Origin: Piezodorus guildinii | Lineage: Eukaryota > Arthropoda > Insecta > Hemiptera > Pentatomidae | Assembly (NCBI GenBank): GCA_023052935.1 | Contig: CM041293.1 | Coordinates: forward strand, 177,311,600 to 177,375,599 | Reading direction: 5' to 3' | DNA: 64,000 bases | Part shown: positions 1-64,000 of the stretch, piece by piece | Position numbering within the stretch: position 1 is the stretch's first letter | Layout of the letters: every line of letters begins with the position of its first letter | Translations under genes and position numbers: made by a program | Notes under the pieces: model-generated | Databases searched by the model: none | Told to the model about the DNA's origin: nothing | What the model saw: only the letters and a program-made list of their open reading frames with translations

Positions 1-1
1 T

Positions 2-853
2 AGACATAAATTAAAGGAAACTAACCAATACACCACTAACAATAACAATAACAACAATATTTACAGCTACCAAGGTATCTATTCATTCTTATCAGACATA
101 ACAATAAACAATAACGCTTCATTCAATACTACTGTAGACAACAAACACCACAACCTACCTTTAATCAATTATAAGCAAAATAAACAATATTTTACATTAA
201 CTCTGGAAAAATATGTTTCCCTTGTTCTATTAATATTTTTAATAATTTCTAAATTTTGCGGACATGAGTATTTGAACGCAAACGCGAAGATCTATGTACT
301 TTTGAATGCAAAGCTGTACATGTCTAGAATCATGATTACTTATGTGTCTGTATACGTGCGTATTTGTGCTTATAATAATACATCTATAAGTACGTATATG
401 AGTCTAAATGCTTATGGGAATATATCTTTTATCACCTTGTACGTCTTCTTATTTTATACATGTCGTGATTTTATATTATGTTATTTTATGGCATTTTGTT
501 ATTTCATAGCATCTTCTTATTATATCATATTTTATTATTTTATAGAATGTTGTTATATAGAGTCATTTTATTGTTGTATAAACATATTATTTTATAGTCT
601 ACTTATGGGGGATTATTATTATCAAGCAATACATTACTATTTATATATCAATAGAGAATCAAGGACTTACGTATTTATTGCGTTTTCACTATCAAAAATT
701 TACATTATTTCAGAAAATTTTGCAAATACTACAATCTATATAAAAACATTTAAATTAATTGAAATGAGGAGGGAGAAAGAAATACTTTTTACTGTCCTAA
801 TGTTAGTATTTTTGCTCACATATAATTACTCCAAAGATCACAAATATGGATAA
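2..853 (+). CDS. Open frame entering from the left edge, overlapping the LINE ORF
   Basis: One frame is open from base 2 to a TAA at 851-853, about 283 codons, although the DNA is very AT-rich and stops should be common. It has no start inside the window, so it is partial. The first 60 or so codons are rich in Asn, Thr and Lys. The rest is rich in Tyr, Ile, Phe and Cys, with hydrophobic stretches that could span membranes. It overlaps the start of the endonuclease ORF (ATG at 846) by 8 nt in another frame, the arrangement expected for ORF1 and ORF2 of an I/Jockey-type LINE. However, I see no CCHC zinc knuckles or other gag features, and base composition changes from A/C-rich to T-rich near position 200. 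It could be an unusual ORF1, or chance openness in low-complexity DNA. No function is assigned. Confidence 0.35.
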   Translation, partial: RHKLKETNQYTTNNNNNNNIYSYQGIYSFLSDITINNNASFNTTVDNKHHNLPLINYKQNKQYFTLTLEKYVSLVLLIFLIISKFCGHEYLNANAKIYVLLNAKLYMSRIMITYVSVYVRICAYNNTSISTYMSLNAYGNISFITLYVFLFYTCRDFILCYFMAFCYFIASSYYIIFYYFIECCYIESFYCCINILFYSLLMGDYYYQAIHYYLYINRESRTYVFIAFSLSKIYIISENFANTTIYIKTFKLIEMRREKEILFTVLMLVFLLTYNYSKDHKYG

Positions 854-2042
854 ATATATGAACATTATGCAATGGAACCTTAACGGCACGACCTCTCAAC
901 ATGAAGAATTAAAGCTTCTCATATCTGAACACCAACCTGAAATAATATGCCTCCAGGAAACACATCTAAAACCGAGCCGTGTATTTAATATTAAAAACTA
1001 TCAAATATTCCGAACGGACAAAGTAACTGATAACCGGGCCTGTGGGGGAGTTTTAACGGCAATACACAACCGATTGATAGCAAAGAAGATAAATATAGAC
1101 ACTCCCATTCAAGCAACTACCACAATAGTTCATACAACAATAAAAATACATATTTGCAACATTTATCTGCCGCCTACTGAACCTATTAATGAATATGAAT
1201 TAACACGACTTATCAATAAACTTCCTCAACCTTTCATTATCCTCGGAGATGTAAATGCATCTCACACCAGCTGGGGAAACAGAAACAATAACTCACGAGG
1301 AAACGTAATAAAACGCATACAGGATAATTTTGATTTGTTGCTGCTTAACACAGGAACAATGACACATCTATGTCCTAGAACTGGGACGCTTACCGCTATA
1401 GATTTAACCCTTTGTTCCCCAAACCTTTACAATCTTTTCGAATGGAAAGTACTACACGACCCTCACAATTCTGACCATTTCCCTATCTTAATGAAAATGA
1501 TTGGCAGAAATAGTGATGGAAGACGACCTTGGCAGTGGGCTGTCAATAAAGCTAACTGGGATATTTTTCAAAAGAAAATTAATCTGGAACGTGAAGAAGA
1601 AAATATAGATAAGAACAATAGCTATATCACTCAGCAAATATTAGAAGCAGCAGAAGCCTCAATCCCAAAATCAAACCCATCATTATCCATTCCGAAACCA
1701 CCTTGGTTTGACAATGACTGCAAAAAGGTAATCAAAAAACGAAACCAAGCCATCAATAAATTCCGAAAATGCCCATCGACAGAAAACCTTATCAACTTTA
1801 AAAAATGGAGAGCCCAATCTCGGAACCTAATTAGAAACAAGAAAAAAGAATCCTGGAACAACTTTGTTACTAACATAAATGCAAACACACCCATTCGCAC
1901 AGTATGGAGAAAAATTAATGCTATCAGAGGAAAATATTCTAATGAACAGCCGACACTCGAAATAGAAGGAAATATTATATATGACCCTACAATATTAGCT
2001 GAGAGATTCGCAGAACATACGAAGAAATATCGTCCTCAATGA
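846..2042 (+). CDS. LINE ORF2, endonuclease part (APE-type)
   Basis: The 398-codon frame begins with an apurinic-endonuclease-like domain that would nick target DNA to prime reverse transcription. Visible motifs are WNLNG at residues 10-14, the QET catalytic glutamate at residue 38, GDVNASH near residue 133 (Asp and Asn of the active site), AIDLTLCS near residue 180 and SDHFP near residue 209 (catalytic His). After about residue 230 comes the basic linker usual between endonuclease and RT. The frame stops at 2040-2042. The next frame supplies the expected continuation (sense residues ISSSMNYNLQF), so the stop results from a frameshift rather than being a natural end. Confidence 0.9.
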   Translation: MDKYMNIMQWNLNGTTSQHEELKLLISEHQPEIICLQETHLKPSRVFNIKNYQIFRTDKVTDNRACGGVLTAIHNRLIAKKINIDTPIQATTTIVHTTIKIHICNIYLPPTEPINEYELTRLINKLPQPFIILGDVNASHTSWGNRNNNSRGNVIKRIQDNFDLLLLNTGTMTHLCPRTGTLTAIDLTLCSPNLYNLFEWKVLHDPHNSDHFPILMKMIGRNSDGRRPWQWAVNKANWDIFQKKINLEREEENIDKNNSYITQQILEAAEASIPKSNPSLSIPKPPWFDNDCKKVIKKRNQAINKFRKCPSTENLINFKKWRAQSRNLIRNKKKESWNNFVTNINANTPIRTVWRKINAIRGKYSNEQPTLEIEGNIIYDPTILAERFAEHTKKYRPQ

Positions 2043-2317
2043 ACTATAACCTACAGTTTCGACAAAAAATTAACCAGCAACAACCAATACAATTTGACAT
2101 TAACAGAGCCTATAATAATGAAACGTACAACTTACCAATCACCGAATGGGAACTGGATACGGCTATATCTTCCTTAAAAATGTCCGCTATGGGACCAGAC
2201 TATATCCACAATTCCATGATCAAAAATATCCCGGCAAATCAAAAGAAATACTTACTCAGATTTTTTAACAGGATATGGCTAGAAGTGAACTACCAGAAAA
2301 ATGGCAAGAATCCATAG
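2039..2317 (+). pseudogene. LINE ORF2, linker between endonuclease and RT (frameshifted)
   Basis: This piece carries the stretch just before the RT domain, including AISSLKMSAMGPDYIHNSMI, which corresponds to the block of LINE RTs that normally reads K.....GPDGI. It overlaps the endonuclease frame through ATGA at 2039-2042. It then runs out of frame shortly after FNRIW, where the RT frame takes over (around 2275). The ATGA overlap is most simply a by-product of the frameshift, not translational coupling. Confidence 0.8.
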
Positions 2318-4530
2318 TCATACCTATCCTGAAGCCAGGAAAGAACAAATTAGAACTAAAAAATTACCGACCTGTATCTCTAACATGCTGCCTTTGCAAA
2401 CTCATGGAAAAAATTATAAATAAGCGTCTTCTATGGTACATCGAAAAGAACAACCTCCTGACAGACATTCAATGCGGGCAAAGAAAAGGAAGGTCAACTG
2501 TTGATCATCTCACTGCACTTGAAGCCGAAATATTAAATACCTTCATTAGGAAACGTGAATGCTTAGGTATTTTCTTTGATGTGGACAAAGCATTTGACAC
2601 CGTTTGGCGACCATCCATATTAAAACAGTTATATGACTGGGGATTCAGAGGAGCTCTACCTCGCTTCATCCAGAATTTTCTTAAGAAAAGGTCCATACAA
2701 GTACGCATAGCAGACCAACTTTCCAGGAAAACAATCTTAGAAAATGGAATCCCACAAGGAAGCGTCCTTAGCGGAACACTTTTTCTCATTGCCATCAACT
2801 CAGTACAAGATGCACTCACCCATCGATCACTCAAATCATGCCTTTTTGTAGATGACCTCGCCATACTCATACAATATACGGATACTCCTCGAACCAAGGC
2901 CATAATCCAGTCTATTTTGAACAAATTACAAACCTGGTCACAAGATAATGGTCTCACTTTTTCAACAGAAAAGACAAAATGCGTACTCTTCTCCCGGAAA
3001 AAACAACCTAGCACTCCTCCAACAATTACTTTATACAACAAAGCATTAAATTTCCATGACCACTGTACCTTCTTAGGATTAGCAGTCGATTCGAAACTTA
3101 CATGGAAAAAGCATATCATGAAACTGAAGGATAGCTGCTCACAACGATTAAATGTAATGAAAGTACTAGCTGGCACTAGCTGGGGAGCGGACAGATCGAG
3201 ATTACTCGAAATATACCAATCTATAATACGATCAAAGCTGGATTACGCAAGTCACATATATGCCTCTGCAAGATTTAGTCTCCTCACACAGCTCGATACA
3301 GTACACCACAACGGAATAAGGATAGCAACAGGAGCCTTTAGAACGAGTCCGATCCTTAGCATATGCGCTGAATCCGGTATACCACCCCTTACATTTCGAA
3401 GGCATCAACTAGCCATAAACTACTTAACAAACCTTGCAACACAACCAACAAACCCAGCTTTCCAATACGCATTTAGACCGAAATATCAACAACTTTACAG
3501 CAACAACCCATCAAAACCAGCACCCTTATCAATGAGATATAGACGAATCATAGAAGCAATAGATCAAATATATATACGAAACCCAGAAACCCTAACCCCA
3601 CCATGGATCTATGCAGTACCACGAATCAATATGACGCTACTCCGATTCAGGAAGAAAACCACACCACCATATATACTACATGAGAAATTCCAAGATATAA
3701 TAAATAAGAATAGAAACGCAACTTTTCTCTATACGGATGGCTCCAAAATGAACGACAATATTGGCTCGGCAGTTGTTACATCTGAACAAACTTTTAAATA
3801 CAAACTACCACCTCATTGCAGCATCTTCACAGCTGAACTTTCTGCTCTATCATATGCACTTCACCATATAATGTCAAAAGAGGGAGACAAATATATAGTT
3901 TGCAGTGACTCTCTCCCAGCACTACAAAGCCTACTGGAACTATACAGCGATCACCCATTGGTCACCAAAATCCACGAATATCTTAATATCCTCAAAACAC
4001 TCAAAAAAGATGTCGGATTCCTCTGGACCCCTTCCCACGTGGGGATTAAATACAACGAGATAGCTGACAAATCAGCAAAAGAAGCCGCACTTAGTAAACA
4101 AGATATCGTTCCAGTTGCCATTAAAGCCGACATTAAAATATGGTTACGCTCGGATACTAAAGCTGATTGGCAAAGGATGTGGGACACCGTAGATAATAAC
4201 AAGCTAAAGGAGATAAAACCAGATACACACCGATGGAAGACTTCAGTGAGAGCAACACGGAGAGAAGAAACTGCTCTAACAAGATTAAGAATAGGCCACT
4301 CAAGACTCACTCATATTCATCTCATCACGAAAGACCCACAACCAATATGCAATAGATGTCAGACAACCATAACCGTCAAACATATCATAGAGGAATGCCC
4401 GGATTACGAAAGTCTTATGCAGGAGTACAAGCTTGGCCGAGCTCTCAAAGAGTCACTTTTGGACTGCGAGGATGTCATAACCAGACTGATCAGATTCCTA
4501 AAAGAAACCAAATTAATTAAAGCGCTCTAG
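2275..4530 (+). CDS. LINE ORF2, reverse transcriptase and RNase H
   Basis: The 751-codon frame holds the RT and RNase H domains that copy the element RNA into DNA at a nicked target. RT blocks in order are NYRPVSLTCC, the motif-A aspartate in FFDVDKAFD (about residue 102), GIPQGSVLSGTLF, and the catalytic FVDD (about residue 190), a variant of the more common YADD. The thumb block TFLGLAVDSKLTWKKHI follows. RNase H runs from about residue 485: YTDGSK (Asp), FTAELSAL (Glu), VCSDSLPAL (Asp) and WTPSHVG...ADKSAKEA (His, Asp). Near residue 700 lies C-x2-C...H-x4-C, a knuckle typical of these C-termini. No stop interrupts the frame, so the damage to this copy is limited to the two upstream frameshifts. 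Confidence 0.93.
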   Translation: MARSELPEKWQESIVIPILKPGKNKLELKNYRPVSLTCCLCKLMEKIINKRLLWYIEKNNLLTDIQCGQRKGRSTVDHLTALEAEILNTFIRKRECLGIFFDVDKAFDTVWRPSILKQLYDWGFRGALPRFIQNFLKKRSIQVRIADQLSRKTILENGIPQGSVLSGTLFLIAINSVQDALTHRSLKSCLFVDDLAILIQYTDTPRTKAIIQSILNKLQTWSQDNGLTFSTEKTKCVLFSRKKQPSTPPTITLYNKALNFHDHCTFLGLAVDSKLTWKKHIMKLKDSCSQRLNVMKVLAGTSWGADRSRLLEIYQSIIRSKLDYASHIYASARFSLLTQLDTVHHNGIRIATGAFRTSPILSICAESGIPPLTFRRHQLAINYLTNLATQPTNPAFQYAFRPKYQQLYSNNPSKPAPLSMRYRRIIEAIDQIYIRNPETLTPPWIYAVPRINMTLLRFRKKTTPPYILHEKFQDIINKNRNATFLYTDGSKMNDNIGSAVVTSEQTFKYKLPPHCSIFTAELSALSYALHHIMSKEGDKYIVCSDSLPALQSLLELYSDHPLVTKIHEYLNILKTLKKDVGFLWTPSHVGIKYNEIADKSAKEAALSKQDIVPVAIKADIKIWLRSDTKADWQRMWDTVDNNKLKEIKPDTHRWKTSVRATRREETALTRLRIGHSRLTHIHLITKDPQPICNRCQTTITVKHIIEECPDYESLMQEYKLGRALKESLLDCEDVITRLIRFLKETKLIKAL

Positions 4531-4593
4531 CCTCTAGGTGGCTTAATGGCTAACATTGTTCTGTTTTACAATTGTAGTACTTATAAGTAACGT

Positions 4594-4598
<5 letters not shown>

Positions 4599-4646
<48 letters not shown>

Positions 4647-4770
4647 TATAAAATAAAAAAATAAATAAATAAAAAATAATATAAAATAAAATAAAAAAAA
4701 TAATAAAAAATATAATCTATATATAAAAAAAAAAAAAAATAAATAAAAAAAAATAAAAAAAAAAAAAAAA
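4599..4770 (+). repeat. LINE poly(A) tail running into A/T-rich simple sequence
   Basis: About 32 adenines at 4599-4630 mark the LINE 3' end. They continue into a (TA)n stretch and degenerate A-rich sequence. ORFs on either strand here are low-complexity artefacts. Confidence 0.85.
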
Positions 4771-4860
4771 TGTATGTGTGTGTGTGTGTGTGTATGGATA
4801 TGTATGTGTGTGTTTGTATGTGTGTGTGTGTGTTTGTGTGTATATATGTATATGTATATT
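4769..4860 (+). repeat. (TG)n-rich microsatellite
   Basis: Runs of TG with TATG interruptions. They generate spurious Cys/Val ORFs. The following 4860-5140 is AT-rich, with no feature I can support. Confidence 0.85.
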
Positions 4861-5141
4861 TTTAGTTCATCTGTATGCAAGCTATATAACTTCAATTTTA
4901 TAAAGGGAAAACATATTTTGATTGTTAAAATAAAATTCACACCACCTAATTTACCAAACAATTAGTATATGGCGTAAAAAACCGCGCAGTTAAAAACGCC
5001 TAATCATCATTCCTAATCCTAATCCTTGATCAAATGTGCCCAAACTGTATGCGTGTCGTTGCCATGACAACTTCACACTCGTCCTGAGATGCTTCCTTCT
5101 ACCAACTATCCTAAAATTTTATAATATTAGTTATATATGTA

Positions 5142-6048
5142 TTGGGTGGTGTCACATGAAATGTCCGTTTTCAAGGTAAAGGATTTTTATTAAAAATACG
5201 ATATGAAAACAAGATAATTTTATTCGAAGTATTTACCTTCTTTTTCTACACATTTTTCCAAACGTGACACCAACTTTTTTTATCTCCGAACTGAAAAACT
5301 CTGAGCTTTGAAGAGAAACAAAATATCAAAACGCACTTTTCACTTGATCATCATTTTTAAAAAGTTTTCCTTTGACGAAGTTGTCTAAATTCCTGAACAG
5401 GTGGTAATCTGTTGGAGACAAGTCGGGAGAATATGGTGGATGCGGAAGAACTTCGTGGCCAAGTTCTTTCAATTTTTGCACGGTATGTTTTGAAACATGG
5501 GGTCTTGCTGCCGCTCAGTGAGATCATGAGGTACCCATGTATAGAGCTTTTTTACTTACCCAATACACTTTAAATGTCTGGAAACGGTAGATGCACTTGC
5601 ATTTAGTTGTGCTGAGAGTCCTTTAACTGTTTGGTAGGGATTCCTTCTAGTGTATGTTTAAGGACATCGTCTATTACGGACGGAGGTCTTCCTTGGGGCA
5701 AGTTTTCCAAGTCGGTATCCCCAGCTGAAAACTTAGCAAACCAACGGCGAATGTTCTGTTTATTAACACTCTCTTCCCCAAACGCCTTGCAAATATTTCT
5801 AGCGGCCTCAGCTGCTGATTGGCCGAGGTTAAACTCGTACAAAAATATTAATCGAAAATCGCGTGTTTCCATGCTCATATTTGGAGGTATACTAAAAAGT
5901 GGGTAATTGATTGGGAAGCTAATGTTTATAATACAAAGGTAGAGGATTAGTAACTGTTTACTCTAAATATGTAAACAACAGAGACCTGCAAAATCCTTTA
6001 TGTATTTCAGAAACTATAAAAACGGACATTTCATGTGAAACAACCCAA
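5142..6048 (-). mobile_element. Mariner-A copy 1, internally deleted, flanked by TA
   Basis: The termini are TTGGGT... and ...ACCCAA, flanked by TA (5140-5141 and 6049-6050), the duplication used by Tc1/mariner elements. The inverted ends match over roughly 30 bp. At about 907 bp it is shorter than an intact mariner (about 1.3 kb). It has the N-terminal DNA-binding part (5603-5878) and the C-terminal part (about 5220-5490), but the catalytic core between them is missing. The junction (sense CTGAGCGGCA joined to AGACCCC) is also present in three other copies here. Confidence 0.92.
5603..5878 (-). pseudogene. Mariner transposase N-terminus (helix-turn-helix), broken
   Basis: A 91-codon frame starting METRDFRLIFLYEFNLG. 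It contains the first helix-turn-helix of mariner transposases (AAEAARNICKAFGEESVN then RRWFAKFSAGD) and the linker DTDLENLPQGRPPSV. It stops where the second helix-turn-helix should begin. It could bind mariner ends at most and cannot cut DNA. Confidence 0.85.
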
Positions 6049-6171
6049 TATTTAATTTATTGTTATTATATAGTCCCAATTTTATGTTATTATGGTCATA
6101 TTGTTTAAATATCTGTAAAGATCTAATAAAAAAAGGATTGAAAGTACCAAATATTTTATTCATATATATAG

Positions 6172-6255
6172 CTTTTTCAGTCAAATTTATAATTTTTTCA
6201 AGCAAATTCATATTTTTTTCAGTCAATTTCATAAATTTTTCAGTCGATTTCATAT
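6172..6255 (+). repeat. Degenerate 21-bp tandem repeat (about 4 units)
   Basis: Four imperfect units built on TTTTTTCAGTCAATTTCATA lie head to tail. Reading them gives repetitive ORFs on both strands that are not genes. The flanking 6050-6170 and 6256-6490 show nothing else. Confidence 0.7.
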
Positions 6256-6497
6256 TTCCGTATCAAAAGTTTTACAATATATAATTTCAAAAATTTTCTA
6301 AATGTTATAAAATACACCTATTAGCAGGTTTTAGCAACTCCGAGCCGTAATTAGATTTTTTGTATTATTTTTCCCGTATTCTGGGACTTCAAACGTGAAA
6401 TATAGGGAGCTTTTAGATTTTAGAAGATAAATTTGATTTTTGATAAATATAGACAAGTTTCAGAATTTCGTCCACCTAAATCGGTCATATTGTCCAC

Positions 6498-6590
6498 TGT
6501 GTGACGATACAACGGGAGTCCTAAGTTTTGCCTATCTAGGTTTACTTAAGACAGGGAGAGATCGTTTACGAGTTCCACTTTTTAAATCTT
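6498..6590 (-). repeat. SINE-B body fragment
   Basis: The stretch from GACGATACAACGGGAGTCC to ACGAGTTCCAC matches the body of the SINE-B family seen complete at 37105-37395, in reverse orientation and diverged. Confidence 0.7.
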
Positions 6591-6594
6591 TTAA

Positions 6595-6680
6595 GACCCA
6601 CCTGTGGTGCAGTGGCTAGCATAAAATTCTTGTAGCCACTAGATCGCGAGTTTAGACTTGGCAGATGGCCGTTGGATACT
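6595..6680 (+). repeat. SINE-B tRNA-like head fragment
   Basis: CACCTGTGGTGCAGTGGCTAG matches the 5' head of SINE-B. The B-box part is degraded (GCGAGTTTAGACTT). The following 6690-7085 has no supported feature. Confidence 0.6.
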
Positions 6681-7090
6681 TTTTTATGTTTTCAACTAAA
6701 TTCATAATTGTTCACGATAATAATAGATGAGTGAACGAAAAAATATTGGTTTCATTATATTAGAAGCTCCATAACAGCTCACTAACATGAATATTTTCTG
6801 ATAAGTATTAGTTAGTAGTAGGATTTGTGAAGTAGCTTTTAGTTTCCTCAAGTTCCCTCGGTGAATCATCTCTGGCGAAGTTGAACTTAGATACCCTGAG
6901 TGGAAGTACTTGTTCGCGTCTGCTTTCAAACTAATCTAATAGAAAATTCACATCTAAGTTGGTGTAATCATTAAGAGAGTTTGGAGGGTATTCGTTAAGG
7001 GAAGGGGATAACTCCAACAAGTAGAATAGAATGTAACAAGTAACTATTTCTGGGACAATGTCCTTAAAGGATAACATTTATGAACAAAGT

Positions 7091-7130
7091 AAAATTCTGG
7101 TGCGGACTACACACGACTTACCTCTGTTGT
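7091..7130 (+). repeat. UR1 left-end fragment
   Basis: TTCTGGTGCGGACTACACAC followed by CGACTTACCTC is the left terminus of the UR1 family. Here it is cut off after about 40 bp. Confidence 0.65.
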
Positions 7131-7245
7131 ATATTTTCACCTTTAGGTTATTTTGTACGTCTTCCTTAATGTAAGTCGCGTGGATTTGGACATTTGATGA
7201 TGCAGCTTATTTCGCAGCCAGGCCTGTTTATTTTCTCAACAACGG

Positions 7246-7859
7246 CACTTTTTCATCTAAATCATCTTACCAGAAGAGTCACTTTATACCAAGCATTTTG
7301 CACTTTTTTACGATTTTCTCAAAAACGGTTATAACGATTTTCATTAAACTCGCTATACGGTGTGCAATTATACAGGCTTTAATATTATGTAGGTTTCATT
7401 CTGATTCATTCTGAAATAGTCTGACAGTGCTTAAATGCCGATATTTGAAAATTTCTTCCCCTAAAGTACCTTTATTTTTTTAGTTCATATAACCATATCA
7501 TCTGATTAGCATTGCTAAAAATACAAGTTGAACGAATTTAATATTCAACTAAAGGAGATAAATTAATTATAAAAAATTAATGCAATTATTATAACGTTAG
7601 AGTGCTAAAGATTTTAGAAAAAATATTATCTTATACATAGTATTGTAAAAGTTAATGGAGAGTGATGAAAAGCCGATAAAAGAAACTGACTGATGAAGAT
7701 AAAAATCTAATAGATTGTTTAATAAAACACATATTTCTATCAAAAATCAATGTAAATAATTCTTTAACAATTTATTTTCGTTCCTAAATTCGTTAAAAAT
7801 TCTTAAACTGAATAACGGAGGTAAGTGAAAGTCGTGTGTTGCGCGCACCAGATTTTTAC
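7246..7859 (-). repeat. UR1 copy, truncated
   Basis: Reverse-orientation UR1 running from the conserved block around CATTTTGCACTTTTTTACGA to the left terminus (GGTAAGTGAAAGTCGTGTGT then GCGCGCACCAGA). The opposite terminus is missing. Confidence 0.8.
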
Positions 7860-8232
7860 TTTTACCTTTCTTTAAATGAAATATATAGTAAGGGAAAGTA
7901 TTGTTATCCTAAAAATTTTCGATTTCCAGTTTTCTAGTTAAGTCTAGCGCAAAAACAAAAAATCGTACGAAAATTAAATTTCATATTCAAGACAACTATA
8001 CGCCCGAAATGTTACAGCTACTTTTTCATCAAAATCGGCTAATTAGAAGAGCCACTTTGTATCATGCATTTTGCACCTTTTTACGATTTTCTAAAAACGG
8101 CCTAACGATTTTTATTGAACTCACTATATTGATGTAAAATTTAATGGGCTTTAATATCATGTAGGTTTCATCCTGATTGAAATAGTCTGACAGGGCTTAA
8201 ATGCCAAAGTTTTGAACTTTCTTCCTCAAAAG
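7860..8232 (-). repeat. UR1 copy, truncated, adjoining another
   Basis: A second reverse UR1 piece begins at the A/T junction of the previous copy, with the right terminus (ATGAAATATATAGTAAGGGA) and continues to the TTTCTTCCTCAAA block, where it is cut. The two pieces are arranged end to end. Confidence 0.75.
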
Positions 8233-8389
8233 GATTTGGTTGTAAAATAAGTTCGTGCGTATTTCAATATAATCTTCTCTGTGATTATAAAATCATGTTT
8301 ACTTGTTGAATAATGTTTACATATTCTAAAATAGGATTAGTTAAGGTGCATCAGTTTCAACCGAGACGGCCCCGAAATCATCTGATTTA

Positions 8390-9223
8390 TTGGGTTGTTT
8401 CACATGAAATATCCGTTTTTATAGTTTCTGAAATACATAAAGGATTTTGCAGGTCTCTGTAGTTTTCTTCCGAATGTTTACATATTTAAAGTAAACAGTT
8501 ACTAATCCTCTACCTTTGTATTATAAACATTAGCTTCCCAATCAATTACCCACTTTTTAGTATAGCTCCAAATATGAACATGGAAACACGCGATTTTCGA
8601 GTAATATTTTTGTACCAGTTTAAACTTGGCCATTCAGCAGCTGAGGCCGCTAGAAATATTTGCAAGGCGTTTGGGGAAGGGAGTGTTAATGAACGGACCA
8701 TTCGCCGTTGGTTTACTAAGTTTTCAGCTGGGGATACCGACTTGGAAAACTTTCCCCGACGAAGACCTCCGTCCGTAATATACAACGATTTCCTCAAACA
8801 TACAGTAGAAGTAAGTAGGGGTTTAACAACAGTTAAAGGACTCTCACTGAGCGGCAGCAAGACCCCATGTTTCAAAACATACCGTGCAAAAAATTGAAAG
8901 CTGGGCTAAGGAGTTCTTCCGCACCCACCATATTCTCCCGACTTGTCTCCAACAGATTACCACCTGTTCAGGAATTTATACAACTTCGTCAAAAAAAAAC
9001 TTTTTGGAAATTATGATCATGTGAAAAGTTCGGTTTCAGATTTTGTTTCACTTTAAAGCTCAGAGTTTTTCAGTTTGGGGGATAAAAAAAGTTGGTGTCA
9101 CGTTGGGAAAAATGTGTAGAAAAAGAAGGTAAATACTTCGAATAAAATTATCTTGTTTTCATATCGTATTTTTAATAAAAATCCTTTATTTTGAAAACGG
9201 ACATTTCATGTAACACAACCCAA
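8390..9223 (+). mobile_element. Mariner-A copy 2, internally deleted, flanked by TA
   Basis: Starts TTGGGTTGTTTCACATGAAA and ends in CACAACCCAA, with TA at 8388-8389 and 9224-9225. Length is 834 bp. The transposase N-terminus is followed directly by the CTGAGCGGCA/AGACCCC junction, then C-terminal sequence with several frame breaks. The catalytic core is absent. Confidence 0.92.
8574..8897 (+). pseudogene. Mariner transposase N-terminus, fused out of frame
   Basis: 107 codons beginning MNMETRDFRVIFLYQFKLG. The helix-turn-helix (AAEAARNICKAFGEGSVN, then RRWFTKFSAGD) and DTDLENFPRRRPPSV linker are clear. After about residue 85 the reading passes through the internal deletion into another frame, so the last 20 residues are not transposase. 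No catalytic aspartates are present. Confidence 0.85.
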
Positions 9224-9225
9224 TA

Positions 9226-9665
9226 GAATGTCATGAGACAGATGCAGAGAAATGCTCTGTTTTATTATAACTCTTGAGATTGCTTTATTTATTACTCAGA
9301 TTAGACTTTTATTAAATCAATCATTTAAATATTTTTTAAAAATAAATCTGTGTTACAAAATTATTAAACAGAAGAGGGTGAGGAGAGATTAGAGGGAGTA
9401 TTGGAGCGCACTAAAAGGCTTACCGGGGCCTCCTCGTGTTTGTCGTTCGCGAATCACCCCTTCGTTTACCGGAATTTCAAAATGGCGGGGGTAAATATTA
9501 TAATGAAGTAATTACTTTAATTATTATTTCGTATTCATATCACGAAATATATCAATCTGGTTCGCTATGTAATGATTAAATATAAGCTAATGTAATAGTT
9601 AAATATTTCGTAGAATTTTAGTTGGTTTCCATGGAAACATTTGCAATTAACTTAAGAATCTGCTT
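9226..9665. other. No gene seen; short G/C-richer patch
   Basis: Mostly AT-rich. 9370-9490 is richer in G and C (…CTTACCGGGGCCTCCTCG…) but gives no ORF or repeat match I can support. Confidence 0.4.
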
Positions 9666-9986
9666 TTTGTTACTTTCACTTACCTATATATGAAATATGC
9701 TACCTTATGTATATGAAATATACTTACCTATATATGTAAGGGAAAGTATTGCGATCGTGAAAATTTTCGAATTCCAGTTTTCGACGGAAATACACATTTT
9801 AGTATAAATAACCAAGTCCCGAAAAAAGGTCTGTGTGTGTGTGTGTGGTAAGTCTAGCGCAAAAACAGTAAGTCGTACGAAACTGAAATTTCATATTTAA
9901 GACCTTTACATACCCGAGATTTTACAGCAAAATTTTCATAAAAATTGGCTTACCAAAGGAGCCACTTTATACCATGCATTTTGCAC

Positions 9987-10598
9987 CTATACGTCATCAT
10001 CATCATCATCCGTGGCGCTACAGACCGATGTGGTCCTTGGCCTCCTCAATAAGTCTTCGCCAGGTGGTTCGGTCTTGAGCAGCCGCTCGCCAGTTGCGGG
10101 TGTCAAGTCGGCGAAGAGCATCCCTGGCAACGGCGTCCTCCCATCTAAGCCGAGGTCTTCCTCTTCCCCTTGTCTGGTGGAGCCTCCCATCCAGCAGTTT
10201 TTTTGGAACTTCATCGTCTGGCATCCGTACAACGTGGCCAGCCCAGCGCAGCTTCCCAAGTTGATTAACCTCATCACATCAGCGTCGCCATAGATCCGGT
10301 AGATTTCCAGGTTTGTCCTCCGCCTCCAGCTTTCCCCGATCTTGACTGGCCCAAATATCTTTCTTTCAAATATGAGGATTTCCCTCTCCTCTTTACCAGT
10401 GAGGGTCCATGTCTCAGATCCATAAGTTAAAACGGGCCTAATGAAGGTCTTATACAAAAGGCACTTTGTGCGACGGGTGAGGTAGGCACTTCTCAGATGC
10501 TTTGTGAAGCCAAAATAGCACCTGTTGGCTTTGAGAAGACGCTGACTTGTTTCCCCGGAGATCCTATTTCCACAATTCACTACTGATCCGAGGTACAC
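9987..10598 (-). pseudogene. RTE reverse transcriptase C-terminus
   Basis: The minus-strand frame reads YLGSVVNCGNRISGE, then LLYKTFIRPVLTYGSETWTL and ERKIFGPVKIGESWRRRTNLE, the conserved thumb and post-RT region of RTE-type proteins. After the IYRIYGDADVMRLINLG block the frame shifts. A second minus frame (10018-10224: RGRGRPRLRWEDAVARDALR) carries the usual C-terminal tail. No polymerase active site is left, so this is a dead 5'-truncated copy. Confidence 0.88.
9990..10598 (-). mobile_element. RTE-clade LINE 3' fragment, nested in UR1
   Basis: 5'-truncated LINE ending in a (GAT)n/(ATG)n microtail (read on the minus strand), a hallmark of RTE elements. It contains only the C-terminal end of the RT ORF. 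It lies inside a UR1 copy and is therefore younger than it. Confidence 0.85.
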
Positions 10599-10937
10599 AA
10601 ATTGGTCACCTTTATACGATTTTCTCCAAAATAGCTCAAACGATTTTGATTAAAATCGCTATATGGATGTAAAATATAATGGTCTTTAATATAATGTAGT
10701 TTTTTTTCTGATTGAAATGGTCTGACAGGACTTAATGTCGATAATTTAAATTGTCTTTCTCTAAAGTACCTTTGATTTTGTAGATTGAAAAAAATAAGGC
10801 ACATCACCTTATTAGCATTAATAAATAACGGCTAAATATGCAAGTTGAGCGAATTTGATATACAAATAAAGGAGATAAGTGCAAACATATTTTTAAGATT
10901 TAAAGTGAAAGTCGTGTTTTGCCCGCACCAGGATTTT

Positions 10938-11202
10938 TATTTATTTAACGTCACTTTATGCTACTATGGCTAATCGGACGATGCTACAGTGGGAGTCCTA
11001 AATTTTGCCTATCCAGGTTTAAGTAGGAATGCAACCTTTGACCTCACATCGCAAAGGCTCGGGCAACTTTTTACTTTTCCTACGAAGGACAGTATAACTG
11101 AGGATTTTTTACTCCCACTATGGGATCCACCTGCAGGTTCGAACCTGTGACATTGGTAATAGAAGGTTGTATACTAGGCACTATGGTACAGAAGACCCCT
11201 AA
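10938..11202 (-). repeat. SINE-B copy
   Basis: Near full-length tRNA-derived SINE in reverse orientation. The 3' tail TTTATTTATTTAACGTCACT is at the left, then the body, and the head at the right has the B-box complement GGTTCGAACCTG. It directly abuts the UR1 copy at 10937. Confidence 0.8.
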
Positions 11203-11377
11203 ATATCTGCTGCGCGCAACACAGGAATTTCACTTACTTCTGTCATTAAAATTCTATTAAATACTTTACATTACACTGCATTACCTCATACAATTTTGCA
11301 CATAAGATAGATAAGATTTTGTACATAAGCTTTCCAACGTGATATACATATACGTTATACCATTTTATTACTATTCT

Positions 11378-11640
11378 TATGTTAGGGAAAAAAATGTGGT
11401 TCCGCCCAACGCACGAATTTCACTTGCATCCGTTATTCAAACCATTCCAGTTTTCACCGAAAATACACGTTTTAGGGTGGGTCCCTTGAGTCCAAATGAC
11501 CATATCACACAAATCAAGTCACAAATAAAAAATGATTAAGTCACAAAAGTTGTTTAAACTGAAATTTCATATGAAATGCCTATATGCCTGAGATGATACA
11601 GCAACTTTTAAAAAAATCAAAATTGACAAAACAGTAATAT
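11378..11640 (-). repeat. UR1, rearranged fragment
   Basis: A diverged left terminus (GTGGTTCCGCCCAACGCACG) in + orientation is joined directly to the reverse-orientation block ATTCCAGTTTTCACCGAAAA. A similar + terminus followed by reverse sequence occurs at 7091-7859. Confidence 0.6.
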
Positions 11641-12095
11641 TTAGTAATGAAACTCATGGAATAAAATGCGGAATAATTAAGAGCTTGTAACACAATATAT
11701 GTCAAATGCTATTTGCGTATGCAGTTAAAAGATAAACTCTTTACAGGTCCTGATAAGAGAGCTTGTGAAGTAGTAAAAAGAATTCTTCATTAGTCGTTTA
11801 AATACCAGGAGAAACCAATTCTAGAGTGTAATTTTACTATCTGAGAATACGAATAGTAATCTTATATTATATTATATTACTATTACTATATCAAGTGTGT
11901 GTGGACCGATTAAGGCCAAACCAAAAAGTTTACATGATCCATGGTCTGATTATCAACGGTTAGGAAGAAAAATCCAATTTTGAGATTTGTTTCTCTTGAT
12001 CTCAAGTAGTTAATGAATTAATGGCTTCAATAACTCCCTTATTTTTGGAGATAAAAAACAAATTAATTACAAAAAAAAAAAACGCGAATAATTAT
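11640..12095. other. AT-rich interval, nothing recognised
   Basis: No ORF, terminal repeat or match to the other families in the window. Confidence 0.5.
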
Positions 12096-12212
12096 AAAAA
12101 TCTGGTGCGAGCAACACACGACTTTCAGTTACCTCCGTTTTTAGAATCGATTAAGGAATTTTCAAAAACAGTAAGAGATAAAAATGAGTGAAACTATCAA
12201 TAGTCGAGAACT

Positions 12213-12217
<5 letters not shown>
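12096..12217 (+). repeat. UR1 left-end fragment
   Basis: AAATCTGGTGCGAGCAACAC followed by ACGACTTTCAGTTACCTCC and about 80 bp of the left arm, then replaced by a TA microsatellite. Confidence 0.8.
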
Positions 12218-12275
<58 letters not shown>

Positions 12276-12276
12276 C
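12218..12276. repeat. (TA)n microsatellite
   Basis: Near-pure TA dinucleotides. A second run lies at 12607-12652, preceded by (CTAT)n at about 12570-12600. Confidence 0.9.
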
Positions 12277-12601
12277 TTTTAATACCATAGATCAAGTGAA
12301 GTCATGAGATAGAATCTCGAAAATTCTAATCTACGAGCTGCAACAGAAGTCTGTGGTAAAATAAAATATTTTATGATCTAAAGGTATGATTTAGATGTTT
12401 GAAAACATTTATTTATGTTTGTTAGCAATGACATCACTGTTTCTCTAATTAGGTGACAAATGAGTGGGAGAAAATGCCAACCTTGAAGAGGCATCGGTTT
12501 TCTTCTGTAGGTGTTCTAGGCAGCAGTCTTTATCAAAGCATTCAGTTCAAAGTTTTATATACTATCTAATCTATATCTATCTATCTATCTATCTTTATAT
12601 A

Positions 12602-12654
<53 letters not shown>

Positions 12655-13135
12655 GTATATATACAATACTATCTAATCATTATATATATATTAAGGCATA
12701 CATATATATGTATACAGGTATATATAATAAAGGCAGGTAAATACAAAATTGAATGATATAATAATAAAATAATACAAAATACAATTACAAAGAAAAAAAA
12801 ATTCAAAATGAGCCAGGACATCAGAACGAGTTACTTAATATTAAATTATTTGATGGTTTGATTTTACCATAGAGAAAAGATCGAAAAAGAAATGAAGAGA
12901 TCATTAGATAACTGTAATAAGATACATTATCTATAATAATATAAAATTTAACCTGCTAGTCATGTCGATAAATTAAAAATAAAATTTATTGAAAAACAAA
13001 AAAAAACACATCATGCTTTTAAATAATAAAATAAAATAAATAATTTCACCTATTGAAACGGATTTCCACTTATTTCAGAATAATGCAAACAAACGTTAAT
13101 AAACTTTAGTAATGTTGCAACGATTGCAAACTAGA

Positions 13136-13203
13136 ATTAGAAAATTTTTACGACCGCAATACTTTCCCTAACTATATATTTCATATACAGGTAAGTGAAA
13201 GCA
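13136..13203 (+). repeat. UR1 right-end fragment
   Basis: CGACCGCAATACTTTCCCTA and the terminal ACAGGTAAGTGAAAGCA identify the right end of UR1. The preceding 12660-13135 is AT-rich with nothing recognised. Confidence 0.75.
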
Positions 13204-13227
13204 GAAAAAAAAAAAAATTACATACAG

Positions 13228-13420
13228 ACATTTTTTTTTTTTTTCCGTGGCACGACAGGCCAAAAAGGCCTTAGGCCTCGCGGTATAATCTCCTGGGAGG
13301 TTACACTCACGTTTCGTGATGCATTTTCTAGTGTAGGGTCATCACTCCCTACGCTTAATTCTGTGAGTAATTCTGTGTATAATATACTGTTGGAAGGTAA
13401 TGATGAAGGTGATGACAAAG
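13228..13420 (-). repeat. Retroposon 3' end with poly(A), SINE-C-like
   Basis: On the minus strand the sequence ends GGCCTGTCGTGCCACGG followed by about 15 A. The pattern matches the 3' end at 61488-61700 (GGTCTGTTGGGCCAAACG plus poly(A)), so the two belong to one family. The 5' boundary is uncertain. Confidence 0.5.
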
Positions 13421-13424
13421 TTGT

Positions 13425-13746
13425 AAAACTGATGAAAAGCCGATAAAACTAACTGACTGTTGTAGATTATAATAGATTATTTTATAAAACACTTGTTTCT
13501 ATTAAACTTAAAGTAATTAATTCTTTAACAATTTACTATCATCTCTAAGTGTAGTTGAAAATTTAAATTGCTTTTAACAATGGAGGTTGGAGTGCTGCCA
13601 ATGAGTAGTTTCTCTTCATGCCTTTTTCATGTGTTTTATCTAACAGCTAAATGTATTAACCAATATAGTTGTAAATAGCAATAAATAAATAAATAAAAAA
13701 ACAATGGAGGTAAGTGAAAGTCATGTGTTGCGCGCACCAAATGTTT
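13425..13746 (-). repeat. UR1 left arm with nested insertion
   Basis: Reverse UR1 from the AAAAGCCGATAAAACTAACT block to the left terminus (GGAGGTAAGTGAAAGTCATG). It is interrupted at 13587-13699. Confidence 0.8.
13587..13699 (+). mobile_element. Short retroposed LINE 3' tail with 11-bp target duplication
   Basis: A 113-bp insertion ending in AATAAATAAATAAATAAAAAA is bracketed by perfect AACAATGGAGG duplications (13576-13586 and 13700-13710) inside UR1. The end CAATAAATAAAT plus poly(A) recurs at about 25900-25955 and, reversed, at 39331-39355 and 59112-59150, so it is a severely 5'-truncated LINE copy. Confidence 0.8.
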
Positions 13747-14195
13747 TTACATTAACTTTCTAATACGGAAACTGTCTGCAAATTTTAGATTCCAGCAACA
13801 TCAACCTCTCTTGACCAAAATAGGAACACAAAACTCGTAAATAGACATATCTCCAAAGACATATCCAGCCAGAATACATATGGAAAAAAAAAAAAATTGT
13901 TCAGAAAAACCAGTCTATATCTTACATTTCCATCAGAAATATTAAGATCAAACTTAATAAAAAAAAAAAAAAAAAGTATTCCTGTTATAGCTGAAGCTTT
14001 CGACCTAAATAAACAGGCTCTGTAATATGAAGGAAGGAGATGGCTTTGAGATCTGCGTAGCAGAGAAGCGGAATGCTGTGTAGTGCTCGGCTAGATGTTG
14101 ATAACATCTTACTCTCAGATATGTCCTTTCGACCCTACAACATGTCATGACGGCAGATCTCATTCTTATGTTATAAAGCAGATATCTATCATATA

Positions 14196-14250
14196 TACAT
14201 ATATATATATACTATATATATATATATATTATATATATATATATATATAT
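14196..14250. repeat. (TA)n microsatellite
   Basis: Interrupted TA repeats. 13750-14195 before it holds no supported gene. Confidence 0.85.
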
Positions 14251-14254
14251 AGAA

Positions 14255-15045
14255 TAGAAAAACAATTTTATTCTGGGACTTTGTTCCCCTTTAAGAATAA
14301 CATGAAATTTACAAGTAAAGGTAGCACATCTGGCCAGATAACATTAAATAGACATAATTATGTACATAAGTAAAAGAGGTAGAAAAAGAAATTTAATATA
14401 AATGTATGTACATACACATCTCTATGTACCAAAGATAAGAAAAAGCGTAAAAAAAGTAAAGTAAACAAATAGTAAATTGAAAGTAAGAAACAACTAATTT
14501 TGAACACTCAAACGAAAAATAATAATAATATATACATGTATATATGAAATAAAATAAAAAATAAATAAGAAGGTAAACATAGGATATTCATTCCTTATAA
14601 CGATTATAATGAAAAATCTAATTTAAAATTAAAGATTAACAAGCGTCAGTTTGGAATAATAGGTGTTGGAAAAGGCGATATTTGAATGTGGATAAGGAAG
14701 AAGCATTACGTATATTGGAAGGAATGGAATTCCAGAATGTAATGGAACGGGCAAGAAAGGATCGATCGAAGGCTTTAGTTCTGTGGGATGGCATATAAAG
14801 GTCGGAATGGCGCGATCTTGTTTCAAGCAAGTGGACTGAGGATTTAAATTGAAGGAGACTGTAGATATAGGATGGATGCTGGGATTTTATAGTTTGGTAG
14901 ATAAATGACCCAAGGAAGTACTGTCTGCGTATGGAGGGAAGGAGCCACTTCAACTCGGCATAGCGGGGGGTCACATGAGACCGCCCCGAGGTACCCAAAA
15001 CAAATCTTAAAAAACAATTCATGAGACGCTTTAATTTATATATAT
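14255..15045 (-). mobile_element. CR1/Jockey-like LINE 3' end (LINE-C copy 1)
   Basis: Minus-strand LINE fragment with a 3' UTR ending ...AGTCCCAGAATAAAATTG, a terminus shared with 29298 and 31930. The ORF end lies at 14636-15040. The 5' truncation point is at a TA microsatellite into which mariner-A copy 3 has inserted. Confidence 0.82.
14636..15040 (-). pseudogene. LINE-C reverse transcriptase C-terminus
   Basis: The frame reads MNCFLRFVLGTSGRSHVTPR, then ELKWLLPSIRRQYFLGSFIY, ETRSRHSDLYMPSHRTKAFD, RSFLARSITFWNSIPSNIRN and SLSTFKYRLFQHLL, ending at a stop. This is the conserved C-terminal block of CR1/Jockey-type LINE polymerases (the domain after the thumb, with the SHRT..FDRSF and WNSIP signatures). 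The catalytic palm is missing. Sister fragments at 29559-29960, 30125-30893, 31091-31585 and 61895-62510 confirm the family. Confidence 0.85.
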
Positions 15046-15052
15046 ATATATA

Positions 15053-15859
15053 TTGGGTTGTGTCACATGAAATGTCCGTTTTCATGAAAACAAGATAATT
15101 TTATTCGAAGTATTTACCTTCTTTTTCTACACATTTTTTCCAACGTGACACCAATTTTTTTAACCCCGAACTGAAAAACTCTGAGCTTTGAAGTGAAACA
15201 AAATCTCAAAACGCACTTTTCATCATCATCATTTTTAAACAGTTTTCCTTTGACGAAGTTGTCTAAATTCCTGAACAGGTGGTAATCTGTTGGAGACAAG
15301 TCGGGAGAATATGGTGGGTGCGGAAGAAATTCGTAGCCCAGTTTCAATTTTTGCACGGTATGTTTTGAAACATGGGGACTAGCGTTGTCGTGTAAGAGTA
15401 TAGGAACCTCCGATTTACCAATCCAGGTTATTTTTTTTTTTAATTTTGTGTGCATTTGGTCAATTTTAATGCAGTACGTTGTAGAGGTAATGGTTTCATC
15501 TCTAGGTAAAAAGGAATAATAAATTATCCCAGCCATAGACCACCATACTGTAACCATCACTGTTCTGGAATGCAAATTCGGTTTTGGCATTTGCTCCGGG
15601 GTTCCGTCGATGTTCAAATATTTCTAGCGGCCTCAGCTGCTGAATAGCCGAGTTTAAACTCGTACAAAATATTACTCGAAAATCGCGTGTTTCCATGTTC
15701 ATATTTGGAGCTATACTAAAAAGTGGGTAATTGATTGGGAAGCTAATGTTTATAATACAAAGGTAGAGGATTAGTAACTGTTTACTTTAAATATGTAAAC
15801 ATTCGGAAGAAAACAACAGAGACCTGCAAAATCCTTTATGTATTACAGAAACTATAAAA
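15053..15859 (-). mobile_element. Mariner-A copy 3, one end missing
   Basis: The left terminus TTGGGTTGTGTCACATGAAA lies in a TA microsatellite. The other side breaks off within the 5' UTR-like region (…CAGAAACTATAAAAG at 15859), losing the terminal inverted repeat. Its internal deletion differs from that of copies 1, 2, 4 and 5. Confidence 0.9.
15114..15702 (-). pseudogene. Mariner transposase, catalytic half retained
   Basis: The N-terminus (METRDFRVIFC..., 15502-15702) is frameshifted and lacks the helix-turn-helix. The downstream frame (15114-15617) keeps part of the catalytic domain: VTVWWSMAGIIYYSFLP, then the second aspartate in LLHDNASPH and the third in SPDLSPTDYHLF. Their spacing fits the mariner DD34D pattern after allowing for a one-residue gap. 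The first catalytic aspartate is missing, so it is inactive. Confidence 0.88.
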
Positions 15860-15879
15860 GTTCAAGCATAGAAGGATGT

Positions 15880-16215
15880 TATTATTAAGGATTAATATGC
15901 CCTAGATCACGGGTTCAAACCCGGCAGATTCAAACACCTTGTTGAATACATCGAGGTTCACCTGTGGAGCAGTGGCTAGCATTACAGCGTTCTATGCTTG
16001 AGGTCGCAAGTTCAAAACCAGCATATGGCCCTATATTTGCTTTAAGGGAGTAAAAATTCTAGGCTATTTCGTCCTTTAAAAGAGGCTGTTATGCTAGCCA
16101 ATACTCCACAGGTGACCCTGGATGCCTTCAAAAAGTTATTAAGGATTAATATGCCCTAGATCACGGGTTCAAACCTGGCTTGATAAATGTATCGAGGGTC
16201 ACCTGTGGTGTGGCT
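15880..16215 (+). repeat. Cluster of broken SINE-B heads
   Basis: Three head fragments: ATCACGGGTTCAAACCCGGC near 15905, CACCTGTGGAGCAGTGGCTAG near 15960 with a full head, and ATCACGGGTTCAAACCTGGC near 16160 with CACCTGTGGTGTGGCTAGCG after it. Part of the first (ATTAAGGATTAATATGCCCT) is repeated near 16137, so a local duplication is likely. Confidence 0.7.
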
Positions 16216-16232
16216 AGCGGACATTACATGTG

Positions 16233-16235
<3 letters not shown>

Positions 16236-16292
<57 letters not shown>
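16236..16292. repeat. (TA)n microsatellite
   Basis: About 28 TA dinucleotides following the SINE-B cluster. Confidence 0.92.
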
Positions 16293-16298
<6 letters not shown>

Positions 16299-16410
16299 TT
16301 GTAAAAGTGAATTATTGCCTTTTGTTGTAGCATTGGGAGGTAACAATGTTATAACCCCAAGATCATATGTTTATTAAATTAATTATTTCATAGTACAGTA
16401 AAACTGACTT

Positions 16411-17160
16411 AAAAATCTGGTGCGGACAACACATGACTTTCAATTACCTCCGTTTTTAAAATAGATTAAAGAGTTTTCAAATACAGTTAGAGATAAAAAA
16501 GAGTGAAACAATTAAAGAACTAATTAAATTGAATTTCTATAAAAACATGTTTTTTATTAAAAAATCTATTATATTATTATCTGAAATAATCAGTTAGTTT
16601 TATCGGTTTTTTCATCACTCTTTGTTAACTTTTACAAGCTTGTTTATAGGATAATATTTTTTCTAAAATCTTTAGTTTTCCAATGGCATATTATATATGC
16701 ATATTACTGAACTTATGATCGAAAACAAAAAATTGCATTAAACAAATATTTTTACAGTTTTTTCCTGTAGTCAGATCTCGAATTCGTTCAAACCTAAATG
16801 GTATTAAAGTCCATTAAATTTTACATCGATATAGCGAATGAAAATCGTTAAAGCCGTTTTTGAGAAAATCGTAAAAAGATGCAAAATGCATGGTTCATAG
16901 TGACTTCTAGTTAGCTGATTTTGATGAAAAAGTTTTTGTAACATCTCGGGCGTATAGTTGTCTTAAATATTAAATTTCAGTTTCATATGACTTATCGTTT
17001 ACGCGCGAGAGTTACCACACACAGACCTTTGCGGGACTTGATAATTTTGAATCAGGAGACCCTAAAACGTGTATTTCCGTTGAAAACTGGAAATCGAACA
17101 TTTTCACGATCACAATACATTCCCTTACTATATATTTCATATATAGGTAAGTGAAAGTAA
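16411..17160 (+). repeat. UR1 copy, both ends present
   Basis: Left end AAAAATCTGGTGCGGACAAC and right end ATATAGGTAAGTGAAAGTAA. Some internal sequence is deleted around 16760. No ORF. Confidence 0.88.
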
Positions 17161-17491
17161 AAATCTGGTGTGGACAACACACGACTTTCATTTACCTCGT
17201 CTGTTAAAATCAACTTAAAAACTATTAAATGTACTTCAATTTAAAAAATATTCAAAGTTGATTTTAATAAAACGTGTATTCATTTTCGTTGGAAACATAA
17301 GATTTAGATTAAATAATATAACTATATTAAATTGTTAATCAGTAATACGTTTATTCTCTATTCGTTACTTTATATTATCTTTTACAACTTCGTGTATCAG
17401 ATAATGTTTTCTCTAAAACTTTTCTCTTTCCAACGGTATATTATATTGTCTGTTGACTGTTCTTATTATCAAAAAACCAAAAACTACATAA
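17157..17491 (+). repeat. UR1 left arm, head-to-tail with the previous copy
   Basis: A second UR1 starts (AAAAATCTGGTGTGGACAAC) within the terminal A-run of the first. It continues to the CCAACGGTATATTATATTGT block and then stops. Head-to-tail adjacency with a shared A-run suggests insertion next to an existing UR1 end. Confidence 0.78.
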
Positions 17492-18290
17492 AAAATCCGG
17501 CCCGGAGGACCATTAAACTGTTTGGTCTAACCATACAGACTAGACCAAGTGGCAGCAACTGACAACTGATGGGATTAAATATTTGTGTATTTTAAATAAA
17601 TGAGAAAGGTTATGGATTAGAATTTAGGTGGGGTACATAATTACTTCTTGGTGGTATAGTGTTCCTCTCAGTTCATCTATTCATTCTCCCCGCCCTGTCG
17701 TCCAGCCTAGGGCCACCTTTCTACCTCTACGCCATCCTGTTAACAGCGTACTCAGAAAAGAAGATGGTAAATGGTGTTTAGCGTGCTCGCTTCTGCTGTA
17801 CAAGAACTTCTTTTCTTACCATATGTTCTATGTTACCATAAAGATGGCTGCTTGTGGCACATTGATTGAATTGAGCGTACATGTTACGCGAACAGCATCC
17901 ACATATGTATTTGCTATTTCGGACCTTCTTCAGAGAAGGTTGTTATGTGAAAACGACTTATCAACTATCAAGTTCGCACAATTTAAAATACGCAGTTTTA
18001 TCACACCTTTTTTCTTAATAAACAATATTTATATAATGATGAATTATGTAATCTGAAATCAGTTTTGACTAGAATTTAATTTGTTGAGAGACCAGATAAG
18101 GTTTAGTGCCTTGCAGTAAGTGTTTTAAGTACTTGCAATCATTTCAATAAAATCATGTTTCTGTGTTATTGAGAAACCAATTATGTGATATTTAAAAATT
18201 ATCTTCCCAACATTTTAAATTAATGTAAATATATATAACTTACGGCCAATTACTAATCAAACATAATGAAACACTATATAACACTTCATA
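17492..18290. other. No recognised feature
   Basis: 17628-18056 is open for 142 codons on the + strand, but the translation has no domain I recognise and its composition is mixed. I do not call it a gene. Confidence 0.4.
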
Positions 18291-18294
18291 CATC

Positions 18295-18600
18295 GAACGA
18301 ACATGCCAATATTGGCAAAACTTGAGATTCTTGTAAATATTTTTAATCGATTATACATGACCCATTTTGATCTATTGCATGTTGCCATCTTTCTGGTAAC
18401 GTTTGGAATTTGGTCATCATCAACAGTTGAAGGACGACCCTAGCGCTTAGCGCGTTTTCCAAGTCAAAATATCTGGTTCTGAACCGAGCAAAACCTCTTA
18501 CGGACATTGCTTTCTGCTAAGGCTTCATCGCCATACACAGTGCAAATTTAGTTAACCGCCTCTGCAGCAGATTTACTTTTTCGGATAATAAAAAATGAAC
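18295..18600 (-). pseudogene. Cryptic mariner (family C) remnant, HTH joined to C-terminus
   Basis: On the minus strand, with small frame breaks, the sequence reads KSKSAAEAVN, then VYGDEALAESNVRKRFARFR and YFDLENALSARVV (mariner helix-turn-helix and linker). It passes directly into KFQTLPERWQHAIDQNGSCI, the mariner C-terminal end. The whole catalytic core is deleted. The sequence differs from mariner-A and -B here, so it is a third mariner lineage. Confidence 0.7.
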
Positions 18601-18701
18601 AAAATACATTTTTTTTCCCTTCCATTTTCAGAAAGCAAAATACCACTTAAAGATAAGGAATCTTGGTTGAAACTGATGCATAAAAGCACTTTAACTAATC
18701 C

Positions 18702-19543
18702 TTTTTACTTTCACTTACCTATATATGAAATAATTAGTAAAGGAAAGTATTGCGATCGTGAAAATTTTCGAATTCCAGTTTTCAACGGAAATACATATTT
18801 TAGGATCCCCTGAGTCCAAATAACCAAGTCCTGCAAAAAGGTCTGTGCGTGTGTGTGGTCCAACTCCAACGCGTAAACGAAAAGTCCTATGTTACAGACA
18901 TTTCATATTTACAAGAACTATACGCCCGAGATGTTACAAAAACTTATTCATCAAAATCAGCTAACCAGAAGAGTCACTTTATACTATACATTTTTCATTT
19001 TACGATTTTCTCCAAAACGGCTTCAACGATTTTGATTAAACTCGCTATATTGTTGTAAAATTTATTAGGATTTGACACCATGTAGGTTTAATTCTGATTA
19101 AAATAGTCTGACAGGGCTTAAATGGTGATATTTTAAATTTTCTTCTACCAAAGTACCTTTAATTTTGTAGATTCTATAAAAATAACCATATTATCTTGTT
19201 ACCACTGACGAAAAACAAGTAAATATATAAGTTGAACGAATTCCAATATCCAACTGAATGAAAAAACTGAAAAAATATTTTTTTAATACAATTTTTTGTT
19301 TTTGAACATAAGAACCGTAATATAAATGTATAATATATCGTTGGAAAGCTAAAGGTTTTTGAAAAAATATTATCATATACACAAGCTTGTTAAAGTTATC
19401 AGCGAGTGATGAAAAGCCGATAAAACTAACGGATTGTTGTAGATAAAAATATAATAGTTTATTTAATAAAACACATGTTTCTAAAGACATTTTAACAACG
19501 GCGTAAGTGAAAGTCATGTGAAAAAAATCACCAGATTTTTTAG
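18702..19543 (-). repeat. UR1 copy, nearly full length
   Basis: Right terminus TTTTTACTTTCACTTACCTA at 18703, all conserved internal blocks, and left terminus GCGTAAGTGAAAGTCATGTG at about 19503, with a diverged outer end (ATCACCAGATTTTTTA). Confidence 0.85.
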
Positions 19544-19904
19544 AAAATGTAAACATTATTGACCATTGACTTTATAAACACAAAGAGGATTAAATTGAAA
19601 TATTAAAAAATGCTACGAATTTATTTGACAACACAATACATTAATCTATTTTTTGGTGAATAAAATAAAAATAATCTAAATGTCTAAGATTAATTACCAA
19701 TCCTTTGAAAAGAACGTAAATAAAAACAATAGTCTATTAATTTCAAATAGCCATTTTTAAACACTATCATACATACACATCATTGCTCATTCATTCATAA
19801 TTGAACAAAGGCTTTTCATAAAGGTTAAAGAATAGTCTAACAAAGACTAAAATTTCTTCATAAAAGTGTTGAAAACAAACTGAATTTGGGTTTACTTGTG
19901 CTTT

Positions 19905-20170
19905 AGGGCCTAGCGGAGCAGCCTTATATGCCCAAGGTCACGGGTTCGAACCTCACAGATGGCTCAAGGATTTTTTTAAAGGGAGTAAAAATGGTCTGAT
20001 TTTTGCGTCCTTCGGAGGAGACGTAAAAAGGTTGTCCCGAGTCTTTGCGATTTCAGGTACTCATTAAAGATCCCTATCCTAATTAAATCCGAACGGGCTA
20101 AATTGAGAACTCCCGCTGTAAAATCGTCTAATTAGCCACAATAGTATAAAGTGACGTTTAATGAATAAAC
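19905..20170 (+). repeat. SINE-B copy
   Basis: The head is recognisable from CAAGGTCACGGGTTCGAACC (B box). The body and tail TAAAGTGACGTTTAATGAAT follow. The A-box side is truncated. Confidence 0.8.
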
Positions 20171-20820
20171 AAAATCATTTTTGATCTTTTGTTTAAAGTA
20201 TCAGATATACGTATAAACAGGATTTGTAGAAATTACAACTATTTTCTCCTCAAAATCAGAATTTATTCAAAATTACAAACGTTGAAGAGAAGCTATAAAC
20301 TTTACTTTGCGCATGCGATAATATCGATGAATTTTAACCGAGCCTGAACAAATACGAACATAGCATTGATGTTTACATTGAGACACAATCCGTAATCCAG
20401 TGGACGGAGGATTTTCGACCAATGAATACAGAGCTCTCAATTGGAGTGGCCGAGGCAGTGAAGTGGTTGGCTAATTGAATGGGACCGCTAATGGTAGACC
20501 CTACCTCATTGGTGGATGTATTCCTAGCCTCTATGCTCGAGATTCAGGAGGCAGTGTATTGAACAAGGGACCATCTTGAACGAGTCGTTCAATATTCATC
20601 ACCGCCTTCGCAGTCTCTTATCCTTATTTCCTTCCATCCTTCCTTTTTTTCTTCCTTCCAGAGCCGCCGTTCAGGACCTCTTTAAATAAATAAACTGATT
20701 TCCTAAAAGCATTCTGTCCCTCTTCTAGCTGGCACACCGGTTTTACTTCTCTTAAAATCTCTAGAAAAATTAATACGAATAAAACGAGAGTCTTTAAATT
20801 AAAATATTTAAGGTGATAAA
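20171..20820. other. Unassigned; moderately G/C-richer 20320-20640
   Basis: 20318 onward has TGCGCATGCGATAATATCGA, resembling an NRF1-type palindrome beside a TATCGAT motif. No ORF or repeat match is supported. It could be a promoter or an unknown repeat. Confidence 0.35.
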
Positions 20821-20824
20821 TATA

Positions 20825-20972
20825 AAAAATCTGGTGCGCGCCACATTCGACATTCACTTACCTGACGTTGGTTAAAATCAATTTAAGATCTTTTAAATTA
20901 TGTTAGAGCTAAAAAAAGTTTAAAGAATTACATTCAGTTTCGTTAAAAACATATGTTTTAGCTTAAATAAAA
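20825..20972 (+). repeat. UR1 left arm interrupted by the SINE-A array
   Basis: Left end AAAAATCTGGTGCGCGCCAC. It is broken at 20972 by the SINE insertion and resumes at 22264 with the same 16 bp. Confidence 0.8.
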
Positions 20973-22263
20973 AAAAAGCTAAGTTTTTCCCCAATTAATT
21001 TGGGTACCCACTTTATAGCGGCTGGGTCTGCCCCAGGAGGGTCTCCATCCCCTAGGGTCGCCCCCCGACTGATTTAACAGAATAAATAATATTCTGCCAC
21101 AGCCGGGATTCGAACCCAGGACCTGGAGCACAGCAGACTAGTGCTCTATCCACTAGACCACGCCGCTCCCTAATATTCTGCCACAGCCGGGATTCGAACC
21201 CAGGACCTGGAGCACAGCAGACTAGTGCTCTATCCACTAGACCACGCCGCTCCCTAATATTCTGCCACAGCCGGGATTCGAACCCAGGACCTGGAGCACA
21301 GCAGACTAGTGCTCTATCCACTAGACCACGCCGCTCCCTAATATTCTGCCACAGCCGGGATTCGAACCCAGGACCTGGAGCACAGCAGACTAGTGCTCTA
21401 TCCACTAGACCACGCCGCTCCCTAATATTCTGCCACAGCCGGGATTCGAACCCAGGACCTGGAGCACAGCAGACTAGTGCTCTATCCACTAGACCACGCC
21501 GCTCCCTAATATTCTGCCACAGCCGGGATTCGAACCCAGGACCTGGAGCACAGCAGACTAGTGCTCTATCCACTAGACCACGCCGCTCCCTAATATTCTG
21601 CCACAGCCGGGATTCGAACCCAGGACCTGGAGCACAGCAGACTAGTGCTCTATCCACTAGACCACGCCGCTCCCTAATATTCTGCCACAGCCGGGATTCG
21701 AACCCAGGACCTGGAGCACAGCAGACTAGTGCTCTATCCACTAGACCACGCCGCTCCCTAATATTCTGCCACAGCCGGGATTCGAACCCAGGACCTGGAG
21801 CACAGCAGACTAGTGCTCTATCCACTAGACCACGCCGCTCCCTAATATTCTGCCACAGCCGGGATTCGAACCCAGGACCTGGAGCACAGCAGACTAGTGC
21901 TCTATCCACTAGACCACGCCGCTCCCTAATATTCTGCCACAGCCGGGATTCGAACCCAGGACCTGGAGCACAGCAGACTAGTGCTCTATCCACTAGACCA
22001 CGCCGCTCCCTAATATTCTGCCACAGCCGGGATTCGAACCCAGGACCTGGAGCACAGCAGACTAGTGCTCTATCCACTAGACCACGCCGCTCCCTAATAT
22101 TCTGCCACAGCCGGGATTCGAACCCAGGACCTGGAGCACAGCAGACTAGTGCTCTATCCACTAGACCACGCCGCTCCCTAATATTCTGCCACAGCCGGGA
22201 TTCGAACCCAGGACCTGGAGCACAGCAGACTAGTGCTCTATCCACTAGACCACGCCGCTCCCC
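20973..22263 (-). mobile_element. SINE-A with 14-fold amplified tRNA-like head
   Basis: A SINE on the minus strand bounded by perfect 16-bp duplications, TTTAGCTTAAATAAAA at 20957-20972 and 22264-22279. Read 5' to 3' on the minus strand, it has fourteen 84-bp head units, then one body copy (about 110 bp, matching 33267-33380), and an end GGGGAAAAACTTAGC followed by T7. The body lacks the last ~130 bp present in the full copy at 33191-33513. The insertion sits inside a UR1 copy and is young, judging by the intact duplication. Confidence 0.93.
21085..22260 (-). repeat. 14 x 84-bp identical tandem array of tRNA-like units
   Basis: Each unit starts GGGAGCGGCGTGGTCTAGTG and ends GGCAGAATATTA. It carries an A box (TGGTCTAGTGG) and a B box (GGTTCGAATCC), so each has a complete internal RNA polymerase III promoter. 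Units repeat every 84 bp and I see no difference among the 14 (lines 420 bp apart are identical). A 6-bp stem (GAGCAC with GTGCTC) can form where an anticodon arm would be, but the acceptor strands do not pair, so these are not tRNA genes. No T4 terminator lies within the units, so transcripts could read through several. The long minus-strand ORF across the array is open only because 84 is divisible by 3. Confidence 0.95.
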
Positions 22264-22918
22264 TTTAGCTTAAATAAAATAACAATAATCATTTACGTTT
22301 ATACCCTCCTATCCGTCAGTAAACACACTTTTAAATAATGTTAAGATTTGAAAAATGTTTAAAGAATAATGTTTTGAGTGCCGACGGAAAGATTTATTTT
22401 GTATTGAATAACAAAAATTAGCAATTATTATCTACAAGAAACCTTGCTTCATCACTGTATTTTACATTATACAATTTTGCACATCAGATATGTTTTTTTA
22501 AAATGTTTAGATTTCCAACATATATAAAAAATAAGTAAATAATAAAATATTTACAACACAAAAAAAAACCTTTTAACGGTACTTTGTCACTGGGATTTAG
22601 TGCACCATAATAAAAACCGTTAAGAACTAAGTTAAATTTTTGATGAAAACGTGTGTTTCTGATTAAATAATCTAACAATAGAAATTATTATTTGCAATTA
22701 TAACTTCAGTTAACGCCATTTTCGTCTTTCTGCATTACACTTTACAACTTATATTGTATAATATTTTTTTTTTCTTATCTTTAGCTTTCCAACGGTATAT
22801 TATACATCTATATTATGAATCTGCAAACTTTAAGGTTAACATAACGTAATCATTCTCTAATTGGTTTAGAGTCGTGTAAGTGAAAGTAATTTGTTGCACT
22901 GGATTTTTATAATACGAA
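22264..22918 (+). repeat. UR1-derived, degenerate, continuation of the interrupted copy
   Basis: Resumes after the target duplication. Contains two or three degraded left-arm blocks (for example TTTCCAACGGTATATTATAC near 22786) and ends with a reverse left terminus (TAAGTGAAAGTAATTTGTTG near 22877). Confidence 0.6.
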
Positions 22919-23367
22919 ATAATACAAAAAAAATCTTTGCTGCCTACACTGTAGCAACCTTACTTGGTCAGTGATAAGGATCAGCTGTTTTAATAGGTAT
23001 TTATTTATATAATTTATGGAAGGTTACAATAGGTTATACTTATAATTAATAGTGTTAGTTCAGTTATGTTGTTGGTACTTTTTACATTTATTAAACAACG
23101 TGTAATTTAATTCCTTCACAGGTAATAATTGTATTCTTTTGTCTATTTAGTTATGTTTACATTTAATTTAAATGAATGTATTTTGTAATCCTTCACAGAG
23201 AATAAAATCAAGTTTGAACAACCTTAGATAATATAAAGTTTTCTACTGTTCTTAGGTTTCAGTCAATAAATAAACTAATATATTTATGCAAAGTTTTGAG
23301 AATTTATTGTTCTCATAGTCATGCAAAGTTTATAGTATACACATATGTTTATGTAATATGTCTATTT
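22919..23367. other. AT-rich interval, nothing recognised
   Basis: No ORF or repeat match supported. Confidence 0.45.
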
Positions 23368-23369
23368 TA

Positions 23370-24304
23370 TTGGGTTGTTTCACATGAAATGTACGTTTTT
23401 ATAGTTTCTGAAATACATAAAGGATTTTGCAGGTCTCTGTTATTTTCATCCGAATGTTTAGATATTTGAAGTATACAGTTACTAATCCTCTACCTTTGTA
23501 TTATAAACATTAGCTTCCCAATCAATTACCCACTTTTTAGTATACCTCCAATAATGAATATGGAAACACGCGATTATCGAGTAATATTTTTGTACGAGTT
23601 TAAACTCGGCCATTCAGCAGCTAAGGCCGCTAGAAATATTTGCAAGGCGATTGGGGAAGGGAGTGTTAATAAAAGGACCATTCGCCGTTGGTTTCCTAAG
23701 TTTTCAGCTGGGGATACCGACTTGGAAAACTTGCCCCGAGGAAGTCCTCCGTCCCTTACAGACAACGATATCCTCAAACATACAGTAGAAGGAAACCCCT
23801 AGCAAACAGTTAATGGACTCTCAGCGCAACTAAATGCAAGTGCATCTACCGTTTCCAGACATTTAAAGTGTATTGGGAAAATAAAAAAGCTCGATACATG
23901 GGTACTAGTAATATCACTGAGCGGCAGCAAGACCCCATGTTTCAAAACATACTGTGCAAAAATTGAAAGAACTGGGTTACGAAGTTCTTCCGCACCCACC
24001 ATATTCTCCTGACTTGTCTCCAACATATTACCACCTGTAACAGGTGGTGTTCAGGAATTTAGAGAACTTCGTCAAAGGAAAACTTTTTGAAAATGATGAT
24101 CAAGTGAAAAGTGCGTTTTCAGATTTTGTTTCACTTCAAAGCTCAGAGTTTTTCTGTTCGGGAATAACAAAGTTGGTGTCACGTTGGGAAAAATGTGTAG
24201 AAAAAGAAGGTAAATACTTCGAATAAAATTATCTTGTTTTCATATCTTATTTTTAATAAAAATCCTTTACCTTGAAAACGGACATTTCATGTGACACAAC
24301 CCAA
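23370..24304 (+). mobile_element. Mariner-A copy 4, internally deleted, flanked by TA
   Basis: TTGGGTTGTTTCACATGAAA to GACACAACCCAA with TA on both sides (23368-23369, 24305-24306). At 935 bp it is the longest copy here. Same CTGAGCGGCA/AGACCCC junction as copies 1, 2 and 5. Confidence 0.93.
23554..24226 (+). pseudogene. Mariner transposase: full DNA-binding domain, no catalytic core
   Basis: The frame starts MNMETRDYRVIFLYEFKLG with the first helix-turn-helix. A stop after EGNP is followed in the same direction by the second helix-turn-helix (GLSAQLNASASTVSRHLKCI). This is the only copy here with a well-preserved bipartite DNA-binding region. After the deletion the C-terminus resumes (24044-24226: NLENFVKGKLFENDDQ to LVSRWEKCVEKEGKYF). 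The catalytic aspartate region is absent apart from degraded traces. Confidence 0.88.
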
Positions 24305-24445
24305 TATCTTAAACTGCGTGACTATGAAAACAATAAATTCTCGAAACGTCGCATAAATAAAATTGTTTATTTATTGACTGAAATCTAAGAACAATAGAAA
24401 ACATAAATTATCAACTGTTAAATCAATAAATTATCAAGAGGACTA

Positions 24446-24519
<74 letters not shown>
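24446..24519. repeat. A-run plus (TA)n microsatellite
   Basis: About 18 A followed by about 28 TA units. 24520-24760 then shows nothing recognised. Confidence 0.9.
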
Positions 24520-24832
24520 GGAGACTTAAATCCAAACTGAAGAAATGTTTTCACAGCACAGATACATATATTTGCTTTTAAAGCTAGTCAAGAGAAACAA
24601 GCGACACGCACTGCTTAAGATTCACGCCATCACCCTGTGGTCTAAAGAAAGGGACTGATCTTGAAACTTATGCTAATAGACCTCGCTCAGTATTCATATA
24701 GGATAGTAAGAATAAAAGAAAATTTTAAAGAGAAAAATGGTTCTTATACCTTCGGAGCATAAGTAAATATCTGGTGCGTCCATGCAAAAGATTTTCCTGA
24801 AGGTTTTCGTTCAAGTCCAATAAAATAAAACA

Positions 24833-25696
24833 AATCTGGTGCGAGCAACACACGACTTTCACATACCTCCATTTTTAAAATCAATGAAAGAATTTTCAAA
24901 TACAGTTAGAGATGGAAATACGTGAAACTATTAAAGAATGAATTAAATTATATTTTTATATAAAATAATCAGTTAGTTTTATCTTCTTTTCATCAATCTA
25001 TTAACTTTTAAAAGCTTGAGTATAAGATAATATTTGTCTAAAATCTTCAGCTTTCCAACGGTATATCATACATGTATAATACTGTTCTTAGGTTCAAAAA
25101 CAAAAAATAGCATTAAAAAAATGCATTATAATTATATTTTCTGTTTTCTCCTTTAGTTGGGTATCGAATTCATTCAATTTATATATTAAACTGTTTTTCA
25201 TCAGTGGTAACAAGATAATATAGTTATTTTTATAGAATCAACAATAATTAAAGGTACTTCAGAGTAAGAAAATTTAAAATATCGGCATTTAAGCCCTGTC
25301 AGACCATTTTAATCCGAATGAAACCTAGATGATATTAAAGCTCATTAAATTTTACATCGATATGACAAGTTTAATCAAAATCGCCGGAACCGTTTTCGAG
25401 AAAATCGAAAAAAGGTACAAAATGCATAGTATGTAGTGGTTCTTCTGGTAAGCTCATTTTGATGAAAAAGGTTTTGTAACGTCTCGGGCGTATATTTGTT
25501 TTAAATATGAAATTTCAGTTTCATAGGACTTACCATTTCTGCCCGCGAGTTACCAGACTTGCGCACACAGACCTTTTTGCGGGACTTGGTTATTTGGACT
25601 CAGGGGACCCTAAAACGTGTATTTCCGTTGAAAACTGGAATTCGAAAATTTTCACGATCGCAATACTTTCCCTTACTATATATAGTAAGTGAAAAT
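24833..25696 (+). repeat. UR1 copy, nearly full length
   Basis: AATCTGGTGCGAGCAACACA to ATATAGTAAGTGAAAATAAT with all internal conserved blocks and a CACACAGACC patch near 25565. No ORF. A short additional left-end trace lies near 24768. Confidence 0.88.
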
Positions 25697-25799
25697 AATA
25701 ACTTAAAAGAAGTATATTCAATTTAGTTAGACACATATTTTTTAGATTAGAGAATGTAAGAATACCAGCTAACATTGTTCTCCCATAAAAATAAGATGG

Positions 25800-25955
25800 T
25801 CCCGAGACCTTCTAGTTTAGAACATTTTTAGAGTGCTTCCATTGGGAAGCTTCTCTATATGTGATTCATGCCTTTTTACATTTTATTCCAATTTACTTGT
25901 TGTATTCTAATATACAGTTGTAAATTCCAATAAATAAATTAAAAAAAAAAAAGTT
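25800..25955 (+). repeat. LINE 3' tail fragment with poly(A)
   Basis: TATACAGTTGTAAATTCCAA then TAAATAAATTAAAAAA matches the short insertion at 13587-13699 and reversed tails at 39331 and 59112. Confidence 0.6.
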
Positions 25956-26044
25956 TATGCTTAGTCATCCCAATCCGTTACCTTGTCCAACTTGGTGTTC
26001 AGAAACATTTCAACTAAAATATATGGCTTTATATGCCTGATGTA

Positions 26045-26943
26045 TTGGGTTGATGCAAAATTAATGCAGGATTTTAGTAGGTATTGTAAATATGCCATAT
26101 CTTTACTTTAACCATATATATTTAATCAAAATAATTTCCATCTGAATCAATGCACTTTTGCCAACGTTCAACAAGCTTTCTTATTCCACCAGAAAAAAAA
26201 TCCGAATCCCTGGACTCAATGAAATCACGAAAAGAATTTTCAATGTCGTCCTGGTTTTGAAAATTTTTCTCCCTCAAAAAGTTGTCCAGATGCCTGAAAA
26301 AGTGGAAGTCTGTAGGAGAGAGGTCAGGTGAATAAGGCGGATGTTGGAGAACTTCGTAGCCCAACTCGTGCAGTCGTCGAAGCGTTGGTTGTGCAACGTG
26401 TGGTCTGGCGTTATCGTGGAGCAGGATCGGCCCCTTCCGATTCATCAATGCTGGGCAAAGACGTTGCAATTTTTAAGTTCCGAGTTCCGCCGCCATTTCT
26501 CGTGTGGTTTTGGTTGGGTCTTCTTCCACTTTTGACCTCAGCTGGTCGTTGTCCAGAGCAAGATGACGGCCCCGACCTTCCTTGTCTTCGAGGTCGAAAT
26601 CTCCTCTGCGAAACTTCTGGAACCAACGCTGCACCGTGCACTCATTAATAGCCCCCTGACCCCACACTTCATTAATATTACGAGCCGTTTGCGCAGCGCT
26701 GCGCCCTAATTTAAATTCGTAAAAATAAATTTGACGAAAATCGCACTTTGACATTTTCGATTCAAGACCTTTGAACACACTGAACAAAACGATTTTACTA
26801 AACAAATTCATGGTGAAAGAGAGGGTATTAGATAAGGTTTGTTTTGGTATAATAATGATCAATGTTAGGATTAGCTTTGTTTACACAATTGGAATTAAGA
26901 TATTGCAATAGAGGAAACCTGCATTAATTTTGCATCAACCCAA
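26045..26943 (-). mobile_element. Mariner-B copy, internally deleted, flanked by TA
   Basis: Inverted ends TTGGGTTGATGCAAAATTAA and TTAATTTTGCATCAACCCAA, flanked by TA (26043-26044, 26944-26945). 899 bp. Different subfamily from mariner-A: its ends and transposase resemble SETMAR/Hsmar-like mariners. Confidence 0.93.
26122..26862 (-). pseudogene. Mariner-B transposase, HTH fused near the second catalytic Asp
   Basis: The N-terminal frame (26473-26862) contains MSKCDFRQIYFYEFKLG, the helix-turn-helix AAQTARNINEVWGQGAINE and the linker FDLEDKEGRGRH, ending MAAELGT. A deletion then joins it, out of frame, to 26122-26469. That frame retains the second aspartate (LLHDNARPHVAQ), the third (SPDLSPTDFHFF) and an intact C-terminus ending at a stop. 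The second helix-turn-helix and first catalytic aspartate are lost, so it is not functional. Confidence 0.9.
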
Positions 26944-26989
26944 TATATGATAATATACATCTAAATTATGATTATACAAAATTTACCTA

Positions 26990-28003
26990 AAAAAAATTTT
27001 CGAATTCCAGTTTTCAACGGAAATACACATTTTAGGGTCCCCTGAGTCCAAATAACCAAGTCCCGCAAAAAGGTCGGTGTGTGTGTGTGTGTGTGTCTGT
27101 GGGCGGAAACGGTAGGTCCTATGAAACTGAAATTTCATATTTAAGACAAATATACGCCTAAGACGTTACAAAACCTTTTTCATCAAAATGAGCTTAAAAG
27201 AAGAGCCACTTTACACCATCCATTTTGCTTCTTATTTCGATTTTCTCAAAAACGGTTCTGACGATTTTGATTAAATTCGCTATATCGATGTAAAATTTAT
27301 TGGGCTTTAATATGATGTAGGTTTTATTCTGATAAAAATAGTCTGACAGGGCTTAAATGTTGATAGTTTAAATTTTCTTCTTCTAAAGTACCTCTAATTT
27401 TGTATATCTCATGAGAAAAAACATATTAGGGGTACTCACTACGTTTGCTATAGCATGCTATTTGTGCTATTGTGCTAAACCCATCAATTTTATACAGGAA
27501 ATAAATGTAGAAACTCGACGGGTTTAGCAAAATAACACAAATAGCATGCTACAGCAAAAGTAGTGAGTACCCCTATTATCTAGTTCGCCTTGATAAAGAA
27601 CAGCTAAATATGCAAGCTGACTAAATTTGAAAAGCAAAGAAAGGACAAAACAGAAAAAATATTTTTTTAATGCATTTTTTTGTTTTTGAACATAAGAGCA
27701 GTAATATACATGTATGATATACCGTTGGAAAGCTAAAGATTTTAGAAAAAATATTATCTCATACACAAATTTGTAAAAGTTAATAAAGAGTGATGAAAGT
27801 AAGATAAAACTAACTGATTGTTTTAGATAATAATATAATAGATTTTTTAATAAAACACATGTTTCTATATAAAATCAATTTAATTAGTTCTTTAATAGTT
27901 TCAGTAATTTTTATCTCTAACTGTATTTGAAAATTCTTTAATTGATTTTAACAAGGGGAGTAAGTGAAAGTTGTGTGTTGCCCGCACCAGATTTTTTCTC
28001 CTT
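26990..28003 (-). repeat. UR1 copy carrying a nested MITE
   Basis: Begins inside the right arm (AAAATTTTCGAATTCCAGTT), so the outer terminus is lost next to the mariner-B copy. It ends with the complete left terminus (GTTGCCCGCACCAGATTTTT). It is interrupted at 27429-27573. Confidence 0.87.
27429..27573. mobile_element. 145-bp foldback MITE with TATTA duplication
   Basis: Begins GGGGTACTCACTAC and ends GTAGTGAGTACCCC. The inverted arms pair over roughly 50 bp with a few mismatches, leaving a loop of about 40 bp. TATTA flanks both sides (27424-27428, 27574-27578). Other UR1 copies have TATTA once at this point (for example near 55263), so the empty site is known. No coding capacity. Confidence 0.9.
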
Positions 28004-28245
28004 TAGTTGGTTATCAAATTCTTTCATATTAACCCGTTTCGTATCAATGATAACATTAATAAATTATTTCGATTTAGTATAATTAAAAGCTATTAAAAAC
28101 CATTTAAGTTTATAGCGATGTAGAGAGTTAAATTAAAATAGTTTTTGAGAAAATCGTAAAATTGTGCAAAATACACATTTTAAAGTGGCTCTTATGATTT
28201 TGTTGTCAAATTTTGATAAAAACGTTGCTGTAACATCTCAAACAG
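28004..28245 (+). repeat. UR1 diverged middle fragment
   Basis: TTTTCTCCTTTAGTTGGTTA through TTTTTGAGAAAATCGTAAAA matches the UR1 middle in + orientation, joined tail to tail with the previous reverse copy. Confidence 0.65.
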
Positions 28246-28558
28246 ACTTTGCATCAAGTCTAGAATGTTGTAATATACAATATATAACTGTTATCACAAA
28301 TGTGAACTAAAAATATTAAAGACTTCCCCTAGAGATAGGAGAGAAGGAAGGAGATAAGACACAGACACGATCCTATATTTAGGTCAAATTTCTAAAATAC
28401 TTTAGACATCGGCCGTGTCGAAACATGCGGTGGCTGAGAGAGAGAAGGTGTGGTCCTACCTAAACACACCTGTAAGTTCTCACCAAGGGTTTGGGGATTG
28501 TGTTGTTTACTCTAAGGATGTAATGTATTGTTCTGTTTGTACTATATTACACTCGCAG

Positions 28559-28570
<12 letters not shown>

Positions 28571-28641
<71 letters not shown>
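28571..28641. repeat. (TA)n microsatellite
   Basis: About 35 TA units. 28246-28570 before it has no supported feature. Confidence 0.92.
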
Positions 28642-28644
<3 letters not shown>

Positions 28645-28670
28645 ACTTATTTTACAACTATTAAAATGAT

Positions 28671-28790
28671 CACACAATGGTTTATTATTTCCATATAGTT
28701 ATGTTTATATCCTTTAATCATAATTATATAGGTTCTCAATTAATTTTAAAGCAAACGCCAATGAAAACAACGTAAAAGCTAAGTTTGCCA
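28671..28790 (+). repeat. Repeat X fragment (copy 1)
   Basis: CACAATGGTTTATTATTTCC is shared with 54641 and 60897. The homology beyond about 45 bp is weak in this copy. Family unknown. Confidence 0.5.
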
Positions 28791-28807
28791 ATAAACCATT
28801 TGGAGGA

Positions 28808-29040
28808 AAAAATCTGGTGCGGGCAACACACGACTTTCACTTACCCCCTTTGTTAAAATCAATTTAAGAATTTTCAAATAGAATTAGAGATGAAATATGT
28901 AGGTTAGTGAAAGTAAAAAAGTTAAAGAATTAATTAAATTATGTTTCAATAGAAACATGTGTTCTATTAAATAATCTGTTATACTATTATCTACAAAAAT
29001 CATTTAGTTTTATCGGCTTTTCATTACACTCCATTAACGA
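28808..29040 (+). repeat. UR1 left arm
   Basis: AAAAATCTGGTGCGGGCAAC through the TTTTATCGGCTTTTCATTAC block, then cut off. Confidence 0.82.
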
Positions 29041-29289
29041 AAACAAATGATTTAGAATAACTTAGAACATTTTCGAAATGGAATATAATTAAGCTTTCCA
29101 CATTAAATTTAAAAAAATCAATATAAATAAATGTGGACTTACTGTTATTTTCCTATTGGGCCTGTACCTATAACAAAAAAAAAACAAACATATTATTAAT
29201 ATTAAGTAAAATAATATTAGAAAATATTTATACATACATAGAATGTATATTTACTTTATATATGTATACGTATATATTTATATAATAAT

Positions 29290-30060
29290 ATATTTATATA
29301 ATAATAATAACTCTTTATTTATTCTGGGACTAGTACCTTTCGAATAATGTAACAAGAAAATAAAAATAAATACTTTAAGGTCTTAGAGTATACAAAAACA
29401 ATACAAAGAAACAATAGAAATTACAAACAATGGATTAAAAAGCAATCTAAAATAAAAATATTGAAAATTAAACTAGATAATAAACATAACAAGAAATATA
29501 GACATATATACAATTTTGATTAAAAAAATCATTACAGTTTTTTTTTTTTTTTTTTTTTTTAACAACTTACTAATAATATAATAGGTGCAAAATACAAGAT
29601 AACATAAAATATAATAGGTAAATAAACGTTTCTATCTGTTTTGTTATTAATTTTAATTGAAATTAGAAAATTAATTAGGATTATTCGGAAATTGGAGGGA
29701 CAGGCGATGATTGAACAGGCGAGATATGTATGACGGAAGAATATTTGAGCCACGGATATAAGAAGGAATAGAGTTCCGTTAGGATGAGGATCGAATTAGG
29801 AAAGAACTATCGAAAGCTGCGATTCGATGGGGCTTTATGTACTTGTCCAAAGGCCGTGAGCGAGTGTGGCGGGAGTGGACTGAGGATTTGAAAAGAAACA
29901 TATCTGATGACGGACGGCGAGAATAGAGAACTTGGAAGAGAAAGGAAGCCAGAAAGTACTTACAACGGTAGGAAGGGTAAAGCTACTTCAACTCTTCGTA
30001 GAATCGGGTGACAGAGGTGTCCCTGGATATCCCAAAGATGAAGCGGATAAAGCAATTGAA
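29290..30060 (-). mobile_element. LINE-C copy 2, 3' end
   Basis: The minus strand ends ...AGTCCCAGAATAAATAAAG with a (TTA)n tail. The degraded C-terminal ORF shows RPLDKYIKPHRIAAFDSSFL and NSIPSYIRGSN with frame breaks (about 29700-29910). It lies head-to-head with copy 3. Confidence 0.75.
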
Positions 30061-30124
30061 TAATCGTTTTACTAATATACGTTATGTATATATCTACTTT
30101 ATGTAAATATAGTTTATATTTTTC

Positions 30125-30893
30125 AGGAAGACCTTGATAGAATCAGTGCCTAGGCAACCCTGAATAAACTAAGGCTAAATGCTATGAAAACTCAGGCCAT
30201 CTTAATAGGTTCCAATTCCCTCCTCAGAGCCTATTCTACATTCCCGCGTCTAATCCTAAATGATCACCCAATTACCTTCAGTCCACTGTCAGAAACCTAG
30301 GTATTGCCATAGACCCAAACCCTTTCCTGGAAACCCCACATTGCTCAAATTTCCAGACGAACTACAAGTACTCTTAAGTACTTCCATCGCTCCCGTCATC
30401 TCCTCCCACTTCCCACCTGTGGGATGTTGGTTTCCTCGCTTGCTTTCCCCCACTTAAATTGTTGCTGCGTGGTATATGGAGGCCTCTTGACTGTACTTGA
30501 TGACAAACTCAAGCGGATTATGAACATGTTTATAAGATTCATCTTCGGTACTTTGAAAAGGTCGCCAGTAACCCACTTATACAGCGAATTGAAATAGCTC
30601 CTAGCTACTATACGTAGACAATATATCCTCGAAACTTACCTCTACCAAGTCACAAAATCTCAAAATCCTACATACATTCACAGTATCCTTCAATTCAAAT
30701 CCTCAATTCACTCACTTGAAACCAGATCCCGCCATTCTGACCTTTACATTCCTACCCATAGAACCAAATCTTTTGATAATTCCTTTTATATCCGCTCTGC
30801 AGCCCTCTGGAATTCCCTACCTAATCATATTCGCCATGCTCGTTCCCTTCTTTCATTCAAATCCCATCTTTTCCTTTTAAAATCCTTTTAACA
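30125..30893 (+). pseudogene. LINE-C copy 3, reverse transcriptase C-terminal half
   Basis: Across several frame breaks the + strand reads LNDHPITFSPTVRNLGIAID (thumb), IRFIFGTLKRSPVTHLYSEL, TIRRQYILETYLYQ, ETRSRHSDLYIPTHRTKSFD and NSFYIRSAALWNSLPNHIRH, ending at a stop near 30890. It is the same family as 14636-15040 but extends further upstream. The palm with the catalytic aspartates is not present. Confidence 0.8.
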
Positions 30894-31090
30894 TCCCAAA
30901 AGATAAGCACACTAAATGTAAAATTGTAAATCCACTGTCCTACTTTCAACCTAAGACAAAATTATTTATTTTATCAAAATCCTAGAGTTATAAAATAATT
31001 CATTTATTTGGAAATAGTTCAGCTCTATTATTTTATAGCAGATTATTTTCGTTTGTTCATATTCCACATATTTTTGGATCCTATCACTTC

Positions 31091-31585
31091 TTGAAAACTG
31101 TTCCACATATCCCAACCCTCTTCCTAAATGATAACCCTATAAAGTTTTACCCGACCGTCAGGAATCTGGGAGTAACCTTTGATCAAACCCTCTCTTTCAA
31201 GAACCATATTTCCGAACTTTCCGGCCCCACTTTTTCCATCTTAAAGCGACTTTATTCCCTTCGTCACCTATTCCCGTATGAAACCCGGAAGTCCCTCATT
31301 ACCTCTCTAATATTCTCCAACTTCGACTACTGCTGTACCATATACGGTAGTGTGCATACATCATATATTTTCGACCTTTTACAATTCAAATCCTCTGTCC
31401 TTTCCACACGCTCTAGGCCTTCAGATTCACACACAACGGCCCACCAATCTGCACATTTTGACAGATCGTTCCTTATTCGATCCTCAATCTTATGGCATTC
31501 TATTCCTTTTTCTATCCGTCACTCCAACTCTCTTCCTACCTTCAAATCCTGCTTATTCATTCATCTCATGACCATCCAGTCATAA
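31091..31585 (+). pseudogene. LINE-C copy 4, reverse transcriptase C-terminal part
   Basis: A 164-codon uninterrupted frame: PTLFLNDNPIKFYPTVRNLG, VTFDQTLSFKNHISEL, LRHLFPYETRKSLITSLIFS and FDYCCTIYGSVHT. An internal deletion removes the middle of the domain before FDLLQFKSSV and the terminal SAHFDRSFLIRSSILWHSIP. The deletion keeps the frame open, giving a compact derivative. The 3' UTR runs to TTCCAGAATAAAG and a (TTA)n tail near 31960. Confidence 0.82.
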
Positions 31586-31965
31586 CAAAATTAAAAATAA
31601 GACTCTATTTTTTGTTTCTACATATTTGCGTATGTCTGTTTTCGATTAGTTTTAGTTAACATGTTTATAAATAATTAATAGCTCTAAGAAGCAGAAGCAC
31701 AATTTATATATTATGTTAATGTTATTCTAAAGAGACTTGTCACTGGATAATAAAGAATTTATATATTATTGTTATATTTTGTATATATCTATATAAATAG
31801 ATTTTTTTAAATTTTTTTTCTTTAAATTTTTGTGAATACAAATTTATTTTATGGGTCTCTCGTCCAGACATGTATATATTGAAGTGTGTATTTACTGTAC
31901 GAAATTGTTATTAAGGAACTTAGTTCCAGAATAAAGTTATTTTTATTATTATTAATATTAAATAA
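31586..31965 (+). other. LINE-C 3' UTR with AATAAA and (TTA)n tail
   Basis: Follows the stop at 31585 and ends TTAGTTCCAGAATAAAG plus TTA repeats, the terminus shared with the other LINE-C copies. Confidence 0.7.
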
Positions 31966-32700
31966 TATACAATGATATCAGAATACTAATACAGATAAAA
32001 TAAACTAAAATGTCTTAATTATGAAGGAAGCTTGTAAATATTAAGCCTACCGCTGAGGATCACTCCAAAAGGAACAATGGAGTGGATTAACTTGTGCGCT
32101 TGGAGTGAAGGCGACTCAAAGGGCTTCCCTCACTCCACCATTCCATTGTTCCAGATCTTAGGGAAAGGTAGTCATTTATACTGGCTTAAGCGAGCATTAA
32201 CGGAGTCATAAATCTCCTTCACGTGAAATCAAAGGTTACTCCTGCACAGTCACATGAAGAGGAGTTTGGTGTCGATTAATTAATTTCGAGAAATGTAGGG
32301 ATTGAACATACCAAAATAAGAAACTGCAACTAATTAATAACTTCCACAGTACTTAAGGAGTTGATCCATAAGATCTTTCGGCTGTTGAAGGGTGAAATAA
32401 AACAAGTTTTGTTATTTTTTATGCAAAGAATAAACTTTATTCAGTAATTTAATCACATTTTTTATTAATGATCTGTTGACATAATTTTAATAATTTCATT
32501 ATAACTGTTAAACGCTAGGATATATATCATCCTAACAATTACATTTAACAACGATATTTTCCATCCATTAAATTTCTGATTAGGAAAAATTAATTTTCGA
32601 ACCGAACAACAGACTATAGATTATCATTCCATTTAAAAGATTCACACGAATAACTGGAATATTAGTCTAATTTTTACCTATATATATACATACATACATA
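31966..32700. other. No gene seen; imperfect hairpin at 32071-32152
   Basis: GGAACAATGG at 32071-32080 and CCATTGTTCC at 32143-32152 are inverted, with an inner GGAGTGAAGG / CCCTCACTCC pair. The rest is AT-rich and unassigned. Confidence 0.45.
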
Positions 32701-33100
32701 CATACAGGATGTTTCGTAATTGTTAAGGGAACAGGGCCCTTAACACTTTTACTACTGCCGTCTAGCAGACAATGGCATAATTACTGTCATCACAACGCCA
32801 TCTAGGGGCAGCCAGAGGAAGGGACCCTCTGCCAAAATTCGCATGTATTGGCAAGACCCCCATGCTGGTCAGTAATTGACAGAGAGACACTGGTAGTGAA
32901 GTGAGCACATGTGCCCAACAGTGTAAGACATTTTCATTACTTCATACATTAATAATTACTTCATCATGGAGGAGTAATTCTTAGGAGCCCGCCTACCCAT
33001 GGGCCGACAGGGAAGAGGACGAAGGGAAGAAGGAAGAAACAAAGAAAATACAGATATGTACAATAGAATAAGATAACTAACCCCACTTACCATATGTAGC
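32701..33100. other. Unassigned G/C-richer stretch, possibly an old transposon
   Basis: Begins ACAGGATGTTTCGTAATTGT and includes two related motifs, GCCGTCTAGCAGACAATGGC and CGCCATCTAGGGGCAGCC. I recognise no protein or defined termini. Confidence 0.35.
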
Positions 33101-33190
33101 AATAGCAACAAATACAAACCATTCATTCATACAGTCCCCTATTCATTGAAAAACACAGCCCATCAATTATTTCATTTTATTATCATCAAA

Positions 33191-33513
33191 GGGAGCGGCG
33201 TGGTCTAGTGGATAGAGCACTAGTCTGCTGTGCTCCGGGTCCTGGGTTCGAATCCCGGCTGTGGCAGAAATATTATTTATTCTGTTAATTCAATCGGGGG
33301 ACGACCCTAGGGTATGGAGACCCTCCTAGGGCAGACCCAGCCTCTATAAAGTGGGTACCCAAATTAATTGGGGAAAAACCTGGCGGCTGAGCGTGATTAA
33401 GGCCTAATCACCTCATTGCACTGCCGTTGGCCTAGAAACAGTACGAATCTCTATATGTACTGAGCCCAAGACCCTTCATGGGTTGTAGTGGTACAGGTTT
33501 TTTTTATTTTTTT
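33191..33513 (+). mobile_element. SINE-A, full-length copy with 17-bp target duplication
   Basis: 323 bp bounded by perfect ATTTTATTATCATCAAA duplications (33174-33190, 33514-33530). The tRNA-like head has an A box (TGGTCTAGTGG) and B box (GGTTCGAATCC). The body includes GGTATGGAGACCCTCC and GGCGGCTGAGCGTGATTAAG. The tail is T-rich (CAGGTTTTTTTTATTTTTTT) rather than poly(A). The head differs from the array units at 21085-22260 by a single base (CTCCGGG against CTCCAGG). Confidence 0.93.
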
Positions 33514-33713
33514 ATTTTATTATCATCAAAAGTCCCCTGGAACGTCCCAGGGCTTAGATAATAAACAGTAATTGTACGGCACTATTTTAGGTTTGTGATC
33601 ATCTTAACATATACCTCAAAACCATTTATTAAACAGATACCAAAGGTTAAAGATTTATTATTCATTTACAAAAATAATACTAACTGTACAAAGTTTAACG
33701 TATATAATCCTAA

Positions 33714-33753
33714 AAAATCTAGTGCGGCGACACACAACTTTCCCTTACTTTTG
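33714..33753 (+). repeat. UR1 left-end fragment
   Basis: AAAATCTAGTGCGGCGACAC then ACAACTTTCCCTTAC; only the terminus remains. Confidence 0.65.
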
Positions 33754-33759
33754 GTTCAC

Positions 33760-33955
33760 CCCTACCTCGAATTTGAAGGCTATACGGGGTTTCTCGGGCC
33801 CAGAGGGAGAGGGCGGGGTATAAATGTCGAGATAAAATCCCCCAGCACCGATACTCGAACTCGTAAATTATTTGGTTTCAAATTTTCGCTTCTCTGTTGC
33901 TAGGCAACGCGTGCTCAAAGCAACGCGCGCTAATACCCTCGGCCACCCCGCCCCA
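33760..33955 (-). repeat. SINE-D: tRNA-Leu/Ser-like head
   Basis: On the minus strand, GGGGCGGGGTGGCCGAGGGT resembles the 5' arm and A box of a class II tRNA. GAGTTCGAGTATC about 85 nt later resembles a B box. Between them is GTTGCCTAGCAAC, a perfect palindromic hairpin. G/C-richer than its surroundings. A tRNA-derived SINE is the likeliest reading. Confidence 0.6.
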
Positions 33956-34254
33956 ATACACACAGGACTAGACAAATGATGATAAATACAGCGATGATAC
34001 ACTAAAACACAAAGAACAGGACAAACAGGTGAATAACTACTGTCATTGCTTATCATTCATTAGTTTATCAGGTGATTAAAACCTGTTATTTAGTATTAAG
34101 CTTTGTACGGTCAGTCTTAATTTTGTAAATAGATATTAAACCTTTAATATCTGTTTAATAAATGAGTTTGAGATATATGTTAATATGAACTTTTTTTTTT
34201 ATTTTGTGTTAGTTAACACACACCTAAAATAGTGCCGTGCAATTACGAAACACT

Positions 34255-34375
<121 letters not shown>

Positions 34376-34871
34376 AATATAGTGTGTGTGTGTATACATA
34401 CATATGTGTATTAAGTATTGTATATAAGACTTAATCTTAGAAATTTGGAGGTTGGGCCGCACTGGGGACTCGCATTGCTCCAGTTGTGTAACATGACCTT
34501 TGGCATATATTGTCATGCTGAGGCGGCATTCAACTCATTTCTGTCTTTTTGTTATTTCTATCTTATTTAGTTTTTAAAATTGTTGTTTATTATTAATTAC
34601 ATTAATAAACATTTGCTGTCTTGGTTCGTATCAGTCAGTAATTTCCTAAACAGATAACAGGCATCTTGAATAAATAAACATAAAACAAATAAAGTTACGT
34701 TATCTTCGGAAGCATTTTAACTACCGTTAAAAGTCTGTATAATTTAATATGAATTTGAATGAACATTTGCACAAAAACATTTCCTTCATAAATGATTGTT
34801 TTTTTTTTTGTTTTTTTTATTTAATTTTACTACTGTATATAAAATTATATAGCAAGTAAAAGTGTTAACTC

Positions 34872-35264
34872 ACAATTGAGACGTTGATTTCCAAAAGGTA
34901 TTAAAGGACATTTTTTACGAAATTGATTTTTTTACATATTTGTATTCTCATCATTTAGTTTTATCTAAATATTCTATTTGATGTTATCTAATGATTTCTC
35001 AAGTCCTTAAAAAACGCGATTTAGAAATGCGGTCATTTTCTAAAAGTACTAATTACGCATTTATTTTCGTCCCAAATCATAAAATATTTCATTCCATAAC
35101 TTTAATATGATATTATTATTATAGTAAAAAAAATAATTCTATATTTTAATGCAAAAAGATCGAAATTAGCTAGTTTAATAATATAGTAATGAGAGATTTT
35201 CGCGCTTCCTGTAAAATTTCCTAGAATGGATATAGTACCTTTTGGAAATCAACGTCTCAATTGT
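34872..35264. mobile_element. 393-bp MITE with perfect 29-bp terminal inverted repeats
   Basis: 34872-34900 (starting ACAATTGAGACGTTGATTTC) is the exact reverse complement of 35236-35264. The interior is AT-rich and non-coding. I see no clear target-site duplication, so the superfamily cannot be assigned. The adjacent 34376-34871 has no supported feature. Confidence 0.88.
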
Positions 35265-35269
35265 AGAAG

Positions 35270-35485
35270 TGAAATTATCTTGCGAAGAACCTACCCAGTG
35301 GTAGCATTTCAATGTTTATTTTATTAGCAGGCTTGTCGGAGGGCTATCAGGAATACATGGGGATGATAGGTTGCAGACCGGGAGTTCTTCAGGGGTTCGG
35401 AATTTTAAGAGGTATATATATTTCGGGCTAGGTGCCACAAATGGGATATTAAAGTAATTATGGATGATTTATATTGAGACGAACA
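35270..35485 (-). pseudogene. LINE-E ORF end fragment
   Basis: The minus strand shares segments with 59112-59520 (ATATCCCATTTGT, TACCACTGGGTAG, CCTGATAGCC) and gives a similar degraded peptide. Only the extreme C-terminus and start of the 3' UTR remain. Confidence 0.5.
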
Positions 35486-35567
35486 ATTCGGTCAAAATAA
35501 GATCTGTCAGATCATTTCAATATCGATAAAACCTACATGTTTTCCTATATAGTATATAATATTGATA

Positions 35568-36324
35568 TTGGGTTGTTTGACATGAAATGTCCGTATTTAT
35601 AGTTTCTGAAATACATAAAGGATTTTGCAGGTCTGTGTTGTTTTCTTCCGAATGTTTACATATTTAAAGTAAACAGTTACTAATCTTCTGCCTTTGTATT
35701 ATAAACATTAGCTTCCCAATCAATTACCCACTTTTGAGTATACCTCCAAATATGAACATGGAAACACGCCATTTTCGAGTAATATTTTTGTACGAGACAA
35801 CGATGTCCTCAAACATACAATAGAAGGAAACCCCACCAAACAGTTAAAGGACTCTCAGCATAACTGAATGCAAGTGCATCTACCGTTTCCAGACATTTAA
35901 AGTGTATTGGGAAAGTAAAAAAGCTCGATACATGGGTACCTCATGATCTCACTGAGCGGCAGCAAGACCCCATGTTTCAAAACACCGTGCAAAAATTGAA
36001 AGAACTGGGCTACGAAGTTCTTCCGCACCCACCATATTCTCCCGACTTGTCTTCAACAGATTACCACCTGTTCAGGAATTTAGACAACTTCGTCAAAGGA
36101 AAACTTTTTGAAAATGATGATCAAGTGAAAAGTGCGTTTTCAGATTTTGTTTCACTTCAAAGCTCAGAGTTTTTCAGTTCAGGGATAAAAAATGTTGTGT
36201 CACGTTGGGAAAATGTGTAGAAAAAGAAGGTAAATACTTCGAATAAAATTATTTTGTTTTCATATCGTATTTTTAATAATAATCCTTTACCTTGAAGACG
36301 GACATTTCATGTGACACAACCCAA
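35568..36324 (+). mobile_element. Mariner-A copy 5, shortest copy, flanked by TA
   Basis: TTGGGTTGTTTGACATGAAA to CACAACCCAA with TA at 35566-35567 and 36325-36326. 757 bp. A further deletion removes the helix-turn-helix. The shared CTGAGCGGCA/AGACCCC junction is present. Confidence 0.92.
35972..36220 (+). pseudogene. Mariner transposase C-terminus with third catalytic Asp
   Basis: 82 codons: TVQKLKELGYEVLPHPPYSP, then DLSSTDYHLFRNLDNFVKG and FENDDQVKSAFSDFVSLQSS. It has the third aspartate (STD) only. The frame start is artificial because the preceding region is the internal-deletion junction. Confidence 0.87.
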
Positions 36325-36469
36325 TATATATATATATATATAGTATTATCATAATTCTTTAATTAGATAATTTTATATAAAATAAAATAAAACAAAATCA
36401 ATGGTATCAGGGGAGATATTTCGTTTTGAACTTCAATTGTGATTGGTCCGCTTGGTGTGATTGGTGTTA

Positions 36470-36745
36470 TTTGTTATTGATTTAATGACCCTTTCTGCTA
36501 CTACGGAAATCGGATGATGCTATAGTGGGGTTCCTTAACTTTGCCCATCCATGTTTAATTAGTATAGGGATCTTTAATGAGCACCTGACATCGCACCTCT
36601 CACCATTTTATGCCCCCTACAAAGGACGGCATAACTATGTCTTTTTTACTCACTTTCGAAAATCTTAGAGCCATCTGTCGAGTTTGATGAAGTGATCTTG
36701 GACACAGAAGGGTGTTATGCTAGCCACTACACATATTCTTCTAAC
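36470..36745 (-). repeat. SINE-B copy, diverged
   Basis: Tail and body (ACCTGACATCGCAC, AAGGACGGCATAACT) and head complement (GTTATGCTAGCCACTAC) in reverse orientation. The B box is decayed. Confidence 0.72.
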
Positions 36746-36756
36746 CGAAAAACGTT

Positions 36757-37083
36757 TTCTCCTATTGTTGGTTATCTAATCCTTTCATATATCATATTTA
36801 ATAATTCATCAATTATAATAACGAAAAACGGTTAATTATTTTGGAGGGGGAAATGAAGGTAGTTTAGAAGGAGGGGGCAGGAAATCGGTCTTTGAGCTCT
36901 GTCAGACCTTTTCAGTGTGGATAAAACCAAAATGATACTACAGAATGTTACGACAATATGCTGAGTTTAACAAAAAATATATTACGAGCTATTTTTAAGA
37001 AAATCGTAAAACGTTTTTATATAAAGCGTCACTTGGGAGATGTACAGATTTAATTGAAAAAGTTGTAAACTTTCAGGCATTTA
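36757..37083 (+). repeat. UR1 diverged middle fragment
   Basis: TTTTCTCCTATTGTTGGTTA through AAGAAAATCGTAAAACG, lying between SINE-B copies. Confidence 0.6.
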
Positions 37084-37104
37084 CTAGTCTTTCATTTCAT
37101 CTAC

Positions 37105-37395
37105 TGATTTGTTTGTTTATTTAACGTCAGTTTATGCTACTGTGGTTAATCGGACGGGTCTACAATGGAAGTCCTAAATTTTGCCTATCCAGGTTTAATT
37201 AGGACAGGGATCCTTAACGAGTACCTGACATCGCACAGACTCAGGAGCACCTTTTTACGTCGACTCCGAAGGACGGCATAACTGAGGATTTTTCACTCCC
37301 ATTAAAAAGTCTTCGGACTACTTGGGGGTTTGAACCAGTGACCTTTGGCATAGAAGGCTGTTATGCTAGCCACCCTGCGACAGGTGATCCCCATC
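37105..37395 (-). mobile_element. SINE-B, nearly complete copy
   Basis: Left tail TTTGTTTATTTAACGTCAGT, body, and tRNA-like head at right: B box complement GGGGGTTTGAACCAGTGACC and A-box side GGCTGTTATGCTAGCCACCC. About 290 bp. This copy and 56013-56295 define the family: a head ending near the B box, a body with GTACTCGTTAAAGATCCC, and a TAAATAAA tail. Confidence 0.82.
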
Positions 37396-37434
37396 TGTTC
37401 CATCTACTTCTTTAATAACAATATTATACTTTCG

Positions 37435-37617
37435 TGGCTAATCGGACGATGCTACAGTGGGAGTCCTAAATATTGCCTATCCAGGTTCGGGACCTCCATT
37501 GTACGTCCCGTCCGAAGTATTACATAACCAACGATTTTTCACTCTCTGGCTATCTGCTGGGTTTGAAACCTCAGTCTTGGGTATAGAAGGCTTACCTCCG
37601 CTGTACCACAGGTGACC
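37435..37617 (-). repeat. SINE-B, second partial copy in tandem
   Basis: CGTGGCTAATCGGACGATGC to CCACAGGTGACCC, with part of the body deleted. Same orientation as the preceding copy. Confidence 0.75.
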
Positions 37618-38086
37618 CTTTTCCTTAGTTTATATTTCTCTTATTAAAGGATAGACTTAAGTAATTTTGAGAATAATCCTTACTAACCTTTTATTATGTA
37701 ATTGAAAAAAAAAAACCTAGCAAACTTTTAAAATTTGGTACAATTAAAAGAGTTGTGTCCCCTCAGATTTCACTGCTTACAAAGTTTGAATGTAAAATTA
37801 TCATTTTAGTCAAATACATTTGCCCTCACCAATTCTAGACCGGAGCGGTAATGTATGCACAGTTTAACCTTAATAGGTAGATCGTTTAGTGGCAGGTTGA
37901 AGAAACAAAGGGCAGAGTTGCTATCGGACTGGTGGATGTCCGATTGCTATTAGGTCGATAGTCATGAGGGCATACTAATCGATTCTTTGAATCGACTATG
38001 CTCTCTGCTTTGTTCACGCTATCAATCAATCCGGCAATAAACTTTTCATAGAATCCAGGGCACATTAACCGATATCGGCCAACTAG
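37618..38086. other. No recognised feature
   Basis: AT-rich flanks with a mixed-composition centre (37840-38080). No ORF or family match. Confidence 0.4.
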
Positions 38087-38201
38087 AGGTGCAATTTTAT
38101 GACTTTTTACGATTTTCTAAAAAACGACTATAGCGATAATATATAAATAGATGACTCTTTCATCTTCCTTATAAGTTTATTATTACATGAGCTACAATCA
38201 A

Positions 38202-38244
38202 GAGTCAACGTTTCAGGGACCTTCCTTCTCCATCTTCAGGACTC
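38202..38244 (-). ncRNA. Hammerhead-ribozyme-like motif
   Basis: On the minus strand, in order: GAGUC, the core CUGAAGA (fits CUGANGA), a GGA...UCC stem-II candidate, GAAAC, GUU and GACUC. GACUC and GAGUC pair perfectly (5 bp) as stem I. Stem III would be just AC/GU, as in minimal Penelope-type hammerheads thought to act as dimers. Activity is not known. Confidence 0.55.
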
Positions 38245-38319
38245 ACTACAATACAATAACAAATTATAATTTGTTATTATAAAAATAAATTTTCTATGTA
38301 CTAATTAAAAATCAATATA

Positions 38320-39176
38320 AAAAAATCTGGTGCGGGCAACACACGACTTTCACTTACCTCCATTATTAAAATCAATGAAAGAATTTTCAAATACAGTTAG
38401 AGATAAAAATACGTAAAACTATTAAAGAATTAATTAAATGGAATTTCTGTAGAAACATGTGTTTTCTTAAAAAATCTATTATATTATTATCTAAAATAAT
38501 CACTTAGTTTTATCGGCTTTTCATCACTCTCTATTACTATTAAAAGCTTGTGTATGAGATGATATTTTTTCTAAAATCTCAAGCTTTCCAACGGTATATC
38601 ATACATGTATATTACTGTTCCTATGTTCAAAAACAAAAAATTGCATTAAAAATATATTTTTTGAGTTTTCCCCTTTAGGTGTTTTTCAAATTCGCTCAAC
38701 TTGCATATCTAGCTCTTATTTATCAATACTAACAAGATAATATGGTTATTTTTATAAAATCAACAAAATTAAAGCTACTTTAGAAGAAGAAAATGTAAAA
38801 TATCGGCATTTAAACCCTACCAGACCATTTTAATCAGAATGAAAACTACATGATATTAAGGCCCATTAAATTTTACATCGATGTAGCGAGTTTAATCAAA
38901 ATCGTCGGAATCGTTTTCGAGAGAATCGAAAAAAGGTGCAAAATGCATTGTATAAAGTGGCTCTTCTTTTAGGCTCATTTTAATGAAAAAGGTTTTGTAA
39001 CGCCTCGGACGTATAGTTCCGCCCGGGAATTACCACACACACACGACAGACCTTTTTGCGGGACTTGGTTATTTGGATTCAGGGGACCCTAAAACGTGTA
39101 TTTCCGTTGAAAACTGGAATTCGAAAATTTTCACGATCGCAATACTTTCCCTTATATATAGTAAATGAAAGTAAAA
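38320..39176 (+). repeat. UR1 copy, nearly full length
   Basis: AAAAATCTGGTGCGGGCAAC to TATAGTAAATGAAAGTAAAA. Shares all blocks with 41250-42119. A small reverse UR1 scrap lies at 38090-38137. Confidence 0.88.
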
Positions 39177-39362
39177 AGTAAAAATGTTTTTTAGGTAAAT
39201 TTTGTTTAATTATAATTTATATGTATATTATCATATACACCATGCATATAAAGCCATATATTTTAGTTGAAATGTTATCTTGAACATGAAGTTGTGCAAG
39301 GTAACGGATGGTGATGAATAGGCATACACTTTTTTTTTAATTTATTTATTGGAATTTACGTC

Positions 39363-39592
39363 TTTACGTCTCGGGCGTATATTTGTCTTAAATATGAAAT
39401 TTCAGTTTCATAGGACTTTTCGTTTCCGCCCGGGAGTTACCACACACACACCCACAGACCTTTTTGCGGGACTTAGTTATTTGGACTTAGGGGACCCTAA
39501 AACGTGTATTTCCGTTGAAAACTGGAATTTGAAAATTATCACGATCGCAATACTTTCCCTTACTATGTATAGTAAGTGAAAGTAAAAATATA
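39363..39592 (+). repeat. UR1 right-end fragment
   Basis: GTCTCGGGCGTATATTTGTC to the right terminus TAGTAAGTGAAAGTAAAAAT. It is joined at its left to a reversed LINE tail (39331-39355). Confidence 0.8.
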
Positions 39593-39617
39593 AGAATGTT
39601 ACATGCGTGTAAAAGGC

Positions 39618-39702
39618 TATTATGGATTTCAACTATACCTTCCAAATTTGAACCCGGAACTTTAGGTATAGAAAACTGTAATGCTATCCACCCACAGGTG
39701 AC
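39618..39702 (-). repeat. SINE-B head fragment
   Basis: AATTTGAACCCGGAAC (B box side) and GCTATCCACCCACAGGTGACC in reverse orientation. Confidence 0.6.
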
Positions 39703-40254
39703 CACACATTATTTTTTACTCACTATTTTTTTAATCTTTATTGTTTTTTTAATTCAGTTAATTTTTTCATGGTATTTAACTTATTTACAAATAGAACTCG
39801 ACTGTGTATCCTGTTATTTTTTTAGCCATGATTAAGACCTGTAATGTTGCTTGAATAAATACTTTATTTATGAACCTCCTCAGCCTTCGTTAATTATTTA
39901 AATGAATTATTTTTTATTATTATATCTTGAATAAAATATTAATATAAAGCATATTTTGTGATTATTTGCTCATTATGCCCAGGCTAAAATATTTTTCAAG
40001 AGGAGTAGCAAAGAGCTGACTGAAGTGCCCCGAACAATGAAGCAAATTAGGAAGAGGGTAATTTCATCTAGAAATGCCGTATTAACTCTGACGTCACAAG
40101 AATCCATCTTTTTTTCTTTCTGTTAGACGGAGAAAGAATATTTGATTTAGGGATTTTAAAATAGAATTTAACTACTACAAAATTAATTTTAATTCTAGTA
40201 AAATGCTTTTATTTTATTATTTTCAATAATGAAATTTTTATCGTAAAAAAAGAA

Positions 40255-40257
<3 letters not shown>

Positions 40258-40310
<53 letters not shown>
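40258..40310. repeat. (TA)n microsatellite
   Basis: About 26 TA units inside the candidate LTR. Confidence 0.9.
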
Positions 40311-40314
<4 letters not shown>

Positions 40315-40514
40315 GTGTATTTTAGAGGTGTTTAAATTATTTTTGTAATATTGTGAACGATATAACATGTGTTCTATTAGATTGACACAATTAAGTTAGA
40401 TTGCTTCAATAAATTAGTACCTTTGAAAATTATCAATTTGTGTTTCTTTCGATTTTCATTATTTAATTATTCCTTCTCTCTGAAAACAAAACATTTGGCA
40501 TCCCTTGTGGGGAA

Positions 40515-40682
40515 ATGTTTAAGAAGGAAATGTCAGAAAGAGAATTAAATAAATTGAAAAGTGAAAGAAGACTCTTCACAATCCAGGCTAATAAAGTAGA
40601 AGAAATTATAAGTCCTTGTGATAATGAAATGTTGGGTGGAGAATTTTCTTATTTGAATCCTTTGGTTTTCCAATTTATTTAA
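40515..40682 (+). pseudogene. Gag-like N-terminal ORF remnant (55 codons)
   Basis: It begins MFKKEMSERELNKLKSERRL and continues FTIQANKVEEIISPCDN. Its charged helical composition resembles the start of BEL/Pao gag proteins. It runs directly into the second LTR-end repeat and stops there. Too short to assign with certainty. Confidence 0.4.
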
Positions 40683-40709
40683 TTATTCCTTCTCCCCAAT
40701 AACAAAACA

Positions 40710-41249
40710 CACACACATATATATATATATATAAGTTAATTACAAACAGAACTATATAAATTATTATACCGTACTATAATTGTATATAATAATGTTTTGG
40801 AATACATAAACAATTGTGTAATTATTTTCTTCATTTTTCCATTGGAATTTTACAACATTTATGCATGGAGCTATAAAAATCATTTTATTTATGAACATAA
40901 TTTTAATAGCTTAGGTGATGCATTTTATTTTCAACATTGAAGTAGTGTGGTGTGAATCTTATCTATCGATAAAACTCATCATTGATTTTCCCTTGACTAC
41001 GAATATTGTTTTTAGTTTTTTGTCATCTACTTATAAGATGATTTTTTCCAAAACCAGCCTTATTGCACATCTAGATGGTAAGACGAACCTACATTAAAAA
41101 TTTCAGCTTCACAACCATAGTCATTTTTGTGATCCTGCGATGAACACATAAACAACTGAATGATAACTTCCTTTTAGAAATATAGCTGACATTATTCAAA
41201 GTAAACTAAGAATTTTATAATCAATTTAATACTTAAATGAATGCAAAAG
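40710..41249. other. AT-rich interval, nothing recognised
   Basis: (CA)n/(TA)n at 40706-40732, then AT-rich sequence without a supported feature. Confidence 0.5.
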
Positions 41250-42119
41250 TAAAAAATCTGGTGCAGGCAACACACGACTTTTACTTATCTCCATTTTTAA
41301 AATCGATTAAAGAATTTTCAAATACAGTTAGTGATAAAAATGAGTGAAAATAATAAATAATTAAGGAAATTGAATTTTATAGAAATATTTGTTTAAATAA
41401 AAATTCTATTATATTATTATCTAAAATAATCAGTTAGTTTTATCGGCTTTTCACCACTCTTTATTAACTTTTATAATTGTTTCTATAAGGTAATATTTTT
41501 TCTCAAATATTTAGCTTTGCAACGGTATATTATACATGTATATTACTGTTCTTATGTTCAAAAACAAAAATTTGCATTAAAAAAACATTTTTTCAGTTTT
41601 CTCCTTTAGTTGCTTTTCAAATTCGCTCAACTTGCATATTTAGCTGTTTCTAATCAGTGGTAACAAGATAATATAGTTATTTTTATAGAATCGACAAACA
41701 ACTAAAATATTGGCATTTAAGCCCTGTCAGACTATTTCAATCAGAATGAAACCTACATGATATTAAAGCCCATCTAATTTTACAGTGATATAGCGAGTTT
41801 AATCAAAATCGTTAGAGCCGTTTTTGAGATAAACGTAAATAGGTGAAAAATGCATGGTTTACAGTGGGTCTCCTGGTAAGTCGATTTTGGTGAAAAAGTT
41901 ACTGTAACATCTCGGGCGTATGATTGTCTTAAATACGAAACTTCAGTCACCACACACACACATACGGACACACAGACAGACCTTTTTGCGGGACTTGGTC
42001 ATTTGGACTTAAGGGAACCTGAAATGTATATTTCCGTTGAAAACAGGAATTCGAAAATTTTCACGATTGCAATACTTTCTCTTACTATATATTCCATATA
42101 TAGGTAAGTGAATGTAAAA
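41250..42119 (+). repeat. UR1 copy, full length
   Basis: AAAAAATCTGGTGCAGGCAA to ATATAGGTAAGTGAATGTAA, about 870 bp, with a CACACACACA patch near 41950. No ORF. Confidence 0.9.
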
Positions 42120-42223
42120 ATTTGTTTATTTATATAACGCCACTTTTATGCAACTGTAACAATGCTACAGTGGTTGTCCTAAATGTTGCTTATGCAGGTT
42201 TAATTAGGATAGGGATCTTTAAT
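42120..42223 (-). repeat. SINE-B 3' body fragment
   Basis: TTGTTTATTTATATAACGCC through TTAATTAGGATAGGGATC. It starts exactly where the UR1 copy ends. Confidence 0.7.
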
Positions 42224-42731
42224 ACGTTCATACCGTTGGCCTGCACTAGTCTGTCATCGGATGGAGCGTACTGTCGGTATTTATTTCCATATCAATGTTA
42301 TCTATTATTTATAAGGGCAAAAATTAAAAAAAAAAAAAATTAACTGCCGTTCGCACTAGCGAAGATTACTAGAAGAAATCTGAGGTTAGGGTGAAAAAAC
42401 CGCACGAGTTACACAAGTTGCAAAATAAGCTCTTATTAGACTGTTAGAAAATGTAAAACTCGAGTGCAGATCTTAGTAATCGATGATCGATGAAACGCTG
42501 TATGAATTCGAGCACCTCACTGTGGAAAAAATCTGAAACTTGTCCATATTTAACCTTTAGGGTCCAAGATTACGGAAAAAATATGAAAAAAAAATGATAG
42601 TATATTGTCAATTTGTTACGAGGGCAAAAATGGGATTTTTATTGAAGTATGGGAACATTTTATATATTACTTTTTCGGATTCATCGATTTTTCTATTTCA
42701 TATGATCTGTGAAAGTAAGAGATTTATCTAA

Positions 42732-43247
42732 TACTTGCCGTTGGCTGCGACTTCGTTTGCGTCATTTTCTGTTATTTTGATCGCGATTAAGAAGTTTTTA
42801 AAAGTATGTATTTTAAAGTACTTCTGCATAAATTATATTTTTATTTACTTGAGGCAGAACATACTGCTTTTCTCCGCAACCCGATATTGACAATGCGACA
42901 TATAGAAAAGCAGTCTTGACGTAAATCGATTCATACGTGTTTAAATGTTTGCTCCTGTGATTTGTTAATTGTTACGACAAATGATAACTTAACGGAAAAT
43001 TAAATTCTTATAAAATTAAAAGGTAAATTATTTAGAATCATTGGGATGCGAGGTTAATTTTCATAACTTTTTCACATTTTCCACTGATTCTTTACTCCAA
43101 CTGGTCGCAGTGATGTCATATCGCCTATAGCCTTCCTCAATAAATGGACTATCCTACACAAAAAGAATTTTTCAATTCGAATCGGTAGTTTTAGAGATTA
43201 GCGCGTTCAAACAAACAAACTCTTCAGCTTTATAATATCAGTATAGA
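42732..43247 (-). mobile_element. Helitron-like non-autonomous element (candidate)
   Basis: On the minus strand it starts TCTATACTGATATTATAAAG with GTTTGTTTGAACGCGCTAAT after it, a 5' end common among arthropod Helitron-type repeats. The far end (AAGTCGCAGCCAACGGCAAG then TATTAG) looks like a decayed form of the GAAGCCGCGGGTTACAGCTAG end seen at 51600. Boundaries are inferred. Confidence 0.4.
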
Positions 43248-43289
43248 TTTTTTTTTTTTAATTTTAGTTCTATCTTTTTATTTTTCATA

Positions 43290-43990
43290 ATAATAATAAT
43301 AAAAGGCTTAGCGAACCCGAAGGTTCGATGCCGATACCACCAAATTCCGCCTACACAGACTCGTTCAATGTTCACCATTCAAGCCCAAGCCCCCGAGATC
43401 AGCCTTAACGCAATCATCCCATCTACGCTTCGGCCTACCTTTCGGATGCCTACCAGTCGGATCAGCAAATACCAACTTTCTGGGAATCCGCTCGTCATCG
43501 AGCCCAACAACTCCCCAGTGGTCTCATCTCTCTTCGGACCAAATATTTTACGCAATACCTTATTTTCGAAAACGTTAAGCCGTTGTTCATCCTTCTAAGT
43601 AAGCGGCCACGTTTCACATCCGTAAAGAACCGTTGGAAGAATAATAGTTTTATAAATTCTAACCTTTAAGTTTTTAGATAGAAGCCGCGAACACGCATTT
43701 CCCACCTTTGACCGGGACTTTATTTCTTCCTGGATTTTATTTTTTCTAGTTATAATTGAACCTAAATACTTGAATTTCTCTACGTGTTCAAAAGTATGCC
43801 CTGATACATCAATATCACCAAGATCGACACCGTTTCTGCTACTAATCTTATATTTCATCTTTTCGGTATTTAATTCGAGTCCTATTTCTTTACCGGTTTT
43901 TATTGACACACTTGTATTTAGTTGTATGGTTTCCGTGTCTTCACCTAGCAGTACCAGATCATCGGCAAACCCCAAAACCGGAATCATTTT
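43290..43990 (-). pseudogene. RTE-like LINE RT fragment (copy 1)
   Basis: 130 codons at 43595-43987 read VLGFADDLVLLGEDTE (catalytic FADD), then GLELNTEKMKYKISSR, HVEKFKYLGSIITRKNKIQE and VRIYKTIILPTVLYGCETWP. The remaining C-terminus to about 43310 is frameshifted. The minus strand ends in a short (TTA)n tail at 43290-43305. 5'-truncated within the palm. Confidence 0.87.
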
Positions 43991-44199
43991 ATTTTATTTA
44001 TATTTATATTTTTATTTTATTTTATTTATTTTTCATACAAATTGGAGTATTGGGAAGTATTAAAATTAATTTTAAAAAACTTAATTTATATCAGGGATAT
44101 CAGCCATATTAAGTGTAAAGAATTATTTGTAGAATGCATGGCTGGCCAATTTTTTTAGAACTATCTACAAGTTTGAAAACTAGTTGGAATGATTTCTAG

Positions 44200-44455
44200 T
44201 TAGTTTGTTTATTTATTTTTAACGTCACTTTATGCTACTATGGCTAATCGGACGATGGTACAGTGGGAGTCCCAAATTTTGCCTATCCAGATTTTATTAG
44301 GATAGGGATCTTTAACGAGTACCTGACATCGCACAGGCTCGGGACCACCTTTTAACGTCCCCTCCGAAGGACCGCGTAACCGCGGATTTGAACCAGTGAC
44401 CTTTGGCATGGGAGGCTGTTACGCTAGCCACCCAGCTACAAGTGATCCCTATTTC
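44200..44455 (-). repeat. SINE-B copy
   Basis: GTTTATTTATTTTTAACGTC tail at left; ATTTGAACCAGTGACCTTTG and GCTGTTACGCTAGCCACCCA head at right. Part of the body next to the B box is missing. Confidence 0.82.
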
Positions 44456-44854
44456 TAGTTAGTTTCAGTTTATTGTGACTCATTTTCTAATTTTTGCTGT
44501 CCATATTGTTCCTTCTGCCTTCGTTAACTTTCAGTCATTAAACATTATGTTTCATATTGAAAATTTAAGAAATGCTAACAATTTTATTAGATTTTGTTGC
44601 TAATATACTTTAAAAAATTCTTTATTGATTTCGTTCAAAAATGTTAAAACTGTGAGGGCAGAATTATGGGTTTATTTTTTATGGTGAAGCTTACAGTCGT
44701 CATGTACAACTTTAACGGTTACTTTCATCCACTTTTTTTCTTAGATAAAAGGAAAGTGTTTGTGTACTCTTTATCTAGAGAGGATTTTGAATACACTTGC
44801 GCAAGTTTAAATATTTTCTTTATAGTACAATACAATTTGGTAAAATACTTAAAC

Positions 44855-44889
<35 letters not shown>

Positions 44890-45195
44890 GAAATCAGTTA
44901 GAAATGTTCAGTACTCTTCCCTTATTAACTAGTAAAAAGCTCCGAAGTTTTCTGCATCAAGTTTTGTATGGTCAGGGGGAGAATCAGAATTTTTTTTTTT
45001 TTTTTTTTATGTGAATATATCAAAAAGGATTATCTTTATTGAAAACTTTAGTCGATACAAAATTAAAATACTTAAAAAGTTCATATAAATGTTTTTGCTA
45101 AAATGAATAGTTGTGGAGATAATGAAGAGGTACTTACTACACAGTAAAATCCACAAGTAGTAAAAATGTCTTTAGACTCCATGAAATATGAGTGT
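44456..45195. other. AT-rich, long A-run at 44859-44886
   Basis: The 44666-44932 ORF runs through the A-run (poly-Lys) and is not supported. Nothing else recognised. Confidence 0.5.
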
Positions 45196-45325
45196 TCATC
45201 GGAAACTGCCAGACCCAATTTTATCGTTAAACATTTCTTTTTTTCGGATTTTTCAATTCGAACCAGTAGTTTCTGAGATAAACGCGTTCAAACAAACCAA
45301 TAACAAACAAACGAACTCTTGGTAC
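45196..45325 (-). repeat. Helitron-like 5' region fragment
   Basis: TTTTTCAATTCGAACCAGTA then CGCGTTCAAACAAACC matches 43160-43222, in the same orientation. Confidence 0.5.
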
Positions 45326-45507
45326 TGAAAGGATATTGACCATGGGATGGGAGCTGCATTTATCTTGGTTTGGTGATTTATTAGTGAGCGACATTTAGTG
45401 AACAGAATCGCTTCAGATTTGGAAGTATTAATTTTCAATTTCCATTTTATGCAATATTTGTTAAATTTTTTAAAGTATTGTTGAAGGCGATTTACTATAG
45501 TATCCAT
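45326..45507 (-). pseudogene. LINE RT fragment (Jockey-like)
   Basis: The minus strand reads VNRLQQYFKKFNKYCIKWKL and KINTSKSEAILFTKCRSL, the block just after the catalytic motif in Jockey/CR1-type RTs (WKLKIN..KSE.I.FT). It is cut at about 45330 by Helitron-like sequence. Confidence 0.72.
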
Positions 45508-45801
45508 GCGGTATGATTAAATATCAAAATAATAAAATAGTAGCTAATATGTAGGTATTATTTCAAAAACAGAAAGTAAGCTAAATAAATTGTTTGTTTT
45601 TTTTGTTGTAGACAAATAAAGTTGTCAAGTGATAAGAACGGTGTGTCAGATAACTTTTGTTAATGCGCTCACATAAATTTTCGTAATCGGACAGCTGTCA
45701 CAAGCCTCATTTTTTTCAAGAAATTTATGTCTCTTTGTTTAATTAAGTTCATTTTATGTTTTTGTTTTAATGTTTGATGACTTTGCAGAACCCCACTTTA
45801 G

Positions 45802-46066
45802 AGAGTAGCGTCGTCTTGTGGATAAAGCACTTGTCTACTCTGGGTTCGGATACCGACCGTGGAACGATATTTTTTATCATTTTAGCCAGGAACAGACTCA
45901 GGGTATGGAGACCCTCCTGGGGCACACCTAGCCTCTATAAAGTGGGTATCCAAAATTAAGAGGAAAACCTGACGGCTGAGCGTGATTTTGGCCTAACCAC
46001 CTCATTGTATGTCTCTTGGTCCAGAAACAATTCAAATCTCTATGTGCCCTGAATCGAAGACTCACT
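45802..46066 (+). repeat. SINE-A copy, diverged
   Basis: GTCGTCTTGTGGATAAAGCA (A-box side) and GGGTTCGGATACCG (B-box side, mutated) head the copy. The body GGTATGGAGACCCTCCTGGG and GGCGGCTGAGC-like block (ACGGCTGAGCGTGATTTTGG) follow. Older than the copies at 20973 and 33191. Confidence 0.85.
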
Positions 46067-46429
46067 TGGACTCACTCGGTTTACACTCAGTTATGAAATT
46101 CTTTCGTATTTACCCATTTTTCAAAAATGCTAACATTTAAGATACTAGTAAGATTAAGCTGTCCGTCATTCATAGAACAAGTATTTTGTAAATATTTTGA
46201 CGTGGACATGTCTTTTGGCAGGGTGCATATTTTATAGTTTTTAATGTGTAACTTTATTTTAATTCTCAAAAATTTAATACGTTTGAATAAAAAAAATCAG
46301 TATTTTATAGATAAGCACATCCATAACCTTTTTCTATCCAGTCAAGGAGAACTTTATTTACCAAATTAAATAAATAGATAGTATCAATTCAATATAAATA
46401 TTTAGAATTCGTCTATAGATAGAATTTAA

Positions 46430-46684
46430 AATACTTCTTTATTCCATAAAGCTGGATCAATAGCTGTTAAATTACAATCGGCTCTATCTAAAAATCATGG
46501 AATAAAAAATGGTGGAGGAGTGTATCTATTGGCTAGTTCCATAGTAACAGCCGAGGAAGTCACTATCGACCAAAGCCTTCCAAATCGGGGCTCTATTCCG
46601 TATTCAGAATTCCCTTTCCAATCTCAATACCTCTTTGTTTTATATTTTATATCCTCTATGTCTGATAAAAGAGCTTTAAAATAG
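46430..46684 (+). CDS. Candidate host exon, unknown protein
   Basis: An 84-codon frame without an early Met, coding-like in composition. It includes KAGSIAVKLQSALSKNHGIK, NGGGVYLLASSIVTAEEVTI and DQSLPNRGSIPYSEFPFQSQ, and ends at TAG (46682-46684). The pyrimidine-rich ACTTCTTTATTCC upstream, with AG at 46450, could be a splice acceptor. G/C content is visibly higher than in its surroundings. I cannot name the protein. It could also be an unrecognised transposon ORF piece. Confidence 0.35.
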   Translation, partial: NTSLFHKAGSIAVKLQSALSKNHGIKNGGGVYLLASSIVTAEEVTIDQSLPNRGSIPYSEFPFQSQYLFVLYFISSMSDKRALK

Positions 46685-46798
46685 GACTTGGTACCACAGA
46701 AATAGTTATATTAAAAACATTTATTAATTACACTTAAAAGAGTACACATTGACTTCCATTTGTCACTTAATCACTTTATTTCATAAGTTTTTCATATC

Positions 46799-46838
46799 TG
46801 TCGACGTTTCGGGGCTGTTTCCCCATTTTCAAGACTTA
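46799..46838 (-). ncRNA. Decayed hammerhead-like motif
   Basis: The minus strand has GUC, UUGAAAA (core CUGANGA with two changes), a perfect GGGG/CCCC stem II around AAACAG, GAAAC, GUC and GAC. Stem I is only 3 bp. Probably inactive. Confidence 0.4.
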
Positions 46839-47224
46839 TTTTTTTCATTATATAAATGATTTTTCATATATCACCCATCATTTTATTTCATAACACACTG
46901 CTATTTGCTATGCTTTTAACCGGCTGCTTTTCTAAGGCAGCGGTAGCTTCAAAAACTAGCTTACTTACTATATTTAGTCAATATATAAACTATATTTAAT
47001 GATACCATGGATCTCCTTTCCAAAGGTATCGTGTTTACCAATCCAATAGGTGGCATGCAGGGTAAGATTAAAGTAATCAAGATTCAATTAATACATTACT
47101 ATAATTATTAATTTACACATATCATTATATTAACACATTGCCTAAAACTCTGACTGAGAATACTGAGGGACATTTTACTACCTTTGCCATACAATATTAC
47201 AAATAACGATATACCTTTGAAACC

Positions 47225-47590
47225 CTTAACCGGCTGGCGAAGGTGAAAACAGTCTTAGGTCCCCTTTCTCGGCATCATCCTCCAGCTGCTCTCAGAACCC
47301 CGACGGCCACCTCCTCTTCTTGTAGATGGAACCCGACTCCCTCTTCCTGAGGATAAAACATGACTACACTCCTGGTTCGAATAAGACTGCCCTACGAATC
47401 TTCTCTCCCATCCTCGTCACCTCGGGTGGGCTGACATGGGAAGTACCCTGGTTGGCGGTACAGCCCTTGTGATCTTATTCTTATCTTTTGACCACTCTTA
47501 ATATTCTTGTAGGCTGCCGCTGTAGGAAACTACCAGGGGTCTCTGGTACCGCTGGGGGGGTCCATACCGATGGGAAATCTAGAGGGCTAG
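47225..47590. other. GC-rich unassigned block between inverted arms
   Basis: Marked composition shift (for example CAGAACCCCGACGGCCACCT and GGGGGGGTCCATACCGATGG). No continuous frame or tRNA-like box. It may be a fragment of a LINE 5' UTR or of an unknown gene. Confidence 0.35.
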
Positions 47591-47698
47591 GTAAACACCT
47601 TTTGATGTTTTGCCGACAAAGGTTCGATATCATTAATTGTTTAATATTAAAATTATTTAATTATGAACTCCCCTCAGTATCCTCAATACATTACATAT

Positions 47699-47770
47699 TT
47701 GTCCTTGGGTGTTCATTGGCTCTCTGATGCATAGCTTACAGTGAGCCAATGTACACCCACCCATAAGGAC
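47699..47770. repeat. Strong hairpin at the right inverted arm
   Basis: TTTGTCCTTGGGTG...CATTGGCTC and GAGCCAATGTACACCC...AAGGACAAA are inverted around a loop of about 20 nt. Confidence 0.75.
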
Positions 47771-47830
47771 AAATAGCAGTGTGCTATAAAATAAAATGAT
47801 GGGTGATATATGAAAAATCATTTATATAAT

Positions 47831-47872
47831 GAAAAAAATGGGGAAAAAGTCCCGAAACGTCGGCAAATATTA
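47831..47872 (+). ncRNA. Decayed hammerhead-like motif in the right arm
   Basis: AUGAAAAAAAUGGGGAAAAA then GUCCCGAAACGUCGG. The stem II (GGG/CCC) and GAAAC-GUC survive, but the CUGANGA core is lost. Confidence 0.35.
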
Positions 47873-48107
47873 AAAGCTTATGAAATAAAGTGATTAAGTG
47901 TCAAATGGAAGTCAATGTGTACTCTTTCAAGTGTTTATATTAAGAAAAACTTCCAAAAAAATTAAAAAAGAAAAGAAACTAAATTTATTAATTACTTATT
48001 GAATCTTTTGGTAAGTTGTATTAATCTTAACCATCCATTTACTAGGTGTGATAATTTCACTTTTTGTCGATTAAAATTTATATACCGTTTATAATAAGAG
48101 TGAATAT

Positions 48108-48420
48108 CTATTACTTCCACTTAATATGAAATATATATTAAGGAATAGTATTTCTATCGTTAAAATGTACGAATTCCAGTTTTCAACGACTCCAAATGAC
48201 AGCAAAACGGTCTGTGTGGTGTGTGTGCGTGTGTACGGGGTGGGTCTAGCTCGAAAACGAAGAATTGTATAAAACTAAAATTTTATATTTTTGGATCGTA
48301 TATGGCTGAGATGTTACAGAAACTTTTTCATCGAAATCGGCCGACTATAAGAGCCATTTTGTACTATGCATTATGCATCTTTTAACGAATTTCTCCAAAA
48401 CTCGTTTAATACAGTGTTTG
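48108..48420 (-). repeat. UR1 right-end fragment
   Basis: TTACTTCCACTTAATATGAA terminus, ACGAATTCCAGTTTTCAACG block, then TTTTAACGAATTTCTCCAAA. Cut near 48420. Confidence 0.72.
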
Positions 48421-48849
48421 TAATACAGTTTTAAATATCAATAAATATATATATTTTTTTAAATCCGACAGAACAAAATAAAGATTTAGCACTTAATATG
48501 AACTTTCTTCGTTGTGCAAAGTTAATTTAAATAATAATGTCATTTGTTGAAACATGTCCAATTTAATTTTACCCTGCATACCGCCTACTGATATTGGTAA
48601 ACACGAAACCTTTGGAAAGGAAATCCAATGGTTTAATTAAATACAGTTTATTTATTGATTAAAAATATCAATTAATTTAGTTTTTGAAGGCACCGCTGCC
48701 TTAGAAGAGTAGCCGGTCAAAAACATAGCATAGCGTATGTAGTTACTCAAACAGTTACAGAGTATTTTGATGTAAAGTGAATAAAAGTTTATTTTGAGAT
48801 GCATCATAATTTTATATTTCTAATTACTGCATACTTTTAACGAAATTTG

Positions 48850-49535
48850 AATATCCATACTAATAATAATAAAAAAAGGCTTACCGAACCCGAAGATTCG
48901 ATGCCGATACCTCTAAACTTCGCCTGCACAGACTCGTCCAATGTTCGCCGGTCAAGCCCAAGCCCCAAGATCAGCCTTAATGCAATCCTCCCATCGACGC
49001 TTTGGCCTACCTTTCGGACGCCTACCGGTCGGTTCAGCGAATACCAACCTTCTCGGAATCCGTTCCTCACCGAGCCTAACAACTTTACTCGCCTATTTGA
49101 GTCTCCGCGATGCTATCAACTCAATTATATTCACAGAGTACAAACTCCGCCATTCCGCGTTGTGCAACCTTCGAAACTCTCCAGTGCCCTCATCTCCCTT
49201 CGGAACAAATATTTTACGCAGTACTTTATTTTCGAAAACCTTAAGCCGTTGTTCATCCTTCAAAGTAAGCGGCCACGTTTCCCATCCGTTAAGAACCGTT
49301 GGAAGAATAATAGTTTTATAAATTCTAACCTTTTTAGTTTTTAGATAGAAGCCGCGAGCTAAGTAACTTAGCAACTGAATAATAACACGGATTTCCCACC
49401 TTTAACCGGGACTTTAATTCTTCCTGTATTTCATTTTTTCTTGTTATCATTGAATCTAAATACTTGAATTTCTCTACGTGTTCAAAAGTATGTCCTGAAA
49501 TATTAATTTCATCAAGATCGCCATCAAATCTATAC
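48850..49535 (-). pseudogene. RTE-like LINE RT fragment (copy 2)
   Basis: Same family as 43290-43990. The minus frame at 49093-49374 reads VRIYKTIILPTVLNGWETWP, LTLKDEQRLKVFENKVLRKI and FRRLHNAEWRSLYSVNIIEL. The tail (48880-49080, frameshifted) corresponds to the usual GRPKRRW..CI..DL C-terminus. The upstream part (49400-49500) includes the KYL.S.ITRKN block. A short ATT-repeat tail sits at 48862-48873. No active site remains. Confidence 0.86.
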
Positions 49536-50100
49536 TAATATTGTATCATAATTAAAATTTGAATAATTAATCCAAACATAAATAAGGAATATTAGTTTTA
49601 ATACAAGAATAAAGTACTAAATCTGAAGGATATTTTTTAAGAGGTTGTTAAAGCTTCTCATTACAACTTGAAAGCTTTTAATAGAAGCGAGCTGATTCTC
49701 ATAAACATGGAAGATCAAGGGCAGTCTCACGAATTCATTAAATATTAATTTTCTTTTAAGAATCACGACTTTTCATCTTCAATTGAAACTGAGATAAAAT
49801 ACATGAAAATAATTCTTAGAAGAAAAAATATCTTCTGAAAGCAATGAAAAAGAACTATAATAAAACTATATAATCCAGAGTAGAAGAAATAAAAAGTTAG
49901 TTTTCAGTGTGCTATGAAAAATTATATGACTTATTCAATAAAATTATGAAGCAATATTTTTTCCTACTCATCGATTTTTTTATATTATTATTTATTATTT
50001 TCAGATTATCCTATCATGAAGAGTTTTTAATATAAAATAGTTAATTTTAGAACGATCTCTTCTTTTTGATAAATATTCATTTATTCCTCATACATAATTT
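49536..50100. other. No recognised gene; TCTATACTAATATTG at about 49531
   Basis: Immediately after the RTE copy is a Helitron-like 5' 15-mer but not the rest of that end. The remainder is AT-rich. Confidence 0.4.
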
Positions 50101-50141
50101 AATTGACGTTTCGGGGCTAACAATGCCTCATCTTCAGAATT
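50101..50141 (-). ncRNA. Hammerhead-ribozyme-like motif, core intact
   Basis: On the minus strand, in order: AAUU, CUGAAGA (matches CUGANGA), UGAGGCAUUGUUAGCCCC (stem II, GGC with GCC plus an outer pair), GAAAC, GUC and AAUU. AAUU with AAUU gives a 4-bp stem I flanking the expected cleavage site after GUC. Stem III is only AC/GU. This order matches the type I hammerheads of Penelope-like elements. Confidence 0.6.
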
Positions 50142-51585
50142 TTATAGTCATAACTATTAACAATTCAAAATTAAATTAATTTAAAACATTAAATAAAACT
50201 CATATATCACATTTAATCAATTCATTATCACAATATAAAAAATTAAACAGTATTACATCTATACTTACATAAATACATCTTCCAATATGGTCAACATTTT
50301 AAAAAAAGTTAAATATCCTTATTTGCTTTAATAATGGCCAGGTTTTTAAATATCTATTGGTTAATAAAAAATTAACATTTTCTTTAACAATTTCATATTC
50401 TATTAATCAATTTATACACAGGCAAGGAGTAGACTGGAGTTTGAACCTTACTAAATGGTTGAAAAATATATTTTTCTAAAACGTAAAACAAAATTAGTTT
50501 AACTGTGGCAAAACTGGTTCCCTCCCAGTAACCTTCCCATGTTATCACATATGTGATTATTAATTCAAATATATATGTGTGTGATTGTTCATGCGTTCTT
50601 ATTTATAAAATATACATTCACTCCATAGTTTCCAGTTATAATAAAATACATAGTATTATACGTTTCCAGAAAAATTATAAGTACTTTTTTGAATGACTTG
50701 CTATGAGTTATCAGTTGCAAAAGAGTTATGATGATACACAAATGTTATGTTTAAAAGATAAAACGATGTTATTGAATAATTTGGATGTGGCTACTTATTA
50801 CTGGTATGTAATTGTAACATTTAGTAAATAAAATTGAAATCTGACATGAAATAATAATCTTTTATTTATCATAAACCGAGTAGTTCATTGCTATTTTGAC
50901 TGTATTTCTTTTATATAACCTCATTCAACATAGTCACTATCAACATCTTTCGTAATTTGTTGTAATTTTTATTTAAATTATTTTATTTATCAAATTGAAT
51001 TCACTAAACCGCAAACAAAGATAAAGAAGTGTAGTTTTTGTTCTATTTTTTCAATGTGTCTCGATATTAGAAACAAGATATTTATAGTTATATTAGCTTA
51101 ATTATAGTAATAGGTTAAGTTGTTTTTAAATCACTTTCCTCATCAACCATAATTCTAACTTTAGTCTAATAAGTTGCCATTTAATTCTGTTAAATATACA
51201 ATAGCGATCCAATTAAAGTAGGCATACCCAAAATTACTCGATGTATTCTAGCTGTAACGTAATCGTGGTATACAGTCAAGTTTGCAACATAAATGTGATT
51301 GATATACATTGATAAAACGAGTGGGAATATTTTCACTTGAAAACAACTTTGATAAATGTAATTGTTAAATATATAATATTTATATTTCTTGAAAATTTGA
51401 CTATATGGTAAAGAAGTTTGTTGAGGGTAAAGCCACCAAGAAAATACAACAGTAAGAAAAACATAAAATAAGTGTGTTTTGTTGGTAGTTCCTTTATTAC
51501 CACATCCGCCAACATCTGCTCAATCATATGCGTTTTATAGTTACCACTCATAAACGCATTCATGCAAATTTAAATAAGGACAAAA
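50142..51585. other. AT-rich interval, probably the body of the hammerhead-bearing repeat
   Basis: No ORF over 76 codons and no recognised protein motif. 51333-51563 is open on the minus strand but featureless. Confidence 0.4.
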
Positions 51586-51587
51586 TG

Positions 51588-51622
51588 AAATATTCGCAAG
51601 CAAAGCCGCGGGTTACAGCTAG
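51588..51622 (+). repeat. Helitron-like 3' end (ends CTAG)
   Basis: CGCAAGCAAAGCCGCGGGTT then ACAGCTAG followed by T. Ending in CTAG before T, with a small G/C hairpin just upstream, fits Helitron 3' rules (CTRR, A-T target). Confidence 0.5.
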
Positions 51623-51982
51623 TATATGTATATTTTTTAAACATCCAAATATTAAATTCAAAACATACTTATAGTTGGAGGTTATGACAGTTATCTATTA
51701 TTTATTGTTCTATTAGAATTTACAACTGTATTCGATGGGAAAAAAAAAATTGCAGAAAAACTGGAATAAAAGGAACTGCTCCCCAATGGGTCTCTAGTTG
51801 GAAATCTAAACCAGAAGATCTCGTGATCATCTTCTTTTTAGACACCTAGGAAGATTTTCTGAAATGAAATAGGAAGCAAGGATTGAAACTATTGAGTTGT
51901 TCGAGGAGCAGTGTCTTGGGTTATAACAGCAAAGAAACTAGGATTTATGTATAAATGAATCTATATTATTAGTAGTGTTTTA

Positions 51983-52825
51983 TCGGGTTGTGTCACATGA
52001 AATGTCCGTTTTCAAGGTAAAGGATTTTTATTAAAAATACGATATGAAAACAAGATAATTTTATTCGAAGTATTTACCTTCTTCTTCTACACATTTTTCC
52101 CAACGTGACACCAACTTTTTTATCCCCGAACTGAAAAACTCTGAGCTTTGAAGTGATACAAAATCTAAAAACGCACTTTTCACTTGATCATCATTTTCAA
52201 AAAGTTTTCCTTTGACGAAGTTCCCTAAATTCCTGAACAGGTGGTAATCAATACACTTTAAATGTCTGGAAACGGTAGATGAACTTGCATTTAGTTGTGC
52301 TGAGAGTCCTTTAACTGTTTGGAAACATGGGGTCTAGCGTTGCCGTGTAAGAGTATAGGATCCTTCCGATTTACCAATCCAGGTTGTTTTTTTAATAATT
52401 TTGTGTGAATTTGGTCAATTTCATTGCAGTACGTTGTAGTAATGGTAATGGTTTCACCTCTAAGTAAAAAGGAATAATGAATTATCCCAGCCATGGACCA
52501 CAATACCGTAACCATCGGTATTCCCAGCCACTCCCTTCCCTAAACGCCTTGCAAATATTTCTAGCGGCCTCAGCTGCTGAATGGCCGAGTTTAAACTCGT
52601 ACAAAAATGTTACTCGAAAATCGCGTGTTTCCATGTTCATATTTAGGGATATACTAAAAAGTGGGTAATTGATCGGGAAGCTAATGTTTATAATACAAAG
52701 GTAGAGGATTACTAACTGTTTACTTTAAATATGTAAACATTCGGAAGAAAACAACAGAGACCTGCAAAATCTTTTATGTATTTCAGAAACTTATAAAAAC
52801 TGACATTTCATGTGAAACAACCCAA
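51983..52825 (-). mobile_element. Mariner-A copy 6, internally deleted, flanked by TA
   Basis: TCGGGTTGTGTCACATGAAA at left and ACAACCCAA at right with TA at 51981-51982 and 52826-52827. 843 bp. Its right-hand TA is the TA of a UR1 terminus (TACTTTCACTTACATATA), so it inserted into UR1. Confidence 0.92.
52291..52640 (-). pseudogene. Mariner transposase with mutated second catalytic Asp
   Basis: The N-terminus (52525-52640: MNMETRDFRVTFLYEFKLG and the start of the helix-turn-helix) is joined by a deletion to the catalytic part (52291-52515: WSMAGIIHYSFLLRGETITI, then LLHGNARPHVSKQ). The expected LLHDNARPH has Gly in place of the aspartate. A second rearrangement joins it to linker sequence (QLKDSQHN). 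Dead copy with a different deletion pattern from copies 1, 2, 4 and 5. Confidence 0.87.
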
Positions 52826-52905
52826 TACTTTCACTTACATATATATGAAATATATAGTAAAGAAAATCTTGCGATCGTGAAAATCTTCGAATTCCAGGTT
52901 TTAAT
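52826..52905 (-). repeat. UR1 right-end fragment
   Basis: TACTTTCACTTACATATATA through CGAATTCCAGGTTTTAATGG. 52906-53195 after it has no supported feature. Confidence 0.75.
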
Positions 52906-53194
52906 GGCATCAACAAATTTATCATTATCATTACATACAATGGTATTTCAATTTACTGATGTAATTCGTATTCCTGTTTGAGGGAGTGGAAAAAAACCCT
53001 CTTCAGATCAGCAAACTGCTTCTATCATGTGGAATCTCTCTAGGCCAGGTGCTGCGGGACATGCTTCTGCCGCGACGGGCACCACCTCCTTGCTTATCTA
53101 TCACCATCCATCTTACTCTCTCACTGGACACGCGTTGTCGAGACCTTCTGTGTCCCTATCTTACCACCTATGGTTTTTAATATATCGACATAAA

Positions 53195-54290
53195 CAATAA
53201 TAATAATAATAATTTTATTTATTTGTCTTTAGGGCAATCCCCATACAAATAGAGCTGGCTGGCACAGTACAATTAATAAATTTATCACCAGCAAATATAC
53301 AATAATATAATTACAATTCGAATAAATATTTAAAACAAAAACAACAAACCACATATACAGCAGTAAGTATTAAGGTGTTATTATCTTTATGATTAATTTC
53401 ATCCAGCATATACATAAATATCACAAATTAAATATAAGCATATCAATAAATAATGCAAAAATATTAGTACTAAAGCGAATACTAATTCCCCACAAATTAC
53501 TAACAAGTCCCGAAACCTTTAAGAGTGATTAACATTCTGAGAAAGATGTTGAAATCTTATTTTAAGATTCTCTTTGACAAAAATAAATAATGATTTCAGG
53601 TCCATTTCGTGGGGTTCCGCAAGAATTTCGTAAAAGCCATCAATACTCACATCATTTAATACGGACATATAACGACTTCTATTGTCATGGTATGCGGGAC
53701 ATCGAGCAAAAAAATTGAAACAATCTTCCAATGCGTCTCCATCACAAACTGGGCACGGCTTCTGTGGGTCCAGACTATACTTCTGCGGGCCGACACTAAA
53801 GGAGATGGCGTATTTTCCCGACAGTCTGATCTGGGCTAAAGTTCTAACATACGCGATATTGCATCCTAACATTAGATAACTTTGCGGAAGGATGGTGTCA
53901 GCAAGGACCTTACTGTACCACGGGCTATAGGTCGACTCTTGGAGCATGGCTATATCCTTCATTCTCATATATTTGCAGTAGCCCTCCAAAATATTCCTCT
54001 CCCAGGTTCTAACAGTAATAGAGTCGTTAAATAATAACGGGTCAAACATCCCGAAACTCTCGAAGAATTTCCTTCGAAATATCGACATAAACAAGCAAAG
54101 GATTATTATGGATATGTAAAATAGTGTATGTTATACCTTCTGAGAGACTCCCACTCCCTACCCTCCAAGCGAAGCGAACATCTGGTATAAACAAGAGCTT
54201 AGAGATCGAGGTGGTTCTCAGCTGATTATACAGAGGTAAAAACATACCACTGGCGCGCTCTGGGAGATTAAATACCAATCAATATGGAGG
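53195..54290 (-). mobile_element. LINE-D 3' fragment with (TTA)n tail
   Basis: The minus-strand LINE remnant ends in a short run of TTA at 53198-53215, preceded by about 300 bp of 3' UTR and the C-terminal ORF. Confidence 0.72.
53519..54278 (-). pseudogene. LINE-D ORF2 C-terminus with Cys/His cluster
   Basis: The main frame (53519-54094) reads YVRTLAQIRLSGKYAISFSV, PQKPCPVCDGDALEDCFNFF and ARCPAYHDNRSRYMSVLNDV. C-x2-C...C...H resembles the zinc-knuckle tail after the RT domain in several LINE clades. An upstream frame (54042-54278: FNLPERASGMFLPLYNQL, ISKLLFIPDVRFAWRVGS) continues it across one frameshift. RT catalytic motifs are not present. Clade uncertain. Confidence 0.7.
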
Positions 54291-54640
54291 GCTTAATTTG
54301 CAAATGATGGTAGGAAACATGAATAATTAAAATGAGGGAATTAAATTTAGATTTCGCAGGATTCCGCGGTCTCTTCGATTAGAGTTAACTCGCTTGCGGA
54401 TAACTTAATGGAATAATCCTCCGAGCTGATCCCTCTCGAACGAGCTAAACTCTCTGCTTACATATATTTAGGTCAACACATGCCGAATCCAATTCTCAAA
54501 TAAATAATTTATCTCTGACTACCAAATTATTCACTTTCGTTTTTCGAATATATGTTTTAAGTTTCCCTCAAGTCCCGCAGTTCTACGTTTGTATGTGGTA
54601 TTAATAGCTAGAAAACGAAAAAAACGCAGCAAATCAATTC

Positions 54641-54765
54641 ACAATGGTTTATTATTTCCAAATAACTATATAAAGTATAACTATGTATATAGCTGTTTTA
54701 AGGCAATGAAATAATATGAAAGGAAATATATAACTCAATCACCACTGTTAATTTCAACACGATAT
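54641..54765 (+). repeat. Repeat X (copy 2)
   Basis: CACAATGGTTTATTATTTCC then AGTATAACTATGTATA and TCAATCACCACTGTTAATTT. Aligns with 60897-61035 over about 130 bp. Confidence 0.65.
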
Positions 54766-54774
54766 GATGATAAT

Positions 54775-55684
54775 TTTTACTTTCACTTACTATATATAGT
54801 AAGGGAAAGTACTGCGATCGTGAAAATTTTCGAATTCCAGTTTTCAATGTAAATACACATTTTAGGGTCCGCTGGGTCGAAATAACCAAGTCCCGCAAAA
54901 AGGTCTGTGTGTGTGTGTGTGTGTGTGTGTGGTAACTCCCGGGCGGAAACGGTAAGTCCTAATGAAATGAAATTTCATATTTAAGACAAATATACGCCCG
55001 AGACGTGACAAAACCTTTTTCATCAAAATGAGCTTACTAGAAGAGCTACTTTATACCATGCATTTTGCACTTTTTTTCGATTTTCTCAAAAACAGTTCCG
55101 ACGATTTTGTTTACACTCGCTATATCGATGTATAATTTAATGTGCTTTAATATCATTGAGGTTTCATTTGGATTAAAATGGTCTGACAGGGCTTAAAGGC
55201 TGATATTTTAAATTTTCTTTCTCTAAAGTTCCTTTAATTTTGTCGATTCTATAAAAATAAGTATATTATCTTGTTAACGCTGATGAAAAACAGGTAAATA
55301 TATAAATTGAATGAATTCGATACCCAACTAAAGGAGAAAACAGAAAAAATATTTGTTTAATGCAATTTTTCGTTAACATAAGAGCAGTAATATACATGTA
55401 TGATATATCGTTGGAAAGCTAAAGATTTTAGAAAAAATATTATCTTGTACTCAAGCTTTTAAAAGTTAATAGAGAGTGATGAAAATAAGATAAAACTAAG
55501 TGGTTATTTTAGATAATAACATAATAGATTTTTCAATAAAAACACATGTTTCTATAGAAATTTAATTTAATAAATTCTTCAATAGTTTCACGCATTTTTA
55601 TCTCTAACTGCATTTGAAAATTCTTTCATTGATTTTAAAAATGGAGGTAAGTGAAAATCGTGTGTTGCCCTTACCAGATTTATT
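54775..55684 (-). repeat. UR1 copy, full length
   Basis: TTTTTACTTTCACTTACTAT to GCCCTTACCAGATTTAT, about 910 bp, with a (GT)n patch at 54904-54932. No ORF. Confidence 0.92.
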
Positions 55685-55736
55685 TTGATAAATTACAAAG
55701 TTTCATTATTGAAAATGATAAATAAAAAAACATTGA

Positions 55737-56352
55737 TTTTTACTTCACTTATCTATATTAGAGACAATATACCTTTCTCATATATAGCAATATTTATTTC
55801 GTAAAATCGAAAACTCGAGGATGAATTCGAGTTTTCCAAAGAAATACACAATTAAGACTTCTGACTCAAGAAAACCAAGACTTGGTTAAATGAATGAAGT
55901 AAGTGTCAAAAGTGCCGTTTTCGTGCAGGACTTGCCACACACAGACCTTTTTGTGGGACTCGGTTATTTGCACATGAAACGTATATTACCGTTGAAAACC
56001 GGAATTTGAAGGAATACCTTGTAACTGGGTGGTTAGCATAACCGCCTCCTATGCCAAAGGTTACGGGTTCGAACCCGCGAGTGGCCCTAGGATTTTTTAA
56101 TGGGAGTAAAAAATCCTTAGTTATACCGTCCTTCAGAGTGGACGTTAAAAAGTGGTCCCGAGCCTGTGCGAAGTCAGGTACTCGTTAAAGATCCCTATCC
56201 TAATAAAACTTGGATAGGCTAAATTTAGGACTCCCACTGTAGCATCGTCCGATTAGCCATAGTAGCATAAAGTGACGTTAAATAAATGAACAAACTGCAA
56301 TTCGAAAATTTTCATGATCACAATACTTATTCACAAATTCTTACTATATAAA
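55737..56352 (+). repeat. Diverged UR1 right-arm pieces split by a SINE-B
   Basis: A reverse piece (55737-55890) joins a + piece (55908-56012, GTGCAGGACTTGCCACACAC to GAAAACCGGAATTTGAA), which resumes after the SINE at 56296 (CTGCAATTCGAAAATTTTCA). The repeated CYGSAATTYGAA is a diverged target duplication. Confidence 0.7.
56013..56295 (+). mobile_element. SINE-B, near full-length
   Basis: The head has A-box region GGGTGGTTAGCATAACC and B box GGGTTCGAACCC. The body includes GTACTCGTTAAAGATCCC and the tail is GTGACGTTAAATAAATGAAC. Inserted in UR1. Confidence 0.87.
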
Positions 56353-56404
56353 TGTGGGAATATTTTTCCGCGATAATATTTTTTTTTCTACAAATAAAAA
56401 TAAT

Positions 56405-56657
56405 GTTTACGCCGTTACGCAATGGAGAGGAGCATGTTAGGCGTAAGGAAAAGCCAAAAAAGCTAAATAGTCAAACAATAAGAAAAGTTAGTGGTATCCC
56501 TGATGCAATCAGAATTGTAAAAAAGATGAAATGGCAATGGGCTGGCCATCTAAGGAGGGAAAATGATAAAAACTGGGCTAATATATTGACTGAGTGGACT
56601 CCATTGGATAGGAAAAGAAACCGAGGCAGGCAAAGAAGAAGGTGGGTCGATGATATC
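56405..56657 (+). pseudogene. LINE C-terminal fragment, cut by UR1
   Basis: The + strand reads RKVSGIPDAIRIVKKMKWQW, AGHLRRENDKNWANILTEW and RGRQRRRWVDDIKK, the C-terminal tail of an RTE/CR1-type LINE protein (the WQWAGH..R and GR...RW.DDI signatures). UR1 starts at the last codon, so UR1 inserted into this fragment or adjoins its break. Confidence 0.8.
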
Positions 56658-57594
56658 AAAAAATCTGGTGCGGGCAACACACGACTATCACTTACCTTAA
56701 TTTTTTTTAATAAACTAAAGAATTTTCAAACACAGTTAGAGATAGAAATGAGTGAAACCATTAAAGAATAAATTAAATGGAATTTCTATAGAAACATGTG
56801 TTTTATTAAAAAAAACGATTAAATTATTATCTAATAAAATATTCAGTAAGTTTTATCGGTTTTTCATCTCTTTATTAACTTATTTATAAGATGTATTACC
56901 TTGTGTATAAGATAATATTTTTTCTAAAATCTTTAACTTTCTAACGGTATATGATACGTGCATATTACTGTTCCTATGTTCAAAAACCAAAAATTTCATT
57001 AAAAAATTTTTTTCAGTTTTTTCCTGCAGATATTTATCAAATCCGCTCAACTTGCATATTTAGCTGTTAACTATCAATGCTGACAAGATAATAAAGTTAC
57101 TTTCATAGAATCTACAGAATTAAAGGTACTTTAGCGGAAGACATTTTGAAATATCGGCATTTAAGCCCTGTCAGACTATTTAAATCATAATGACACCTAT
57201 ATGATATAAAAGTCAATTATATTTTACATCGCTATAGAGAGTTTAATCAAAATAATTTGAGCCGTTTTTGAGAAAATCATAAAAAGGTGCAAATAACATG
57301 GTATAAAGTGGCTCTTCTGGTGAGCCGATTTTGATGAAAAAGATTCTGGATTATTTCGGGCTTATAATTGTCTTAAATATGAAATTTAAGTTTCGTACGA
57401 TTTATCGTTTTAGCGCTAGACTTAACACACACAGACACACATATACACAAAGACCTTTTTTCCGTACTTGGTCATTTGGACTCAGGGGACCCTAAAACGT
57501 GTATTTCCGTCGAAAACTGGAATTCGAAAATTTTCACGATCGCAATACTTTCCCTTACTATATATTTCATATATAGGTAAGTTAAAGTAAAAGG
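56658..57594 (+). repeat. UR1 copy, full length
   Basis: AAAAAATCTGGTGCGGGCAA to ATATAGGTAAGTTAAAGTAA, about 935 bp. No ORF. Confidence 0.92.
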
Positions 57595-58390
57595 CAGAAG
57601 GAGTGCTAAGGTCACGTGATAGTTTAGGAGAATATTGGAAGGTGAAGATGATCGGCGTACTCTTCAACTCCAGTACAGGAAGTTACCATTAGGGACTTTA
57701 AACTCCTGAGAGAAGGTTTCTGTACATATATGTATATAAAGAAAGAAGAAAAAAATCTTTATAGGTATATCAATATAGACTATTATTATTATTATTATTA
57801 TTATTAGTCGAGTTAAAACATGACCTCGACAGTGAATAATTGTATAATTTAAGGATACATTAACTATAGATTATATATACAGTATAAATTTATTTTATTT
57901 GAATATATTAAAGAGGGAATGAGATTAGAGCCCGCATATCTAAATAGGACACTCCATCAATATTTGCTTTAGAGCCGCCAGCGCGTGAATACTGATTAAA
58001 ACGGAATTCGCGGATTTGCTCTTCATAATATGAGCTCATTGCATGGATATATGTATATTATTATATTATATAATATATATATTATATAATATATTATATA
58101 TATATATATATATTTATGCTTCCTAAGGTCTTTATACATTGGGCATTCTATCAAAAGATAATACAGATTTTCCAGCTTTGTAAATTGCACACAGTGCAGT
58201 TTTCATTACCCTCCAGTTATAGGATTTCCCCTCACTGTACTCTACCGGTCTTGTCAAGTTGGCTACCCTAAGCTGGCTCACTAATCGGTGCTTCTTGATT
58301 CGGTGCTTGTGTTCTAAAATATAGGTATTTAGGTAGAAAACGAAGTATATGGTCTGCAATCCTAACACAGGAGAGCTGTGAAAATAGGGG
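57595..58390. other. No gene seen; (ATT)n at 57782-57807 and AT palindromes near 58060-58110
   Basis: GTCGAGTTAAAACATGACCTCGAC-like hairpin at 57808-57831 after the ATT run. A minus frame at 58132-58461 is partly the shadow of the adjacent LINE. Confidence 0.45.
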
Positions 58391-58394
58391 GATT

Positions 58395-58990
58395 CAGCTT
58401 TGACTGTGTACGGGAATTTATTTATCTCGGAACACAGCTGAACTCGGGAAATAACAAGCAACCGGAGATACAGCGTCGGATTTTATCGGCCAATAGGTGC
58501 TACTATGGACTTCTCAGGCACTTAGGAGCAATTCTCTCTCCAGAACAACGAAGATGAGAATATATAAGACCCTTTATATATCGGTTCTCACATATTCGTC
58601 GGAGTGCTGGACGATGACAAAAGCCCAAGATCGTCCCTATTAAGATTCGAAAGGAAAATCTTAAGAAGAATTCTGGGGCCGGTGTATGAGAACGGTACCT
58701 GGAGAAAGCGAAAAAATGCAGAGCTCATTCGTCTCTATAAAGACCGAGACATGGTCCATTTTACAAAGTCTGGTCGCCTGAGATGGGCCGGGCATGTTGC
58801 AAGGATGAATAGAAATGAAATCCCCAAAAGGTACTTGTGGAAAAGATTTTTGGAACCACAAAAGTTGGTAGATCTCGTGAGGCGGCAGATGCGCGAAACA
58901 TGCTGAGAGTTAGAAATTGTAGAGTAACAGGGGAGATTGGCGGCTCAGACTGAAGGAGGCCTTGACTCTTCACGAGTTGTAGCGCCATCT
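58395..58990 (+). pseudogene. RTE-clade LINE RT C-terminus
   Basis: From 58395, with one stop, the + strand reads VYGNLFISEHSXTREITSNR-like thumb sequence and RILSANRCYYGLLRHLGAI. The uninterrupted frame 58604-58906 follows: LRFERKILRRILGPVYENGT, WRKRKNAELIRLYKDRDMVH and SGRLRWAGHVARMNRNEIPK. This is the same domain as 9987-10598 but a different copy. It ends without the usual GRP..RW tail in frame. The active site is absent. Confidence 0.86.
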
Positions 58991-59109
58991 ATGTATGTCG
59001 ATGTATGGGAGGAAATCCCGCAAGATGTAGCAAACCTTATTAGAAGTATGCCTACAAGGCTCCAAGCAGTAATTCAAGCAAGAGGAAGAAATACCCGTTA
59101 TTGAATGGT

Positions 59110-59518
59110 ATTTTTTTTTTTTTTAATTTATTTATAGTAATTTACAACTGTATTAAAGAACACAATAAGTAAATATGTAGAATGAAAATAAAAAGTAATG
59201 AAATGTCTTGAGAAAGAACTACCCAGCGGTAGCACTTCACTAACTATTTTAAGGCAGTAGGTCCCGAGGCCACCTTCTTTTCAGTAGCCTGGATGGTTAT
59301 CAGGGCAGGGATATCTAAGGAAGATAAATTACGGACAAGTGAGATTGTATGGGCAGAGAGTTTAGAATGAAAAGAGGAGTATCTATCACGGGCTATGTCT
59401 GAAACAAATGGGATGTTAATAATGGGTCATCATGGAGGAGTTGATTTAAGACAAAGAAAGGGCATTCAGGATTTTGGATTGTAAGGACTGGATGCGGGAG
59501 GAATTTGATGGTTTCTGG
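59110..59518 (-). pseudogene. LINE-E ORF end and poly(A) tail
   Basis: The minus strand ends ...CAGTTGTAAATTACTATAAA with about 14 A (59110-59125). Upstream, frames such as LTIQNPECPFFVLNQLLHDD suggest a decayed LINE C-terminus. Related to 35270-35485. It is joined directly to UR1 at 59519. Confidence 0.55.
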
Positions 59519-60130
59519 ATGAGCCACTTTATACCATGCATTTTGCACCTTTTTTCGATTTTCTCGAAAACGGTTTCAACGATTTTGATTAAACTCGCTA
59601 TATCGATGTAAAATTTAATGGGCTTTAATATCACATCTAGGATTCATTTTCTTTTAAAATTTTCTTCCTCTAAAGTACCGTTAATTTTGTAGATTATATA
59701 AAAATAACTATATTATATTGTAAACCATTGATAATTTTTGAGACCACATTTACACTATATATACAGAAAATAATAATAATAGTCAAATTACATAAAATAG
59801 AAAATAAATAAATTCATATGTATACAATAAAATAATAATAAATAAAAAAACAAAACAAATCAAAACAACAACCTATTATTGATAATTAACAGCCAGATAT
59901 GCAAGTTAAAGGAGGAAACTGAAAAAAACATATTTTTAATGCATTTTTTTTGTTTTTGAACATAAGAACAAATTATCTAATGCACAAGCTTGTAAAAGTT
60001 AATAAAGATTGATAAAAAGCCGACAAAACTAAGTGATTATTTTATATATAACAATATAATAGAGTTTTAATAAAACACATGTTTCTATATTTATTTAATT
60101 TAATTAATTCTTTAATGGTTTCACTCATTT
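59519..60130 (-). repeat. UR1 middle and left arm with nested insertion
   Basis: GAGCCACTTTATACCATGCA onward, interrupted at 59737-59877, ending near TTTCACTCATTTTAC. Confidence 0.82.
59737..59877. mobile_element. 141-bp insertion with 10-bp target duplication
   Basis: ATTGATAATT occurs at 59727-59736 and 59878-59887 around an A-rich, non-coding 141-bp insert within UR1. The duplication length fits retroposition. The source family is unknown. Confidence 0.75.
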
Positions 60131-60409
60131 TACTTTCACTTACCAAGTCCCAAAAAAAGTCTGTGTGTGTGTGTGTGTGTGTCTGTGTGTGTGTGGTAAC
60201 TCCCGGGCCGAAACGGTAAGTCCTATGAAACTGAAATTTCATATTTAAAACATCTATACGCCCGAGACGTGACAAAACTTTTTTCATCAAAATGACCCTA
60301 CCAGAAGAGGCACTTTATACCATGCATTTTGCACATTTTTCGATTTTCTCAAAACGGTTCCGACGATTTGAAAGTCGTGTGTTGCCCGCACCAGATTTTT
60401 TCTGAATAT
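60131..60409 (-). repeat. UR1, minimal internally deleted copy with both ends
   Basis: Starts ACTTTCACTTACCAAGTCCC (right terminus joined to an inner block). Includes (GT)n at 60160-60194 and ends GAAAGTCGTGTGTTGCCCGC then ACCAGATTTTTT. About 280 bp against about 900 bp for full copies. Confidence 0.82.
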
Positions 60410-60467
60410 TTAAATGCTTATAAATACATTTATTTCAGCATATAGGTGTTGTACATTGAAAATGGTG

Positions 60468-60653
60468 TTATGCGCACCACTTTTGTTTTGCTAATTTTAT
60501 TGTTAAAACTAAAATAACAAATATGGCGACAACTACTGCTATCAATATGCGGGAACGTGCTCTCTCACTCAATTTCACGGGCAACTGAGCAATTGTGCAA
60601 TCGTCCACATCTATCGGTCGAACGGCTCCTAATTGAACGTCCATATGTAACAA
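60468..60653 (-). CDS. Candidate tail-anchored protein, terminal exon
   Basis: The minus-strand frame of 61 codons includes VQLGAVRPIDVDDCTIAQLP, VKLSERARSRILIAVVVAIF and VILVLTIKLAKQKWCA before TAA. A 17-20 residue hydrophobic segment follows a basic stretch and is followed by a short basic tail, as in a single-pass C-terminal anchor. AATAAA lies about 35 nt beyond the stop (near 60431 on the minus strand). Composition is more coding-like than the flanks. The ATG may be internal to a larger exon. Protein not recognised. Confidence 0.4.
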   Translation of the reverse strand: MLHMDVQLGAVRPIDVDDCTIAQLPVKLSERARSRILIAVVVAIFVILVLTIKLAKQKWCA

Positions 60654-60671
60654 TAGATTGCGAATTAGTTT

Positions 60672-60899
60672 CTATAACTCTGTCAGGTTATTGATTGGTT
60701 GGGTTCCATACCGCATATCGGGAACTGGATATAATACAAATGTGTAGGCTTTATTTGCTATACCTTTTTTATATAAATTATCTGTTATTATTATAAATAA
60801 GAAGCAAAAATATCTGATTTTGGTTTTGGTTTCAACCATGAATTTAGAAATAACATCAGTTTTTTTATTCCAGAAATAAAATTGCAAATTATTACACAA
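60672..60899 (-). CDS. Weak candidate ORF upstream of the tail-anchored frame
   Basis: 75 codons on the minus strand. The C-terminal part (TFVLYPVPDMRYGTQPINNL) looks more coding-like than the N-terminal part, which is Ile/Phe-rich. It is in a different frame from 60468-60653 and about 20 nt upstream of it. It might be an exon of the same gene or chance. Confidence 0.2.
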   Translation of the reverse strand: MCNNLQFYFWNKKTDVISKFMVETKTKIRYFCFLFIIITDNLYKKGIANKAYTFVLYPVPDMRYGTQPINNLTEL

Positions 60900-61035
60900 T
60901 GGTTTATTATTTCCAACATACGATATTAAGGTATAACTGTTTATACAGTTTTTTAAAGGAAATTAACTAATATGAAAAACAATGATTAATTCAAAGGAAA
61001 ATGGCCTATCACCACTGCTAATTTCAAAACGCTAT
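60897..61035 (+). repeat. Repeat X (copy 3)
   Basis: CAATGGTTTATTATTTCCAA to ATCACCACTGCTAATTTCAA, matching 54641-54765. Confidence 0.65.
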
Positions 61036-61487
61036 TTTTCTGCTATTTCTTAACTGATTTCAATGTTGTTTTTGTTTTTTTTTAAATTTAAATTCTATCA
61101 AATAAAAACTTTTGCAATTATTTACTAATGAACAGTGGACAAACCACGTATCTTAAAAAAACGTAAGCTCTCAAATTGTGAGATTTTTTTTTTTTTTTCG
61201 ATTACAAAGTTCCATTATTCAAAATAATAAACTAAAAGCATTTATGCTTGACTACATTACTATTACCATTTCTTCCCTTCGGTGTGTATTCAAATAAAAT
61301 TTTATGATTCCAGAACACCTTACATTTTTCTCTACCATCAATAATAACAGAGTTATCAGAGAATCACGACTCCCTGTATCAATATATCAACGAAATTACG
61401 ACGATATTTATACAGATTGTTAAAAAATCGTGGAAAAAGTACAATAATTTGCAAAAAAATTTAAGTTATTGGCAAAAAATAATTTTT
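61036..61487. other. AT-rich interval, nothing recognised
   Basis: A T-run at 61186-61198 and AT-rich sequence without a supported ORF. Confidence 0.45.
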
Positions 61488-61700
61488 TTTTTTTTTCGTT
61501 TGGCCCAACAGACCTACAAGACACTTACTTTATAAGATAGGGAAATCACTATCTAGGCCTATTTTCCGAAGCAGTTAGTAAATCCCAATTTAATTATATG
61601 CTTGAAAAATTCCTCTCGAGACAGGGATTCGAAGTTAAAACTTTTAGCGTGGTAGATTACCGTTCTAGCAACATAGACATGGGCTCCCCCAAAAAGTCAA
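61488..61700 (-). repeat. SINE-C: tRNA-like head and poly(A) tail
   Basis: On the minus strand, GTTGCTAGAACGGTAATC (A-box side) and ACTTCGAATCCCTG (B-box side) are followed by a body and GGCCAAACG plus about 15 A. Unlike SINE-A it has a true poly(A) tail. Confidence 0.6.
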
Positions 61701-61894
61701 CTCTATTTTAATAAAAATAATCAAGTAATTTGACCTAATAATAAATTGATGGCATATTTTTCCTTTTCTAAATCAAATCTTAATTAAGAAAAAAAACGAG
61801 ATAATTATTAAAAGATCGTATAAGTCACTGGGTTGTAGTCAAGAAGTTGAAACTAAGTGTTAAAACAACAAACGCAGTTGTAATATGGTCCCAT

Positions 61895-62530
61895 CACCTC
61901 CTGAAAACTGTTATACATATTCCGAATCTGTTCCTAAATACTAATTCTATAAAATTCTATTCGACATGGAATCTGGGAATAACATTCGATAAAACACTAT
62001 CCTTGAAAAATCATCCGCCCTACATTTTCGAACTTGAAGCGACTGAATTCCCTTCGCCACATATTCCCGTATGATACCCGAAAATTCCTTGTCATCTCTC
62101 TTATATTTAGTAAATACTACTGCTGTATGGTATATGGTGGTGTGTCTGGGGATCTCGAATTGAAATCTTCGCAGTCCCTAGGTAGAACATCGTCCCAATT
62201 TCATGGTTAGTTGAAGTGGCTTTACCCTTCCAATCGTCGCGAGTATTTCCTTGCATCATTACTTAACTAAGTTATCCAATCTCGCCGTCCATCGTTTATT
62301 TTCGTCTCCGGCAATTTAAATCCTCTGTCCATTTTCATTATACACGTTCTAGGCCTTCAGATTTATACAATAAGGCCCACTAAACTGCATATTTCGAGAG
62401 ATCTTTTCTTAGCCTATCCTCAATCCTATGGAATTCTATTCCTCTATCCATCAGCCACTCCAACTCTATTTTTACCTTAAAATCCCTATATTTAATCATT
62501 TAATGTTTATCCGGTCACAATAGAATTGTA
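61895..62530 (+). pseudogene. LINE-C copy 5, RT C-terminus
   Basis: With several frame breaks the + strand reads VIHIPNLFLNTNSIKFY, LGITFDKTLSLKNH and, later, degraded forms of the FKSSV and WNSIP blocks near 62320-62460. Same family as 31091-31585, more decayed. Confidence 0.72.
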
Positions 62531-62532
62531 AA

Positions 62533-63036
62533 TAAGATTTTTTTTTCTTCTCATTTATATTTGTCTATATTATATCAGTAATTTTTAACTAATTTATAAG
62601 TGTTTGTTTGTTTTGTTTATTTATTTAACGTCAATTTATGCTACCGTGGCTAATCGGACGATGTGGGAGTCCTAAATTTTGCCTATCCAGGTTTTATTAG
62701 GACAGGGATCTTTAACGAGTAACTGACATCGCAAAAGCTCGGGACCACCTTTTAACGCCCCCTCAGAAGGACGGCATTCTAAAGATTTTTTTTTCTTCTC
62801 ATTTATATTTGCTAGATTTATTATCAGTAATTTTTAATCTAATTTTATAAGTGTTTGTTTGTTTTTGTTTATTTATTTAACGTCAATTTATGCTACCGTG
62901 GCTAATCGGACGATGTGGGAGTCCTAAATTTTGCCTATCCAGGTTTTATTAGGACAGGGATCTTTAACGAGTAACTGACATCGCAAAAGCTCGGGACCAC
63001 CTTTTAACGCCCCCTCAGAAGGACGGCATTCTAAAG
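62533..63036 (-). repeat. 252-bp tandem duplication containing SINE-B body
   Basis: 62533-62784 and 62785-63036 are near-identical (period 252 bp, measured from the GGCTAATCGGACGATGTGG block). Both share a small deletion in the SINE (GACGATG joined to TGGGAGTCC), so the segment was duplicated after SINE insertion. Confidence 0.85.
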
Positions 63037-63140
63037 ATTTTTTACTCCCATTAAAAAATCCTAGGACCTCCTGCGGGTTTTAACTCGCGACCTTCGGCAT
63101 AGGAGGCTGTTATGCTAGCCACCCAGCTACAAGTAGGATC
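62860..63140 (-). repeat. SINE-B copy with head, after the duplication
   Basis: The second duplicate continues into the rest of the SINE: GCGGGTTTTAACTCGCGACC (B-box side, mutated) and GGCTGTTATGCTAGCCACCC. Confidence 0.8.
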
Positions 63141-63794
63141 CCAAATTTACTCTAAGACTCTAAAGCACATTTTTTATATTAAGGACATATATGTGTACGC
63201 TATAAAAGAATATTTACCAGGATAGGAAAGAATTTATTTATTTTAATAAAATGTGTGATGTGCTCACCGGATTTTTTTAACTTCCTGAATGAAGCCAAAG
63301 CTCCTCTAATTTTAGTAGTCAAGGAGAAAAATACGATTTTAATTAAATAATAAAATAAAAAGCTTATAACAATTTTTAAAGCCAAAACAGCTGGAGATAA
63401 AGAAAGACGTAAAAAGCCAACACATTTGGAATTAGGGTAGGTCTTACCCTAGCCCGAAGGGAAACAACAGGTTAGGCACAGCCGGCGCCTGGTATGGGGT
63501 GGGGTCCGCCATAGAGCAACATCACAGTCGTTCGTGAGCGAAACTTCAAATAGAGTGCCAAGGCCTTATGAATATTCAAGGAAATATAATTTGCATCTAG
63601 TCGCTGTCAGCTGATCTATGCACGTCACCATCACTATGTTGTGGTTGCTGTGGTGATGCGATAATGAGTTGATGTTTAGCATCGTTACACTGAAGGAGAT
63701 CCCTCAATAACAGATGTAAGTCTTGTGTCAAAGGACTATTTCAATTAGACTTTGTGAGATATTTAAAAGAAGCTTTATACCTTTCTAGAAATAC
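63141..63794. other. Unassigned; G/C-richer 63430-63700
   Basis: Contains AGGCACAGCCGGCGCCTGGT and a short inverted GGTAGGTCTTACC. No ORF or family match. It might be a promoter or first exon, which cannot be decided by eye. Confidence 0.3.
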
Positions 63795-63897
63795 ATATAG
63801 GCATTTTTGCAGGACTTGGTAATTTGGACTCAAGGGATCCTGAAACGTGTACTTACATTGAAAACTCGCATTTAAAAAGTTTCACGATCGCAAAACT
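63795..63897 (+). repeat. UR1 right-arm fragment
   Basis: TTTTTGCAGGACTTGGTAAT through TTTCACGATCGCAAAAC. Confidence 0.7.
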
Positions 63898-63970
63898 AAT
63901 AAACAGTATTAAAACAAATAGATATATAGCTACACATAAATATTTATCTCAAATGTTTTAAAAGAAGAAA

Positions 63971-64000
63971 TCTTCGGAGGGGACGTAAAATAGTAGCCCC
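63971..64000 (+). repeat. SINE-B body, cut by the window edge
   Basis: CTTCGGAGGGGACGTAAAAT matches the SINE-B body in + orientation. The head side is missing to the left. Confidence 0.5.

Follow-up and report, generated by a model that had tools for sequence, protein, structure and literature searches.

How did a SINE come to carry fourteen identical copies of its promoter head inside a single target-site duplication? This question is raised by one locus in a 64,000-nucleotide stretch of the Piezodorus guildinii genome (contig CM041293.1; hereafter the window). Our analysis points to a probable history in which the element was inserted by normal retroposition and its head was expanded to 14 copies later, recently and at the DNA level.

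Structure of the array SINE

The sense strand of the array SINE is the minus strand of the window. In sense order the locus consists of a target duplication, one extra G, 14 heads, one body with a nine-T end, and the second target duplication. Tandem Repeats Finder assigned the head array (21087-22262, minus strand) a period of 84, 14.0 copies and 100% matches with no indels, and a unit-by-unit print showed that 14 of 14 units, 1,176 bp in total, are identical. No exact repeat other than the array and its multiples was returned when the 64-kb window was scanned at periods of 40-599 and a minimum of two full copies. Each unit contains, on the minus strand, an A box (TGGTCTAGTGG) at unit position 11 and a perfect B box (GGTTCGAATCC) at unit position 55. 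The internal joins are identical and clean in 13 of 13 cases and read TATTAGG, with loss of the TATTT motif that a motif search located at the border between the last head and the body (21084-21088, minus strand).

The body (20978-21086, minus strand) is shortened at its 3′ end and, in comparison with family copies, carries four rare or private changes. Together with the T end it spans 20973-21086, and the T run extends to 20969. Reading in sense from the first base of head 1, this nine-T run (20969-20977, minus strand) is the first T run of four or more; it forms the tail, is a possible Pol III terminator and overlaps the target duplication. The duplication is a perfect 16-bp match between 22264-22279 (5′ in sense, minus strand) and 20957-20972 (3′ in sense, minus strand), with the sequence TTTAGCTTAAATAAAA and a chance expectation of 0.03 matches. 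The extra G (22263, minus strand) is seen before head 1 only. The sequence-only reading had described fourteen identical 84-bp units, A and B boxes in each of them, a single SINE body after the heads and perfect 16-bp duplications around the whole element. These claims were borne out, with the body refined to a 3′-shortened form; all unit boundaries fall inside the target duplication, which encloses the array in exactly whole units.

The Rfam tRNA model scored 18.9 bits on each unit (gathering threshold 29) and was outscored there by the tRNA-like mascRNA family, at 22.7 bits (gathering threshold 42.5). No Rfam family matched at gathering level, and ARAGORN with the bacterial code made no tRNA call in the window. 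On these model scores the head reads as tRNA-like and degenerate. The element shows A and B boxes in a tRNA-like head, target duplications and many interspersed copies, which are features of a tRNA-derived SINE.

The SINE family in the assembly

The searched assembly is chromosome-scale (1.203 Gb in 434 contigs, with seven large contigs of 118-222 Mb), and the window sits within a 188.7-Mb contig. An exact pattern of the A/B box region had 4,598 matches genome-wide (2,268 + 2,330), including the 14 of the array. A head search, which scored 40 of 1,039 first candidates, listed 53 matches: 14 from the array, two exact and 37 near-exact. All 39 non-array copies among the matches listed were retrieved; they represent the most array-head-like copies and not a random sample. 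A single head was found in 39 of 39 (E <= 1e-10). One of these copies, L010, showed an additional weak partial head match (82%) at a looser cut-off, which was gone at the stricter one.

Family members are about 300 bp long and mostly end in oligo(T), with little or no T tail in L020, L022, L027 and L028. The other copies start with GGGAGC or a one-base variant, and 33 of the 39 have a duplication of at least 8 bp, some of which are within low-complexity DNA and may be due to chance. Two further single-headed copies are located in the window on the plus strand: an ordinary one with a long body and an oligo(T) tail (33191-33505, end approximate), which belongs to the same SINE, and an older one of the same family (45801-46080, ends approximate).

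The 3′ end of the array copy is CTTAGC followed by T, whereas its relatives usually have another 115-120 nt or so, which in most of them leads into oligo(T); L013 and L014 were absent from the alignment used for this comparison. Two of the 39 copies, L015 and L023, are likewise shortened before the T run. These two and the array copy (20973-20990 in the window) all end straight in a T run, and such 3′-shortened copies look as if broken or early-stopped RNAs had received U tails before insertion.

Searches for other multi-headed copies

Three genome searches for the head-to-head form identified an array at one locus only. The first pattern, a B box followed after 8-38 bases by the A box region, gave 14 matches, 13 of which are the array. 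The remaining one (C3:654814, L059) was rejected as a second multi-head locus on finding a tRNA-Leu gene with an ordinary SINE directly behind it. The tRNA-Leu (cag) gene occupies 1531-1613 of L059 (minus strand), and the T-tailed SINE lies immediately past its 3′ end; the T-rich end of a tRNA gene may serve as a priming site for SINE RNA with a T tail. Searching for the junction with up to three mismatches returned 15 matches: the 13 of the array and two ordinary copies (L073 and L074), which were rejected as multi-headed copies, being single-headed with flanks that resemble the junction. A wider box spacing of 39-69 bases produced one match (G000:C6:47364480, L082). Here a solo head, comprising head positions 3-83 with no body, is followed after 40 bp by a complete, separate SINE, for which inspection by eye showed a duplication of its own, and we rejected this locus as a head-to-head array. 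The solo head stops almost exactly at the end of the array unit.

Because two of the three patterns demand exact boxes, diverged heads or other junctions could escape these searches. Pattern scans of viral and prokaryotic contig collections gave no match, which carries little weight, as records close to the window's genome may be missing from them. With the head-to-head join found at the array locus only and 39 of 39 retrieved copies single-headed, a multi-headed subfamily was rejected, and the earlier claim that the multi-head form is unusual is supported.

Insertion site

The flanks of the array SINE are diverged repeats with further copies inside the window. When both flanks were joined and compared with these copies by BLAST, one copy (17159-17326) aligned 8 bases beyond the joined insertion point, with all remaining matches ending no further than that point. 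Six flank-repeat copies, when forced into gapped alignments, ran across the insertion point and lacked the insert, though gaps were present nearby; the gaps are explained by the flank-repeat copies being only about 70% alike. These copies offer modest empty-site support for insertion of the whole block. The main support for whole-block insertion is the target duplication. Among the other copies with a recognisable duplication, 21 of 33 carry 1-3 extra bases before the head and 12 of 33 join directly. Given this frequency, the extra G of the array copy fits normal integration, and it was probably added without template at that step.

Timing of the probable expansion

To date the head array relative to the insertion, divergence of the array copy was compared with 40 others (the 39 retrieved copies and the copy at 33191). 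Five sites, none of them outside the body, distinguish the array copy from the majority. One of these differences is common, being shared by 8 of 40 copies. The remaining four are rare or private, the base of the array copy occurring in 1, 0, 2 and 0 of the 40. This corresponds to four such changes over about 110 bp of body, or two in 104 bp with the 3′ end excluded, since two of the four depend on how the shortened end is aligned. The heads show zero differences from the majority over 1,176 positions. With changes spread evenly, the probability that all would fall in the body is 5e-5 for the four and 0.0066 for the two that are independent of the shortened end; at the lower 95% limit of the rate derived from these two changes, unchanged heads have P = 0.06. 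The timing test is therefore strong only if all four body changes postdate the insertion, and weak with two.

A 43-base piece of the body containing both inner changes had one exact match in the genome, which is the array copy itself. No other copy with both changes was found genome-wide with one mismatch allowed, a search that a copy with both inner changes and two or more further ones would escape. Either inner change by itself was also met in three other copies; inspection by eye gave no sign of a special kinship between these and the array copy. We take the comparison to mean that the head array expanded recently, next to a body whose age is ordinary. It is also possible that the body changes were inherited from a source copy that we did not see.

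Origin of the first extra head

The unit begins at the SINE 5′ end, which corresponds to the predicted Pol III start, 10 bases upstream of the A box; in the available text of PMC9191728, cockroach SINEs are reported to start 11 bp upstream of this box. The unit end falls within the loop of a predicted hairpin, at TATTT. In the single-headed form this is the sole terminator-like motif (TTTT, TATTT or TCTTT) before the tail, and TATTT is described as a minimal Pol III terminator in other SINEs (PMC8466645, in part). A terminator-like motif was located at the unit end in 39 of 5,000 shuffles, in a test made post hoc, after the site had been seen. At the join, no base is shared with either side; disregarding the extra G raises this to one.

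Because it extends from a predicted Pol III start to a terminator-like motif and its join shares next to no bases, the unit resembles a whole small RNA. The first extra head may thus have been copied from a head-only RNA, although the evidence is only suggestive: the join is at the element's 5′ end, and the second RNA end, at position 84, is only predicted. It is a tentative and rather unlikely proposal that the SINE also makes a head-only Pol III RNA of ~84 nt, that the LINE reverse transcriptase jumped onto it end to end, and that the head was later amplified, yielding a ladder of nested RNAs. If true, the locus would represent an in vivo record of template jumping that was then turned into a fourteen-promoter Pol III array.

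Proposed retroposition followed by expansion in place

As read from the anatomy of the element, a 3′-shortened, U-ending RNA of a common Pol III SINE would have been inserted by target-primed reverse transcription, a process that would yield the 16-bp duplication, the extra 5′ G and the oligo(T) end. The 84-bp head would later have been multiplied in place, and we favour a DNA-level process for this step, for example replication slippage, unequal exchange or gene conversion. The first head-to-head join could have been made by a template jump of the reverse transcriptase to a head-only RNA at insertion, or by a rare blunt DNA join. Because this join is at the SINE 5′ end and shares almost no bases, it probably originated from an RNA end. 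Thirteen independent jumps are unlikely to have shared one clean join, and we therefore favour no more than one or a few jumps, with subsequent amplification of the DNA. Expansion in place is favoured because no multi-head source was found in the assembly and the body diverged while the heads remained unchanged. Against it, the body changes could stem from a source copy that is missing from the assembly or too diverged to be picked up, or could be errors made in copying during insertion; taken singly, these changes are also present in other copies; and the head is required to have stayed free of mutation before the expansion.

The sequence-only reading had left the choice between retroposition of a multi-head RNA as a unit and expansion after insertion. 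A multi-headed SINE RNA from a multi-headed source locus would account for a duplication that encloses the entire array, and neither heads nor body contain a TTTT to halt Pol III before the nine-T end. However, the three genome searches gave no second head-to-head copy against 4,598 intact heads, so no multi-head source is visible; the body piece with both changes was not found elsewhere, and internal promoters would be expected to favour shorter transcripts. We consider this origin unlikely, and with no source copy and a diverged body beside undiverged heads the choice leans to expansion. Nor is it likely that all 14 heads arose in one insertion, with the LINE reverse transcriptase jumping serially, end to end, from one 84-nt head-only RNA template to the next. 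The unit, running from the predicted Pol III start to TATTT in a hairpin loop, could be a complete small RNA, and a motif at its end arose in 39 of 5,000 shuffles, although that test was post hoc. The R2 reverse transcriptase switches between separate templates (PMC8857657, available text), a fungus is reported to show double jumps within a single 14-bp duplication (PMC2104539, available text), and the solo head of L082 ends at head position 83, although it is one case and has no clear duplication. Serial jumping is made less likely by the 13 identical clean joins without added bases, which would have a probability of about 2e-6 at the genomic frequency of extra bases at 5′ ends, and by the lack of the body changes in the heads.

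The identity of the units had also been taken to imply either recent expansion or an assembly artefact. Perfect identity is what would be expected had the assembler multiplied one or a few heads or miscounted them as 14. An artefact appears improbable in view of the chromosome-scale 188.7-Mb contig, the short length of the array (1.2 kb), the presence of exactly whole units within one target duplication, and the lack of any other head-to-head join against 4,598 heads. Recent expansion is thus the favoured part of this earlier claim. The sequence-only reading had suggested that such an array could act as a transcription source, boundary or small-RNA locus. We give very little credence to the idea that the array has been kept as a cluster of Pol III/TFIIIC sites, a putative boundary or small-RNA source; an intact A and B box in each of the 14 heads, at constant spacing, would suit such a role, but the array was found at one locus only and perfect identity fits recent expansion without selection.

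In the array as it stands, Pol III transcription could begin at any of the heads and run through to the end of the element, because there is no TTTT from head 1 to the T end and TATTT is lost at the 13 joins. The predicted products are nested Pol III RNAs with 1 to 14 heads (84n + about 110 nt) ending at the nine-T run.

Relation to known systems

Dimeric and multimeric SINEs, of which Alu is an example, resemble the array in having more than one Pol III head per element or tandem. Like the array SINE, SVA contains a tandem array inside a composite retroposon, but the SVA array belongs to the whole family and is not made of promoter heads. The VNTR of SVA is named in the available part of PMC13174262. 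Dimeric SINEs are widespread, and Sbg9 of Blattella consists of joined SINE units with three genome copies at 90% similarity (PMC9191728, in part), whereas the array has 14 heads and one body. Dip/B2 tandems, with up to eight Dip units, are recurring (PMC8466645, in part), whereas no other multi-headed copy of the array SINE was found. Chimeras made by LINE template switching share with the array the joining of other RNA copies upstream within one target duplication; they involve one or two jumps, usually between different RNAs, and none with 13 repeats appears in the available parts of PMC2104539 and PMC13174262. L1 chimeras with tRNA pieces are mostly half-length and antisense, unlike the array heads (PMC13174262, same part).

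Among these precedents the array is nearest to the SINE-derived satellites of reptiles. In squamates, according to the available text of PMC10702118, these satellites (sSats) are head-to-tail arrays of SINE pieces, often with a longer end unit reaching the SINE end; longer arrays are more uniform, and the unit of a minor gecko variant matches the tRNA part of Squam3. In the array, too, the tandem SINE piece continues at one end into the remaining SINE. The main snake unit, however, is internal, 67 nt long and starts inside the head, whereas the array unit is exactly the whole promoter head; squamate sSats occupy up to thousands of loci, in contrast to one locus within one target duplication; and their mean unit similarities are 63-97%, in contrast to 100% (PMC10702118, same text). 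Several loci sharing a unit, as sSats have, were not found in the genome searches, which returned one locus and would miss other units, other junctions and diverged heads. In the titles and abstract openings listed by searches of the openly accessible literature, we met no report of an array of whole heads within one target duplication. We regard the array as a variant of SINE-derived tandem repeats.

The array is a single locus that is still uniform and retains its original duplication, and it may show how a mobile element begins to give rise to a tandem repeat. If a reverse transcriptase made the first join, the locus bears on how SINEs gain an extra head, the step behind dimeric SINEs. With a complete Pol III promoter in every unit, the array also provides a natural test of how serial promoters affect Pol III output, nucleosomes and neighbouring DNA.

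Open reading frames and other features of the window

Since 84 is divisible by three, each strand of the array has one open frame: 21052-22269 (minus strand, 405 codons) and 21086-22273 (plus strand, 395 codons). Five Pfam families exceed their whole-protein cut-offs on the 405-codon frame, and no single stretch passes for any of them; these matches were treated as an effect of repetition and a protein reading was rejected. Gene finders could predict false repeat proteins over such frames.

Elsewhere in the window, a LINE on the plus strand (807-4530) contains endonuclease, reverse transcriptase and RNase H domains over successive open frames. Four similar fragments of a Mos1-type (mariner) transposase are located at 5603-5962, 8490-8897, 15502-15786 and 23470-23802, and a Pfam check of one of them (8490-8894) confirmed the transposase domain. 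A tandem duplication at 62534-63043 comprises two copies of a 252-bp unit that are 97% alike.
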